Shown: in pieces, positions 1 through 64,000 of the stretch
Layout: each line of letters starts with the position of its first letter
Numbering within the stretch: position 1 is the stretch's first letter
NCBI GenBank assembly: GCA_949752745.1
Contig: OX457031.1
Coordinates: 24,318,081-24,382,080 of the forward strand
DNA from: Protula sp. h YS-2021
Lineage: Eukaryota > Annelida > Polychaeta > Sabellida > Serpulidae
DNA length: 64,000 bases
Reading direction: 5' to 3'
Translations under genes and position numbers: made by a program
Notes under the pieces: generated by a model
The model's input: the letters and a program-made list of their open reading frames with translations, nothing else
What the model was told of the DNA's origin: nothing
The model's database searches: none

Positions 1-1044
1 GAGAGGCTTATCCCTACCACCCTACCAGATGGACCCTGGCAGAAATTGGGGATAGATGTGTTTGAACTGGATAAGAGTAACTATTTAGTGACTGTCGATT
101 ACTACAGCAGGTACATTGAAGTGATATACTTACCTGACATGACGAGCAGAACTGTAGTTATGAAGCTGAAATCGCTATTTTCAAGGCATGGTATACCCAT
201 GGAAGTGAGGAGTGATGGTGCACGACAGTTCGTGTCCAAAGAATTCACTGAATTTTCACAACAGTATAACTTTGCACACTCTGTGAGCAGCCCTCACTTT
301 AGCCAGAGCAATGGTGAAGCAGAATCTGCCGTGAAAATCGCAAAACGATGCTTGAAACAGAGTGATCCTTTTGTAGCGTTGATGCTACATAGGAATACTC
401 CTCACACAGCGACAGGAAAATCACCTGCTGAATTACTTTTTGGAAGAAAACTGCGCACTATGATCCCTACCCTGAAAGAGAATTTAAAGCCAGTGAACTC
501 TCTTCATCAACAGGTTCGCGAACGTGACCTAAAATACAAACAAAATATGACCAAGCAGTTCAACAGAAAACATGGTGCGACAGAATCAACAACCTTTCAA
601 ACTGGACAATCTGTGCGTGTGAAAACTGAAAAAGAAAAGATTTGGAAACCTGCAACAATAGTTCAAAAATGTGACTTTCCTAGATCGTATTTGGTAAAAA
701 CACCTGATGGCAAACAGCTCCGCCGCAACACGAAACATCTGAGATCGATGCATTCCAATCCTGAAATGAAACCTAGCAAAGAACAAAGCAGACATTTTAA
801 TAACCAGTTATGGAATGAATTTCTTGACAGACGTATGCAAAATTTCAATGCAGCTTCCTCCCCTGTCATTCAGAAACCTGAAAAGAAAAGTGTTGCAGTT
901 ACATGTCCAAATCCCCAACAAACAATTGTGCAAATGAAATCGTCTGTCTTACCCGCAGCTGTAAATCCAATAAAACCAAGTATAGTTCCAAATGTAAGAA
1001 GATCAACAATAACCATCCGACAACCTAAAAAGTTAGATCTGTAA
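1..1044 (+). CDS. Ty3/gypsy retrotransposon Pol, integrase part (5' partial)
   Basis: The frame is open from the first base of the window, so the protein begins upstream. It reads as an integrase core. The catalytic triad is visible: D in GIDVFEL, D in VRSDGA and E in SNGEAES. A C-terminal stretch around KIWKPATIVQ..RSYLVKTPDGKQLRR resembles the small beta-barrel DNA-binding domain of gypsy integrases. It ends with a stop at 1042-1044 after a basic tail. Integrase inserts the reverse-transcribed element into the genome. The frame has no stop or shift in 348 codons, so this copy may be young. Protease, RT and RNase H should lie left of the window. The LTR is found 1.2 kb downstream. Confidence 0.93.
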   Translation, partial: ERLIPTTLPDGPWQKLGIDVFELDKSNYLVTVDYYSRYIEVIYLPDMTSRTVVMKLKSLFSRHGIPMEVRSDGARQFVSKEFTEFSQQYNFAHSVSSPHFSQSNGEAESAVKIAKRCLKQSDPFVALMLHRNTPHTATGKSPAELLFGRKLRTMIPTLKENLKPVNSLHQQVRERDLKYKQNMTKQFNRKHGATESTTFQTGQSVRVKTEKEKIWKPATIVQKCDFPRSYLVKTPDGKQLRRNTKHLRSMHSNPEMKPSKEQSRHFNNQLWNEFLDRRMQNFNAASSPVIQKPEKKSVAVTCPNPQQTIVQMKSSVLPAAVNPIKPSIVPNVRRSTITIRQPKKLDL

Positions 1045-1557
1045 AACACTGAGCATCCAAAAGTATATATATATGTGTATATATTTCATTGATACGGTCC
1101 CTGAGCATTTCGTTCGTATATCATTATCATTAAAGTGTTCAATAATTGCTATTGTATTTATTTTTTTTAATTCTCTATAGTTCTCCTGTCTTCTAAAAAA
1201 AAAAAAAAAAAGAAGATTTTGTAAATATATATATTTACAATTTTTTTACGAAAATTCTATGCTGAACTTGCCATATAAATGTCTGAGTTCATGTGTCGTA
1301 ATTCATTTTGCGTCAGAAAGTTGAAGAGAAGGCATAATAGAATTCCAATGTAAAATGATAGACCGATTGAAGAATCTTCCAAAAAAGGTTTGTGATTGGT
1401 TATAAAATAAATCGCATGATATTCCATTTAATTTTGACAAATCAGAGATCAGTATTGGTGTACTTTGTACAGATGGAAAAATAGTTCGAAAATTTCTAGA
1501 TTGAAAATCACATAAACACTGCAAAATTGTATTTCATTTTAAATTCAATATTGTTAA

Positions 1558-2141
1558 TTTTGTTAATTATATCACCTAAGTTAAATTTTTCATGTAAATA
1601 CTGAAAATAACAAATTTGTCCTAGTGTATTCTTACATCTGTTACCGCGAGTTCTGTTTTCTGCGAGTGCACGTGAGCTGGAGAGAATGAATGCAATTTCA
1701 TTTAAAATTTCGGAATAAAACTAATTAATTGAAGGATAAAGTGATGAAGTAATGTGAATATATGTTTATCTTGCTATTGGATATAGTTTAGATTCATAAC
1801 TGTGTAAAAAGTGTTAAATTCTGAAGAACACTGTATTATCGCTCATAAATTTTGTTAATTATATCACCTAAGTTAAATTTTTCATGTAAATACTGAAAAT
1901 AACAAATTTGTCCTAGTGTATTCTTACATCTGTTACCGCGAGTTCTGTTTTCTGCGAGTGCACGTGAGCTGGAGAGAATGAATGCAATTTCATTTAAAAT
2001 TTCGGAATAAAACTAATTAATTGAAGGATAAAGTGATGAAGTAATGTGAATATATGTTTATCTTGCTATTGGATATAGTTTAGATTCATAACTGTGTAAA
2101 AAGTGTTAAATTCTGAAGAACACTGTATTATCGCTCATAAA
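1558..2141 (+). repeat. Perfect 292-bp tandem duplication inside the gypsy element
   Basis: Two adjacent copies (1558-1849 and 1850-2141) read the same base for base by eye. They lie between the end of the integrase frame and the polypurine tract. The unit is AT-rich with no open frame. Identity this high means either a very recent duplication or an assembly artefact. Confidence 0.93.
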
Positions 2142-2197
2142 AAGGTAAGGGTACGGGCAGTCTTGAAAAAAGGGTTGGTGAGAAGGGCATTTTCTTA

Positions 2198-2380
2198 AAG
2201 GGGGAGATGTTTGGTATTTATTATCTGTGTTTGGTATTGATCACCATTCATAACTGAATGTGAATAACCCAAAACCGCCAAATATCACATGACCACATTA
2301 TCGCCATTTTTTGAGGAGGTTTGAATAAATACACCCGAACTGTTAGCATTGTTTTTCTCTCTCTTGCTAAGCACCAAACA
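2198..2380 (+). mobile_element. Polypurine tract and 3' LTR of the gypsy element
   Basis: A purine run (AAAGGGGGAGA, 2198-2207) is followed at once by TGTTTGGT at 2208. The matching inverted end ACCAAACA is at 2373-2380, so the LTR runs from about 2208 to 2380 (173 bp) with TG..CA ends. An AATAAA lies inside at about 2325. The 5' LTR is outside the window, so neither LTR identity nor target duplication can be checked. Confidence 0.75.
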
Positions 2381-2552
2381 CAACAATATTTATGAAAATT
2401 TTGCAATATTGAACTTAGAATGTAAGTTGCTAAAGTTACGTAAGTTTACTTCTGTGAATATCATGTAAGTAAGTAAACTTACGTAAGTTTAATCTTGAGA
2501 TCTAAGTTTAATATCTAAGTAAATAAACTTAGATGTTCGTGAATACGGCCAC
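2381..2552. mobile_element. Foldback-type short element (MITE-like)
   Basis: The stretch is rich in self-complementary blocks. A 16-bp perfect palindrome AAACTTACGTAAGTTT lies at 2475-2490, and ATCTAAGTTTA (about 2502) pairs with TAAACTTAGAT further right. It ends in GTGAATACGGCC, the inverse of the GGCCNTATTCAC end of the element at 34.73 kb. The left end next to the LTR is degenerate. Confidence 0.4.
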
Positions 2553-5500
2553 AGATGTTTTACACAAGATCTTGCTCGCATCATATGGGTACGCATTTTA
2601 CGTAATGACGCCATGTGTGGTCCACGCTTATTCTACTCGCGACAAAATTTAATACAATCAAGCAACAATCCAACCAACTCTCACCTTTTTTATCTTCAGT
2701 CGCTGAGAAGTTATGCATATAAGATTTTAAGTAATGACGTTATACGCCTTAATCAATCATGCAACACGCGTCGGAGGTTGACAGAACAGTCCTACCCACC
2801 CTTAAAATGAGCAAACCAAGTTTTGAAGTCGATCCGAATTTTCGTTTTCGAGATCTCTGCACACATTCTGTTCACAACAGATACACAGGCACACACAGCA
2901 TACAAAACCTATGTCTCGCCTCAATTGAGGAGACATAATAACTTGTAAGGCCGTAGTAATCGAGACAGCTTCCTTTGTTTTTATTCTTTTTTCGGCAACC
3001 CAATCTGGCAACCTGGCTTATAAGATATTACTATGGAATTACACGAAGAATATTTCATAAGGAACGCAATATCCCACTTCTGGTGGAATTGTAACTACAA
3101 TATACTCGATCCTATCGAGGATCCCCTCGCATCAAAAGCTGTGCCAGTTGCTGGATCCACACAACAGTGTTGCATACGATAGCACACACATTTAACAACA
3201 ATTCTAGCTAATAGCTATACGATAATACAGCAAAAATAGCTTTTACTCAGAAGACATAAGTAATCCCAACCAGCAGTATTTCTTGAAACATCATGTCTAG
3301 TTCCACTAGCACTTGTTAAAAACCGGGACTGCTCTTCGATGCGAAGAAATTTGACATTCAGGTTTGCAGTCAGAGATACCGAAAGACCTCAGTGTGATGT
3401 AACTTACTGAGACTAGTCCTGAATCACCTTAGACAACCACCCCCAGCTGATAGGTTAGGGCTTCTTTCCCTCTCTTTGTTAGAAGAGTCATCGGGGATTA
3501 ATTGAGTCCAAATGGTCGAAAAAATACTCGGAAATTTTTTCGACTGTAAAATTTCGACATGAATTACATGAAGCATGCGTTCCGGCGCACGTTACTCTCA
3601 TTCCAGTGCAAAGTAGCACTCCTGCATGGAAATCCACTACGCGTAAGCTACGTGATCGGCGCCTGACCATCATGTGATGGTGTCAAAAAAAATCGCAACC
3701 TCAGTGAAGAGTTCACATAGCAATAAAGGCATTACTACTTACTAAATATAATACATTCAACGCAATCAGGGCATTTTTCGCACACGTGAAACCACCACAC
3801 CCCATAACGGCAGTATATTTTCTCAAAATCTGCCTTTTTATTATTTTTTTATGTTTTTTCGTCTCACTTCCTGTCTTGCGTGAATGTTAATGTTTTCTCC
3901 GAGAGTTTCCCTGAGGGCAACATATGGATAAAGCAAAACTAAACCAAGCGAACTGGTTTGGTTAGAAACGAATAAAACTTTCTCAACTTTTAAAATTTTA
4001 TAAAACAGGAGATTAAACGGGCTAAAATATGAAACGAAAATATAGTCAGTTTTTTATTCTTTTTTCATTGCTGATATATGATTACTTTAACCATCTCTAA
4101 CAAGGAGTGGTAGTTCCGTTTCTTTTAATGTCAACTATGTTTGGTTTTAATTAGCTACTTTACTTTCAATGTTGTTTTCTTTTTCAAGTTACTGCCTATG
4201 GGTAAAAACCTTTTAAAAGGGTCTGTTTTCTTTCGGAGCCACTGCTGTCTAAACCAGCAGAACGATACAACATACCCGGAAAAAAGGCTTTGTTTTGTTT
4301 GAATACCGTGATGTAATGTACTAGAGAAACACAACTGTGTAAAATAATTAGGGTGTAAATAAATGCGGAATTAAAAAATCAATGCAAAATTGAAATAAGA
4401 ACAAAAAGATGACCACTGTTTTGAATCACGAGGTGCCCATAATAGGGTGGTTGTTATATTATCCTTTTGAGGATGACATCGACAGCATGTGCAGTTGAAC
4501 ATAAATAAACATGATGGCAAAATAAACAACCTCCCAGTGCATCTTTCTACAGTTCCATGAAACCGCCTAGTACACAACATAGGTCTTATTAATATAGAAA
4601 TGAATAGCATTATTAAAACTGATCGAGAGAAAGTGTCCCCTACAGCGGAATGTAAATAATGGGGGTGTGTCCACAACCGAACTTTTACTGCTCAGGGAAT
4701 TTCAGCTCAATAAACTGAACCCTTGGAGAGGGGAGCCCATAAAAGTAACAATATTAAAAATTACAAATAGAATACTTTGGAGAGAAATCGTTCTTTGAAT
4801 GTTTGGACTGTTCGTTTATTTTGATGACATCTAGTGTTCTCTAATAAGATTTGGTAAAAGAATGTTTCTTATATTCTGACTGGACAACATTGATGTCATA
4901 AGACCAAATGAACAGGTTCTTTCTCTTTGTCACAACAGTAAAAGGGTCTATTCCTTTTGGGTGATGACATCAAGTATTATCAATTAGATTTTGTAAAAGG
5001 TTCTCTCGGGTATTCTGGTTGGACATTCGCTGATCACTGACAACTTCGACGAAGTTGAGCGCGGATAACAAGCCAATTGGAAACAGTGGTTTGTTACCAA
5101 GCACGTTTCATTAAACTAATGTAATGTAACAATGTAACGACATATTTTCCATTCGTATTTTACCATTCGACAATATTTAAATGATTGGACGATCATGCAT
5201 TTGAAAAAGAAAATGAATGATCGAAAACATTAAACAAAATCTGTAATGTTTAGAGGAGGAAAAGCATCAAAAACCTCTTCTGTTTACGTTGCGTTTAAAA
5301 TTTGATTACTGTATGGAGAAGAAAGAGAAAAATATTACAAATGCGTTTGATTGCGTGACCTATACTTCAGCTGAAAAATTTTATTATTTAATGAGAGTAT
5401 GGAATGAGTCCTCGCGCTTACCTTGACATGTTTGCACCGCTTTATTTAAATATGTTAACAAAAGCAACGCTCAATGTGTACGAAGAAGATAATAACACTG

Positions 5501-8500
5501 GCCATACCGTAGCAATGAGAAAACATACGTATTTCTATATGAAGAACAAATGTTGAAATTCACTGATGGAATCTGAAGGAATGAAGAGTGTCATAGAAAC
5601 AGCCAAAAACTACAACTTAAAAACATGGGCCATGACAGTAGAGATATAAGATTAATAAACAGTGACCTAAGTGGAAACTAAGTCGCAGAGCAAATTATTA
5701 TTTTTATTACATGTCTGTGTAGTTTTCCAGCATTATAATTTCGAGGACGTTTTGCCCTTGCCCTACCAGCATTGGGAACTTCCCCGGCTTGCCGTTGATA
5801 TGGATGAATTTTTCACAAGGAGGAGGGGGCTGGTCAGGAGAGCAGGTAGAACATTTAAAGTTGTTTTCAGAGACATTTGATTCATGACACTTCCCCTCTG
5901 CTCTCTAATAAAAACAGAAAATAAACAATAATTTGCAAAAACTGTTTAACGCTGTAATTGCTAGGGAAAAATATTGTCTGCTAAAATTCGCTTTTCTCGT
6001 TATCGGGATACCCCAACAATCTCCTTAAAAATTTCTAGATTTACGCTTGGTCCCCAGTTTCCTCATGGTATTACTTAAATTTTCCAAAGAAACTCGTTGT
6101 ATGCAGCCGATGTAAGAGGGGTGCGAAATTGCAAAAAGTAAATCTCACAATCACCTTTCTTACATTTGTAAATGCTGTGTTGAACGAGTGTTGGTTCAGT
6201 GACATTGTGATATGACATTTGCATATGAAAATTTGACTATGACGACTGTGTTGTTAAAACCAATCCTCTTGAAAACACTTCTCAGTGTTATTTTAAGGCA
6301 CTTAGATGTGTTCTGAAGAAATTTCATGTAACAGAAAAACACACTTATCATTTCTCATTGTTACTATTTGAGAAGGAACTTGGCATGATTCCACTTAAAG
6401 TTGGCTAAGCAGCATACAAGAGAAGTTTTACTCAAGCAGGGCTTGCATGAAGAGAAACCAGTATATGAAAGTAGTTGACCTGTAGTCTTAGCCAACCTCA
6501 GTATGAAAAGCTTGAATGTGCATGGCACCCAGCACCTATCTTTTTAAAATTGGCTCATGAAAAAAAATGAATGTCATCAACAGTGTTTTCAAGATATTAT
6601 GGTTCAGAAAACAAGCAACACCGCGGGAACAGTGACTTCCTCATCTGACAGTCTGTACTGTAATTGAGAGTGGAGCAAGAATAGTTTCTAGAGACTGTGT
6701 GCACACTTAAATTGTAACACTGACGAATGGCAAATCGTGCAAAAAGTGCTGAAGTGTTTTTATCTTGAAAAACGTTTTTAAGGACTTTACCACGTGCTAT
6801 GCTAACAACATCGAGATGATGATTGTTCTGCAATGTTAACTATGTAATCCAAATAGCAACATTCAAAATGCTTGTTTTTTACCCAAGTCTTTCTCCATTC
6901 TAATATTTTGAGACTTTAAAGAGTTATATATTGATGAATATATCTTTAAATAAACTGTACATATCCACTTTATTCAGACTTATAAACAGTGTTACATATA
7001 CATGGAGCAACAGAAGTCAAGAGTCAGATAATGCAACGGTATAAAACATGCAAAAGAATAAAGAGCATATGAGCAAAACAAAAACTTTAGAAATAAAAGA
7101 TAGAAAGAGGCCTCAGAGGATTGAAAGAGAGAAAAAAAGAGAAATGGACAAGCAAGAAGGAGGAATAGGAGGAACGGTTAGGGCAACAAAAGGTTCATAC
7201 CTTCTTGAATTCTAGAACTAAAATTTAGTACTCACTCGTAGGCCAGACAACAAGGAAGCAACAAAAGTTTCTGTTTCAATAACATGCTAAAACAGGTGGT
7301 CCAGATCCTGACATGGTGAAAATTGGGACAGTAAATGCTTTAAAAACTGTGTTCAGACAGTTAAACTCTACAATAATATTTTTGAATATATTCAAGATGC
7401 ATTTATCTAATCAAATTAGGTACTGTTTTGATATTAAGTAAATAGGCAGCGTTGATAAAGCAAACGAAGGGCAAGATTCTTCAGTGTCAGTTTCAATACC
7501 AAAATAAGAGGGTAGAGGTGTGCAAAAGGCCTTGGACTTGAATTGTTGTGTGAATCCTCGGCGACACAACGTCTAGAATGTCCAATTTTCCGCATTTCAA
7601 GAGATTTTCTCTATAAGATTTTTTATGTTAAGACATTATCAATAAGAGCAAAATCAGCTTCACCAACAATGCTACCACCGCCACCACCATCAACACTGTC
7701 GCTGCTGACGTCACCGCTACACAAATGTGTTATACAATGACACCGATGACGAAATTGAAACGTCATAATTCTATGGTTTTCAAACATATCTCCACTCTGA
7801 CTGTATCCGAACTAACGGCCTAGCAGCAAAATGTTGTTTTCCTGCAAGATATTTTGTAAAATGGCAAGATATGGTCACAGCCGAAACCGCTGTATGATGA
7901 AATAAAAATACCTGTTACAGCAGCAGATTCTGTTTGAGAGATTCATTTTTATATTGACTAGAATCACTCTCGGCAGTGTTATTTCACCACTTTGTGATCA
8001 GTTCATGAAAATTATATAGCTCAGCCATGGTCACATCATATTGTTATTTACATATTGAGCTAGAATGCTCTAAAAGCAACATATTTGATGAGCTAGTTAA
8101 CGTTTTAGCAGCAGGTATTTTTTTGGTAAAACAGAACATGCAGACAATTTTTAGTCAACATTGCGGTCGTATTTACGCAACTGGTCATAGCTGCTGAATC
8201 ATTATGTCTTGGATTTTTTTTGTTTAACATAGAACAGTTTAAGGATCAACTGAAACAAAACGATACCTTGACCTATGTTCTTATGAAGAATGCGGCCTAC
8301 TTTTTAAACCATTTTCAACAGTAGCTAAGCACAAGACTCTTTGCAAGAGATTACATTTAATCCAGAATCAGATATAGAGAGGGAATATAATTAGGTGCAG
8401 AGAAGGAAAACATTGAAGCGGTTAAGTCAGGATGACTAACTTTTTGACTCAGTACGCTCTATTCATATGTTATAGAGATGCTTGTAATATCCCGCAGTAT

Positions 8501-9034
8501 TCACCCTTAGAAATCCTTTGACGAGGCTCTAAATCTCTCACGTTCTTGTGGCGTCTTGCATGGTGTTAATCACGTACCATACAAAACTCTGACGCAGTGT
8601 TAAAAGCTATGATGTTTTAAGGTTTGAAGGAAGGTGTCTGTTATGGTATTAGCCCATCTGTGAGCCATCGTTGTCATTTATAGACCACACAATCAAAACA
8701 TGTGAGTCGAGCTCTCATTATTGTTTTTTATATAAGTGCCAAAGTGTAATACAATTGCTTTCACTTCCTTTTTTGATAATAGAATTGTTCTCTTTTTCTT
8801 TTAATTGCATTCGTTTTGATATGGTTACTATTAGGAGAGGCAAATTGTTCTTGTCAGAAATGTACAACCATATTGTTTCAGTGCTAAAACAACTTTAGCT
8901 CCGAATTATACATATCACAATATTCTGCAGTTAAGTGTTGCTAATTCCAAGACGTTTGACTTTTCTAACAACACCTATTCTTTAGTTAATCAGCAACTGA
9001 AGTTTTTAATTTCTTAATATTCATTTTTATGAAT
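2553..9034. other. Gene-free stretch, 6.5 kb
   Basis: No exon with a recognisable product was found on either strand. A diverged direct repeat of about 75 bp (TGATGACATC..GTAAAAG..TATTCTG.TGGACA) occurs at about 4820-4897 and 4961-5036. A stretch at 5730-5850 has a plausible acceptor (TTTTCCAG) and donor (GCAG/GTAGAA) around an open frame containing FEDVLPLPYQHWELPRL, but nothing identifies it. The rest is AT-rich with scattered simple repeats. Confidence 0.6.
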
Positions 9035-9144
9035 GAAATATCTTGTAGACTACGAAGCCATCACAATGGGTTTTCCGATGTATTAAACATTAGTTATCGC
9101 GATCCCTAATAATAAAAAATTCTTTGGTAAACGTACCACCACAT
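9035..9144. repeat. Left inverted terminal repeat of the DIRS-like element
   Basis: It starts GAAATATCTTGTAGAC and ends ACCACCACAT. Its reverse complement matches 14122-14231 along the full length, with small indels. Confidence 0.7.
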
Positions 9145-9582
9145 CTCATCCCATCTCTTTCGGAGACTTGAACTGGCGGTGGGAATTAAATATCCAATGC
9201 ATACGATCTGGTTGACACGCTGTCTACAAAACATTATGTCGTACAGAAGGCAGAAATAAAAATAATAGATTCCATTTATTATTTCAACTTCAGCGAGTCT
9301 CATCACGTACTGCCCAATCAATAATAATAATAAACAATATTCAGTGGGGTTTCACCACGAAGTGACCACTATGAAATACACTTTAGCTCGATGAAACTGA
9401 CATTATCATACGAGCGAGCGTCCCATTTTTTTTTACAAAGATAGGAGTCTAAGAACACCGACAAACAACGCAATGCAAATGTTGCCGACCCGTCGCAGCA
9501 GCAACTATACCGTGCTAAAAAACAACTGCACTGCCTAGGGCCGGCAAGAGAACAGTCACGTGATGAGCCAGTTGCCACACTG

Positions 9583-10830
9583 TTACTGCAGATCCGGACT
9601 GTGTGTTAACGCATAGTCTAGTGGACTTCTTCGTGTAAGACTTCTTTCCACCGGACTGCTGGGAAGTCCTGCAAGAAGGAGGACTATTGTGAATTTAGCA
9701 GCAACAAAAGGAAATGCAAACAGCACCTGCGATGGCTGCTGAAACAGCAATGCACCGATCGCTATTGCGGCCACATCCGGACACGGAGACATGTACGCCC
9801 GAGACGATGATTGAGACGATTGGCAAATAGAATGACCTGAGGTGGACCTCACGGAGATTGCAACGCAATCCAGCGAAACATGTAATCCGCTAACGCCCAC
9901 TCGGCGTGAACAACCTGACGCATCCGAGAAGCTAGGTCCGCGAAAGCATTCAAACTGTCTGAGAGGGCTGAATGAAAAAAAACCACAACCCCAAGCACAC
10001 AACTATACCTGTTTGGTGAGACGAGAAAGCATGGGTGACTGGATGCCACCCTGCTTGGACAAACACGCCACCACCGTCTGATTGTCTATCAGACACTGAA
10101 CCACGTGACCGTCGAGAAATGTTCGCCGAGTCTGACAAGCTACCAAAACCGCTTTCATTTCCAGGGCATTGAAATGCAACCGCTGTACGTTCCTGTCCGC
10201 ACTTACTAACAACCAATCGTCGAAATATTGGGGCAACAACAACCCTATATGTCGACTCCACTGCCTGACTACCTTCATAACTTGTGTAAACACAAACGGG
10301 CAATCCAAAAGGTAGGGCGAGAAACTGATAACTCTGATCCTCTACCGTGAATGCAAGAAAACGATTTGCGGCCTTGTGCATGGGAACGTGGAGGTATGCG
10401 GACGAATACACTGAAACCGCTTACATATCCCGACTTAGTTTAGATGTGACCATCTTGGGAGTATCCATCGTGATAGATAAAAGATGGAGGAACCGAATGA
10501 GTTGCGACAAGTCTATGACAAAACGCAAACCCCCGGACGTTTTGGGTACGAGAAAGACACAACTGAAAAATGAGTGTCTATCGGCATCTTCTCTATAACT
10601 CGCTTGTCTATGAGATCAAGACGGATTGGGAAGCTTGGCCAGCGGTCGAAGAATCTGACAACCCCACCTGTCCCTTGCAAACGGTAAGGGGTAACCCCAG
10701 CGCAGCAGATAAACTACATTTTTGGGAGCTCCCAGAGCTTGCCAAAAATTCTTTAGTCTTCCCCTACAGGCGTTCGATTTGTGACACTGACCAACCATTT
10801 TTCGGCAGAAACCGAAAGTATCTGACAAAG
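9583..10830 (-). pseudogene. DIRS-like reverse transcriptase / RNase H, frameshifted
   Basis: Reading right to left, fragments in different frames give LKNFWQALGAP and LRWGYPLPFARDR (RT N-terminal region), then SAYLHVPMHKAANRFLAF and YQFLALPFGL, then FVFTQVMKVVRQW. The catalytic motif QYFDDWLL follows. RNase H-like HFNALEMKAVLVACQ, FLDGHVVQCLIDNQTVVA and SKQGG come next, then NAFADLASRMRQVVHAEW and YMSPCPDVAAIAIGALL. Order and wording fit DIRS1-type Pol. Several frameshifts and stops separate the pieces, so it is non-functional, although the YxDD residues themselves survive. Confidence 0.85.
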
Positions 10831-10859
10831 ATTGTTGTGCAATCTGATTGGTTGCTACC

Positions 10860-12212
10860 TCTGCTTCAAAGTGGCAGACTGCTTTTTCGTGTCCGCCTTG
10901 TGGTTTTGTGCTGGGGTGTCGACAGTGGCACTGTAGCCGGCCTATTCCGAGGCGTAACTACCGGAGAAACCGGTGCTTGGCGTTGTTTGCTGGATCGGTA
11001 CGTAGCGTTAGAGCTCATCCGTGCCGCTTCAATCATATTTATGAGCAACTCCGGTGGAAATAAGTCCGATTGCCCGTCATTAGGTGCGAACCAAAGCTTC
11101 CTCGCATCTTTCGCCTTGATGTTCGAGTGCGGCAAGACCTGATCCCTCCGCAGAAGTACAAGCGACGACAATAGACAGGCTTTCAACATTAAGCAAGCCC
11201 GACGAGGCAGCCACTAGCGAATCAAATACCCGGTCAAACAGCACGTTGGTACTGGGATCCACGAACTTCCACAGCACTTGAATTTAGATTGACCTACGGC
11301 AACCACGGAGCCTTGGGATACATGAGCAGCTGAATGGATAACACTGCGTCAAGTGCAGTACTTTTGAGGGCAGCAATCGTGACCAATGATGGTGTCGGAA
11401 ATTTTGGAGAGACTGTAGTTCTTCCATTCTCGCTTGCATAACGTTGGCCACACAAGGAGCTGTCGACAAGGTCATGAAATCCTCGCGTGGTTGCGGTTGG
11501 GACTGAGCCGAAAAAAACAGAGCTTTTCTACTTCCCTGCGGCTGCAAACTCGCTAGCGTGGTTTGCAAGAATTGTCAGCAATAAATTTCAAAATGTCTTT
11601 AAATGGAAAGTCTGTTGACGACAGATCCCCAGTGAACGCCTCTTCCCATGTGGTAGCCTTAATTGGTGACACAGGCACTGTAACTGCTGTAGTTTGGGCA
11701 ACACGCGTCTAATTCTGTTCATTGTCACTATCCAATGGTTGTTCGTCTTCCCCCAATGACGAATTATCAGGTGAAGAGGCAAAAGAAGAGTCTTCCGTCA
11801 AAGGCTAAATCCGAGCAACAAGAGAGGACACAGATGGCTGCAACTCCTTATGTGATGATGGCTCAGTCGTAATCGTAGCCGACGGAACTGAGTTTAGTCG
11901 AGATGTTGCCGACGCCCATCGATCCCGACTTCGATGGAAGGCTGTCCGAAAGTACATTTAGACTTAAAGCATATTTCTTCAACGGCGATAACTCCTGCCT
12001 TCGTGGGGAAGACCAAACGAAACGTGCTTCACAGCGGTAGAAATAGTAATATCCAAGTCTGTTATTGTAGGCAATTGTTGCATCGACTCATCCTGCGCAA
12101 CGTCATTGGTCTCCATGTTGACATCATTGGCTATAAGCACATGCAACAACGATTGAACAGAACCCTGTAAAGCAGTCACTAACGAAGTTCCCTTAGGTGA
12201 CGTCACATTCAC
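10860..12212 (-). pseudogene. Probable gag-like region of the DIRS-like element
   Basis: Upstream of the RT on the same strand, short broken frames (about 10866-11189, 11284-11568 and 11979-12212) encode Ser/Gln/Arg-rich sequence without domains I recognise. Position alone suggests the gag-like protein of the element. The long plus-strand frame at 10570-11142 lies opposite this region and the RT and is an artefact. Confidence 0.4.
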
Positions 12213-12789
12213 TTGACCCGGCTGTATACACGGGCTGCGACGACGCCAATGATTTGAAAAGCAGCAATATGATAATTTTGGTATTAACCTTCAGTGATGG
12301 TATGTTATCCAGTGCATCCGTATCCGATTTGACAAGCGTTTGTAACAGAAAAGGTGAGAGTGATTGCAACGAAGTGGACGCCTTATCACTGTTAGAACAT
12401 TTCCGTCTTCTGGCACCGACCCTAGCCGACTCTTGTTGCTGTAGCAGAAATGAAAAGAGTGAATGTCTAAATGTGCACACTGCTCGCAATGATTATCCAT
12501 CGTGCACGGATGAATCTTTCAGCGACGTAAACGGGCCGTGCATCTTGAAAGCGGGTTTCCAGTATGCTTGACGTGTACATGAGATTCCGGAAATTTGCAG
12601 CGACTCTACAATCAGATCAGTCCAAAAAACATATAATAATGGCTGCAAACAATGTGTAAAACAGATAATATTAATGATTAAAGACGACAAGGCAATCGCT
12701 ACACTTCATTAAACTGTTTTGAAAAACAAAACACACATTGTAAATTACAAGCACACAGTGCAAAACCAACATTGCAACGCGTATCATGT

Positions 12790-13230
12790 GACTGAGTCGC
12801 TGCAAACACGATTCCGTGGCGTGGCAATCCGTGGTAGTCACGCACCATTACAGAACGTAGACTCTACAATAACAAGTACCAACCGCCGTGACAAACACGA
12901 CCCGCGACCACAGCGAGTCGCCACAACGATGACTCATGATCACAGCGACTTGTGATCACGGGTCAAAGAAACCTACAAGAAAATCGGAGCACGACTCGTG
13001 AACAAAGCAGGTCGCCACAAACCCAACCCGTGTACAGACTCCTGATCACATCAAGTCGCCACAAACACGACCCGTGCACACTGCGAGTCTCTGCAAACAC
13101 AATCCTTGCATAAGCAGGTCGATGTAGAAACGCCTCATGAACACAATAACACAATAACATGCCGTGAGCACATCAAGCCATGGTAGACACGAATCGTTAT
13201 CACAGCGAATCGCTACAAACACGATTCTCA
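12790..13230. repeat. Degenerate minisatellite, unit about 30-35 bp
   Basis: Blocks such as CACAAACACGACCCGTG and ATCACAGCGAGTCGC recur irregularly from about 12790 to 13230, for example near 12900, 13010, 13060 and 13195. Copies are strongly diverged. The array lies within the DIRS-like element. Confidence 0.6.
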
Positions 13231-14121
13231 AACAAATAAGAAGTTGCACAAACACCCTGCTGTGTTGTACCCGTCACTTTTATTACCTACACAGTTAAGG
13301 GAAAACAGTTCCATGCTAGCCTCGTACCACGACATATGATCGATGCCACCATGAAGTTGGTGTTGCGATGACCAGCCACAATGGCGAGTTGTTGTACCTG
13401 CTACAGATACGACGCCGCTGTGCCGACCACATAATCGATTCTTCACAGAGTCAAATGCGTCTAGAAGCGGATACACCACTCCCCACCGTGATAAACAACG
13501 TACCAACAACTACCATTGGCGTGTAAAATCGCAGAAAGAGATAGCGTATGCAACTCCCCAAAAAAGGTAACAGAAGTCGAAACTCCCTACACCGTGAAAC
13601 ATCCATGTCTAAACTAACCTACAATGCCCTGGTGTGGCAGAGGAAAGAGGGTCGGTGGAAAGTTAAAACTTTCCCGTTTGCAGAGCCAGTTCAATGCAAA
13701 CTGTTTGCTGACAATGAAGGAAGCCCTCGAAATGGAAACTGAGGAAATCGCCCAGAAACCACCTCACTATTACACATAACCTACACTACGTTTTGATGGC
13801 AGGGATGCATTTACCGAACGAAAGTCGGTTTGACAAAACCCAGAACTATGACGTGTAAGAATCAGCAAAGTCAGCAAAACTATTCAAAACGTATCCGTAG
13901 CCAGTAAAAACTTACAGCATAAGTAGAGATAATATCCCAAATAAATAATATCCAAAAAGTATGCATTTACCTTGATTTTGACCGGAAAAATCTCCTGTTA
14001 TTCGGATCGCCATAAGTTGGGAATGGTTAAGTCATATGATTGGAACTGCAGTGTGAGCTGATTGGTCGGTTGGTTGACAGGCATTGTAAACATAGCAACA
14101 GGGCACCTAGTAAGGATACCC

Positions 14122-14231
14122 ATGTGGTGCTATGTGTTTCAAAGAATCTTTTATTATGGATCGTGATTACCAATGTTTAATACATTAAAAACCCACAGCG
14201 GTGGCTTCGTCGTTTACAAGCCGATATTTTC
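14122..14231. repeat. Right inverted terminal repeat of the DIRS-like element
   Basis: Inverted counterpart of 9035-9144. Shared blocks include AATGTTTAATACATT and GGCTTCGT. Confidence 0.7.
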
Positions 14232-15520
14232 GAAATTAAAATGTGGAATATAGAATTTGCTACGTTTCCCATGCTATCTGACTCATACGGTGTTACGTAG
14301 TTAAACTTAACACAAAACTATGCTTATTTTTATGGTTTTTTTATTGTTGAGCATTTATGTTATTAAAATTTGTTTATATTAAATCATCCGAAATTTAATG
14401 AATGAAAAACAGAGCCGTGTTGCTTTTTTCACTCCCTGTATAATAGCAACAGCAAACTTTAATATACAAAACATCAAACTTTTCAATAAAAGAGCAATTT
14501 TAACACTTACTATTTATCGACCAGTTTGCATTAAACTTCTAGGATACATGTTATAAATAAGTTTAAAGCATATAGGCTTAAAATTAGATTCTCACAAATA
14601 TATGTAGTGTGCACTCTACAAAATAATTCCTTTCACATATCATTCAGAAGCTTTATTAGACCAACGAATTGCTTTTAACAGCATATTTCTTATGTTCATA
14701 TGTTTACGAAATGGTTTCAAACACCATCAAGTCTCCAAACTATTTATCTGGTTCACAGAATTTTGGTTGTACCGATGACAATGGCACTTATGCACCACAC
14801 ACCCACGACAGTGTTGCAAATGTAAGAAAGTTAGTTGCAAGCGGAATTGTGCAATTTCCACCTCTCTTACTCAGGTTGCACCTCAAGGATTTATTTTCGT
14901 GCCACCTTTGTGCATTTTCACTTGGCGTAACTAAGCAGTTCAGCCACTTTAGAAATAACTTCTCAAAAATTCTTCCATTTCTGATCATTCTTCCACCAGG
15001 TCAAATTGTTCGCTATCAGGAATATTTTGCTCTTGTATAAATGCTCGAGCAAGACGCTTCTTAAAAATTTTGCAACGCTTTTTTTTTTGTCTAATTGTCA
15101 TTTAATTCGTCCCACCATCGACTTGATTTGGTGGTAGAATGTTTGCAATGACATACATGCCATACAATTCTTGGAATATTTTCCCCATTACTCCACCTTC
15201 TTTGACTCAGAGAATTTAACATCCATATAACATAAAACTTCTTAAGGTGCATATCACACAGTAGTTGATGCTTTTATATGTCTACGCACTAAGTTGTAAC
15301 AGCTTTGACCAGATTAGAGTATTTCTCATGATTATTATTGGTGGACATGATATCCCTTCGCATTCTTCAAACGCATATCTCTCCACCATTTATTAACAAA
15401 GTTATTGCCAAAACACATTCTATTACAAAAGATAAGTAAATAATATACATATAATATTGAACATAGCAAAAATAATTAAAAAACAGTGATAGTCACTCAT
15501 AGATAACATGTTCTCGAATA
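14232..15520. other. AT-rich stretch without recognised genes
   Basis: A 120-codon open stretch at 14669-15040 has no recognisable domain and no convincing splice borders. Nothing else is visible. Confidence 0.5.
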
Positions 15521-15529
15521 TCGTCCACA

Positions 15530-18118
15530 AATGGTATTTTGATTAATGATATAACTGACCATTTACTGATTTTTTGCTGTATTGAATATGGCAAAATTGT
15601 CAAAGACACTTCAAAGGTTTATAAATTTACACGAAGATTAACTAAAGAAATCTTTTTATCTATACAATGTGAGCTTAAGAACTATAATTGGGATGAAATA
15701 TATGAAGCAAGGGATCCTAATAGCGTCTATGCTAAATTCGTGACCGTGGTTAGGGAAACTTACGATAGGTATGCTCCTCACAGAAAAGTAAAATAGATAA
15801 TAAAAAACACCATTCACCATGGTTAACTCCGAACTTAATTAAGTGCTGTAAAAAAAGTACAGATTATACAAGCGATGCATAACAAATAAGACAAGAAAAA
15901 ATGAAAACAAATATAAAAATTACAGAAATATGTTAAATTCAATTCCGAAATTAAGCAAGAAAAAATATTATAGTGACCTATTAAACTTACACAAAAATAG
16001 TATTGAGAAACTTGGAAAATATTAAATAAAATTATTAAACCTAATCGACATGTTGCAAGCATCCCAAAATATTTCCTTAGCGACGATAACAGAAAAGTGA
16101 CTGACACCAAAGATATTTCAAATGGCTTCAACAACTTCTTTGCAAATGTTGGTGCTAAGTTAGCAGATCAAATTGAAACAGTTGACAACAATGGGAGTAT
16201 CTACGACTACTTACCCAAAGTAAAGAAAACACTATGTTCATCTCTCCAGTAAACGAAGTAGAAATCCTGAACATTGTTAACAGCTATAAAAGTAAAACGT
16301 CCACCGATTGTGATGATTTAGACATGGCCATTATTAAAAACGTTATACATTGCATTGTCGGTCCGTTTGCTTATATTTGCAATTTATCTCTTCTCAATGG
16401 TATATTCCCGGATCAAATGAAAATAGCTAAAATAATCGCTTTATACAAAGCCGGTTGTAAATACCAATTCACAAATTATCGTCCGGTGTCTCTCTTACCT
16501 CAATTTTCAAAAATACTAGAAAAAAGCATTCAATAAAAGACTAATTGACTTCATTGAAAAATTTAGACTGATTTGTGATTCACAATATGGCTTCAGAGCC
16601 AACAGATCAACTTCTTTAGCTATAATTTACCTGATCGAACAAATCACTGATAATCTCGATACTAAGAAGTAACTATTGGTGTATTTATAGACCTTAAGAA
16701 GGCTTTTGATACAGTCAATCATCAATTATTATTGCAAAAACTTAAACACTACGGAGTGAGGGGTACAGCAAATAAGTGGTTTGAAAATTATCTTGGAAAC
16801 CGAAAGCAGTAGGTATATTTTAATGGGTGTTGTTCGGAAATCTGTAATGTATCCTGTGGCGTACCTCAAGGGTCAATTCTTGGCCCCTTACTATTTATAA
16901 TGTATATTAATGATATAATTAAGGTCTCTAAATTACTGAAGTTTGTACTCTTCGCGAATGATACGAATATTTTTGCTTCTGGTTTATGTTTATGCTCAAA
17001 TATAAATTATGAACTAGAAAAGCTTAATACTTGGTTTAGTATAAATAAATTATCTTTAAATCTTGCTAAAACAAACTATATGATTTTTGCAAATAGAATT
17101 GTACCAAACATATCTTTAAGGTGGTGCAGCACAGAAATAGATAGAGTACAAGTAACGAAATTTTTGGGCGTACTAGTCGATGAAAAACTCTGTTAGAAAT
17201 ACCATATTGACAGAGTTAGTAGTAAATTGTCAAAATGTTCTTCAGTCATTTTCAAAGCAAGTACAGTATTACAAATTGAGTCCCTTCAAACCTTGTACAA
17301 TTCCCTGTTCTTGCCTTATATATCGTATTGCACGAAAATCCGGGGCAGTGCATATAAAAGCAACTTGCAGTGTATCACGACGGCGCAAAATAGAGTAATA
17401 AGAATAATTGCACGCTTGAACACGCAACAATGTTATTTCGCATATTTTCAATAGTAAAAAATTCACTGACTTAATGAAACTTAAGACACTTATAGTGGTT
17501 CAAAAAGCTAAATTGAATTTACTGCCTCCTAGTCTGCAATGCAAATTTAATTTGCAGGACTATGATGGCAAATATGTGCTGAGAAACACCAGTAAATTTA
17601 AATTACGTTATGCTAGGACTACATTAAAATCAAAGTGTGTAATTGTAGGAGGAGTTAATATGTATAACTCACTGTCTGTTAATGTAAAGTCGACTACAAA
17701 CATTGTGCTGTTTAAGAAATTGTTCAAAGCATTCGTCCTTCACAGCTATCTGTTTAATGATGTGTAAGAACTTCACCTAAATAACCTTAGAACTATTGCC
17801 AGTTACAGCTAATGTTAAAAATTAACACGTAAAAATCTGTTCAATACAAAACAATAAACCACTTCTTAAAATGTAAATCCTCTGTTCTATTAATTTTCGC
17901 AATTTGGAAGCTATCTATGTCGCATGCTTAATTGTTTAGTTTCTGTCGTTTCTGTCGAAATGGAAAGTTCAAATATGTTAAAAGGCAATTCTCTAGATAA
18001 GTTTCACACTTTTTTGAATGTGCCTTTTTCCTTCTATTGATAGAGTCAAATATATTGTATTACTTGTAATTTATGAACTATGTAACTTAGAACGAAATAA
18101 ACGATTTGATTTGATTTC
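15530..18118 (+). mobile_element. Non-LTR retrotransposon (LINE, Jockey/CR1 group), 5'-truncated and decayed
   Basis: The copy starts in the endonuclease-RT linker: NDITDHLLIF (15545), then NSVYAKFVTVV. The RT follows in shifted frames: NYRPVSLLPQFSKILEKS (16476-16530), FIDLKKAFDTVNHQ (about 16686), GVPQGSILGPLLFIMYINDI (16860-16919) and FLGVLVDEK (17161). The catalytic FADD is changed to FAND (about 16952), which by itself should abolish activity. Stops and shifts occur at about 16671 and 16810. The 3' end has AATAAA near 18097 and a short tail of TTTGA repeats, as in CR1/L2-like elements that end in microsatellites. LINE RTs copy their own RNA at a nicked target site. Confidence 0.88.
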
Positions 18119-18120
18119 GG

Positions 18121-18215
18121 TGAATGTGAAACACCCTTTGTGGTGTTTATGCCTCGTTGTTATAAAACAGCATCTGATGAACCGCCGTAGAGGTTGGCTG
18201 TTGAACAACAACGAT
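18121..18215 (-). repeat. Dispersed repeat, CAACAGCCAACCTC family, copy 1
   Basis: The reverse complement contains TTGTTCAACAGCCAACCTC and CGGCGGTTC, shared with 28868-28964 (plus) and 36938-37024 (plus). Confidence 0.6.
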
Positions 18216-18540
18216 TTGGGCCCAGGCCAGCTTAACAAGTATTCACATATAAGTGGTTGCAGTTACGAAAAATACTGCCATACACGAATATTAATGTGTA
18301 TTTAATAAATAAAAACAGTGTTCTGAATGATAAAAATTCCAAATTTGACAGGGCGATAATATGAGTTTATAGGTACATAAGCTTTCCCAATAAAAACGCG
18401 CAAAAATTCTGCGTTTCGAATAAAAAACTGGGTAAAATGACAGAAATGATGCAGAGATTTCGCATAAATGTCAAATTTTTCTTACACTAAAGAGAAATCT
18501 GGTTTTAACAACCCGTATGCTATTTTAAAAATTTATTAAA

Positions 18541-18907
18541 AGTTTTTAACAAATAGCTTCAAATTTCATTTTCCTATATGTTCCGAGTATGAGCTGTTTT
18601 TTTTTCGATATTTCTTCCATACTTTCTATCATTTTCGTTCTTTTATCCGGTTCCCTCGCAGTCGAAATTCTAAGTTCTTTCGCATTTTTTTCGAAACACC
18701 CAATGTGTGTTTGACTTATAAATGTTTTAACAAATAGTTTCAAGTTTCAATTTCTTTTGTGTTCCGAGTATAAGCTGTTTTTTTTTGTGATATTTCTTCT
18801 ATATTTTTCTATCATTTCTTTCAGTTGTTTACCCGGTTCCTTCGCAGTCGTAATTCAAAATTCTTTCGCATTTTATTCGAAACAGCCAAAGTGTGATTTG
18901 GCTTATA
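18541..18907. repeat. Tandem pair of about 181 bp, with two weaker copies downstream
   Basis: Copies begin at about 18548 and 18729 (AACAAATAG.TTCAA.TTTC) and share TGTTCCGAGTAT, CTATCATTT, CCCGGTTC and TTCTTTCGCATTTT. Weaker related copies are visible at about 19650-19800 and 19985-20105 (TTTCTATCATTTC, CTTTATCTGAA). A fragment lies near 29850-29890. Confidence 0.7.
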
Positions 18908-19130
18908 TTGCTAGCTTGAGACAATGGCCCAGTTCACGGTTTCGAATGCGCATGCTCAGTAGAATAAAATTCGCAGGGTCACATTGGAGACAAACATAAA
19001 AATAAGTAAGGTAAATATGCTGAAAATAAACTATCTCTGTCGTGACTTATCTGTAATATGTCAAGATTTATTGGAACCTGGGAAAATTTATTCATTACTT
19101 AAAATGGGTTTCTAAAACAGTAAAGCTGTA

Positions 19131-19374
19131 TACGAGGCAAGGAACAGTGAAATTGACCAGTACATCGAAATTGGTTAAATTTCAAACTGGTCTAATGGCT
19201 GGTGAAGAATATTATGACCTATAATAAGAACGTAATAGTGAATCGCGTGGCTTCTAGTTTGTAAACAAACATGGAATAACCGGTACAAACGCTGTTTTCA
19301 CTTTAAAAGAACACATTTTCAGTTTTGCCAATTTCGATGTGTTGTTCAATTTGATATTTCTCTCCTTGTACGTA
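19131..19374 (+). mobile_element. Short inverted-repeat element (MITE-like), copy 1
   Basis: The element has imperfect terminal inverted repeats of about 45 bp. The left end is TACGAGGCAAGGAACAGT.. and continues GTACATCGAAATTGG. The right end, CCAATTTCGATGTGTTGTTC.., closes with TCTCCTTGTACGTA. TA at both ends would fit a Tc1/mariner-type TA target. It has no coding capacity. A second copy lies inverted at 29162-29387. Confidence 0.72.
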
Positions 19375-20214
19375 TTTCAGAATAGTTTTGATGTTTTCTC
19401 CATTGAGTCACTTGCATGTTTATCTGCCAACAGCTGGAGTCCTGTGTTTCCTACATCCCGCAGACGAAACTATGGGGCGGCTTTTGGATTGTAACCATAA
19501 CTCAGTCAAAATCACAGGTGTAAATCACGAAATCAAATTATAGGGGAATAATAACAGTGCCCAGCGTTATTAAAATGAGAGGCTTTTAAAACGAGGATAG
19601 ACAGATTTTACGTAAATATCAAATTTCTTTTTTTTTTTTTTTTTTTTTGAAGTTTTAAAAATTATTTTTTTATTGCCATTGTTTACATGTTCTGAGCTGT
19701 TTTTATGATAATTTTTTTATCATTTTCCCTCCTTTTTTACCCAGTTTGGTTGCAGTCTTTTCTATGGAGGTGTTGTTTCGGCTGCAAATTGTTTGGGTTA
19801 AATTACAAAGAAACGATAAGGTAAAAAAAAAACATCAAAATTCTAGTTTTCTTTCAACATGCGTACTTTTGAATTTAAAAAGACATCATATGATCTTTCA
19901 ATAACCATTTTACATATTATTCAGCCCTATTAATAGCCAACATGTTAATATGTTTCTGACAAAATTTAATTATGTAGATTTTTGCCAGGTTTCTATCATT
20001 TCTTTATACCTTTATCTGAACTGAATTCAGTCGAAACGCAGAAGTCCAAGTACGAATCCGCTTATTCTTGTGCATTTTCTTCGCAAAGTATGATTAGGCT
20101 TATAGTCCTGGGTTTGAATCAAAGCACTTACTGCTACTTACGGAAGAGCAATAGATCAGCTCTTGTTATCCCGGGATTCAAAATTACTACCAATTGCCAG
20201 CTTTGTAGATTACT

Positions 20215-20410
20215 TTGGTCGGCTACTGAACTGCCACCCACCTTGCCCAGAACACGGCTCAAATATGGCGATTCAGTATTTAGTCATGCAGCACCAGTGC
20301 CCCGAATTTTATTGAAGCACATAAAATTTCAACTTTGTTAATTGAATTCAAAACACAGCTGAAAACTTTCTTGTTTTATAAGGTATATTATTGCGCGCTT
20401 AGCGGGTTGG
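20215..20410 (+). mobile_element. LINE (CR1/L2-like) C-terminal relic
   Basis: Conceptual translation gives LPRTRLKYGDSVFSHAAP, then after a frameshift STLLIEFKTQLKTFLFYK. This is the usual C-terminal sequence of CR1/L2-type Pol (RT..YG.RAFS.AAP..WNSLP..FK..LKT.LF). Only about 60 codons remain. Confidence 0.72.
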
Positions 20411-20419
20411 CTAGGAAAC

Positions 20420-21791
20420 ACGTTTATGGTAAGTGATGATAATTTTTAGACCGAAAAAGAACTTGAAATGAGAAAGTGCATTACTACACCAGCTCGTGTT
20501 TTCAGCATTTTGAGATTAAAAGCTACGTGTCGAATGCACCTTCGTTGGAATTTAATATAAATAAAAGGTGGGTGGGGGGGAGGGGGGGTGGGGAGATGGG
20601 GTGTTGCGACTCAAGCACTGTCAGTGAACCGCGCAAAGCTACCTTAACTTGTTTGCTAGGACATCAAAGCCGAATATTTGACAAAAATGCTATAGGCAAC
20701 CAGAGGACAGCACGGTAAAAGACGACCTCATGTTGCCGTCATTTCTAAACATACGGCTGTCTAACCATATATTACAAGAAGTATGTAATTCATCATTATA
20801 TTCAAGCCTTGGCATGCTGTATCACGGGGCCAATTCCAAAGAATGTGATATATGCACAGTCGAGGTTTGCGGAAGAGCGGATTCGGGTATTACCCTGATA
20901 TCGTACGAGGTCAGACATGAAGTCGCGGAAGCTACCCTCGTGGATGGTTCGGCAGTCTGGAGCTACCAGTACAGACGACAGTCTCCCATATAAAGTACTT
21001 GAACAATATTTTTTACTGTACAATACTTTGTAGAAAATAAAATGCAGCTTATTTATTTTTCCCGTATGCGATTCTTCAGCTCAGGTGCTAAATTTAAATA
21101 AAATAGAAGATACTGTGAAAGTGGAATTGTAGAGAAATAGACACATAAGTTCGGCTTAATAAAGATGGTTTTTGTTAATATGAGTGCGTGTAACACTCCA
21201 ATTATGCTTTAAGTATTGTGATAACTTAGTGGGCATATAAGAAAAATGAATGTGGAAATTTCCAGTTTGGAAGAAAAATTTCCGAGTTTCTGCAGTTTGC
21301 AATTACTGGTGTCGTTAAGTACACAGGTGTGTGAAACAGCATAGAGTTTCCTGATGTAAAAACAATGAAAGATTTATTTTTACGGAATTTACAGTATGTT
21401 TGTTTGACAATAGGGGCCAGAGCATTCATTGGTTTGCAAGTCAAAGCTGAAGTTTGAAGGATCCATAGTGTACTCGTATAATGAATGTGACTGTGCTTTG
21501 CTGTGCGATGACATTATGTGAGTATTGATCGACTACGATCAACAAAAGCATATCGTACTTCTATGTGTAAATAAATTTTCAGCATAGATAACCTTTAAAT
21601 AAAAATTTTCTTTGTATGACAGAGTTTACATTCAAACAACTTCCTTCCACTAATTTTTCAAGACTGGTGAATCAGTTACTTATATCAGTTCAAGTTAAAG
21701 AAACGCGGACAAAAGCTATTTGAATAAATTGAGTTAAAACAAACGCTGAGCTTTTCGAAGTTTGAGTTAGGAGAATCCACCGTATTTACAG
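20420..21791. other. No recognised gene; upstream of the exonuclease exons
   Basis: A G-rich tract (about 20568-20600) and AT-rich DNA are visible. The missing 5' exon or exons of the exonuclease should lie here or further left. I looked for its usual IVYSYD-like N-terminal segment and did not find it. Confidence 0.4.
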
Positions 21792-23990
21792 AACAAATCT
21801 AGAAGTCAGTGATAAGCAAGAACTGTTGGTCGGATTTGACATGGAATGGCCTGTGACGTATGCACGGGGTAGGGAGGACAAGACAGCCCTCATACAATTG
21901 TGCACATCGCTCGATCGCTGTTTTCTGTTTCAAGTCAGCTGCATGCCAGGTGTGAATTTTGTTTGAGGGAGACGTTATATGGGATGGGTTCAAGGGTAAA
22001 CTCACACGACTACAGTATGTAAAAGGTTTATGTTCTGAATCTTGCTTTTAATGAGCCTTTAAAAACTTAGCTGATGTCGCGATTCGTATCACAAGCTAAA
22101 TTTAAGCTACATTGTAGTCTTGTACTTTTGTGACTTTTGTACTTTTTTCCTGAAAACCCCTTTGTTTTAGACAGTGTTTTCTAAGTGCGATCTTTTCTAA
22201 ACCGAACTTTGTTTTGTATAGGTTTACCGGGACCGTTGAAAGATTTACTGAATGACCATCGAGTTAAAAAGATTGGAGTTGGCATCGAAAGGTATAATGC
22301 ACATCAGAAAAACCACCACGTCAATGCAATAGAGAAGTAATTCGGGCTTTCCAGAGTGGTTTATTTTAGGGTGATTTTTGATCGTCATAGCGAACTGTGG
22401 AGCTGCTAGGGATTACTTAGATCATGTACCCTGTAAAAATAGTGACTTGTTTGAAAACATATAAGCCCATAAGTTCTTCATTTGTACGTTTTGAGTCTTT
22501 TGTCATTTAATAATAAAGTATTCTTTGTTAGGAGTATAAACAGGCATTAAATTTAGTTTTTAAAATAAAAAATGTATCTAACATATGATGTGATACAGTG
22601 ACCTGTGGAAGCTGGACAGGGATTTTGCAGGCATACGCGCACGAGACATCATGAAGCAGAGCATGATTAATTTATCTACAGAAGCCAATGCGCAGCTAGG
22701 AAGCAAGGAGAACTGGAGCCTGGACAGCCTAACGAGGCATCTGGTATGGACTACGTATGTGAAAAAAAAATAAATAATAATAAAAAACATATGCTCTTTA
22801 TTTTTATTCCATCATTGCCAATGTGCATAGAAAGGAAAGAGTAGTACTTTGGCAACGTGCCAGATTAATAAGAAATTATAACTTTACAACAAATCATGAG
22901 CTAAAACTAAAACTACACTCGCTTTTGGACTGATCTGAAAACCCTCTTAGTCTTGCGCTCTGTTCCCACTCGCCTTTCACGCTCGTGCTACAAGCCGCGG
23001 GATGATTTTTGGGATCACTCCGGCGGTTCTTTGTTTATATCATTACACCTCGACTGTATACCTTTAGTATCTTAATTTTCGGTGATACTATTGTCACATA
23101 CACCGTGCAATAGATAAGCAGATAGTAAAATCTCGAATAAACCGTGTGAGTGCCATATATTTAAAGGCAATGCCCGTCCATGCATGAGGGAAGCGGTACT
23201 AATATGTGCCTGCTGTATTCCCCTGGGTATAATGCTTTCTTGTAGCTGCACAAATACCTAGAGAAAGGGAGTGACGTGCGGAGAGGAGCATGGGATAAGT
23301 ACCCGCTGACTGAAGAGCAGCAGATGTATGCGGCCACCGACGCCTACGTGAGTGCAGGAGTCACACAACGTCCATGCTCTTTCCATTCTTAACCCCGTCC
23401 CCCCTCTCCCCCAAATAAAGCCTTTCCCCGCTCGGTCCCATTCCTTGCCTGCCTCTCTTTTTTATTTATTCCCCACAGGGGGAATATATGCGGTCTGTCG
23501 GTCGGTCTGTCATGAAGAGCTTGTTAACACGATAACTTAAAAACTGCTGCAAGGATTTTAATGAAACTTGGTATGTAGCTTCTATGGGAGCAAACACAGA
23601 TTGGTATTGTAAATGGGCCAGGTTCGTCCAAGGAAAATGGACCAACTGGACTTAGAAAATTTCAGCTCTTGAGTGACTATTGATGGGCGTGCTAAACTGA
23701 TGGGGGCCTGTGGGGAATATGTGGGCTATGCACACTGCTTTAGTTTTTCATTTTATGAATTTATTTTTGGTACAGTACGAACGAGTACGAATTTTTACTT
23801 ATCACAATCTGTTTGCAAGTGGATTGAGCGTCATCGTTATCTTTTGTTTTAACTTAAAAACTGTCCATTCCTTCGAAGTGCTTGTGTACTTTTTTGACAT
23901 ACGTGACCCCTCCTTTATTATCAGGCGTGTCTGCTGCTTTACGAGGAGCTACGCAAGCGGAAGTGCGTCACGTCCATGCAGAGCACGTGA
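21792..23990 (+). CDS. WRN-type 3'-5' exonuclease (DEDDy family), stand-alone; 5' partial
   Basis: Five exons join in phase: 21792-21949, 22222-22291, 22599-22743, 23246-23347 and 23925-23990. All introns are GT..AG. The product matches the exonuclease domain of Werner protein. Exo I is [15 protein letters not shown] (catalytic D and E), exo II is [18 protein letters not shown] (D) and exo III is [16 protein letters not shown] (Y and D). All DEDDy residues are present. Such enzymes remove nucleotides from 3' DNA ends during repair and replication. The protein ends about 20 residues after exo III (YEELRKRKC..), with no helicase, so it is a stand-alone exonuclease like those of other invertebrates and plants. 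The first exon begins in mid-codon, so at least one upstream exon is missing. AATAAA lies at 24250. Confidence 0.9.
23464..23746 (-). repeat. Dispersed repeat of about 290 bp, copy 1 (inside exonuclease intron 4)
   Basis: Same family as 41498-41790 and 42006-42322, in opposite orientation. It is bounded by TTATTCCCCACAGGGGGAATA at one end and GCACACTGCTTTAGTTT at the other. It contains AACTGCTGCAAGGATTTTA and a GGTCGGTCTGTC tract. Confidence 0.85.
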
Positions 23991-24208
23991 TCGAAATCCT
24001 CCTAGGCGGAATAAGTGGTCGAGGAACTGCATAAGAGGAAACACGTCACGCTCCGTGCAGAACACGTGATCGAGGAACTACGCAAGTGAAAGTGCGTCAC
24101 GTCCATACGGAACACGTGATCGGGAAGCTCTGCAAGCGGAAGTGTGTCACTCCTGTGTCGACCAAGTGATCGAGGAACCACGCAAGCGAAGACCACGTGC
24201 CCGAATGC
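23943..24208 (+). repeat. 50-bp minisatellite derived from the exonuclease's last exon
   Basis: The first unit (23943-23992) is the end of the coding exon and its stop. Further units start at 24021, 24072, 24122 and 24172 (last partial), with a shortened unit at 23993-24020. Units share GAGGAACTACGCAAG.., GTGCGTCACGTCC and CACGTGATC. They lie in the 3' UTR, before the AATAAA at 24250. Confidence 0.85.
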
Positions 24209-24249
24209 GTCTTGATATTTGGCCAATTCTAATATTGAATTCTCAAAAG

Positions 24250-24255
24250 AATAAA
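24250..24255 (+). terminator. Poly(A) signal of the exonuclease gene
   Basis: AATAAA, 260 bp after the stop and just beyond the minisatellite. Confidence 0.6.
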
Positions 24256-24261
24256 CACGCA

Positions 24262-24735
24262 CTCAGTGCATCATCTTCTGGACAGTAAGATGGCGAAGTA
24301 TTTTGTTGATAGTTTTTTTTTTTTTTTGGTTTTATAACCATTATTATTTCTGCCTGATGTCATGCATCACTGGTTCTACAGTTACCTCACGTGTGAACTG
24401 GAAAATGTGTTCTGAATTTCTGCGAGTATTTGACATGTACGAGAATAAGAACTATTATTATTTTGTGATGTGTACTGTATATATTCGAATCTCCATCATT
24501 GACCAATATCACTTCGACTGGTTTCCACCAAGAGTCCACTTGAAACGGGTATTCATTCTGTACTGTATATGTGTGAATTAGTCAATGATACTGTTGTGAT
24601 CAGTAATAAGTTTCCTGTTCTTATAGTAAACATAGAGTAAAGCAAGATATCACCATGTGACGTCAGAGGTCCTGGATATCATTCGAGAGAAGGTTTTTTT
24701 AATATTTCAAGATCTTTAACAAATAAAACAAATGT
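24262..24735. other. Gene-free interval
   Basis: A short AT-rich interval between the 3' ends of two convergent genes. No feature is recognised. Confidence 0.5.
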
Positions 24736-24741
24736 TTTATT
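24736..24741 (-). terminator. Poly(A) signal of the 90-residue secreted-protein gene
   Basis: AATAAA on the minus strand, about 140 bp after the stop. Another is at about 24748-24753. Confidence 0.5.
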
Positions 24742-24878
24742 TCTCTTTTTATTCATTTTTCTATGTCATACCCATTAGGCATTTAATGATTATCTAATAT
24801 AAAGGAAGGTTCTCTGTTGTTCAGTTGATTTGTCTATCTGACATTTGATCTGTTCATTTCCTTACTGCAAAAATATTT

Positions 24879-25773
24879 TCAAAGGTCCAGCTTGCTTCTT
24901 TCTGTAAAATATGAATAAAAGTATATTATATTAAAGTTATTGGGGAAAACAAAACAAAAGGTTTTTTTACGTCAAAACAACAATCGCTTACCGCAGTTAC
25001 CGTAAGAAGCTGTCACATGATCCTAATTGCCGGATAGTATAAATATCATACGAGAATTGTTTTCAGTAACGCAAATGTATAAACAAGTGTATATGGCTAT
25101 CGCAATCAGTTGAGACTTCACTACGCGAGCGAAATTATGATGACTACTGCATTCTGCCTTATAAGCTTTTTGTCAAACACAATTTTGTTTTTGTCAAACC
25201 CATTCAGTTAAAACACAGAGAACTGAATAGTGGGTTTACCTTTTAACTTTTTTTTATGAACTTCTTTCAGCCTGCGGCGTTGTTCAATCGACAAATTTAG
25301 TGTGACGTCACCTAATTTAATCTCTTTCAAGTACATTGGTTCTAGATCTTCGAACCCCGTTGTTGTTGGCTCTTCGATCTGCATATAGTGGTCTGAAATA
25401 AATCATACTAAAACACGAAAACAGTAACATTGAACCAGATAACATTTAATTCACACACAGGTGTCTGATATTTTTAGAAAAAAAATTAGGTTGTCCGAGT
25501 GGAATAATTTATGTGAGAAAAAATGGCCATTTGTGGTTCAAGTGGTTGAGGGTCTGGGGGAGCATTAGTTACCCGGTCAGTTGTTGATACTTCATCAATC
25601 AGCGCATGAATTTCTACATCATCACTTGAAAATGTGGTAGAATGCATTTTATCTCGGAGTAAGTGGTGTAACTTACCGTCAACAATATTTTGATCGGACT
25701 TAATCTCCATATGCGCGTGAGCAAGCGGCAACACGACCGACAGGACGAATATGACGGACGTGACTTGATCCAT
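24879..25773 (-). CDS. Small secreted protein, 90 residues, unrecognised
   Basis: Three exons join in phase: 25773-25677, 25392-25240 and 24901-24879. The first donor is a strong G/GTAAGT, and the acceptors are TTTATTTCAG and TATTTTACAG. The protein starts MDQVTSVIFVLSVVLPLAHA, a clear signal peptide with probable cleavage after AHA. An acidic middle follows (IEEPTTTGFEDLEPMYLKEI), then a basic tail (EQRRRLKEVHKKKLKERSKLDL in two parts, joined across the last intron). There is no cysteine and no obvious amidation site. Reading straight through the first donor would give a different C-terminus, but the spliced form is open through three exons. Function is unknown. It could be a peptide precursor or an extracellular or granule protein. 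Confidence 0.65.
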
Positions 25774-26879
25774 ACTGCTACAACCCAATCTGTGCACCTT
25801 TCAGCGCCAGCAATGGGAACACGTTAGGTTCAAGTAAGATACACAGGATCTATACAAAACACCACAAGGCAGAAAATTAAGAAATAAAATATCGCTTTAA
25901 ATGTCAGTGGTCAAAGAATCGACAATCAGCGTGCAGTAATGCTGGGACTCGTCGTCTCGTCCGAAAAGTGGGTTTAGGTACAGTGAAAAAAAAAAACAAT
26001 ATTTTAAAAGCAGAATTTACTGTTATTCTTGATGTAAATAACTCAATAGAAAAAAATCGTTTTAGTTTAGCAAGACACTCAATTAGGTTCCCTTTCAATT
26101 GTGTCGACTACTTGGTCACATGACTTGAGAGAATCTATATCATATCGCCTAACTGATAAACCTGATTGTTGTTACCGCCAATTGATACTCAGATGTTTTC
26201 CGTATAAAGAAATAAGCACTCTTAAAGACAGTTAACAATCAGAATTATCGGATAATATCCTCTTTAATATTTATTATAATGTCGTTTCGGCTATCACTTA
26301 CCTTTGTAAATGTATTCAGGAGATCAGGTTTGATTTTTAGCTAATGACGATTGCAACTGTACTGAAAACTACAACGTTTTGGAGGTCGTGAAAAATTTAT
26401 ACATTTAATTACAGGCTGTAAGGAGTGTGGTGGAGAGAATCCCATTCATAATTAAATCCCAGCAGTTTTTATCAAGCGATAATGCACTTCTCAAGAATCA
26501 ATACAAAAAAAAAAAGACAGTGAATTTAATTATTGTCGCCATCTTCCAGGAAAGGCCGGAGTGCAATTTCCAAATGATATTACTTTTTCATGGGGAAAAT
26601 ACCTGTTTTGACATTTATTTCATTGCCAGTTCACGTGCAAAGGAAACCTTGGTAATTTACAGAGCATATTACTGGTAAATACGCAGAGCCGTATTACTCG
26701 CTGTTCCAGTATCGAAAACGTCACGCTACGTACTATTGAAAATGTAAACTTTTTATTACCAAAACGGCGTAACTGAACGATGGAAAGTCGCTTTGCCTTA
26801 ATCCAAGCCCCCCTGCTTCCCTCCCCCATCCGAGGCAACAATCCCTGTTTACTGGGCACATAACCCTTCGCTCAGTCCC
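25774..26879. other. Intergenic; no recognised gene
   Basis: It should hold the promoter of the 90-residue protein gene, but no TATA or initiator can be called with confidence. Poly-A tracts occur at 25985 and 26507. Confidence 0.4.
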
Positions 26880-27150
26880 TAGGCTCCCCAGCGGAGGTGG
26901 GGGGGGGGGGGGGGGGGAGCACTCACGCACCATGCGTGTGTATGACTTTTTAAAATGGCCCCTAAACATGGTGTGCTAATTTTGAAATAACCCATTCTTG
27001 TGAGAAACGCGGAGTACTGAATGAAAATTACCCCCTTTTGGAAAGAAGTTGACACTGCGCGGACCACGTCCGGCGTCAAGATTACCCCCCCCCCTTTCTC
27101 CCCGTTTTTTAAGACCCGCATGGTAACATATTCCATATACCAAGTGCCCC
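26880..27150 (-). repeat. Dispersed poly-C/G repeat, copy 1
   Basis: Same family as 39085-39400 and 40830-41080, in opposite orientation. Shared blocks are a GTTACCATGCG-type start, AATTTTCATTCAGTACTCCG, an A3-5G6 run and TTTTAAAAAGTCAT followed by GTGAGTG. It contains long C runs (26898-26918 on the complement, 27086-27096, 27149-27159). Confidence 0.7.
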
Positions 27151-27449
27151 CCCCCCCACCCAGACCTTCTTCCCTCTCGCCATTCAGCACTCGCATTCCC
27201 CTGCATGGGACACATCTTTCCCCCCAAAAAAATCTTTTGATATGCGCATGCTGAGCAAGCAGAAGCAAACGAACATCACCTCCCTCACCCCTCGCCCCCT
27301 CTCCCCCTTTTCCAACGTTGTCGATTGCATGAATGCATTTTTTTTAAAATATGAACAGATTCACTTCTAAAATCAATTTTACAGCAGGACTGATAACGTA
27401 TACTGGCGAATGTTAGACAAAAAATGTATATTTGTTAGACAAAAAAGAA

Positions 27450-27521
27450 GGGCCAAGCCGGGATTTGAACCCGGGACCTCGCGCACCCGAAGCGCGAATC
27501 ATACCCCTAGACCACTTGGCC
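27450..27521 (-). tRNA. tRNA-Pro (anticodon CGG)
   Basis: The minus strand folds as a full 72-nt tRNA. The acceptor GGCCAAG pairs with CTTGGCC. The D arm contains the A-box-like TGGTCTAGGGGTATG. The anticodon stem CGCGC/GCGCG encloses the loop TTCGGGT, anticodon CGG at positions 34-36. The T arm is CCCGGGTTCAAATCCCGG (B box). It lacks an intron and encoded CCA. A T6 run just downstream (27446-27441) is a good Pol III terminator. The body is very close to animal tRNA-Pro, so it decodes CCG codons. Confidence 0.96.
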
Positions 27522-27529
27522 AGTTGCTC

Positions 27530-28700
27530 ATGTTGAGGTTTTACAGACATTGACATATCACACAAGCATATTTTTGGAAAAACACACGTCCCAAATAAAC
27601 TTTTTGATTCGTGAAAATTGCTGTGATGTTGATTATGCATTAAGAACTCGACGCTTTCCAAAAGCAACTAAGATTTCCACATAGTAAATTGGTCCGGGGA
27701 CCAATTTTTATCGAGCGATTTAATTCAGAAACCAGCCTAATGTCAATTTCGTCCTTGACATTGGGCGATAATCAGACTAAACTCTGTGCCTACAGCCACT
27801 CTGCAACGCTTGCCAGCCAAACTTAAGGCTTGGTAAACAAAATTATCTTGTTCTCAACCCTCGAAGTACCCATTTATTTCCAAGAAGCAAAAATTGGCTG
27901 GCTACCCCGGTTGTCCATTTCCATGGTGTATGAAGTGCAAATCAGAAATGTGTTTACGGGACGCCGGCCAAATTTTAAGAGCTCCGTAAAACCACAATCT
28001 GTGGCAGCTCCTTAACTCACAATCAGCTCCTCAACACATTGTATGTTTGTCTTATCTGGAATCGATCAGGGAGTTATGAATCGCTTCTTGGAGCCAGTGG
28101 CTAATGGTCGGCTGTCCCTTATGAACAGCAGCGAAACTGAACGGTACGAGGGAGAGGAGAGAGAATTGACTAGAGTAGATCGTAATTGGTGACAACAAAA
28201 TGCAAAATTCCAACTCCACTAAATAAGTCAGCTGCAAGTTTTGCAACACTATCGACTTAAAAATTCACTTTTTGGTGATATTTGACAAAATAAATTTGTT
28301 TTGAAAAACAAAAGATGTTCTTTTCATTTCACCAGTTTAAATCTACTGTAACCATTCGTTCTCCCCCCTCACTCAAGGAGAGAAGTGTGAAATTAAACAG
28401 CATAGCTCCGAGTCAGAGCTACGAAACCTTGCCCTGATCCGCTAATAGGGGTCACCTTCATATGTTCTGAGACATGAATCCTGCGTACCAGTCCCTATTA
28501 TTCAAACATTTACTGTGACTTCATGCACTAAACACCCTTTTTGGAAAACAGGCACAATTTTTAATGGGAGGCATATCTTTTATTTCCTTATTAAAGTGCA
28601 AAACGTCAGCTCACCACTCACCTGCCAAATGATGTTTAAAAGTTTTTATGAATAATTAAAAATTTGATGGCAATTTTTCACGTGATAAACTGTGCAAGTG
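27530..28700. other. Intergenic; no recognised gene
   Basis: A palindrome TTGGTCCGGGGACCAA lies at about 27690. Otherwise there is no structure I can name. Confidence 0.4.
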
Positions 28701-28867
28701 CAGACAAGTGTTATTTATTGCGGTAGATTTGTGGTTATTTCCGTGTTCTTTACATATAAACATAGCGTAACAAGAAGTTGTATATCATTGCTGCTGTACT
28801 TTGAGGGCCTTATAAAGACTTGTGGGTCGCTGGATTTTGCCCAATATCTCCACAGAACATTGTTGTT

Positions 28868-28964
28868 CAACAGCCAACCTCTTCGGCGGTTCCGACTATT
28901 GTGTATAACACCTTTTTTAATCCGCAGACTCACTGGGGATTCCTCAAAAGTAGTACTCTGCAAA
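28868..28964 (+). repeat. Dispersed repeat, CAACAGCCAACCTC family, copy 2
   Basis: It shares TTGTTCAACAGCCAACCTC, CGGCGGTTC and AACACCTTTTTT with 18121-18215 (inverted) and 36938-37024. Confidence 0.6.
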
Positions 28965-29161
28965 TCCAACGGGGATTCCGTGAAAAAATAATACCCTTAA
29001 AAGAGCGGAGCTACTTTTTAAAATATCCATCCGCTGTGTGTTTATACATAACAGATACATCCTGTCAGCTCTTTTATAACAATTCTCCACAGAGTTGCCT
29101 CAAAGAGAGCGCAGCTGACTTGCATATCGTCATGTAGAGAGGATTTGAATGGGCCGCTTCT

Positions 29162-29387
29162 TGGTGCTAAGAACAGCACATCGTAACTGGCAAAACTGAA
29201 AATGTGTCTTTTGAATGTGAAAACAGTGTTTGCGCAGGTCTTTCGAGGTTTGTTTACAAACTAGAAGCCATGCAGTTCACCATTATATTCTTATTATAAG
29301 TCGTGATAATTTTCTGCAGTCAATAGACTAATTTGTAATTTAACCAGTTACGATGTACTGTTCAATTTGACTGTTCTTTGCCTCGTA
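29162..29387 (-). mobile_element. Short inverted-repeat element (MITE-like), copy 2
   Basis: Its reverse complement follows 19131-19374 almost throughout, including TACGAGGCAAAGAACAGT, CTTCTAGTTTGTAAACAAAC and ACACATTTTCAGTTTTGCCA. Its own ends, GAACAGCACATCGTAACTGG and CCAGTTACGATGTACTGTTC, are inverted. The left end is slightly truncated. Confidence 0.72.
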
Positions 29388-29399
29388 CCACGTCATAAG

Positions 29400-29725
29400 A
29401 GCAGGCCTCGAAATTAGCGGTGGCGATTTGCCACCAAGTTTCGACATTTCGCGACCAGAAAAAAATCTTGGTGGCGAAATTTTGCCACCAGAAAATGTGA
29501 GGAAAACATAGTTTACAAATTTAAACAATTTTCTTTTTGTTACTTACTGGCAAATAGGCAGCTCTCAAGTTGGTTAGATTAATACCGGTTTATTGATAAT
29601 AAACAGTGGGGCGCTTATTTGACTTATTGTTTTTATGTTGTTGTCACTTACCCTTTTTCGCCACAGGTCAACTCAATTTCGCCACCAGAACAAAAAGTTG
29701 GTGGCGAAAATCGCCACTGTGTCAA
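29400..29725. repeat. Local GGTGGCGAAA / TTTCGCCACC repeats
   Basis: The short block GGTGGCGA and its complement TCGCCACC recur at about 29420, 29470, 29487, 29659, 29681 and 29700, mostly near CAGAA. Origin unknown. Confidence 0.5.
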
Positions 29726-30698
29726 AAGACATGGACATTAAGTTCGAACCCTGTAAGAGGGTTCATTCCCAGGTGGAAATGGTGAAATCTTGTAAATGTT
29801 TGTTGATTAGGATAACGGTGTAAAGAAATGATGGAATTTTGATGATTTTTGCAAGTTTTTCTATCATTTCCGTGTACCTTTATCCCAACCAAAATTTTGA
29901 GCAAAATAAAAAAATCGTAAAACTCAACAAAATTTTATTTAAATAGAAACGTATGCCAGTTCTGCCAGGTTGTACTGCTATTACTACACCTAATGCGAAT
30001 ACATTTGGGCGGTGGGAAGGACAATGCATGAAGTAGGAATTTATGAACTAGCCCTACAGCAAAATAAACTCCGTACATACTACATTGATATATTCAGTTG
30101 GTATAGTGTGACATGATGCTCAAAAATGAGTCCGGAAAAATCACGGAAAATGTGACGAGTGGGGTAAAGTCAAGAAACACTCAGGAAATTCGAATACCGT
30201 ATATTTGATTTTTTTTTTCAATTTTTAATGTTTTTGTCATTGTGTTTTGTGTCTTCCAATCTGATTTATTTCACTGGATTTGCACTCCCATTGATGACTG
30301 TCAACATTTTGAGGACTTTGTTCGAGTGCTTTTTCGCACATTCTAGACACCCACGTTAATCCGATGGTCAGGGAAAAGTCAGGAAAAAATCAGGAAGGGA
30401 AATGAAAACGTCAGGAAAATTCGTTTTGAAAATTGCGAGGCAACCCTGGCTTACTTGTTCGGGTATACTTTATCTTAAATTTGTTATTCTGGCCATTGGA
30501 ATAACAGTTCGTAGAAACAGCGACAGTGAAATTACTTTGTAATTCTCCAGTAGCTGGATATAATATGTTTATACATTGTAACCGCTATCTTATCAGTTTT
30601 GTATGGACGGGCTGTGCGGGTTGTGTTGCATTAAATGCGTGAGTTCTTCTTATGCCAAGGAAGAAAATGGTTGTTACAGTGATCAGGTGCAGCGAAGC

Positions 30699-31667
30699 AT
30701 GCCCGTGCCACAAGGATATGGACACGGCGGCGGCGGTCAGCCCAGTTGCATTGACCAGATGAAAATGGGCTTCGTCATGGGTTTCTGCATTGGAACCGTG
30801 ACCGGCTGTCTCTTCGGTGGATTCAGTGCTCTAAGGTAATCACAGAAACAGAGGCAGATGCTTATTTGGGACCGACTAGTTTTATAAACCGTGTAAAAAA
30901 ATTCCGAAAATATAAAAATTTAACTGGAAATTTAACTTAGAACCATAAATGAAATATCCGTGGACAAATTAACAACGATTTGCTGCACACATTGAATGCA
31001 ATTATAATGTTATGTAGCTCAATTTGTTCGATTCTAACCTTGCAGTAATAGTCAGCTTTTATAGCTTGTCGTATTTTGGGTTTATCTGTATCTGAAAAAA
31101 AATTGCCATTCAACACTTGACATATATTGGAGCTGGGCAACGGGCGGTTATTTTTCGATTTAAAAAAAAATGGCAAATTACAATTCAAAGAATTGAAAAT
31201 ATTTGAAAGAATGCTACTACAGCTATGAACCTAAATATTTTATACGCACTATCTCTCGAGAACTACACCTACGGATGGCTTTAAGAAAAAGACAAACAAT
31301 GCTGTTCGTTCCTCAGGTCTACTCCGAATCCTTTTGATAATAATGTTACCCCTGAGGTCTTCCGAATCAAAATTTCGTTCAAATTGGTAGCTTTTTCCTT
31401 TCACCTTTGTGACGTCTTCGCCTTTACGGCTGGGCACGGATATTCGCGGTTTTAGTTTTGTTAATTATTTGTGCAAAGCCAAAAAAAAAAAAAAATGCAC
31501 AAAACGTGGACTTGCCTGTGAGCACCAGTTTGATATCGTGCATCTTTATTCACAGAGCTGGATTCCGTGGACGAGAATTATTGTCACTGATGGGGAAGAC
31601 AGTGATGCAAGGCGGAGGCACATTCGGTTTTTTCATGGCTGTTGGAGCGGGCATTCGATGCCGATGA
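30699..31667 (+). CDS. ROMO1: Reactive oxygen species modulator 1 (Romo1/Mgr2 family)
   Basis: Two exons, 30699-30835 and 31556-31667, join AG/A to give 82 residues, near the usual 79. The product begins [20 protein letters not shown] and continues [53 protein letters not shown] and IRCR. Two glycine-rich hydrophobic segments form the helical hairpin of the family. Romo1 is a small inner mitochondrial membrane protein. Animal forms affect ROS levels and cristae or fusion, and yeast Mgr2 is a TIM23-complex subunit. The start is chosen by family length. The same frame is open upstream to an ATG at 30603, but an acceptor-like TTGTTACAG at 30679 suggests a 5' UTR intron. The 720-bp intron holds no element I recognise. 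AATAAA lies at 31969. Confidence 0.93.
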
Positions 31668-33170
31668 CACTGCAGCGATAAAGCGTCGTGCACATCAACA
31701 CCGCGGAATCAAGTTGATACACGGGTCTTTCTAAAAAACTATCAAATGAGGACTAAAAGAGACAAAACAGATAAACAGACAATGGTTGTATCAGACTGCG
31801 CGCGAAGCGCTGTATAGAACTTCGTTTGATAATAAGTGCTTACGGTAAAGATTGAGAAAAAATAGCGCATTTCGTTATTCCAAATGTTAAAATTGTTGTG
31901 AGTTTTTTCCTCACTGTTGTGAATGATGTCTGACGGTCAGAGAAATAATTCTATAAAAAGCTTTACAAAATAAATAAATATTCACAATTTAGAAATTTAT
32001 TTAAGGTGTCCAGAGGTGTTCATATTATTTCACGTGAAATAGCCATGCAGGATACCAAGTCGTGTCTGTTGTCAAAATATGATTCTGCTGTTGGAATTAT
32101 TGATCTTTTACTGCATAACATTTACCAGTACAAGTGTAAGTTTTTACAAGTACTTATTTCATAGAAATCTTCATTCCTAGCTCGATAGAACTAAAGCTAT
32201 GGCTAAAACTCTTATGTTATTCTAAAATAAATCGAACTGAAATTTGTTTACAAACAGGATCTGTTCTGCCCTGGACTAATGCATTCGGGTTCCATGAGTC
32301 AAGTTTTGCTTCTTGTGCGATATAACAATAAAACCAAAACAACCGTTATATGTAAATTGATAAGATACTGTGTCATGCGCACAGTACAGAACTGAACTGT
32401 GAACTCCGTTGATCTTGATAACCATCTGGAAATATGGCACGATGCGAAAAGCTGCGCCTCTATCTTAAATATAGCACAAAGAAGTCGCGAATGCTTATCT
32501 GAGTTCCTCGACCTTACGGTTGTGTGCTGAGTATGAAAACGTTTGAGCATAGAATAAAGGTTAGCTTTATATAGTGCGGTTCAAGTACATTCACTTATTT
32601 AATGACGGAAATAATACGGCCTCTGAAAAATGGCTAGTTTGTGTGACTTCAGCAGGTGGTCATGAATCCGGAGTTACAGTGTGCTTTGACACTTTCAGCA
32701 TTCCAAACATGGAACTTGTATTGATGAACTGGAGTAGAATTAAACAATACATGCATCATAATCAATGGAGTATATTCAGACTCCTGGAATGACAAAGGTG
32801 CGCCATTTTGTTGCAAACATACAGTTTATTTATTTCACTACCATAAAACATATTATTTGCGTCTCTAAATATTAATTGAAGTAAGAGATCCATTGCAAGT
32901 GGATTATTTAAGAATACGGAAATCTGCAGGATAGAGTCGCTTTAAAATACGAAAAAGGTAAAATCTTGTTACAAATTATTTTTCAATGTTTGATTAGGAT
33001 GCTTGGCATTCGTGTTTAAAATCACGTAAAAAAGATTTATTTGCATGAAAGTTTCTGAGTGTAACGATTCTCAGTTTTCGAAAAACAAAGCTTGTCAAGA
33101 ATTTGGTTTCAATAACCAACGGCTAAGTGCGCGATTTTCACTGAGCTCACAAAAGATATAATTCATCTAC
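31668..33170. other. 3' region of ROMO1 and intergenic DNA
   Basis: AATAAATAAATA at 31969-31980 is the likely ROMO1 poly(A) signal. No further gene is recognised. Confidence 0.45.
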
Positions 33171-33173
33171 ACC

Positions 33174-33468
<295 letters not shown>

Positions 33469-34728
33469 TATATTACAAGAACTGTTTCACCTTAGGCTTC
33501 TTTTCAGCACTTCTTTATTAATTCGTGTGGGTTCAGGAAGAATGAAGGCAGTGGGATGTACCTCACATAGCAGCAAGCGTGGGGAAGTGAATAATCCGAA
33601 GGTGAAGGTCGATCCACAAGCCACGTACGGCAGTGCTTTGCGTACGCATCCATTGCTACGCTCAAGAACGTCACGTGACTTCCGGCCAGTGCACAGGTGC
33701 TTGTGTTGAATTTACTCATCGATTAAAAATGACTAGTATAAAATGTTAGTTCCTTTTCTTTCGTAATTGGTTTTAGCACTAGGCATATGAGGCATTCAAA
33801 GGTTCGCGTATCGTGATTTTAGTTGAAGGCTTCCATGCATAAACCTCATAACTGCACTTACGGCAGTGGGGAAAAACGCTTTTAACGTTTTAAATTTCAG
33901 TAACAGACATAGGATTTTCCCATCGCATTTTCCTGAAAGATGCCCACTTCTAATCGGTTTTGATGTGTAAGAGTTACATGTGCGATAGAACAGAGGCCAA
34001 GAAATACCGCGGTGGTGATAGTACATCTTCCTGATAAGTGGAGTTATCAAGTTTATGCATGGACCCCTTCAGTTGTTTTATAAACAGCCAGTTTTCAGTT
34101 ATTGCTCTGACCGACATCGCTGGGATCCGGTGTGGTGTTGATTTGGTTATACACTTTTGAGCTACGCAAAATTTCCAAGTTGCATTCGAAATTTTCAAAT
34201 CGCATCTTTGCTATTTTCAAGCCAATGCATATAGAAGAAAATATCTCTTCAAAAACCCGGTAAATAGAACACCTTACGTACTTGAATTCCACGTAATTTT
34301 ACGTATAAAAACAAACGCAAAAATAATGACAGTATAGGATTGAGCAAAACCACGCCCTAGTATAGAGTAATTTCGCTTATTGGATTCGTCTATGACGTTT
34401 GATTGACAGGTGTCATGATTGCGGTCGTTATGACAATGCTGACGTCACCACAAGAAGCGTCAGCCACAGGACCTGTCTATTCTGTCAAATATGTGTCGGC
34501 AATTTAAAAACTGATTTCAAGAAACGAAATTCAGGCGAGTATTGTTTGCTGGCGCATTTATAGCGTGTGAAAGTCCATGGAAATCGAGGCACGGAACGAA
34601 TGAACTTTTTTTCCACTAAATGTTACATTTCTTTCCAAAAAAAATCGTTTCTTATATTGATTCTCTTGTCGGATATTTTTGTAATTACGAAACAAGTGTG
34701 CTGTAACCCTGGAAATACGACCACCAGT
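33469..34728. other. No recognised gene
   Basis: Short open stretches only, with neither domain nor convincing exon borders. Confidence 0.4.
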
Positions 34729-34944
34729 GGCCCTATTCACAAAAGTTAACTGCAGTTAACTCATCCCTTTAACTTATCACGTTAACTGAACACTTAGCAA
34801 CCACAAGGTGCGCACTTAAATCAATAAATTTGTCCTATTTTTAATAAAATAAGTCGATCTGAAAATTATTTTCTCTGTACAACCAGATCACCTGAATTTC
34901 GTTTCTGGGAGGTACAGTGTGTAGTTAACTTTTGTAAATACGGC
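34729..34944. mobile_element. Foldback-type short inverted-repeat element
   Basis: The left end GGCCCTATTCACAAAAGTTAA is the inverse of the right end TTAACTTTTGTAAATACGGC. Between them lie repeated GTTAAC motifs (GTTAACTGCAGTTAAC at 34745). About 215 bp with no coding capacity. The GGCCNTATTCAC end resembles the element at 2.38-2.55 kb. Confidence 0.65.
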
Positions 34945-35204
34945 GGCAGTGGGTCCTGGGCAAAAGGAGTCCTGTTGTCTTGCAAGTGGCTATGTGCCAA
35001 GTTCTTTTCAGTCCAAGAGGAGACAGAAATTAAGGAACTACTGGGAAGTGGTCTTGTTTTCAAGGTTCTGCATTTTGCGTTCCTGTCCCGGGTTTTGCGT
35101 TGTGAACTGTGATGCATTTAAAATTAAAAGAAGAAATTGAGAAATGCATAAAAACAGAAACATGTTTTGTCATCATCTGACAATTGTCTTGAAGATATGT
35201 ATTT

Positions 35205-35459
35205 TTGTTAATAGGGGAGAAAATGAGAATGTTCCCGGACTTGTTCGGCAAAGACCGTGAGCGAGGAAAATACAGATGCTTTGAAAGCACAAACGCAGGG
35301 TGTACTCTTTGTGTCGGAGATGCAATGACGGAGCGTAAAGTGGTCGCCTATTGTGTGCAATGTCATAAGTATCTATGCGCGGAGCATTGCGAACTGCATC
35401 GGAAAATCAAACTGTTCCGAATCCATACTGTTATAAAATTAACCCCGAGCACAAGATGA
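35205..35459 (+). CDS. Cys/His zinc-binding cluster fragment (B-box-like or piggyBac C-terminal-like)
   Basis: An open frame ending in a stop contains CTLC, eleven residues further YCVQC, then HKYLCAEHCELHRK and FRIHTV. The spacing C-x2-C..C-x2-C-x4-C-x2-H-x3-H..H fits a B-box zinc finger. It also resembles the cysteine-rich C-terminus of piggyBac-type transposases, which often ends the protein as here. A TTAATAG acceptor-like site at 35210-35216 could start a terminal exon. No upstream exon or transposase core was found, so it may be a solitary exon or a relic. It is not obviously part of the RING/B-box gene at 50 kb. Confidence 0.4.
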   Translation: MLIGEKMRMFPDLFGKDRERGKYRCFESTNAGCTLCVGDAMTERKVVAYCVQCHKYLCAEHCELHRKIKLFRIHTVIKLTPSTR

Positions 35460-35909
35460 TTTTGCCCGTGTGTTTAAAAGTATATTGTCTTAATTAAGTT
35501 TCTTTAAATTCTTTGCTCTGTTTAAACCTGTCTTTTCTCTGCGTTTGGCATTTAATAACTTATTTCTGATAAAACCTAAACTAATGGAACCAGTTTCTTT
35601 CTTCTTTGTTTTTCTTTGTCACAACAGCTTTAGGCTTTTTAAAATTCCACTATAACAAGTCAGCGAGAAGACATATATAACAAGGTCACGATGTACGGTT
35701 TGACGTATATTTCCTATTTTAAACACAGCAAGCCCTTAATCAGCCAGTGAGAACTTAGCACCTGTTAATGCACTGCAACATCACTTGCAATTTGCCGCGT
35801 CCACGTTGGTGAACAACTATTTAATAGGAAAGGTTTAAAAAGTGGTGAGCTTTGTGTAAAGTTTTCAGTGTACAGCTGTATTTCTAACAGCTTTAGGCTT
35901 GTCACTTTT

Positions 35910-36645
35910 TAACCCAGCCGACTTTGTCGGACTGGGTTAGTCGTATCACTATAGGGGGCTTGAATGTATGTGCATATGTTAAACTTTTTCTTTAAAATGC
36001 TACTGCTCCTACAGTTTTGCTCCAATCGTTTTGATATTACGCAGGAATGTTCCTTGGGTGGTCCCCACCTGGCTATTACTTTTTTTGACGAGTGACGAAA
36101 AACTGACAAAATGGCGGCACTTTTTGTGACGTTTTGACTCATTTTTAAAATGCTACTCCTCCTGCAGTTTTACACCACTCGTTTAGCTGTTACGCAGGGA
36201 TGTTCCCCAAGGGTTTGCCTACCAGGCTATTACTTTTTTTTCGCGGTTCGGAAAAAAGGGCTGAAATGGCGGAACTTTGAAGTTTGGCAAAAACTGGAAT
36301 AAATGGTAGTGAATAACTGAATTGCCAAACCATTCATTTCCCTCAGTCTTTTTCAAATAGTTATAAAATTTTAATCGAAAGTTTCTTGGGTGCTTCTCCA
36401 CCTGGACTTTGCTTTTTTTTCTCAAATGATAAAAAAATGCGGAAATGGTGCAATTTTAAAATTTTTGTAAAATTGTGTAAATGTCGGTAAATACGTGAAT
36501 CGTCAAAACCCAACCTCTCCAACATCCCTTTTCGGGTAGCTTCCAAATTCGAATTAAATGCATTTTACATACTTCATGTTTTTGGCCTAACAGTATTCGT
36601 TTCAGAGTTTTTCTCTATTTCCTTGTTTGGTAACTTGGCTGGGTC
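35910..36645. mobile_element. Inverted-repeat element with three internal repeats
   Basis: It begins TAACCCAGCCGAC, which also folds on itself with TCGGACTGGGTTA, and ends GGCTGGGTCA. Inside, blocks of about 85 bp at 35994-36080, 36147-36232 and, weaker, 36355-36412 share AAAATGCTACT.CTCCT.CAG, TTACGCAGG.ATGTTCC and ACC.GGCTATTACTTTTTTT. Each is followed by an AAATGGCGG-like block. There is no coding capacity. Confidence 0.55.
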
Positions 36646-36937
36646 ATGTCCTTGGACATGTTTGTTTACGGCATCAGGTACATTTTGCTTATAAGTATAT
36701 TAGATAGACTTAAATACACTTTTTGGTAGAATATGTTCAGAATATGTATAGCTCTTTAAGAAAATAACGATAATAGATAACAAATATATCTGTTGTTGAA
36801 ATGTCAACACTTTGAAACTTCTTAAAAATTGCAAAATCACAGTAAATATTTTGTTACTGCTTCGTGTTTAAAAACAATATTGGCATTTCAGTATTTGAAT
36901 CGATACCTTCTAACTTGCATTCTAACATGACGATTTT

Positions 36938-37024
36938 AGCCAACCTCTACGGCGGTTCGGTCTGTTTTGTGTAACACCTTTTTACTCTTCAGGCCTACTG
37001 CTGATTTCGCGAAATAGTACTCAT
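36938..37024 (+). repeat. Dispersed repeat, CAACAGCCAACCTC family, copy 3
   Basis: TAGCCAACCTCTACGGCGG, GTGTAACACCTTTTTACTC and AAATAGTACTC match copy 2 with small differences. Confidence 0.6.
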
Positions 37025-37044
37025 AAAATGTGAGCCAGATAAAT

Positions 37045-38300
37045 GCTGCAGAATGATTTCACGGGTTAAGTGATAGGTCGTATATGACTCAAAAATAAAA
37101 ATTCAATATTTTACGAATCCTGTATGACACGATTAATGCATTAATAAAATTTGATTCTTTTTCTAAAGCGGTTGTTTGAACGTATATTTCAAGAACATGA
37201 AAAAAATGGTAGTTTTCTCTCTTGAGGGTCGTTATCATTCCGACGAAATTAACAGGAAAAAGATTATATTTTAAACGTCATTCAGCCTGTGTGTTGCATC
37301 GGATACTGGTGTGCTGGGGGTAATTGATAAAGTATCAGTTAGATAACATCTGCTATCGCATAACGTGCTCATTTTATCTTTCCGGTGGAATTAGATTGGT
37401 AGGGTTCTGTTGTCTACGTGAAGAAAACTTTAAGTGCAATTTTTTAAAATGTTATCCTTTGATCTGCAGTAATTAATTAGTCAATTAAACCAAAATGAAT
37501 TAAAAAATATGGGCATCAACAGCAGCAAACGGAAACAACACTATTACAGGCTCTTAAAACTTGTCTTGCGTTTCAAAGCCAGCACCCCCCTCCCCAACAC
37601 CAAATTCTCACCCACTTGAACAGCTGCAAAATAGGGAGGCGTTATTTGTGGACACAGCACCAGATGATATAAAAGCATCTGACTGCAATACCTTTTCAAG
37701 AGTTGATACTCATTCAGGTCGACACAAAAGACAGTTTGCAGGTTGCAGGTAACTATGGTGATGAAGTTATGGTGAAAGTATTTTTTTATTTCACAGGCTT
37801 TGAACTTGTATACTTCATTCTTTTTTTTTATTTCGCGTTTGTTTTTTGTTTGTTTTTGCCAGAAATGAGTGAACCGTATTTTGATATTTAGTCAAACAAA
37901 AAATATTAAAACTATAAAAAGAGTACAAGAAGTTGAGGGTCTGAAAATATAGTAGCTGCACATTTTTGACAATACCTAATTGCATGCAGCATTAAGGATT
38001 TCGCATTCCTGGATTTAGTAACAGGCAATTAGAATTTTGCAATGTATGGATTAGTCTTTGCTGGTTGCGTCAGTTAGAATCCCAGGTAAACATATCAGAT
38101 TTAACTCAGACAAGTTACCTTTTCACGATGCATACACCCAGTTAACGGAATATTCTTGACAATTCATCTGTCGACAATGCGCCCAAATATCGGCAAATCA
38201 CCGGCATATCGCTCCACGTTGTTTTTAAGTATTTCCCTTCATCTATACGTAGGCGTGTTGTATGCGTGTGTCCTCCGAGTCTAGTTATGTGTTTTATTTC
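37045..38300. other. Upstream region of the superoxide dismutase gene
   Basis: No recognised exon. A 5' UTR intron probably ends at TTTTATTTCAG (38301-38302), just before the start exon, so the promoter lies further left. Confidence 0.4.
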
Positions 38301-38316
38301 AGGCACTGAAATAATC

Positions 38317-40770
38317 ATGAAGAATATTCTTCCCGTCATATTGCCCTTATTTTTATCAGGTAAACGTCTTTTTTTTTTTTTTTAAGCAACGTTTCTCGTA
38401 CTCTTCCTCTGTAACAAATTATAGTTAAAGGGACTCACTGGTCAATTTTTTACAATGGCATTTTTTGTGGGTTTCGTTGCGGAAAGTGCTCACAGATGAA
38501 CTTAAACAAGACCATTTGCAGGCCCATCGTTGTGCTTTAAAAACAAATTTTCATCCAGGTTGTTTCGGTCAAGAACTAGCTGCAACCTGTGCCGTCGAAC
38601 CAAACACAAACGTTGATGACCTTATTGATGACGTATACGGCACAGTGACCTTTGCACAAGAGGTAAGTACACCCTACTAGGTGGAGTTTCCCATCTTTAT
38701 ACACACATCAAAGTCTCGGAGAAAGACATATATCCGGAAGGGATTTCTTATGCTGTTGGACAGTGCGGAGCAATCTATACAGAGGAAACGGTGTGGTAAT
38801 AGACACCAACTTTGTGGTGGTGGTGGTGGTGAAGATATTACCCTATGGCATGTTGTTAATATTTAATGACTGGTTTATTTGAAAATACCGTAATACCCAG
38901 GGTTTAATTTCTCCTTCCCCCCCCCCCCCTCTCAACCGAATAAATCTGACAAAAAGTGCGAAAATGCTGCCATTCAAGGAGTATGACCAACCTTGCACCA
39001 AGATTTCTTCAGTATAAAATGAGTCAATAGAAGTTGTACCTCCTTTGCATCTTACCATTTTGAACCGCCCCCCCCCCCTCCCGCCCCAGAGGATCCCCTT
39101 GGCATCATATGTGTTACCATGCGTGTCAATACAAAAATGTGGAGAAAGGGGGTAATTTTGAGATCAGACGAGGGTCCTCGCGGCATGCCAATTTCGCTTA
39201 AAGGGAGGTAAATTTGATTCAGTATTCCATGTAGCCCACAAAGGAAAGGGGGGCGGGGGGGGGGGGGGGTTCTTTCAGAATTGTACACGTTTTGGTTATG
39301 AAAAGGGATATAATTTCTAATAGCATTCCGCGTTTAGGGATGGTTTTAAAAAATCATGGACACGCGTTGTAACCAGTTAGTGCCTGAGTGGCCTACCCCC
39401 CTCCCCCTGCGAGTCCCAACAGTTCAACCCAATGCCATTTTCACCTCAACTGTTTAAAAGTTTTTTTGTTTTTTTTTTTTTTTTTGTGTTAAAACATTAA
39501 AACGTTGCATAAGAATGAATTATACCAAATATTTTCTTCTAATTTTATGGAAATTTTTAAAAATCTTATTTTGAATTGGCCGACAGGAGAAGTTTTTCAA
39601 TATAAAATGAGATATTTTCGGAATCCAAGGTACAATCCCAGTTTTAAGTTATATTTTAGGTATAAATTGCACTTAACCCAAAGCCCAATTGTAACGCGTG
39701 TGTCCTGTTTCTACAGGCCAGTCACACATATGATGTTGCCTTTTTACAGGCAGCTGTGGGCAACGTCACCATCAGTATAGATTTAGTGGGATTCAATACC
39801 ACCGACGAAGACAATCTACATGGATTTCACATTCACGAATTTGGAGATCTTTCCGGCGGTTGCGATTCAACCGGGGGCCATTTTAACCCGGATGGAAACA
39901 CCCACGGTGGCCCAGATAGTGCAAACAGGTGAGACGTGAAATATATCAGTATCAGGATATTTCATTAGAAATAATATGGTGATTTATTAACATTTAATGA
40001 TCAAATGTAACAAAAAGATTTTAATTTCTAGTCACTGCAGTTTTTAAACTAATTTGAGTGGAATATATTTTTTATTTATTAGACATGCAGGAGACCTAGG
40101 AAATATCGAAGAGAACGATGATGGAACAATAGTTACATCACTTACTGATGATTACATTTCATTGGATACGGATAGTGACTATTCCATCATTGGCCTTGCG
40201 GTTGTGGTAAATAGATTCATTGCAGAATGTTTTAAGTGCCTCAAACGAAACGCCTCTTAATATGTTTATGTTAAAATGTGAAATATATGGTGAGATCTCT
40301 TTATTATTTGACCTTTCAGGTCAAGACAAAACTTTCAAAACGGATGTTATCTACGACGTTGCTATAAGCGATTATTGGCGTTGTTCTCAGTCATAAAATC
40401 TCAAGTCACCAAATCTCTGTCGTGGATGATCTTTAAAACGACCATTTTTAACACATTTAGCAGAATTTTTGTGATTAAGCCAGCACAAACGTACGAATGT
40501 CCTGGGAATGTTCGTGGGTGGGGGAGAGGACAAAGTAGGGTCCCCGGCAGCAGTACTGAGGGGGAGGGGAGGAGGAGTGGCCCATAACTATGTCACTTTT
40601 GGTAACTTTTTACCATTTGATGCTTGTTTGAATAATTCCAAATTTAAAACCTTTTTCAGATACACCAATCAGAGGATGATTTAGGGGCGAGTGGAGATCC
40701 GGCAGGGGATGCAGGGAGGCGCATCGCGTGTTGCGTCATCGGTGCATCCAGTCCGGATCAACAGAAATAG
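38317..40770 (+). CDS. Secreted Cu/Zn superoxide dismutase
   Basis: Five coding exons join in phase: 38317-38359, 38559-38662, 39750-39928, 40083-40206 and 40660-40770, giving 186 residues. The N-terminus [15 protein letters not shown] is a signal peptide split by intron 1. The catalytic domain is complete. Copper ligands are in GFHIHEFGD and [10 protein letters not shown]. The bridging and zinc ligands are in [14 protein letters not shown] and RHAGDLGN. The disulphide pair is in SGGCDS and ACCVIG, and the active-site arginine is in RRIACC. It converts superoxide to hydrogen peroxide and oxygen outside the cell. Exon 3 could instead start at 39717 (CTACAG), adding 11 in-frame residues before AAVGNVT. 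Related repeat copies lie in intron 2 and just after the stop. AATAAA occurs at about 40876 and 41149. Confidence 0.94.
39085..39400 (+). repeat. Dispersed poly-C/G repeat, copy 2 (dismutase intron 2)
   Basis: It contains GTGTTACCATGCGTGTC, GGGGTAATTTTGA, TGATTCAGTATTCC, a G run at 39249-39269 and TTTTAAAAAATCATGG, in the same order as copies 1 and 3. Confidence 0.7.
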
Positions 40771-40829
40771 AAACCAAACGGGTGTCATAAGAGTATTCAA
40801 ATTGCTTGTCCCAGGCGGACCACTTATTA

Positions 40830-41080
40830 TCCTGTGTTACCATGCGTGTCCAAAAAAAAATAATAATAATAATAAATAAATAAAAAATGCGGTCCGCGCG
40901 GAGTGTCAATTTCATTACATAAGGGCTATAATTTTCATTCAGTACTCCGACTTTCCCACAAAAAGGGGGGTTCTTTCGGAACTGCACTGCGCGTTTGGTT
41001 AAAAAGGGGGTATTATTTCATATTTAGCACACTTTAAAAAGTCATGGTAAGCAGTTAGTACGTGAGTGGCCCTCCCAGGT
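40830..41080 (+). repeat. Dispersed poly-C/G repeat, copy 3 (3' of the dismutase)
   Basis: It contains TGTTACCATGCGTGTC, an AATAATAAATAA tract, GGTCCGCGCGGAGTGTCAA, TTCATTCAGTACTCCG, AAAAAGGGGGG and TTTAAAAAGTCATGG. The AAT-rich tract provides poly(A)-signal-like hexamers about 100 bp after the dismutase stop. Confidence 0.75.
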
Positions 41081-41497
41081 TGCTTATTAAACATGTTACA
41101 CTATTGTTACTAACATTATTAAATTTTGCACAAAAAACCCCGATATTTTAATAAAGCGATGATTCGGAACAATCTTCACTGAATTTCCTTGCCAGTTTCC
41201 ACTGATGCGTTTCCAATGTGACAAATGACGTGGGCAGCTGAGAAAACCCTACTATTCAGCTCTGCGCTCTTACAAAGATGTATTTCGGGACCACGTCTGA
41301 TCACCACCCAAAGGAAGCCTCCTGTACTTTCTCTCCACGATACTCTCATTTAAAATCGTTCCAGTCTGGGCATGTTACTTAAAATAGTTTTTCTCGGACC
41401 AGGTTATTATATTGTTGTTAGACCACAACTGCAAAAACAGGATTAACCCCTTGCCTTCAGGTCAGCTAATATTGTATTGTTTATCCCAATTATTATA

Positions 41498-41790
41498 AAC
41501 TAGAGCAGTGTGCATAGCCCACATATTCCCCACAGCCCCCCCCCCCCCCATCAGTTACGCACGGCCATCAATAGTCAATCAAGAGCTCAAATTTTCTAAG
41601 TCCAGTTGGTGCATTTTCCTTGGACGAACCTGGCCCATTTACAATACCAATCTATGTTATTTCCCATAGAAGTTACATACCAAGTTTCATTAAAATCCTT
41701 GCAGCAGTTTTTAAGTTATCGTTTAACAAGTTGTTGATGACAGACCGACACACAGTCAATCGCATATATTCCCCACCTGTGGGGAATAAA
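41498..41790 (+). repeat. Dispersed repeat of about 290 bp, copy 2
   Basis: It starts AAACTAGAGCAGTGTGCATAG and contains a C run, CTTGGACGAACCTGG.CCATT, ACCAAGTTTCATTAAAATCC and a GACAGACCGACA tract. It ends TATTCCCCACCTGTGGGGAATA, a terminal hairpin. Confidence 0.9.
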
Positions 41791-42005
41791 TTAAAAATTC
41801 TGAATAATAATTCTACATTGACTGAAATCAACCACAAAAGCTAGCGGTACATCGTCGCAGTTCATGTCATATCGCTATATCGGCGTTGCACTGTAATACG
41901 TCACATCTGTAGCGTTTTCTGTCCGCGTCCCATCTAACATTTCGCGTCCCCGGATATCACATGTTTTTATCTCATCGAGGGATTTACAGAAATCAGCATA
42001 AATAG

Positions 42006-42322
42006 AAACTAGAGCAGTGTGCATAGCTCACATATTCCCCACAGCCCCCCCCCCCCCCCCCTCCCATCAGTTAAACACGGCCATCAATAGTCAAGGGCTG
42101 AAATTTTCTAAGTGCAGCTGGTCCATTTTCCTTGGACGAACCTGGACCATTTACAATACCAATCTGTGTTTGCTCCCATAGAAGCCACATACCAAGTTTC
42201 ATTAAAATCCTTGCAGTTTTTAAGTTATCGTGTTAACAAGCTCTTGATAACAGACCGACAGACCGACCGACCGACAAACCGACACGCGGTCGATCGCATA
42301 TATTCCCCCTGTGGGGAATAAA
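42006..42322 (+). repeat. Dispersed repeat of about 290 bp, copy 3
   Basis: Direct repeat of 41498-41790, with a longer C run (42044-42063) and an expanded GACCGACC tract (42253-42279). It ends TATTCCCCCTGTGGGGAATA. Confidence 0.9.
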
Positions 42323-45300
42323 TCAGAAGCAACATTAAATGCAATCGGGTTTATTTACAGTCCTGTAACAATGTCAATTTATTTAACAAAAGACAATTAA
42401 CAAACTTATTAAGGTGAGGCACAGCCCGCAGGCACATATGACACGTCATACTTCCGCCCACCAAAATGTAAATTATATAATACCGCCCAACAGGAATTGA
42501 GAAATTTCGGAAATGGTCTCTACTTTTCAAACTTCGAATCCCATTAATTTCGTATTCTGTTAGGCCGATAGTTTAAATAATACTGAAGCAGTTCTTGGTT
42601 TACTGTGCATTCAACGCAGTTCCAAGACTATAATAAGACATTGCGATAAATGTTTGCACATCAGAGTTCAATATTCTACCATTTTCAAACAGTATACCAC
42701 ACTGCATTGTTAACTCTGGTTAACCAACTGCACACTACAAATGCTACTGCCCTTTGGCACGCAGCGGTAAGAACTTCTCTTTTGGATAAGATATCAACGG
42801 TCAGACAAAACAATCAGTCCCTCAAAATGTAAGCTCTAGTTTCAGTCCCTACTCCAACCTCCAACCTCGCTATAATGAATAGTAATGAGTAAAATGTTCA
42901 ATTTACTCAAATACTGAAAGGAGACTCTCATAGTGAAAGGTAACAATCGGATAAAATGGTGTTCTGCTATCACACGCTGTTCACTAACCAAGGTTACACT
43001 GTATTTAAATTAGCTTCCTCATGATTTTCACACAAATAGTGCATACATAAAACACGATATCGATTAACAAGACAACTTTAAAGTTTTGCCAAAGGTCTGA
43101 TTATATATCTCACGCCAAAAAATCTGTATTTAGGAATTGGATTAATTACATGATTTTTTTTATTGCATAAGCACGAAATTAAATTGCATACTTATAAATA
43201 AAACACATCCCTTCCAAAATAATATCTGGACAGCGATAAAACAAATAGTAAGCACTATTACCGCATAATTTAACACATTTTTAACGTTGAAAAGTGAGGT
43301 GCCGCTAAATAAACACGAGCTGTCAGATATTACGCCCGTACGTAAATAGTATGCACTTTGTATATTCTGCTTAGAGTTTCGAACTTAAGGCATTTACCGC
43401 TTTACTCGTATATTAAACCTGAGCTTTTAAAACTGAAACACAGAAGACTTTTTAAAGAAACCCATAAGCTTATTTATTTGCATATTCACAAAATATCAGG
43501 CATTTTTTCTAAGCATTTCACTTCAAACTAAAACAGTTATACCCAGAGACAAAAGAAAATATAAAAAAAAACATATTAGTAATCAACCATCGTAAATACA
43601 CACACATTAGAAATTTTCGCGGGGAACGCTTTTCGCCGTTTTGCTATTTTCAAGTAATATTCCAAAACAGGGACAAAATCGTATACTAAGAGCATTTCCA
43701 ATGGTTTTCATTCGACGAAAAGTTTCATTCCACAATCTGTTTCAGAACAGTTATCGTTAAAATATAATACTTATATTTTTCAAAATTTAAAACTTACAAC
43801 ATTTACAAAGTACGCAATATATTTATCAAAAAATAACATGACAAATTCATGGGCGAAATTCAAACAAAATATCACAATTACATACAAATCAACTTACAAA
43901 AGGAATACGTACAAATATAATGCCAACTGATTATTTTGGACGACAGAGATAAATATTTATGTTTCACTCAAAGTAATATTTACAGCTGATATGACGTCAC
44001 ATCATAAGAATGTGACGTCATTAGTGGAATGCAAAAGTCGAGGGAAACTGAAACGCTATTAAAAAATCTACAGAAACGACTACTTATATAAAAAGGATAC
44101 CGGATTTGAACAAAAGCACCAGAAAATTCACATGACGCGCCATTTTATTTATTTATTTATTTTTTGCTATGCTTCTGGGCATGTTGACGCTTCAGGATAA
44201 CATGGAACTGCTTTCGAACAAAAACAGAACACAACGTTGTCAAGTAGTTTCAATTCTGCCCAGAATTAAGACATTTTAAACGTTGATACATTGTAAACAC
44301 TGTGGCACTATAGAACGTTAAGAATGTTATTAAGCGTATGGGTCTGATATTAGCACTAAACGCAAGCACCTTACTGTCGGCAGCAGTCTCCCAGTCAAGT
44401 GTACTACCGTAGGTTTAAAACTTTCTTTCGCACAATATAACTGGATATGAAGTTAAATAATTATTTAAAACAACACAGTAGCATGTGTATATACCTGTTT
44501 TTCGCTTACAGCCATGCTCAATGGCCTCGGTTTATCACAACGTAATCGCCATATGCAGAATTCCCACTTGGAAAGTTCATTTCCAAATGGGGATAAATTA
44601 GTCCTTTTTCGGGAAGTTTTTCCCCCTTTTTTTTCGTCTGAGGTCAATTTTTTTTAAACGACTTTTAAGTGGCTAAAAACAGGGGTGAAATTCCAGTTTC
44701 AACACGCATATATTTTGAGTAGGGTGTAACCTTGGGGGTCAAAAACAAGGTCATGTCTCGAATAGCGTTAACAATAGGCCGCTTCATCTCCAAAACGGTC
44801 AGAGAGCGATTCTGAACTCAATTTCGACCCTTTGGACCTAAAAGACGTTACTTAAGAGGTAATTCGGTCACGATCAAAAACCAGAAGTTGACTATGATCT
44901 CGAAAACGGTTGGAGATCAAGTGATTTGGAACTCAATTTCGACCCTTTGCATAAGAATTACCTCAAAAGACATAAGAATTACCTCGATGCCATCCACCTT
45001 GTCCATCATAACTTAATACAAGCATTTCCTTTTGAGGTTTTTCCAAGTGGGTCATTCCGCTATCCAGCGGAATTCTGTCTAATTTGCCCTTAATCCATTT
45101 AGTAATGGCCAGGAAAATTTGTTTTCAGTAGCAGTGACGGTTTAAGTGGTAACCAATTCGACGATTAACTCGGATTCAGTCAGGCAATACAGATTCAATT
45201 CTAACTATCTGTACGTACTGCAATACACACTACAGTATATATGTTATAGCTAACATCTGATTAAGCCGAAATCGTTGCAACCAAACAAAATACTTCCATT

Positions 45301-45963
45301 TGGGCCTATCCAATGGCCAAGATCTAATTTCGGCTTATCCAATGTTTCGGATAAATCGATATCTGTTTTTAATCGAGTCCACCGTATATTCAGTTATTCT
45401 CGAGAAACACGCGGGAATACATTAATCGCAAAGTATGGATGGATCCGTTTTGCCATAAAACGCACTATCTAGTCTTTATATGTACAAGATTTTCCTCTAA
45501 GTGCCGAACCCTTTACCTGTGTTAGAACGGCTGGCACGATAACAGTAGTTATTTCAAGTAACAGGCATTTATCCAGACAACTCAAGCCGGTGTCAACCAT
45601 CTGCAAGTGCTTGTCAACACCACTTGTCAACATCACACAGCATCACGGCCTTGTCAACTCGTTCCGGCGTCCCGATCGCCCCGCTCCACATAGCTGTATA
45701 ACGTGAGACATTAGGTTCGTTGTAAGTCAACACTACAATGCACTCCAAAAAACTTTCTAACTCGTTGTTTCAGTACTCGAGTAACTTCACATAGCTCAAA
45801 GATTTCGAATATTTTCATACGGTTTTTACATCAGCATACAAAACTGTAAAAGAATTAATTAAACACCGACTTTCTCGCCTTAGAAGTAGTTTGTTTGTGT
45901 CAATTATTTGCCATTTTTGTCTTCCAAATGCTTCATTTTCTCTCCATACAAAACGTACCGAAG
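42323..45963. other. AT-rich, no recognised gene
   Basis: Neither strand shows an exon I can identify. A block AACTCAATTTCGACCCTTTG occurs twice (about 44817 and 44931) within diverged repeats. The rest is poly-A/T and short inverted words. Confidence 0.45.
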
Positions 45964-46530
45964 TAGGGATGGTCATATATAACCGATTCATATATCGCGA
46001 TATTCGCAAAGTGATACGATATAGCGCTATGGTTTTTTCTTTCTCTCTTTTTTCTTTTTTTTTCGAGGAAAATCGGTTTTACGCGATATTTTGCATGAAA
46101 CGTAAAAAGAGGGAAAACGGTAATTAAGCAAAATTGAAATTTTATAGCCATAAAATGCTCCAATAAGAGAGCGTATTTTAACTGTCCCTCTGAATTTCTA
46201 GCATTTATGATCTGCAGAAACCAACTAGTAAATCTGTAAATCATCCAGATCGGTGACAAGCCTTTATAGTTCACTTTTCAAACTTCATAGATCTGTCGGC
46301 ATTTCATAGAACCATTCTTTTGTCCTAAAGCGTTTCCTAACATTTTTTATCCTTATTACACCAAATTGTATATATTATTTAATATTATATTCAATTAAAA
46401 CCAGTCAATGTTAAGCGAAGTACATATGATAAATTGCCATTGGAACTAAATCAAGGTTTTGAAAACAGTTTACTATCGCGATATTAAGGCAATGTCGCGA
46501 TGCAAAAAATGATAGTGATACCCAGCCCTA
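45964..46530. mobile_element. hAT-like non-autonomous element
   Basis: It starts TAGGGATGGTCATATATA and ends TGATACCCAGCCCTA, giving terminal inverted repeats TAGGG.TGG. Subterminal regions are rich in TATCGCGATA words (45994-46024, 46475-46500). Flanking octamers (TACCGAAG, ACGAGAAG) match only in part. The structure is the same as the element at 59816-60579. Confidence 0.65.
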
Positions 46531-46856
46531 ACGAGAAGAATCGATTTCCCCTGTGTCACTTCTTCAATAAAAAAACTTTCTTCACAAGCCATAGAACATC
46601 TCAAGCAAGAAGAGGCCAGTGAAATACAACAGAAAATATTTACACACCAGAAAATCCTTTTCGCAAATATTGCACGCATTTTTAGCATTAATTTTGATTT
46701 CTCTGTCGCACTGTGGCGGTTTAATTTTGATTTTTTATTAGCCGTTTAGTCCTAGATACGTTACAGGCACTCCATAAAGTCCATCTTTTCGTGAAATGAC
46801 AAATCACACGCGCGAATTCGATTGAACTTTTTCTGTGTCAATCACCCTCTTATATA

Positions 46857-47030
46857 CAGTCGAATCAATTTAAACCGACATCGCTTTAATCGACATATCG
46901 TTTTAACCGACATGTTTTCACGGTCCCGAAGGATTTACCCCACTGACCCCCAGTACCTTGTAACCGACATATCGTTTAACTGACACTTTTTGCTCAGTCC
47001 CGGCGATGTCGGTTTAACGAGATTTCACTG
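46857..47030. mobile_element. pogo/Tigger-like MITE, 174 bp
   Basis: It runs from CAGTCGAATC to GAGATTTCACTG and is flanked by TA on both sides (TATATA-CAGT.., ..ACTG-TATATA). Inverted subterminal blocks TTTAAACCGACATCG and CGATGTCGGTTTAA are clear. CAGT ends with a TA target are typical of the pogo branch of Tc1/mariner. Internal ACCGACAT words repeat. Confidence 0.75.
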
Positions 47031-47640
47031 TATATAAACCGTAATTTCGGGAATATAACAAAAGTTTCTCAGATTGTCGGTAGCATATATTCATAACTGT
47101 ATTAATATTTTCATTGTGTAATAAAGTACCAGACGGGCATACAAAACGTTTCTCAAATAACAAAGATACTGCTGTGATTTAAAATAATCATAATTAAGTT
47201 GCACCATGCAGTACAATTTGTACCAAAATCAACAATTTTGCTCAGAAATAGACAGCCCATGTGTCGGCACTGTAGAAGTTTTATAGCTTAGTACTTCGCG
47301 AAAAAAGTGTGTTTTTTTTAAATTCTGAGGAAAGTAAAGCTTCCATTCCGCAACTTAGCATCCACCATTTCCAAAATAAGGTATAAAAAATTACCACTAA
47401 TTGATTACAGATCACTATTATATTGACAGTCTATAGTTTCATTATGAACGCTTTGTACTCCAAGACAAAGTAGCAACATTACTTAGATTTCATCTTAAAA
47501 ATCAGCCGAAACAACCTGCATAGTCATAAAATTATAAAGAAGTAGTGACCCCAAAAGGCATTACCAACAACGAGGTACACTGTTTCAACTGTACGCACAG
47601 AAAATATTCTCCACAATCACTCAAAACTGTCTTCACAACG

Positions 47641-47712
47641 CAAAGAAAAAAAAGAAAGAAAGAAAGAAAGAAAAGAGAGAAAGAACGAGATAAAAAAAAA
47701 GAAAGAAAATCG
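47641..47712. repeat. (GAAA)n microsatellite
   Basis: A purine-rich A/GAAA array just 3' of the U-box gene's stop. On that gene's strand it reads as polypyrimidine in the 3' UTR. Confidence 0.9.
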
Positions 47713-47729
47713 ACGGCGACACGAGGCCA

Positions 47730-50700
47730 TTATGGCCGCTGCTGCGCATACTTCTGTATTAAAATCTTGAGACTTCTGTTTGGCGTCAGTTGATTGCTCT
47801 GTAGGGGCGCATTGGTCATTGGTGAGCGCGTCTTCCCATTGGCTATCCAAGACGCGATGGCCGCGCGCTCGTACGTGTATCCGTCTGCAATCACCAAAAA
47901 CACATTGTGTACCGTGTTTTCTTATTGAAACAGTAGCATGTAATACCCCCAGACGATCCCAAAGTTCCGTCTTTCTTCTTTCTTTCTTTCTTTCTTTCTT
48001 TTTTTTTTTTTTTTTTTAGTGTTTTCTACTGTCTACTTTTTAACCTCCTATTCAATGGCTATTCATAAATATTTACTCAAAGGTAAACAGGAATAGAACC
48101 ACAAATGTTGCACGTTTTCTACCCTGCATCGCTCGAAGAAAGAAGGGAGGGAACCGGTAAGTAAGATGCCCTCGGATTCTAGCCCTACTTTTTGCAATCG
48201 TTGAGATTCTCACCCCATTAATGAAGACGAACTTAAACGTCACTTGTTATCTCATACAATGTGTTGAACTTATACCAGAAAACGATGGAGCGGATTGTTA
48301 ATTACCGGGTAATTGAGCATGGGGAGTGGGGAGGGGGGGAGCAGGGACAGACAGAGACAAGAGCGGGCAGGGGGAGGAGTGCGAGGGAAAACACTGAAAT
48401 CCACACATGCAGAATTTATGAGTGAATGATCGTCAATAACCTGACATAAAATGTAATAAAGATTCACAGTAAAAAACTTGGTATAAATCAGTATTCGCAA
48501 AGAAAAGAAAAATAAGCCTGATCCAGATCAATAGGTTCGATGCAACAGATATCAATTGCATAATCGGTATGAATGAGAAAGAGTTTCCAATAATAAATCC
48601 AATCACTTGATCATAATAGGGTATCCATGATGATCAAACCTCCCCTCATGTCATAATTCTTTCCCAGATAAGTTAAGGCTTATCTCAGACTTAGATTAAT
48701 TCCTTATCGACATAGTTCCTTTCAGATATCTGTACCAGTTCAATGCGCTATTCAAAACCAATATGTCAGTTTCTTATCATTGACAAAACCTTAGTAGTTA
48801 CGATCAACGGGATATCTATACGCTCCAGTGATCGCTATCCAACATGGCGTACTTTTACATGTTTTCACGCAGTGAATTTTAGTGAAAGATGTTAAACAGT
48901 ACCGACGAAAGATAGCATGGTAAATATGGCCTTAGAATGAAAATCTACGGTTCCATCCGGGTGTTTCAAAGCGGTGAGTTTTTGTCTTTTACTCCTAACT
49001 TCTTTCAGAGAATTAACTAATCAGTATAAATAAATAAACCATTAAGATTTTTGAATATTTTAACAGAAATATATACTATACGAAGTAAATATTGACGAAG
49101 AAACTACTCCAGATCCCGGATGGTACCTGTGTGAAATAACAGTATCCATAACAGAGGTCTGCGCACGAAATATCAGTCAGTTAAAAAAAAGAAGGCATAT
49201 CCGGAACTTTACTGCTTTTTAACGTTTTTAAAACGATCGCCTGCCGTCACATATCGGCTTTGACGACATTTTCAGCATCTCTAACATTATAATGAGATTA
49301 AATGTACAAAGTTTAAATCTTTAAGCTACCAAACGAATTCAAAACTGAAAATTGATCTTGCAAAGTCGCTTAATAGATACCAGATTATACACATGTTTAT
49401 TCAATATTTATAGCCTCAAAATCGAAACAACAATTCCCTGTTTTGTGGATATTCCAACACCCCCCATTGAAATTAAAGATTTCACATGGGGTTGTTTTAA
49501 ATTTGTTCTTCACCTTTTTAATATTTTATCATTTGCAAGATGGCTTAAAACTACTCATCCTAGACCATTTGGGTTAGAAAAAAAGTTGGGAATGTGTAGA
49601 ATGTCTTAAACAAGGGACATTGGCAAGAGGTATTGACCTTGATCTTCAAGGTCACGTGTGTTTTGGAGTTAATTTCGGAGTTAATTTTTTATTTTCTAAA
49701 AATATTTAATCCTCTTGACGCCTCTAAGATATAATGAAGGCTAGCTCTATATCAGTTCTCAGTCCACTTTATCAAACTTATTTTTGACAAATTTCCCAAA
49801 TAATATGTCTCTATTTAACCAAGTATCTGTTCCAAATTAGATCCTTGCATAATACAAGAAGGCAAAAATACTCCCATCTGCTCCAAGTCCCAGTTTTACT
49901 TTTTTTATAGTTGAACGACTCGCTTCGTGCGTTGAGAAATTAAGCTGAGCCATACAGAAGACAGAAACAAAATGGCGGAAAAGAAGAATTTTCACCGCAT
50001 CCAAATAGACAAGAAAATTCTGACGTGTCCAATGTGCTGGAAGCTTTTCAACAACCCAAAAATCCTGTCATGCAACCACACTGTGTGCAAGTCTTGTCTG
50101 CTATCACTGGTCGATTATACGAAAAGCAGCAACATCGAATGCCCAACCTGTGACGACAAGACAGAGCTGGACAAGGAGAAAGGTATCGATTGTTTATCAG
50201 ATAACCATTACGTCAGGTATCTCGTGCAGCAGGTGCGCGAACAGCGATTGGAGGATTTGTGCGAGAATTGCCATGACGTCACAGCGACTGTACGCTGTAC
50301 AATTTGTATCGTAAAGCTGTGCGGTGGTTGCGCCGATGCACATATGAGTGACTTAACAACTGTGCATGACTTAGCCTTTCTCCTGGAAGAAAAAGAAGAG
50401 AAAAAAGATTTAGCGGATCTGTCACACTCCAGTGGCGCCTCTAGTAACAACAGTCTGACTATTGATGACCTGCCCTTTGAGGTGTTTTGCGAGCAGTGTA
50501 AATCCACGGACTGTGACCACTGTATTAATATGAAGAAGGTGGCATTGCGGAACATCAAAAAGAAAGAGAAGACTAAACCAACCAGTGGCGAATTAGGTGG
50601 CGATTTTGAAATCGTTGTGGTGTCGGAGTTTGGAGGGGATGACACCGAATCCCTTAATGCCATGCCGCTCTATGGGGAGGATGGAGAGAAAATGCTCGAG

Positions 50701-53700
50701 ATTGCACAAACTTCCGGTATTGCCCAAGTGCCTAGTGACGTCATTCCACACAGCCGAGAGGAGTCGGGAAGTGAAGCAGAAGGTCAGTATCCGATGGCGT
50801 CTACTCCAAATGACACGCCAACAGGACAACCAGTAGTGGCGTCCGGTCAACAGCTTGTGATGACGTCAAAACCAGGCGAAGTGACGCCTAAACCCGGAGC
50901 TGGAACTCCGAAGTCACAAAGATCTGTTTCTACTGGAGATGAGAACATGTCGCCAAGGTCAGCAGGTTCAGCCACACCAACAGGCGCCATGACACCAGCC
51001 TCAGGTCACGTGTCACCAGACGGGTCAAGGACGCCAAGGAACGAGGATGCTATGACACCACGAGAAGGCATGGCTCACTCGAGCCAGCAAAGCCCAGTAC
51101 AAGGAGAGCCTAGGATGCCTGCACTACAGCACAGCGGCTACCCCGCAATGGAGCCGAACCCAATGTTGGCAACACTGATGCAAAAGCCCGACAACTGGCC
51201 TCAGTTTGAAAACGACGGCGAGAGACCAGCCGATGGGGTGTACCAAGACGAATTCCAACCACCTCCCAACAGCAATTTTACAATTGGGACCGCACCTGCC
51301 ATGCAGCCGGTATCCCCCCGCGGAACCAAGAGGCAGCTTCGCCCCCTGTCAGCCGGCAGGCTGAAATCTGGAAACAAAGGGCGTCAGGAAGAGCCAGAAC
51401 CCGCGCCCGAATGGGACAAACCTCTAGATCGACCTGTCCCCGACCCATCTCAAAATCCCAAAGTGGGCAGGCCTTTAGCCAAGGCCCAGCCATACACGAT
51501 GCGAACGGGTTCAGGCTTCAAAGCGGCTGCGAAACAACCGGACGAAGGCGTCATTGAAGAAGAATACAACCCGGAAAGGGCTGCAGCTTTGGCAGTACCG
51601 CGGTCGTCAACGCCGACCAATGAAACGCCGGATATGCCGAGGAAAAACCGACTTGGTTTCTCCGTGAGCCGAAGCGACGACAGCTACAGCGATGGGGAAA
51701 GTCTCAAGAGTGACGCGAGAAGTATTCAGAGCCCCACCGGAAGTCAACGCAGCGTCCGAAGCGCTGCCGGAAGTCAGCGCAGTGTCCGCAGTGCCACTGG
51801 AAGTCAGCGCAGTGTCCGAAGCGCCAGCGGAAGTCAGCAAAGCGTGAAAAGCGTCCAAGGAAGCCCAGCCGGAAGTGGTAACCTAGAAAGTGAAAGCCAA
51901 ACTGCTGACGTCAGAAATGCGCAAGCACATCAGGACGACGACGCCGGAAGTGTTAGAAGTGGACATGGGAGTGTAATACAGGACAGCGCCGGAGTAACAT
52001 TACCCGATATTCACGAAAAACCCGCACGTGCAAATAAAGGTAAGCGATAAGTCAAGCTTGATTACTTTACCATTTTGATCCACTGAGAAATGAAATTAAG
52101 TACCCGAAAGTGCGCAAAAGGGACCGATATACCTTTATTTTGTCACAAGTCTGTCACTCAAGAAGCCACTAAAATGAAACGTTTATTCGAAGGAAAGTGG
52201 GGGTGTTTAATTCTGAAGTCGAGTGTGCTTCTTGCGTTACGTATGAAAACAAAAAGAGTTTGAACTGCTTGAAACCTAAAAGAACGGCTACCTGTCACAT
52301 GCTGACGCGCATTATATGAAGGTTTGCCACAAAAATATTACGATCATTAAATCATTATCATTCAACACACAAGAACTAAAAACCTGCATCTAAATCCATT
52401 AAAGCCACAATCTATGTTACAAAGAAAAAGGATATATCCATTCAAGCTAGATTTGTGAACCCGCATATAACTGAGCTGTGATCGCATTTGGTTTGATTTC
52501 ATATATACTTTGTACTAGTTTGGTTAGAGATTTAGGGTCTTCTTTAACAGAGCAGACAGATTTATCTTTGAGTTTTTGGTATCTTAAAGAAAGGCCTGGC
52601 ATACAGTCCGTAGATTAATGTCACAGAACGAACGCTTAAGTTATTGCAGTAATATTTCAGGGGCATATTTCAGCTGATTGATTCAAAATTTCATAAAACA
52701 AAAACACACAAAACTGAAATGGGATAAAAAAAAGTCATATAAGGTACCTTTTTTACTCTCAAATAATTATTACACGCTTAATTGAATTTCACTGAGAACT
52801 TAATAAAAATAGTTAACGGTAATACATTTTCTTCTGGTTTATTTTGAATTATGAGACACTAATCCTCATATATGCCAGATGTTATATATAATAGTATAAT
52901 AAGAGCGTGAATACCGTTTCTTTGATAACTATCTTCCTGTGTGAATGCTTTATTTCAGGACCGGATCTGATTCATATGGAGACAGAGTATATCACACAGC
53001 CAGCTTTCAACGGATTCAGAGCAGAGCAACCACAGGGCAAGGGAAAGGGACGCTATTTCAATCCTTATTTAGCTCAACAGGTACCAGGTAAGAATGAAGG
53101 CACTTACTTATTGAAAAAAAAATGATTTATATAAATTTCGTTGCGTATTTAACACAAAGAACGTTACATTTTTGCATGCCGCTTCTTTCTTCAGACAAAA
53201 ATTGAACTGAAATTTTGCAAAAATGACATGTATTTCATTCGAACGAAACTGAGAGGTAAATTCACACTGTTGTTTTGTCAGGTCACACAAACAGCCAGAT
53301 GCAAGCCGGCAGGGGTCGCACTGCCTCTTTGACGCAGCCCTATCACTTCGCCCAAACAGGGACCAGCCAACGAGTGACCAGGCCAGGGACCGGATCCAGC
53401 CAGCCCAAAGCGGGAACCAGTGGTACGAGATACACGTCACAGAGACCAGTGGTGACGTTTATCGACAGGTCTGATGACGAAGATGATGATGACGACGGTG
53501 AGAAAACGTATCATATCTTTTATATTACATATTTGCAAATATTTCCAATGCAGTTCCTTAAGTATTTTTTCCTTTACTTAAATTGCTTAGAACTTGTTTG
53601 TTATACTGCAGCTTGCCTCTGTGGATTACCACTGAAGTTTTTATACTCTCTCCGTCTTTCTGTCTCTCTCTCTCCCCATCTCTCCACCAATAACTGGTTT

Positions 53701-56700
53701 TTTCTAACATTGCTCGCAGAAGACACCGAAGCGGACCCGGTTCTAAAGCACATGGTTTCCGAGGAAGAGGCTATCTTTAACGATCCCACGCTCCGCGGCA
53801 TGGTAATGCAGAAGATGAGTGAACAGGCACGGTACGACCGCGAGGGCGACGGCGAGTCCTTCCTGTCCGTCAGCATGGAGTCGGAACCAGACGATCCGGA
53901 TGACAAGAGAACAAAAACAGGATCCACGGACCGTACAACTGGAACCATGTTCGATAAATTCGTTCCCATACGACTGATGGAGATCTTTAAGGAGCTGGAG
54001 GATGAGATTTCCTACGAGATTGAGATGGAGTTTGAAACAATAACAGCTATGCCTGCATATGAGGTATGCATTAAGCAAAAACACAACCTAAAATTTAAGT
54101 CACCAAAGGTGTTATGAAAAAAGCAAACAACTAAATTTTTTATTATTTTTCTCTCAAACAATCCGTCACTTTGTTTCGAAAAAGAAGATTATCTCTTCAT
54201 ATATTTAAACCTAGTTCACTTTACTCTTTAACAAAATTACGCTCAGTCTTCAAACAAATCATTACGTTTAAAAGACAGTTTCAAACGGCAGAAGCTCTAA
54301 TGAAAAATCGCCTTCAAGCTTAAGTAAGTTACTTATGTTTGTCTTTTTGCAGGACTTTTCTCTCGAGGAGTTGAGATGGCAGGATTACAGTAACTTTGAA
54401 GGCCACTGCAAAGTTCTCATGAAGCAAAACTACAGCCTAGTATTTAGTGTTCTTCAGTCTGGTTTCAAACTGAATACGCTTCCTCCTAAATCCGGTCCAA
54501 AGTTTGATGAACTACCACCTATTGAAGAGGACAATGTTTTGAATACAAACCAGGGCATGAAAACTCCCTTAAATCACAGCATGGCCGGCGAAAAGACACC
54601 TGTTACCAAGCAACCACAACAAGATGGCGACAGAACACCAACCAATCAGAACGAAATAGGCTTAGATAACGAGCCAATAACAGGCATCGGTATCGACCAG
54701 GCTTTGGATGGAATTGCCAACAAGACGAAGACAAAAAAGGGTTCTAAAACAAGCACACCGAGCCACACACCTACTGGGAAGAAAGGTGCAAACAAAACGA
54801 CGAAAAGCGGAGCCGCTGAAGTAAGGGCGAGCCAGCCGAATTCACAGAAGCCTTCTCGGCCTAATTCAGCCGCTAGTCAGCGTCTAAACCCGCCAAGCCC
54901 TACCGAAATCATGGATCATTTACGCGACCAGCTAAATGCTTCCCAAACATCAGTTCCAGAAATAACAGCGGGGCCTTACGTCACCACTGACAGTCATCCG
55001 AATTCGCCCCGCCCACTCAGCCCTAACATTGACCAATCAATGGAGAGCTTGCACGTGCGTGAGACACAGCCTTCCGGGTCGAGCACTCCGCTGTCCATTC
55101 GGAGCACAAGCGGTATCCCGCCGGCTTTTAATTTAGACCCGCCGCGAGTCGGAGGCATTCGACTCACCTTCGGCCTTCCCGAGAGCATGGGCGGATTAAA
55201 CGTGTGGCAAAAATGGGACGTTTTCACAGCTACGTCAAAGTACGTCCCAATCCTTCTGTTAGCGGCAAAAGTGTATTGGACATCTCGAGGAATGCCCAGT
55301 TACAACAGTAATCTAAAATTAGCCGTTACTGTGAGCAATACTCCAGTTGCTAAGGGCAAAAAGAATGTATCAATGGAAGCCGACGCACTGACAACGTATG
55401 CGAAAAAATACGACCCGGTGATTTCCTGTCAGCGTAATAACAGCCTGATTTCCCAGTTGAACTGTATCACACATATGGAGGACTACAATGATTATAGCTT
55501 GGAAGAGCTACGATTGGCTGATTATATTCACCGCGGGATTGTTGGGGAGGAGAAAGCGCAGATATGTATTGAAGACATTTTGGAGGCCCTTTTGCTTCGA
55601 AATGCCCACGAACGAATTTAAAATTTTCAAATTTATCAATATGGTTGTTGTTACTTGTTCACAAGACTGTGACAGGTTCACACATATATTTTTCTGTGTT
55701 TAAAAAGTTTGAAGTGGGGAATTTTTGCATTTTGCTATATCGACAGTATTAAGACTTCGAGTCTGCATCATACATGTTTCTCTTTGTTTATATTGTTATG
55801 TATTTATTTAATTTTCTTTACAAGAAACACAGGACGTAACAACATTAATTCCGTTAACAGTACACCGGAAACACCACCAACTGTGTCTTGCACTTTAAGA
55901 AAAACACCCTTGAAAATTTGAAAACCAACTTTAAGCTAAAAGTCGAGTTTTAGATCGCATGGTGTTGTTTTTGTTTTGTGTTGCTAAGAAATTCCAACGA
56001 ATCAATGCCCAAAATGAAAAAAAAAAAAACAAAAAAAAAAACTGGTAACTGTTTAACTTAATTAGTTTTAGTTTTGCCCACTGAATTACAAACAAATTGT
56101 AATAGCCGTGCTCAGAATAGAAATGTATTTTTCTCAGTTATCTAAGTATAATCCCAGCAGTGAGCCCTGTGATCCTTTAGCAGTAGTCATTGCTCTGAGC
56201 GTGACAAGTATCTTAACCGCAGATCCAGTTAATCACACACGAGCGGCAAATCCAGCCAAGTAATTTATAGTTACAACTGCAATAAAACCCCGATATCATG
56301 TGCTCTAATATGGCGACGATCTTTATTTTGGGCTTAACCAAAACGTGGCAGTTTTGTCCGTTTGCTCAAAGAAACTACCAAACTGTTTCCATGCATTGGT
56401 GCAGTTACAATACTATGTTAATAAACTTTTGACGTTAAATAATGCTTTTGTTTTCTGACTTCATGAATGTACCACCGACTTGATAAACAGAAGACCCGCA
56501 ATGGGCGAAAATAACAAGTGCGGACCCTAAGACTGGAAAAGTTGAAAAACCATTATGTATTCTCAATCAGTGACACATTATATAAGATAAAATTAACCTA
56601 TATGAGGGCAGTCTGATCCCACGACAGTGTGTATTCGCTCGATTTAACTTCGTCGAAGAAAAACACATGTTCAAGATATCCAGTATTTGAGTTCAAAAAA

Positions 56701-58105
56701 ATTCTGACGGAATTATAACTTGCAGACCTTGGCGATAGCTTCAGTTAAAGCAACCGAGTTGATTCAATGGAATATGGAATATGAATTGTGCTAAAAATAG
56801 AGTTGTACAGGTAGACGCGCACAGATTGGCGGAATGAGAGGAAGGGGGGTGGCGGGAGGGGGGGGGGGGGCGTGAATTGCCCGAGTACAAGCTATGGGCA
56901 CAGATGGAGACGTTTCCTCACCACACGCAATGACTGGCTCTCGCATCATTTCCATGGTGATTGGACACAAGTATTCTTCCGGGACTTGATCGTCTGCAAC
57001 GCAAGAGACAAAAACAAAATGCACAACAAGCAACACTTCCCTTGGCAATCCAAAATGGCCTCTAGGTGCAATTAACATTCTATTAACACACTGTTATTTT
57101 GACCAATTAAAACTGAACCACCGAGAACCATAGAATGTTCGCATTTATTGAGTTCTTGTTATTTTTTACTTTGATAATTTATTTTTGCTAACTTGTGTTT
57201 AAAAATGGCCACAATGTAACTATAGCGCAGAGGACACATAGTGGCATTTTCAAAACAACGCTGAATTCTCATATTCCCGTCCACCCGCCCTCACTTCGTA
57301 CACATAGCATACATACATGCATTAGGCATGTATCATAATTAACAAAAAATCGGCAGTATGACAACGTGTATGTGAATCCCTGTTTTTATGGGCTCAGTTG
57401 CTTAGAGCGTTGGTCAAGTAATCCCAATTTCCCTGGATCCAATCTGACCAGTAAGCAGGGGAACTGACTTGTGCTCCGAATGCTTCAGCTGGGCGATCGC
57501 CCCGGGTGAGATCACCTTACCTCTGCTGGTGTTGCTGTGTCGTTCAGGTGGCTGCTTCATCGGGTGCTTCTCTATCTGTTCTATGGCGCGTAGTAATTTG
57601 TTCCTGTGCCCCAGTGCCTCTAAAATGCATCCGCGTGAAAAACAGAAAGAAATAGTAAGGTCATGGCATTTCATTCGTAAAATACTGAAAAGTAGCCTTT
57701 TTTCAAGGAGTCCGTGGATTCAAGCGACTGACTTTTTTATGATACGGAAAAATGCACTGAAACGCTCAGATTAACTCAAGCAGTAACTATTTGGCCTACA
57801 TCTTTGCCACTTCATTGTTTTTTAAAATGAAAGTTAAACGTAAAAATTAAAGGTCATACCCATTTTCAAGGCATTCTTCAGTGTTTTATCATTTAACGTC
57901 AGCAGTTCCACCCCATCGATGGCATTTTCACGGAAACTTTCCGAATACTGCGACAACCCGATTTCCGCTAAAAAGTGACACACGTCGTTGATATCCCACT
58001 CTTCTGGGAGCTTCAGTTTGGGAGCGGAAGGCTTGAGGGGCGGGGCGCTGGCTTCGGACGGGTCTAAAGCAGTGTCAAACTGGATCAAATCCTGGCTGGA
58101 CTTAT
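47730..58105 (-). CDS. SAM and U-box protein, WDSUB1-like (5' partial)
   Basis: Four exons on the minus strand join in phase 1: 58105-57860, 57619-57521, 56993-56922 and 47884-47730. The first two encode a SAM domain (EEWDINDVCHFLAEIGLSQY, then ENAIDGVELLTLNDKTLK, KMG-E, ALGHRNKLLRAIEQI). The last two encode a U-box: VPEEYLCPITMEMMREPVIA CG, joined to DGYTYERAAIASWIANGKT, RSPMTNAPLQSNQLTPN and RSLKILIQKY. It ends in RP and a stop. This SAM then C-terminal U-box order is that of WDSUB1, whose N-terminal WD repeats would lie further right. I did not find them here. U-boxes recruit E2 enzymes, so it is a probable ubiquitin ligase. Intron 3 is 9.0 kb and encloses the RING gene on the other strand. 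Confidence 0.85.
47968..48020. repeat. (TTTC)n / T-run microsatellite
   Basis: TTTC repeats followed by a run of T. With the GAAA array at 47641 it brackets the last U-box exon in inverted orientation. Confidence 0.9.
48021..49971. other. Intronic/upstream DNA before the RING gene
   Basis: It lies inside intron 3 of the U-box gene and should contain the RING gene's promoter. A stretch at 49066-49222 follows a TTTTAACAG acceptor-like site and stays open for 51 codons (YEVNIDEETTPDPGWYLCE..) to a stop. Nothing identifies it. A G-rich tract is at 48318-48380. Confidence 0.35.
49972..55621 (+). CDS. RING/B-box protein with two GLEBS-like motifs, 1,341 residues
   Basis: Exons: 49972-52039, 52959-53087, 53282-53497, 53720-54063 and 54353-55621. 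All have GT..AG borders in phase. The start ATG has good context (ACAAAATGG). Residues 19-60 form a C3HC4 RING (CPMCWKL..CNHTVCKSC..CPTC). Residues 97-139 form a B-box (CENC..CTIC..LCGGC..H). A further Cys cluster, CEQCKSTDCDHC, lies near 170-185. A long disordered part follows, with four units like GSQRSVRSA (590-630) and an acidic run (SDDEDDDDD). Residues 911-931 (TITAMPAYE/DFSLEELRWQDY, across intron 4) and 1290-1310 (CITHMEDYNDY/SLEELRLADY) resemble the NUP98 GLEBS core. Inference: a ubiquitin ligase of TRIM-like start that may bind RAE1 or BUB3. I know no named orthologue. Confidence 0.85.
56281..56286 (+). terminator. Poly(A) signal candidate of the RING gene
   Basis: AATAAA 660 bp after the stop. 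A second is at about 56420. Confidence 0.4.
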
Positions 58106-58299
58106 CTGAAACACATAACAAAAGGGGCATCTACTTTAGTAAGGCGAGTGATAACCCAATCCCAGAATAAGGACACCTGTAAGTCTGAAAATTCACAGCT
58201 CTAACGAAGCACCTTCAGGGAACCACACATACTTCATGTACAAAGCACTCTATGTTGTTATCTAAATAATTATACGTAGAAAAGAATTTACTAGGCAAA

Positions 58300-58335
<36 letters not shown>

Positions 58336-58337
58336 GA
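58300..58337. repeat. A-run plus (GA)n microsatellite
   Basis: A run of A, GAAAGAAA, then about 11 GA units. Confidence 0.9.
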
Positions 58338-58668
58338 TGGCACCTCTTTGGTGACAATGAAACCTGACACATGACACATCACATGACATGACACATCACA
58401 ATCGATTTTTATCAAGAGGAAATAAACACAGTTAATAACAACATGTAATGTTTTCATTAAGTGTGTGCCTTGGCCCTCTTAACCTGGAACAACAATTGCA
58501 CGAGAATCAATTGCATGATATGGATGAATTGTAGCACTGTTTTTATCTCTTCCGATACATATAGTGCTAATTTCATAACAAAAAAATAACATGTCATATC
58601 AATGGCTGGAAGAAAAACAACAGCCGGTTTCATAACCTAAGGAGAAGGCTCTGTTCACATCACGTAAA

Positions 58669-58964
58669 CAGGCCAGGCCTTGGGACTCCGCGCCATATCC
58701 ACAAACAGGCCAGGCCTTGGGACTCCGCGCCATATCCACAAACAGGCCAGGCCTTGCGACTCCGCGCCATATCCACAAACAGGCCAGGCCTTGCGACTCC
58801 GCGCCATATCCACAAACAGGCCAGGCCTTGGGACTCCGCGCCATATCCACAAACAGGCCAGGCCTTGCGACTCCGCGCCATATCCACAAACAGGCCAGGC
58901 CTTGCGACTCCGCGCCATATCCACAAACAGGCCAGGCCTTGCGACTCCGCGCCATATCCACAAA
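58669..58964. repeat. 37-bp minisatellite, eight copies
   Basis: The unit CAGGCCAGGCCTTG, then G or C, then GACTCCGCGCC and ATATCCACAAA repeats eight times. The variable base runs G,G,C,C,G,C,C,C. Because 37 is not a multiple of three and the unit has no stop, overlapping open frames appear in all phases. None should be read as a gene. Confidence 0.97.
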
Positions 58965-58989
58965 CAGCGGAGGAAGATGATCGGAATGG

Positions 58990-59815
58990 ATCAAGCAGGT
59001 CCCTCTGAGGAGAGGAGCGAGAGTTCTAACTCAGGCGTACACATCTCACCCCTCCCCTCCCCTCCCCCTCCCAACCGCAACACTTTTAAAGACCTGACGC
59101 TTTTACCAACTACCACAGAAAATCTTCCTCTATTCTTTATATTTTTTATATATGGGACTTAATTCACTGCAAGACACAGCAATCATACAAAGCCGACGCT
59201 GAAGTAACTCTCTAGACACTCGTATTTTCTCGTGGAAACGTGCTAAGGATCCTGCAGCAGCCTTAAATGACACACTGCTAAACGCGACTTTATCATTCAC
59301 GTGATGAAGTTAAGGTTCCCATAAAACCTGAACAAAATCATACAGGAAGTTCAACATGGTTTTATTGAATTTACTCATACGCAGAATACACTCAGCGGGC
59401 AAATATTCATTAAATCACCGCAGTTTCGAAGGAGCTCAACCTTTAAACTTGGCTACAGAACACATACAGTAGACGCTAATTTTAAAAACAAAGGCGTAAA
59501 AAGTGTGACTCCAGAGTCGTCTGTTCTAACACGTGACTGAATAATAAGTTACATTATTCACCTAATGAAAGGAGTTTGCGTTTGTACTGACTCATCTTCG
59601 TTCAAAAAAGAGGCTCAGTTCCGTGCAATATGTGGTCATCTGTACATAAATAATATGTACACGTAATCAGGTCTGTACAACATCTGGTCATGTCTGTACA
59701 ATATGTAGTCATGTCTGTACAATATTTAGCCTGGTGTGTGCAGGGTATGGTTACAGGTGTATGAGATGTGATCAGATGTGACTAACCATGAACACAATCA
59801 CGCCGTACTATAAAC
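58990..59815. other. No recognised gene
   Basis: A CCCCTCC-rich tract (59047-59073) and a short tandem of about 21 bp around CATGTCTGTACAATAT (about 59665-59725) are visible. Confidence 0.5.
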
Positions 59816-60579
59816 TAGGGGCGGCGATATTTATCGATACAGCGATATGTCGCGATATGTTTTTTCACGATAAGTATCGCGATACGAATTTTTAAATATC
59901 GATGTTTTTCAATATTTTCCGCTGCATATTTAATTCAAAATATTTGGTGATGTGCTAACGAGTGATATCTGCAATGCTGCTGTTCATCATTTTACACACC
60001 ATATTCGGCTGCTTTTCGTTTCAGATATATTTTCACGATATTTTTTTCATTTAAATTTCTAACTAAGTCGGCCAGTTATAGCGTGATAAAACGTGGATAA
60101 TTTTTTTGCTATATTGGACATGAACCGATGGGATAATTGAATGGTAACTTGATAAAAAGAACATGTGACATTTTGCGATACAATGTCAGAGTAGACGCTG
60201 TGTTGTTGTTTCAGTTTTAAATACAGAACTGTTGATGTTTCAGGTTAAAAATATACCAATCAGACATTTAAGTTTAGACACTCAATCAAACAGACATTCT
60301 TAAAATTTAGTTATACATGCTGTTTGTATAATGGGATTAATGTCACTGATGGCATCCGAAACCACCATTGCCAACATACTTTTTTTGTATTTGTTATAAG
60401 GCCATTATCTATAAATGATCAATGCCGTAGGTAAGTGTTACAATTCCTAGAAATAAAGCCGTAAAACAGCCGCATTTCTCACTTTTAAAGAATTCAAAAT
60501 ATCGCGATATATATCGCGATACACAGCCAATATCGCGATACATATCGCGATACAGACTGAGCCGCGATACCCAACCCTA
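59816..60579. mobile_element. hAT-like non-autonomous element with 8-bp target duplication
   Basis: It starts TAGGGGCGGCGATA and ends CGCGATACCCAACCCTA, inverted at TAGGG..GG. It is flanked on both sides by the identical octamer CTATAAAC (59808-59815, 60580-60587). An 8-bp duplication is the hallmark of the hAT superfamily. Subterminal TATCGCGATA words are dense at both ends. The 764 bp encode no transposase, so it must have been moved in trans. Confidence 0.9.
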
Positions 60580-60734
60580 CTATAAACATAGTTTCATGTA
60601 TAAGATTTTCCCCTATTTGCAAAATGGGATCATTCTTGCATTATATGAATTTTTTTTTTGGTGCAAAACTTGAAATAGGTGTTTAGACTTTAAAAAAGTA
60701 TCAGTAATGTAAGATGTGATTGTATGTACAAGAT

Positions 60735-61390
60735 GTGCTGTCACCCTGTGTTTCTAGCTGTGATCACGTGTGCTGTCACCCTGTGTTTCTAGCTGTGATC
60801 ACGTGTGCTGTCATCCTGTGGTTCCAGCTGTGATCACGTGTGCTGTCATCCTGTGTTTCTAGCTGTGATCACGTGTGCTGTCATCCTGTGTTTCTAGCTG
60901 TGATCACGTGTGCTGTCATCCTGTGTTTCTAGCTGTGATCACGTGTGCTGTCATCCTGTGGTTCCAGCTGTGATCACGTGTGTTGTCATCCTGTGTTTCT
61001 AGCTGTGATCACGTGTGCTGTCATCCTGTGGTTCTAGCTGTGATCACGTGTGTTGTCATCCTGTGGTTCCAGCTGTGATCACGTGTGCTGTCATCCTGTG
61101 GTTCTAGCTGTGATCACGTGTGCTGTCATCCTGTGGTTCTAGCTGTGATCACGTGTGCTGTCATCCTGTGATTCTAGCTGTGATCACGTGTGCTGTCATC
61201 CTGTGGTTCTAGCTGTGATCACGTGTGCTGTCATCCTGTGGTTCTAGCTGTGATCACGTGTGCTGTCATCCTGTGGTTCCAGCTGTGATCACGTGTGCTG
61301 TCATCCTGTGGTTCCAGCTGTGATCACGTGTGCTATCATCCTGTGGTTCTAGCTGTGATCACGTGTGCTGTCATCCTATGGTTCCAGCTC
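60735..61390. repeat. 35-bp minisatellite, about 18.7 copies
   Basis: Unit: TGATCACGTGTGCTGTC, then ATCCTGTGGTTCTAGCTG, with few variants (CACCC/CATCC, GTTTC/GGTTC, CTA/CCA). Each unit carries a CACGTG E-box within GATCACGTG. There are no unique spacers, so it is not a CRISPR array. Confidence 0.97.
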
Positions 61391-64000
61391 GAATTGTGCG
61401 TGTTTACGTGCGTCAATGGAGAGCTTTGGGCCATCAGCATACAAGGTACAATTTCAGATTATGTGTTATCCTCGGGTTTTGTTTGTCTAGTTTCCTTTTC
61501 AGAATACATGGATGTAATAATCATTTCACATCCTACAAAAGATGCATGACTCAGGGATTGTCCCTGACCAAGAGTCTCATGATTAACCTTCATCAGTCTA
61601 AAGCAATCATGTCACATGACCCGAGCTATTTATAGCAACACACTGCTGTCCATCCACGTAAATCACAAGGCTCCTTGAATCGATCCAACTTAAAGCGACA
61701 CGCGTTCTCCGTGTTCACTCGTGACAATGAAGAGTTAACGGAAGGACCAGTTGAACGCGTTCTTACCCCGGCTTTCTCAACTAGCCCAAGCTTGAGTTCA
61801 ACAGCAGTGCCTTAAGTCAGCTGTTCATTCTCAAACTGGACAGTGGAATTTCCCCCAAACCGAAATGATAAGTTCAAAAAATTCGCCAATCAAGTTTGGC
61901 GTCAGTTGCAAAAGGAAGAAGTGCTGTGCAGAATCTAGATTCTACGCAACATTTAGAATCTAGATTCCAGGCAGTATTTCTGCACTTTGCAGCTGGCACT
62001 ATGCGAGGCGAGGTTCACATACTCCTGTCACTTGTGCAGTGTTGTCGGCAGAAACGCCGCATCAGATTCTAAAAGGCTTTGCTGATTTGTAACAGAACTA
62101 TGCCGTTATCAAGATGAACCCTGCACAAAAGTACTACACTCAGATTTGGATGGCAGCTGCACACAAGCCACCCACCCTCTCCCCCACCATCGCCCATCCC
62201 TTCCCCACCCCATCCAATGCCCACACAAATATCACGTGCTAAGACACTCTTACAGCACATGTTTATTTTTTGAGCACATGAGCTTTTTAACTAATGTCAA
62301 TCCACAAAAGCCCCTGGTGGCTTATCCCGACAAATGTCAAACTTCTCCCTTGTGCAATTTATCAATACAGAAATTAGTGCCGGCATAAATGCTCTGACAG
62401 CGACTCTATAAATGGTTTACAGCATTGCACAAGAATGCCCTGCCATCCTGTGTTTTATATTTTTCGTTATTTACTCTACCTAAGAAGAGTTAATTTTAAA
62501 AAAAAAACCGTCTGGTTTCAGAAACAACACTGAGGCTACAAGTATTGTCAAAGGGAGAAGTTCCCTCGTGCTGATGTTGTAAATCAGCCTCCCTTCCATC
62601 CCCACCCCCTCCCCCCCTCACACTACTCCTCATTCAAACCCTCCTTTCCGCTGAGCTCGGGTCGTCTTCAGCAATAACAGAAACACCCTTCGACTTGATG
62701 CCAGATATCTCTTTAACCATAACAATCCATCAAAATTTCCAGAACCCATCGGCCCTGTTTGTTTTCCCTCTGATAACTGATGTACCATTGATTCTAGGGC
62801 GTGTTGGGAATAAAGAACCGTTCTGGGCACCAATGATAACTTATCTGCTCCCATGCAAAAACGCTCTTTTTTTACTTTGTGACCAATCTTTGGTTTCTCC
62901 TTACATTAAAAGGGGTTTGGTTATTTCGGCACTTTACCAACTCGGCACCAAACAAACTCAGCACTTTTTGGTCAACTCGGCACTTTTTGGTCAACTCAGC
63001 ACCAAGCCTAGTCAACCCGGAACCAAAAATTAAAAAATAGTTTTGACAAAACACAAGACAGTTTACGCAAAATATAAGATGGTTTGGGAAAATTAGGTAA
63101 AACAGTTTTATATTGAGATAATGAGAGTTGTTTTGACTTCTTATTTTACACACCTTTTTCTGAGAACAAAGTGTCCTTCACCGCATAATTACAGAGTTGT
63201 TCAGACACCTTTCATGTCACAATTACAGGAGTTGTTTTCACACGTAAAGCTTGTTCATAGAACGAGTTACTCCTTTTATAAATACGGTCGCGCTGCGCTT
63301 TAGCAAAAATTTTGTTAACCGTTGAATTGTTTAGGTAATTAGCGTGAAGGAAAGAATGTGTCCAAGGCCATGCACTTAGGCTTTTTGCACCTCGTGTCAT
63401 GAATTCCTCGAGCATGAGGACAAGGGCGCTCGAAAATTTACCGACCACACTGACGACACGTATCAGTTTCAAGTAAAATTTGAAAGCTACATCAAACAAC
63501 GCGTCCAGCTCTTGACCTTCTAGCACGGAAATGACTTCGTGCTTCCAGAATTTCGTCAAAATTTGGCTGATCGCCAAAACAGTAAAAACGCTGGCAAAGG
63601 ATTGTATGGCGAAAATTCATGTCATTCTGACCAAAGGTCTAGGCGACAAATATCAAATAAATCTAGGCCTGAAGCTTCATACAGTTTATGTCAATAAAGC
63701 ACTGGTCTGTTAAGAGACCGTCCCATATGATGCACAGCAGTCTAAAACGATCACAGGCATTTGAACCCAATGTTTTCAAAAACCAAGCTCTGAAAAAATA
63801 AAAGGCTTCACGACTCTGGCTATATCCAGCCCCACCCCCTCCCCCCCCCCCCCCCCCCTCAAAAAAAAAAAATTACAGCGCGGGCATTCATATCAGACGT
63901 GACAGTGACCCAAAAGTATCACAGCTTATGGGTTAAAAAACCCTCACGTATTGCAACAATAAAATGCGCAAAACATTAATAACTGTTTTTAGAAAAAATA
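61391..64000. other. No recognised gene
   Basis: A local repeat of CTCGGCACTTTTTGGTCAA occurs at 62940-63010. A minus-strand open stretch at 63212-63577 (LEGQELDALFDVAFKFYLKL..) has no recognisable domain. A C run lies at 63836-63859. The WD-repeat exons expected for the SAM/U-box gene were not recognised here. Confidence 0.4.

Follow-up and report, generated by a model that had tools for sequence, protein, structure and literature searches.

The 64,000-nucleotide window analysed here contains, on its + strand (as are all features given below), a predicted five-exon gene whose 1341-residue open reading frame has 0 internal stops and whose introns all have GT/AG borders and compatible phases. 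Exon 1 (49972–52039), which supplies residues 1–689 and the first base of codon 690 and ends at a gtaagc donor, contains the start codon, a RING finger, a B-box-like region and a long disordered-looking stretch; exons 2 (52959–53087) and 3 (53282–53497) have AG/GT borders and an open frame; exon 4 (53720–54063) has its 3' end inside the first of two GLEBS motifs; and exon 5 (54353–55621) encodes residues 920–1341 and includes the stop codon, the first AATAAA downstream of which (56281–56286) is a candidate poly(A) signal. The join of exons 4 and 5 is supported by the motif that it completes: when the intron is read through, the core of this first motif scores 30, no better than the best unrelated place in six frames. 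We infer a single five-exon transcript, in which exon 1 is joined to exons 2–5 on the basis of splice sites and phase.

The two GLEBS copies lie in the last third of the predicted protein. The core of copy 1 (residues 911–931, TITAMPAYEDFSLEELRWQDY) is interrupted by the intron between ITAMPAYE and DFSLEELRWQDY, its first part (residues 911–919, TITAMPAYE) lying at 54037–54063 and its second (residues 920–931) at 54353–54388; the core of copy 2 (residues 1290–1310, CITHMEDYNDYSLEELRLADY) lies at 55463–55525. Each core is identical to that of human NUP98 at 14 of 21 positions; the copies differ from each other at 8 of 21, and both retain IT.M..Y...SLEELR..DY. The cores score 64 and 72, whereas 5000 shuffles of the protein reached at most 42 and its next-best place 17; at the DNA level, a degenerate pattern of the SLEELR core matches twice in the 64 kb versus a mean of 0.03 in 100 shuffles. 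The alignment and shuffles thus confirm the two C-terminal cores of the original prediction, in position and in degree of identity.

The NUP98 type proposed for these motifs was likewise borne out by the Pfam profile, by the sequences of solved structures and by a kept glutamate pair. Nup98_GLEBS (PF21240) matched the whole protein in two stretches (50.1 bits, E 2.9e-13), and each copy searched alone exceeded the cut-off of 27 bits (31.5 for copy 1 and 32.0 for copy 2). In PDB sequence searches, copy 1 matched 3mmy_B (E 0.0034), and 8 of the 11 copy 1 matches at E ≤10, including the best 7, were NUP98; all 8 matches of copy 2 at E ≤10 were NUP98, among them 3mmy_B (E 0.0023). One of the eight NUP98 matches of copy 1, 7byf_B, carries a different label but is itself a Rae1–Nup98 GLEBS entry (PMC8790125). 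By the match ranges, E924/E925 of copy 1 and E1303/E1304 of copy 2 align with NUP98 E201/E202, whose salt bridges to RAE1 R216/R172 are reported to be conserved from yeast to human (PMC3783196); in BuGZ, altering the equivalent EE pair abolishes BUB3 binding (PMC9203020). Both copies match the N-terminal hairpin arm poorly: of the 39 positions of the Nup98_GLEBS model, copy 1 covers 10–39 and copy 2 only 18–39. A full GLEBS hairpin, N-terminal arm included, has about 57 residues. Between the motifs, residues 1147–1281 matched no Pfam family at E ≤10, and the AlphaFold2 model of residues 1180–1341 (mean pLDDT 40.1) was too poor for use.

At the other end of the protein, a C3HC4 RING finger (50026–50151, residues 19–60) scores above the cut-offs of two Pfam models (zf-RING_UBOX, 28.1 bits against 25.2; zf-C3HC4, 26.3 bits against 21), and its nearest solved relative in a PDB sequence search is the TRIM2 RING (E 3.3e-13 for a match that takes in flanking stretches; 28 of 75 residues identical). 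It is followed by a B-box-like cluster (50260–50367, residues 97–132) with ligands C97, C100, C109, C112, C117, C120, H124 and H132, and by a CxxC-x4-CxxC cluster (50488–50523, residues 173–184), both read from the sequence. The TRIM-like N-terminus originally described therefore stands as far as the RING is concerned, but the B-box has its ligands with sub-threshold Pfam profiles (ANCHR-like_BBOX, 17.3 bits, cut-off 27; zf-B_box, 8.7 bits, cut-off 24.1), and the predicted protein has no TRIM C-terminal domain. In NCBIfam, the matches of exon 1 were all sub-threshold and exon 5 had none, and the AlphaFold2 model of residues 1–200 had a mean pLDDT of 37.1, too poor for use.

The RING/B-box-like end is conserved in one relative. 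Among 114 candidates, a protein search with residues 6–150 returned a single match, P0002, which is 83% identical there; this 739-residue open reading frame aligns along exon 1 at 55% identity and keeps all eight RING zinc ligands, all eight B-box-like ligands and all four cysteines of the CxxC-x4-CxxC cluster. An island within the disordered-looking part (51508–51693, residues 513–574) is also conserved, with 50 of 62 residues identical to P0002 versus 62 of 252 for residues 261–512. A protein search with residues 860–1341, scored over the 7993 candidates with the most words in common, returned one match, a lungfish NUP98-like protein. A search for orthologues of the C-terminal half found no relative of residues 265–422 of the exon 5 product among 390 candidates; exon 5 had none in prokaryote genome contigs (11 pattern-matching stretches) and residues 1–200 none in viral contigs (54 pattern-matching stretches).

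The presence of a TRIM2-related RING near the start and of two NUP98-type GLEBS motifs in the last third leads us to propose that the protein is likely, though by no means certain, to be a RING scaffold that docks on RAE1 and competes for it with NUP98. Each GLEBS would bind the top face of the RAE1 β-propeller and displace NUP98, thereby bringing the RING end to RAE1 complexes, and the two copies may hold two RAE1 molecules. The affinity may be low, because the N-terminal GLEBS arm is weak and because four of the five GLEBS segments of BuGZ are each indispensable for BUB3 binding, which is weaker when the first segment is lost (PMC9203020). The mRNA-export or pore setting first suggested for the protein is weakened by a review that describes the role of RAE-1 in metazoan RNA export as limited or absent (PMC4806438), which leaves spindles, microtubules or neurons as equally possible settings. 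A further-reaching reading, which we offer tentatively and with less than even confidence, is that the protein represents a new RING/B-box-like class in which tandem NUP98-type GLEBS motifs would capture RAE1 as a switch, taking it off NUP98 and pairing RAE1 molecules, while a linchpin-less RING would dock or assemble.

The ubiquitin ligase activity originally attributed to the protein is doubtful. In TRIM2, the linchpin R64 and F81 are each required for activity (PMC9732051); in the alignment their places are taken by D61 (50152–50154; Q in P0002) and H79 (50206–50208; H also in P0002), an observation new to this analysis. Neither sequence has the linchpin arginine expected after the last RING cysteine, and the RING is therefore most likely a weak or partner-dependent ligase, or serves for docking or self-association, rather than being a strong ligase that acts on its own. 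The opposite view, that the GLEBS motifs select RAE1 or RAE1-bound complexes for ubiquitination by an active RING, has in its favour the two Pfam models passed by the C3HC4 RING, TRIM2 as nearest relative, and the TRIM2 dimer-interface places, with I12, L17 and L84 unchanged and conservative substitutions at I16, I31 and Y80. However, the interface residues V89 and L39 are Q87 and N35 here, and two residues each needed in TRIM2 are changed; we consider an active ligase unlikely. This reading overlaps with that of a scaffold, and the odds of the two are not exclusive.

BUB3, which had been named as an alternative partner, would make the protein a mitotic scaffold directed to BUB3, or to both BUB3 and RAE1, with one motif per propeller. 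RAE1 and BUB3 are related, the BUB1 GLEBS is also bound by RAE1, and both GLEBS classes have the EE pair (PMC9147866). However, none of the 9 Pfam families at E ≤10 for the whole protein was a BUB/Mad3 family, only the NUP98 GLEBS model fitting among those listed, and the PDB matches, including those of each GLEBS copy, contained no BUB chain. As no BUB-type match was obtained, BUB3 as main partner is ranked lower and RAE1 appears the likelier of the two. Full CDK-type sites ([ST]P.[KR]) number 0 in residues 1–200, 201–900 and 932–1288, and these three stretches therefore give no sign of heavy mitotic CDK control; S/T-P motifs are not enriched in residues 201–900 (16 versus a mean of 12.2, reached by 274 of 2000 shuffles) or in residues 932–1288 (10 versus 7.0, reached by 249 of 2000). 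Taken together, a BUB3-directed scaffold is very improbable. We give a slim chance to the view that decay or shortness has left the motifs unable to bind and that the C-terminus derives from an acquired, now degenerate, piece of NUP98: the poorly matched N-terminal arm, poorest in copy 2, and the search that found no C-terminal relative speak for it, but two diverged copies would hardly both have preserved the core pattern in the absence of selection, except after a recent duplication. Just as little weight falls on a division of the locus in which the RING/B-box gene would stop near 52 kb and exons 2–5 would form a GLEBS gene of their own. It is true that the model rests on genomic sequence and that P0002, the sole relative of exon 1 seen, is known from a 3187-base contig; against a division, the gtaagc donor of exon 1 is in the phase required by exons 2–5, and the P0002 frame stops within a few residues of the exon 1 end, after KG, like an exon read into its intron.

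Among known systems, the NUP98 GLEBS (PF21240; PDB 3mmy and others) has the ITxM..Y...SLEELR..DY core and both RAE1-bridging glutamates in common with the predicted protein, but here the motif occurs twice, towards the C-terminus of a RING protein, and its N-terminal hairpin arm is weak. The PHR proteins (MYCBP2/PAM, Highwire, RPM-1) are large RING ligases with RCC1-like and PHR domains and a RING-H2, and likewise link a RING protein to RAE1, via a small conserved motif (PMC4806438); they may be regarded as a known parallel for RING-to-RAE1 logic, although the predicted protein has no RCC1-like or PHR Pfam family at E ≤10. TRIM34, a TRIM (RING) protein, co-precipitates RAE1, directly or indirectly, with its ligase activity seemingly dispensable for this, and no GLEBS is described for it, the word appearing a single time in the main text, within a reference title (PMC13189347). 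TRIM2/TRIM3 (class VII TRIM) have the nearest RING in the PDB, whereas the predicted protein has no filamin or NHL Pfam family and lacks the linchpin arginine and F81. The BUB3-binding GLEBS proteins BuGZ/ZNF207, BUB1 and BUBR1 also carry the EE pair (PMC9203020, PMC9147866), whereas none of the Pfam families listed here at E ≤10 is of BUB type. GLEBS sequences named in the legend of a review figure are those of human NUP98, BUBR1 and BuGZ, yeast Mad3 and Bub1, and mouse BUB1 (PMC9147866). In the literature searched we found no description of a RING protein with a GLEBS, and the original statement to that effect is not contradicted, although RAE1-binding RING proteins (PHR proteins, TRIM34) are known. 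To our knowledge, none of the six GLEBS carriers in that figure is a RING protein.

The GLEBS is the hook that holds RAE1 at the nuclear pore (PMC3783196), and a RING protein that carried this hook twice would compete directly for RAE1. The loose association of RING proteins with RAE1, as in the PHR proteins and TRIM34, would thereby become a defined, testable contact, for which the two glutamate pairs allow clean binding tests. RAE1–NUP98 is a common target of viral proteins. A defence role is therefore conceivable, and if the protein does act as a switch on RAE1, an RAE1 trap of this kind could serve defence.

The predicted RING protein matches the Pfam family Nup98_GLEBS (PF21240; cut-off 27 bits) twice, with 50.1 bits and E 2.9e-13 for the whole protein. 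Scored singly, copy 1 (core residues 911-931) and copy 2 (core residues 1290-1310) reach 31.5 and 32.0 bits, so each of the two NUP98 GLEBS-like motifs in the original prediction exceeds the cut-off alone; no BUB-type family appears among the Pfam families at E up to 10 for the whole protein. The estimate of about 14 of 21 core positions per copy proved accurate: each core is identical to that of human NUP98 at 14/21 positions, and the two cores are identical to each other at 13/21. Their scores against NUP98 (64 and 72) lie above all 5000 shuffles (top score 42), and the next-best place in the protein reaches 17.

In searches of solved structures with an E limit of 10, exon 5 by itself gave four matches, all of them NUP98 GLEBS (E 0.022 to 0.034), and a 91-residue piece with copy 2 gave eight, every one a NUP98 sequence and the strongest at E 0.0023. 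For copy 1, a 76-residue piece gave 11, eight of which are NUP98: the top seven, starting at E 0.0034, and the lowest-ranked one. Of the other three, one is a meganuclease (E 0.2) and two are Noc4 sequences (E 0.81 and 0.83). Chain 7byf_B is among the NUP98 GLEBS matches although it is labelled Peptidase S59 domain-containing protein; 7BYF is described in the available text of one paper as a Rae1-Nup98 GLEBS complex (PMC8790125). The PDB match ranges align E924/E925 of copy 1 and E1303/E1304 of copy 2 with NUP98 E201/E202, which, according to the accessible portion of one study, form salt bridges to RAE1 R216 and R172, and whose yeast equivalents, when mutated, impair Gle2 binding (PMC3783196). 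Mutation of the EE pair of BuGZ is described, in excerpts of two reports, as causing loss of BUB3 binding (PMC9203020, PMC9147866). The N-terminal arm of the predicted GLEBS hairpin is the weak point of the motif match: of the 39 positions of PF21240, copy 1 matches 10-39 and copy 2 matches 18-39. Two GLEBS cores are also present in P0001, a lungfish NUP98-like protein of 755 aa, at residues 151 and 374 (19/21 and 21/21 identical to the human NUP98 core).

The five-exon gene model (49972-55621, + strand) rests on GT/AG introns, phases and an open frame: each of the four introns has a GT at its start and an AG at its end, phases are consistent throughout, and conceptual splicing yields 1341 residues with zero internal stops. 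The exon 4-5 join is supported because the copy 1 core scores 64 against NUP98 when spliced but 30 when the intron is read through, a value equal to that of the best unrelated place in six frames. AATAAA signals lie downstream at 56281 and 56420.

P0002, a 739-residue ORF from a 3187-base ENA contig, is the counterpart of exon 1 in a relative, likely another species, and its ORF ends just past the position of the exon 1 donor here. Identity is 199/260 over residues 1-260, 62/252 over 261-512, 50/62 over 513-574 and 44/115 over 575-689; the third stretch (51508-51693) is thus a conserved island in a poorly conserved, disordered-looking region. P0002 shares every one of the 20 candidate zinc ligands that were compared. 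The best-kept stretch, residues 91-150 around the B-box-like cluster (56/60), surpasses residues 1-60 with the RING (49/60). Exon 1 also holds a 30-base tandem repeat (51730-51838) encoding GSQRSVRSA-type units, of which SPTGSQR is a looser version in P0002.

The TRIM-like N-terminus that had been proposed is sound as regards the RING, which exceeds two Pfam cut-offs within the whole protein and has TRIM2 as its closest PDB match (E 3.3e-13, among the best 60 of 100 matches at E up to 1); the match spans residues 11-87 and so includes flanks on either side. The B-box is less secure: eight ligands occur in B-box order, but the profile matches stay below threshold, at 17.3 bits for ANCHR-like_BBOX (cut-off 27) and 8.7 bits for zf-B_box (cut-off 24.1). 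The TRIM RINGs studied are active as dimers formed by helices flanking the RING on each side, and TRIM2 loses its activity when the linchpin R64 is mutated and likewise with the F81A change, as the available part of the source describes (PMC9732051). In the alignment to TRIM2, R64 corresponds to D61 here (Q in P0002) and F81 to H79 (H in P0002 too). At the dimer interface, I16, L21 and L86 are kept (I12, L17, L84), F20, V35 and F82 are changed conservatively (I16, I31, Y80), and V89 and L39 are not kept (Q87, N35). Because of the R64/F81 replacement and the partly changed interface, strong TRIM2-like ligase activity of the predicted RING is doubtful. Some RINGs function without an arginine at the linchpin place, so a strong ligase is still conceivable.

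A convergent neighbour on the - strand (exons at 56794-58130, Pfam) encodes a SAM domain (57837-58130, SAM_2, 44 bits) and a U-box start (56794-57093), which scores 24.6 bits against a cut-off of 21.4 and covers positions 1-20 of the 73 in the profile, an order of domains that recalls WDSUB1; the remainder of the U-box was not seen in minus-strand frames of at least 35 residues within 55601-60000. Elsewhere lie retroelement pieces with an integrase core (1-1041, +, 51.3 bits), a below-threshold reverse transcriptase match (9953-10420, -, 13 bits) and a reverse transcriptase (16813-17193, +, 45.4 bits), and minisatellites of 37-base (58666-58967, 8.2 copies) and 35-base units (60734-61389, 18.7 copies). 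Introns, retroelement pieces and the SAM/U-box neighbour together point to an animal source.

In agreement with the original prediction, no RING protein with GLEBS motifs was found in the titles, opening lines of abstracts and excerpts covered from the GLEBS and RAE-1-binding literature; because most subscription papers fell outside that scope, the evidence for novelty is weak. Parallels exist in PHR proteins, whose link to RAE-1 is likewise through a small conserved motif, in a single domain (available text of PMC4806438), and in TRIM34, a TRIM protein that co-precipitates RAE1, directly or indirectly, with its ligase activity seemingly dispensable (excerpts of PMC13189347). Since metazoan RAE-1 is described, in the same partial text on PHR proteins, as a regulator of microtubules and spindles whose contribution to RNA export is limited or absent (PMC4806438), we favor no single cellular setting. 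The two cores are separated by 358 residues. We infer that the protein may bind RAE1 bivalently and compete with NUP98: each GLEBS copy would grip one RAE1 propeller at the top face, the face used by NUP98, and the bound copies would carry the RING end along to RAE1.
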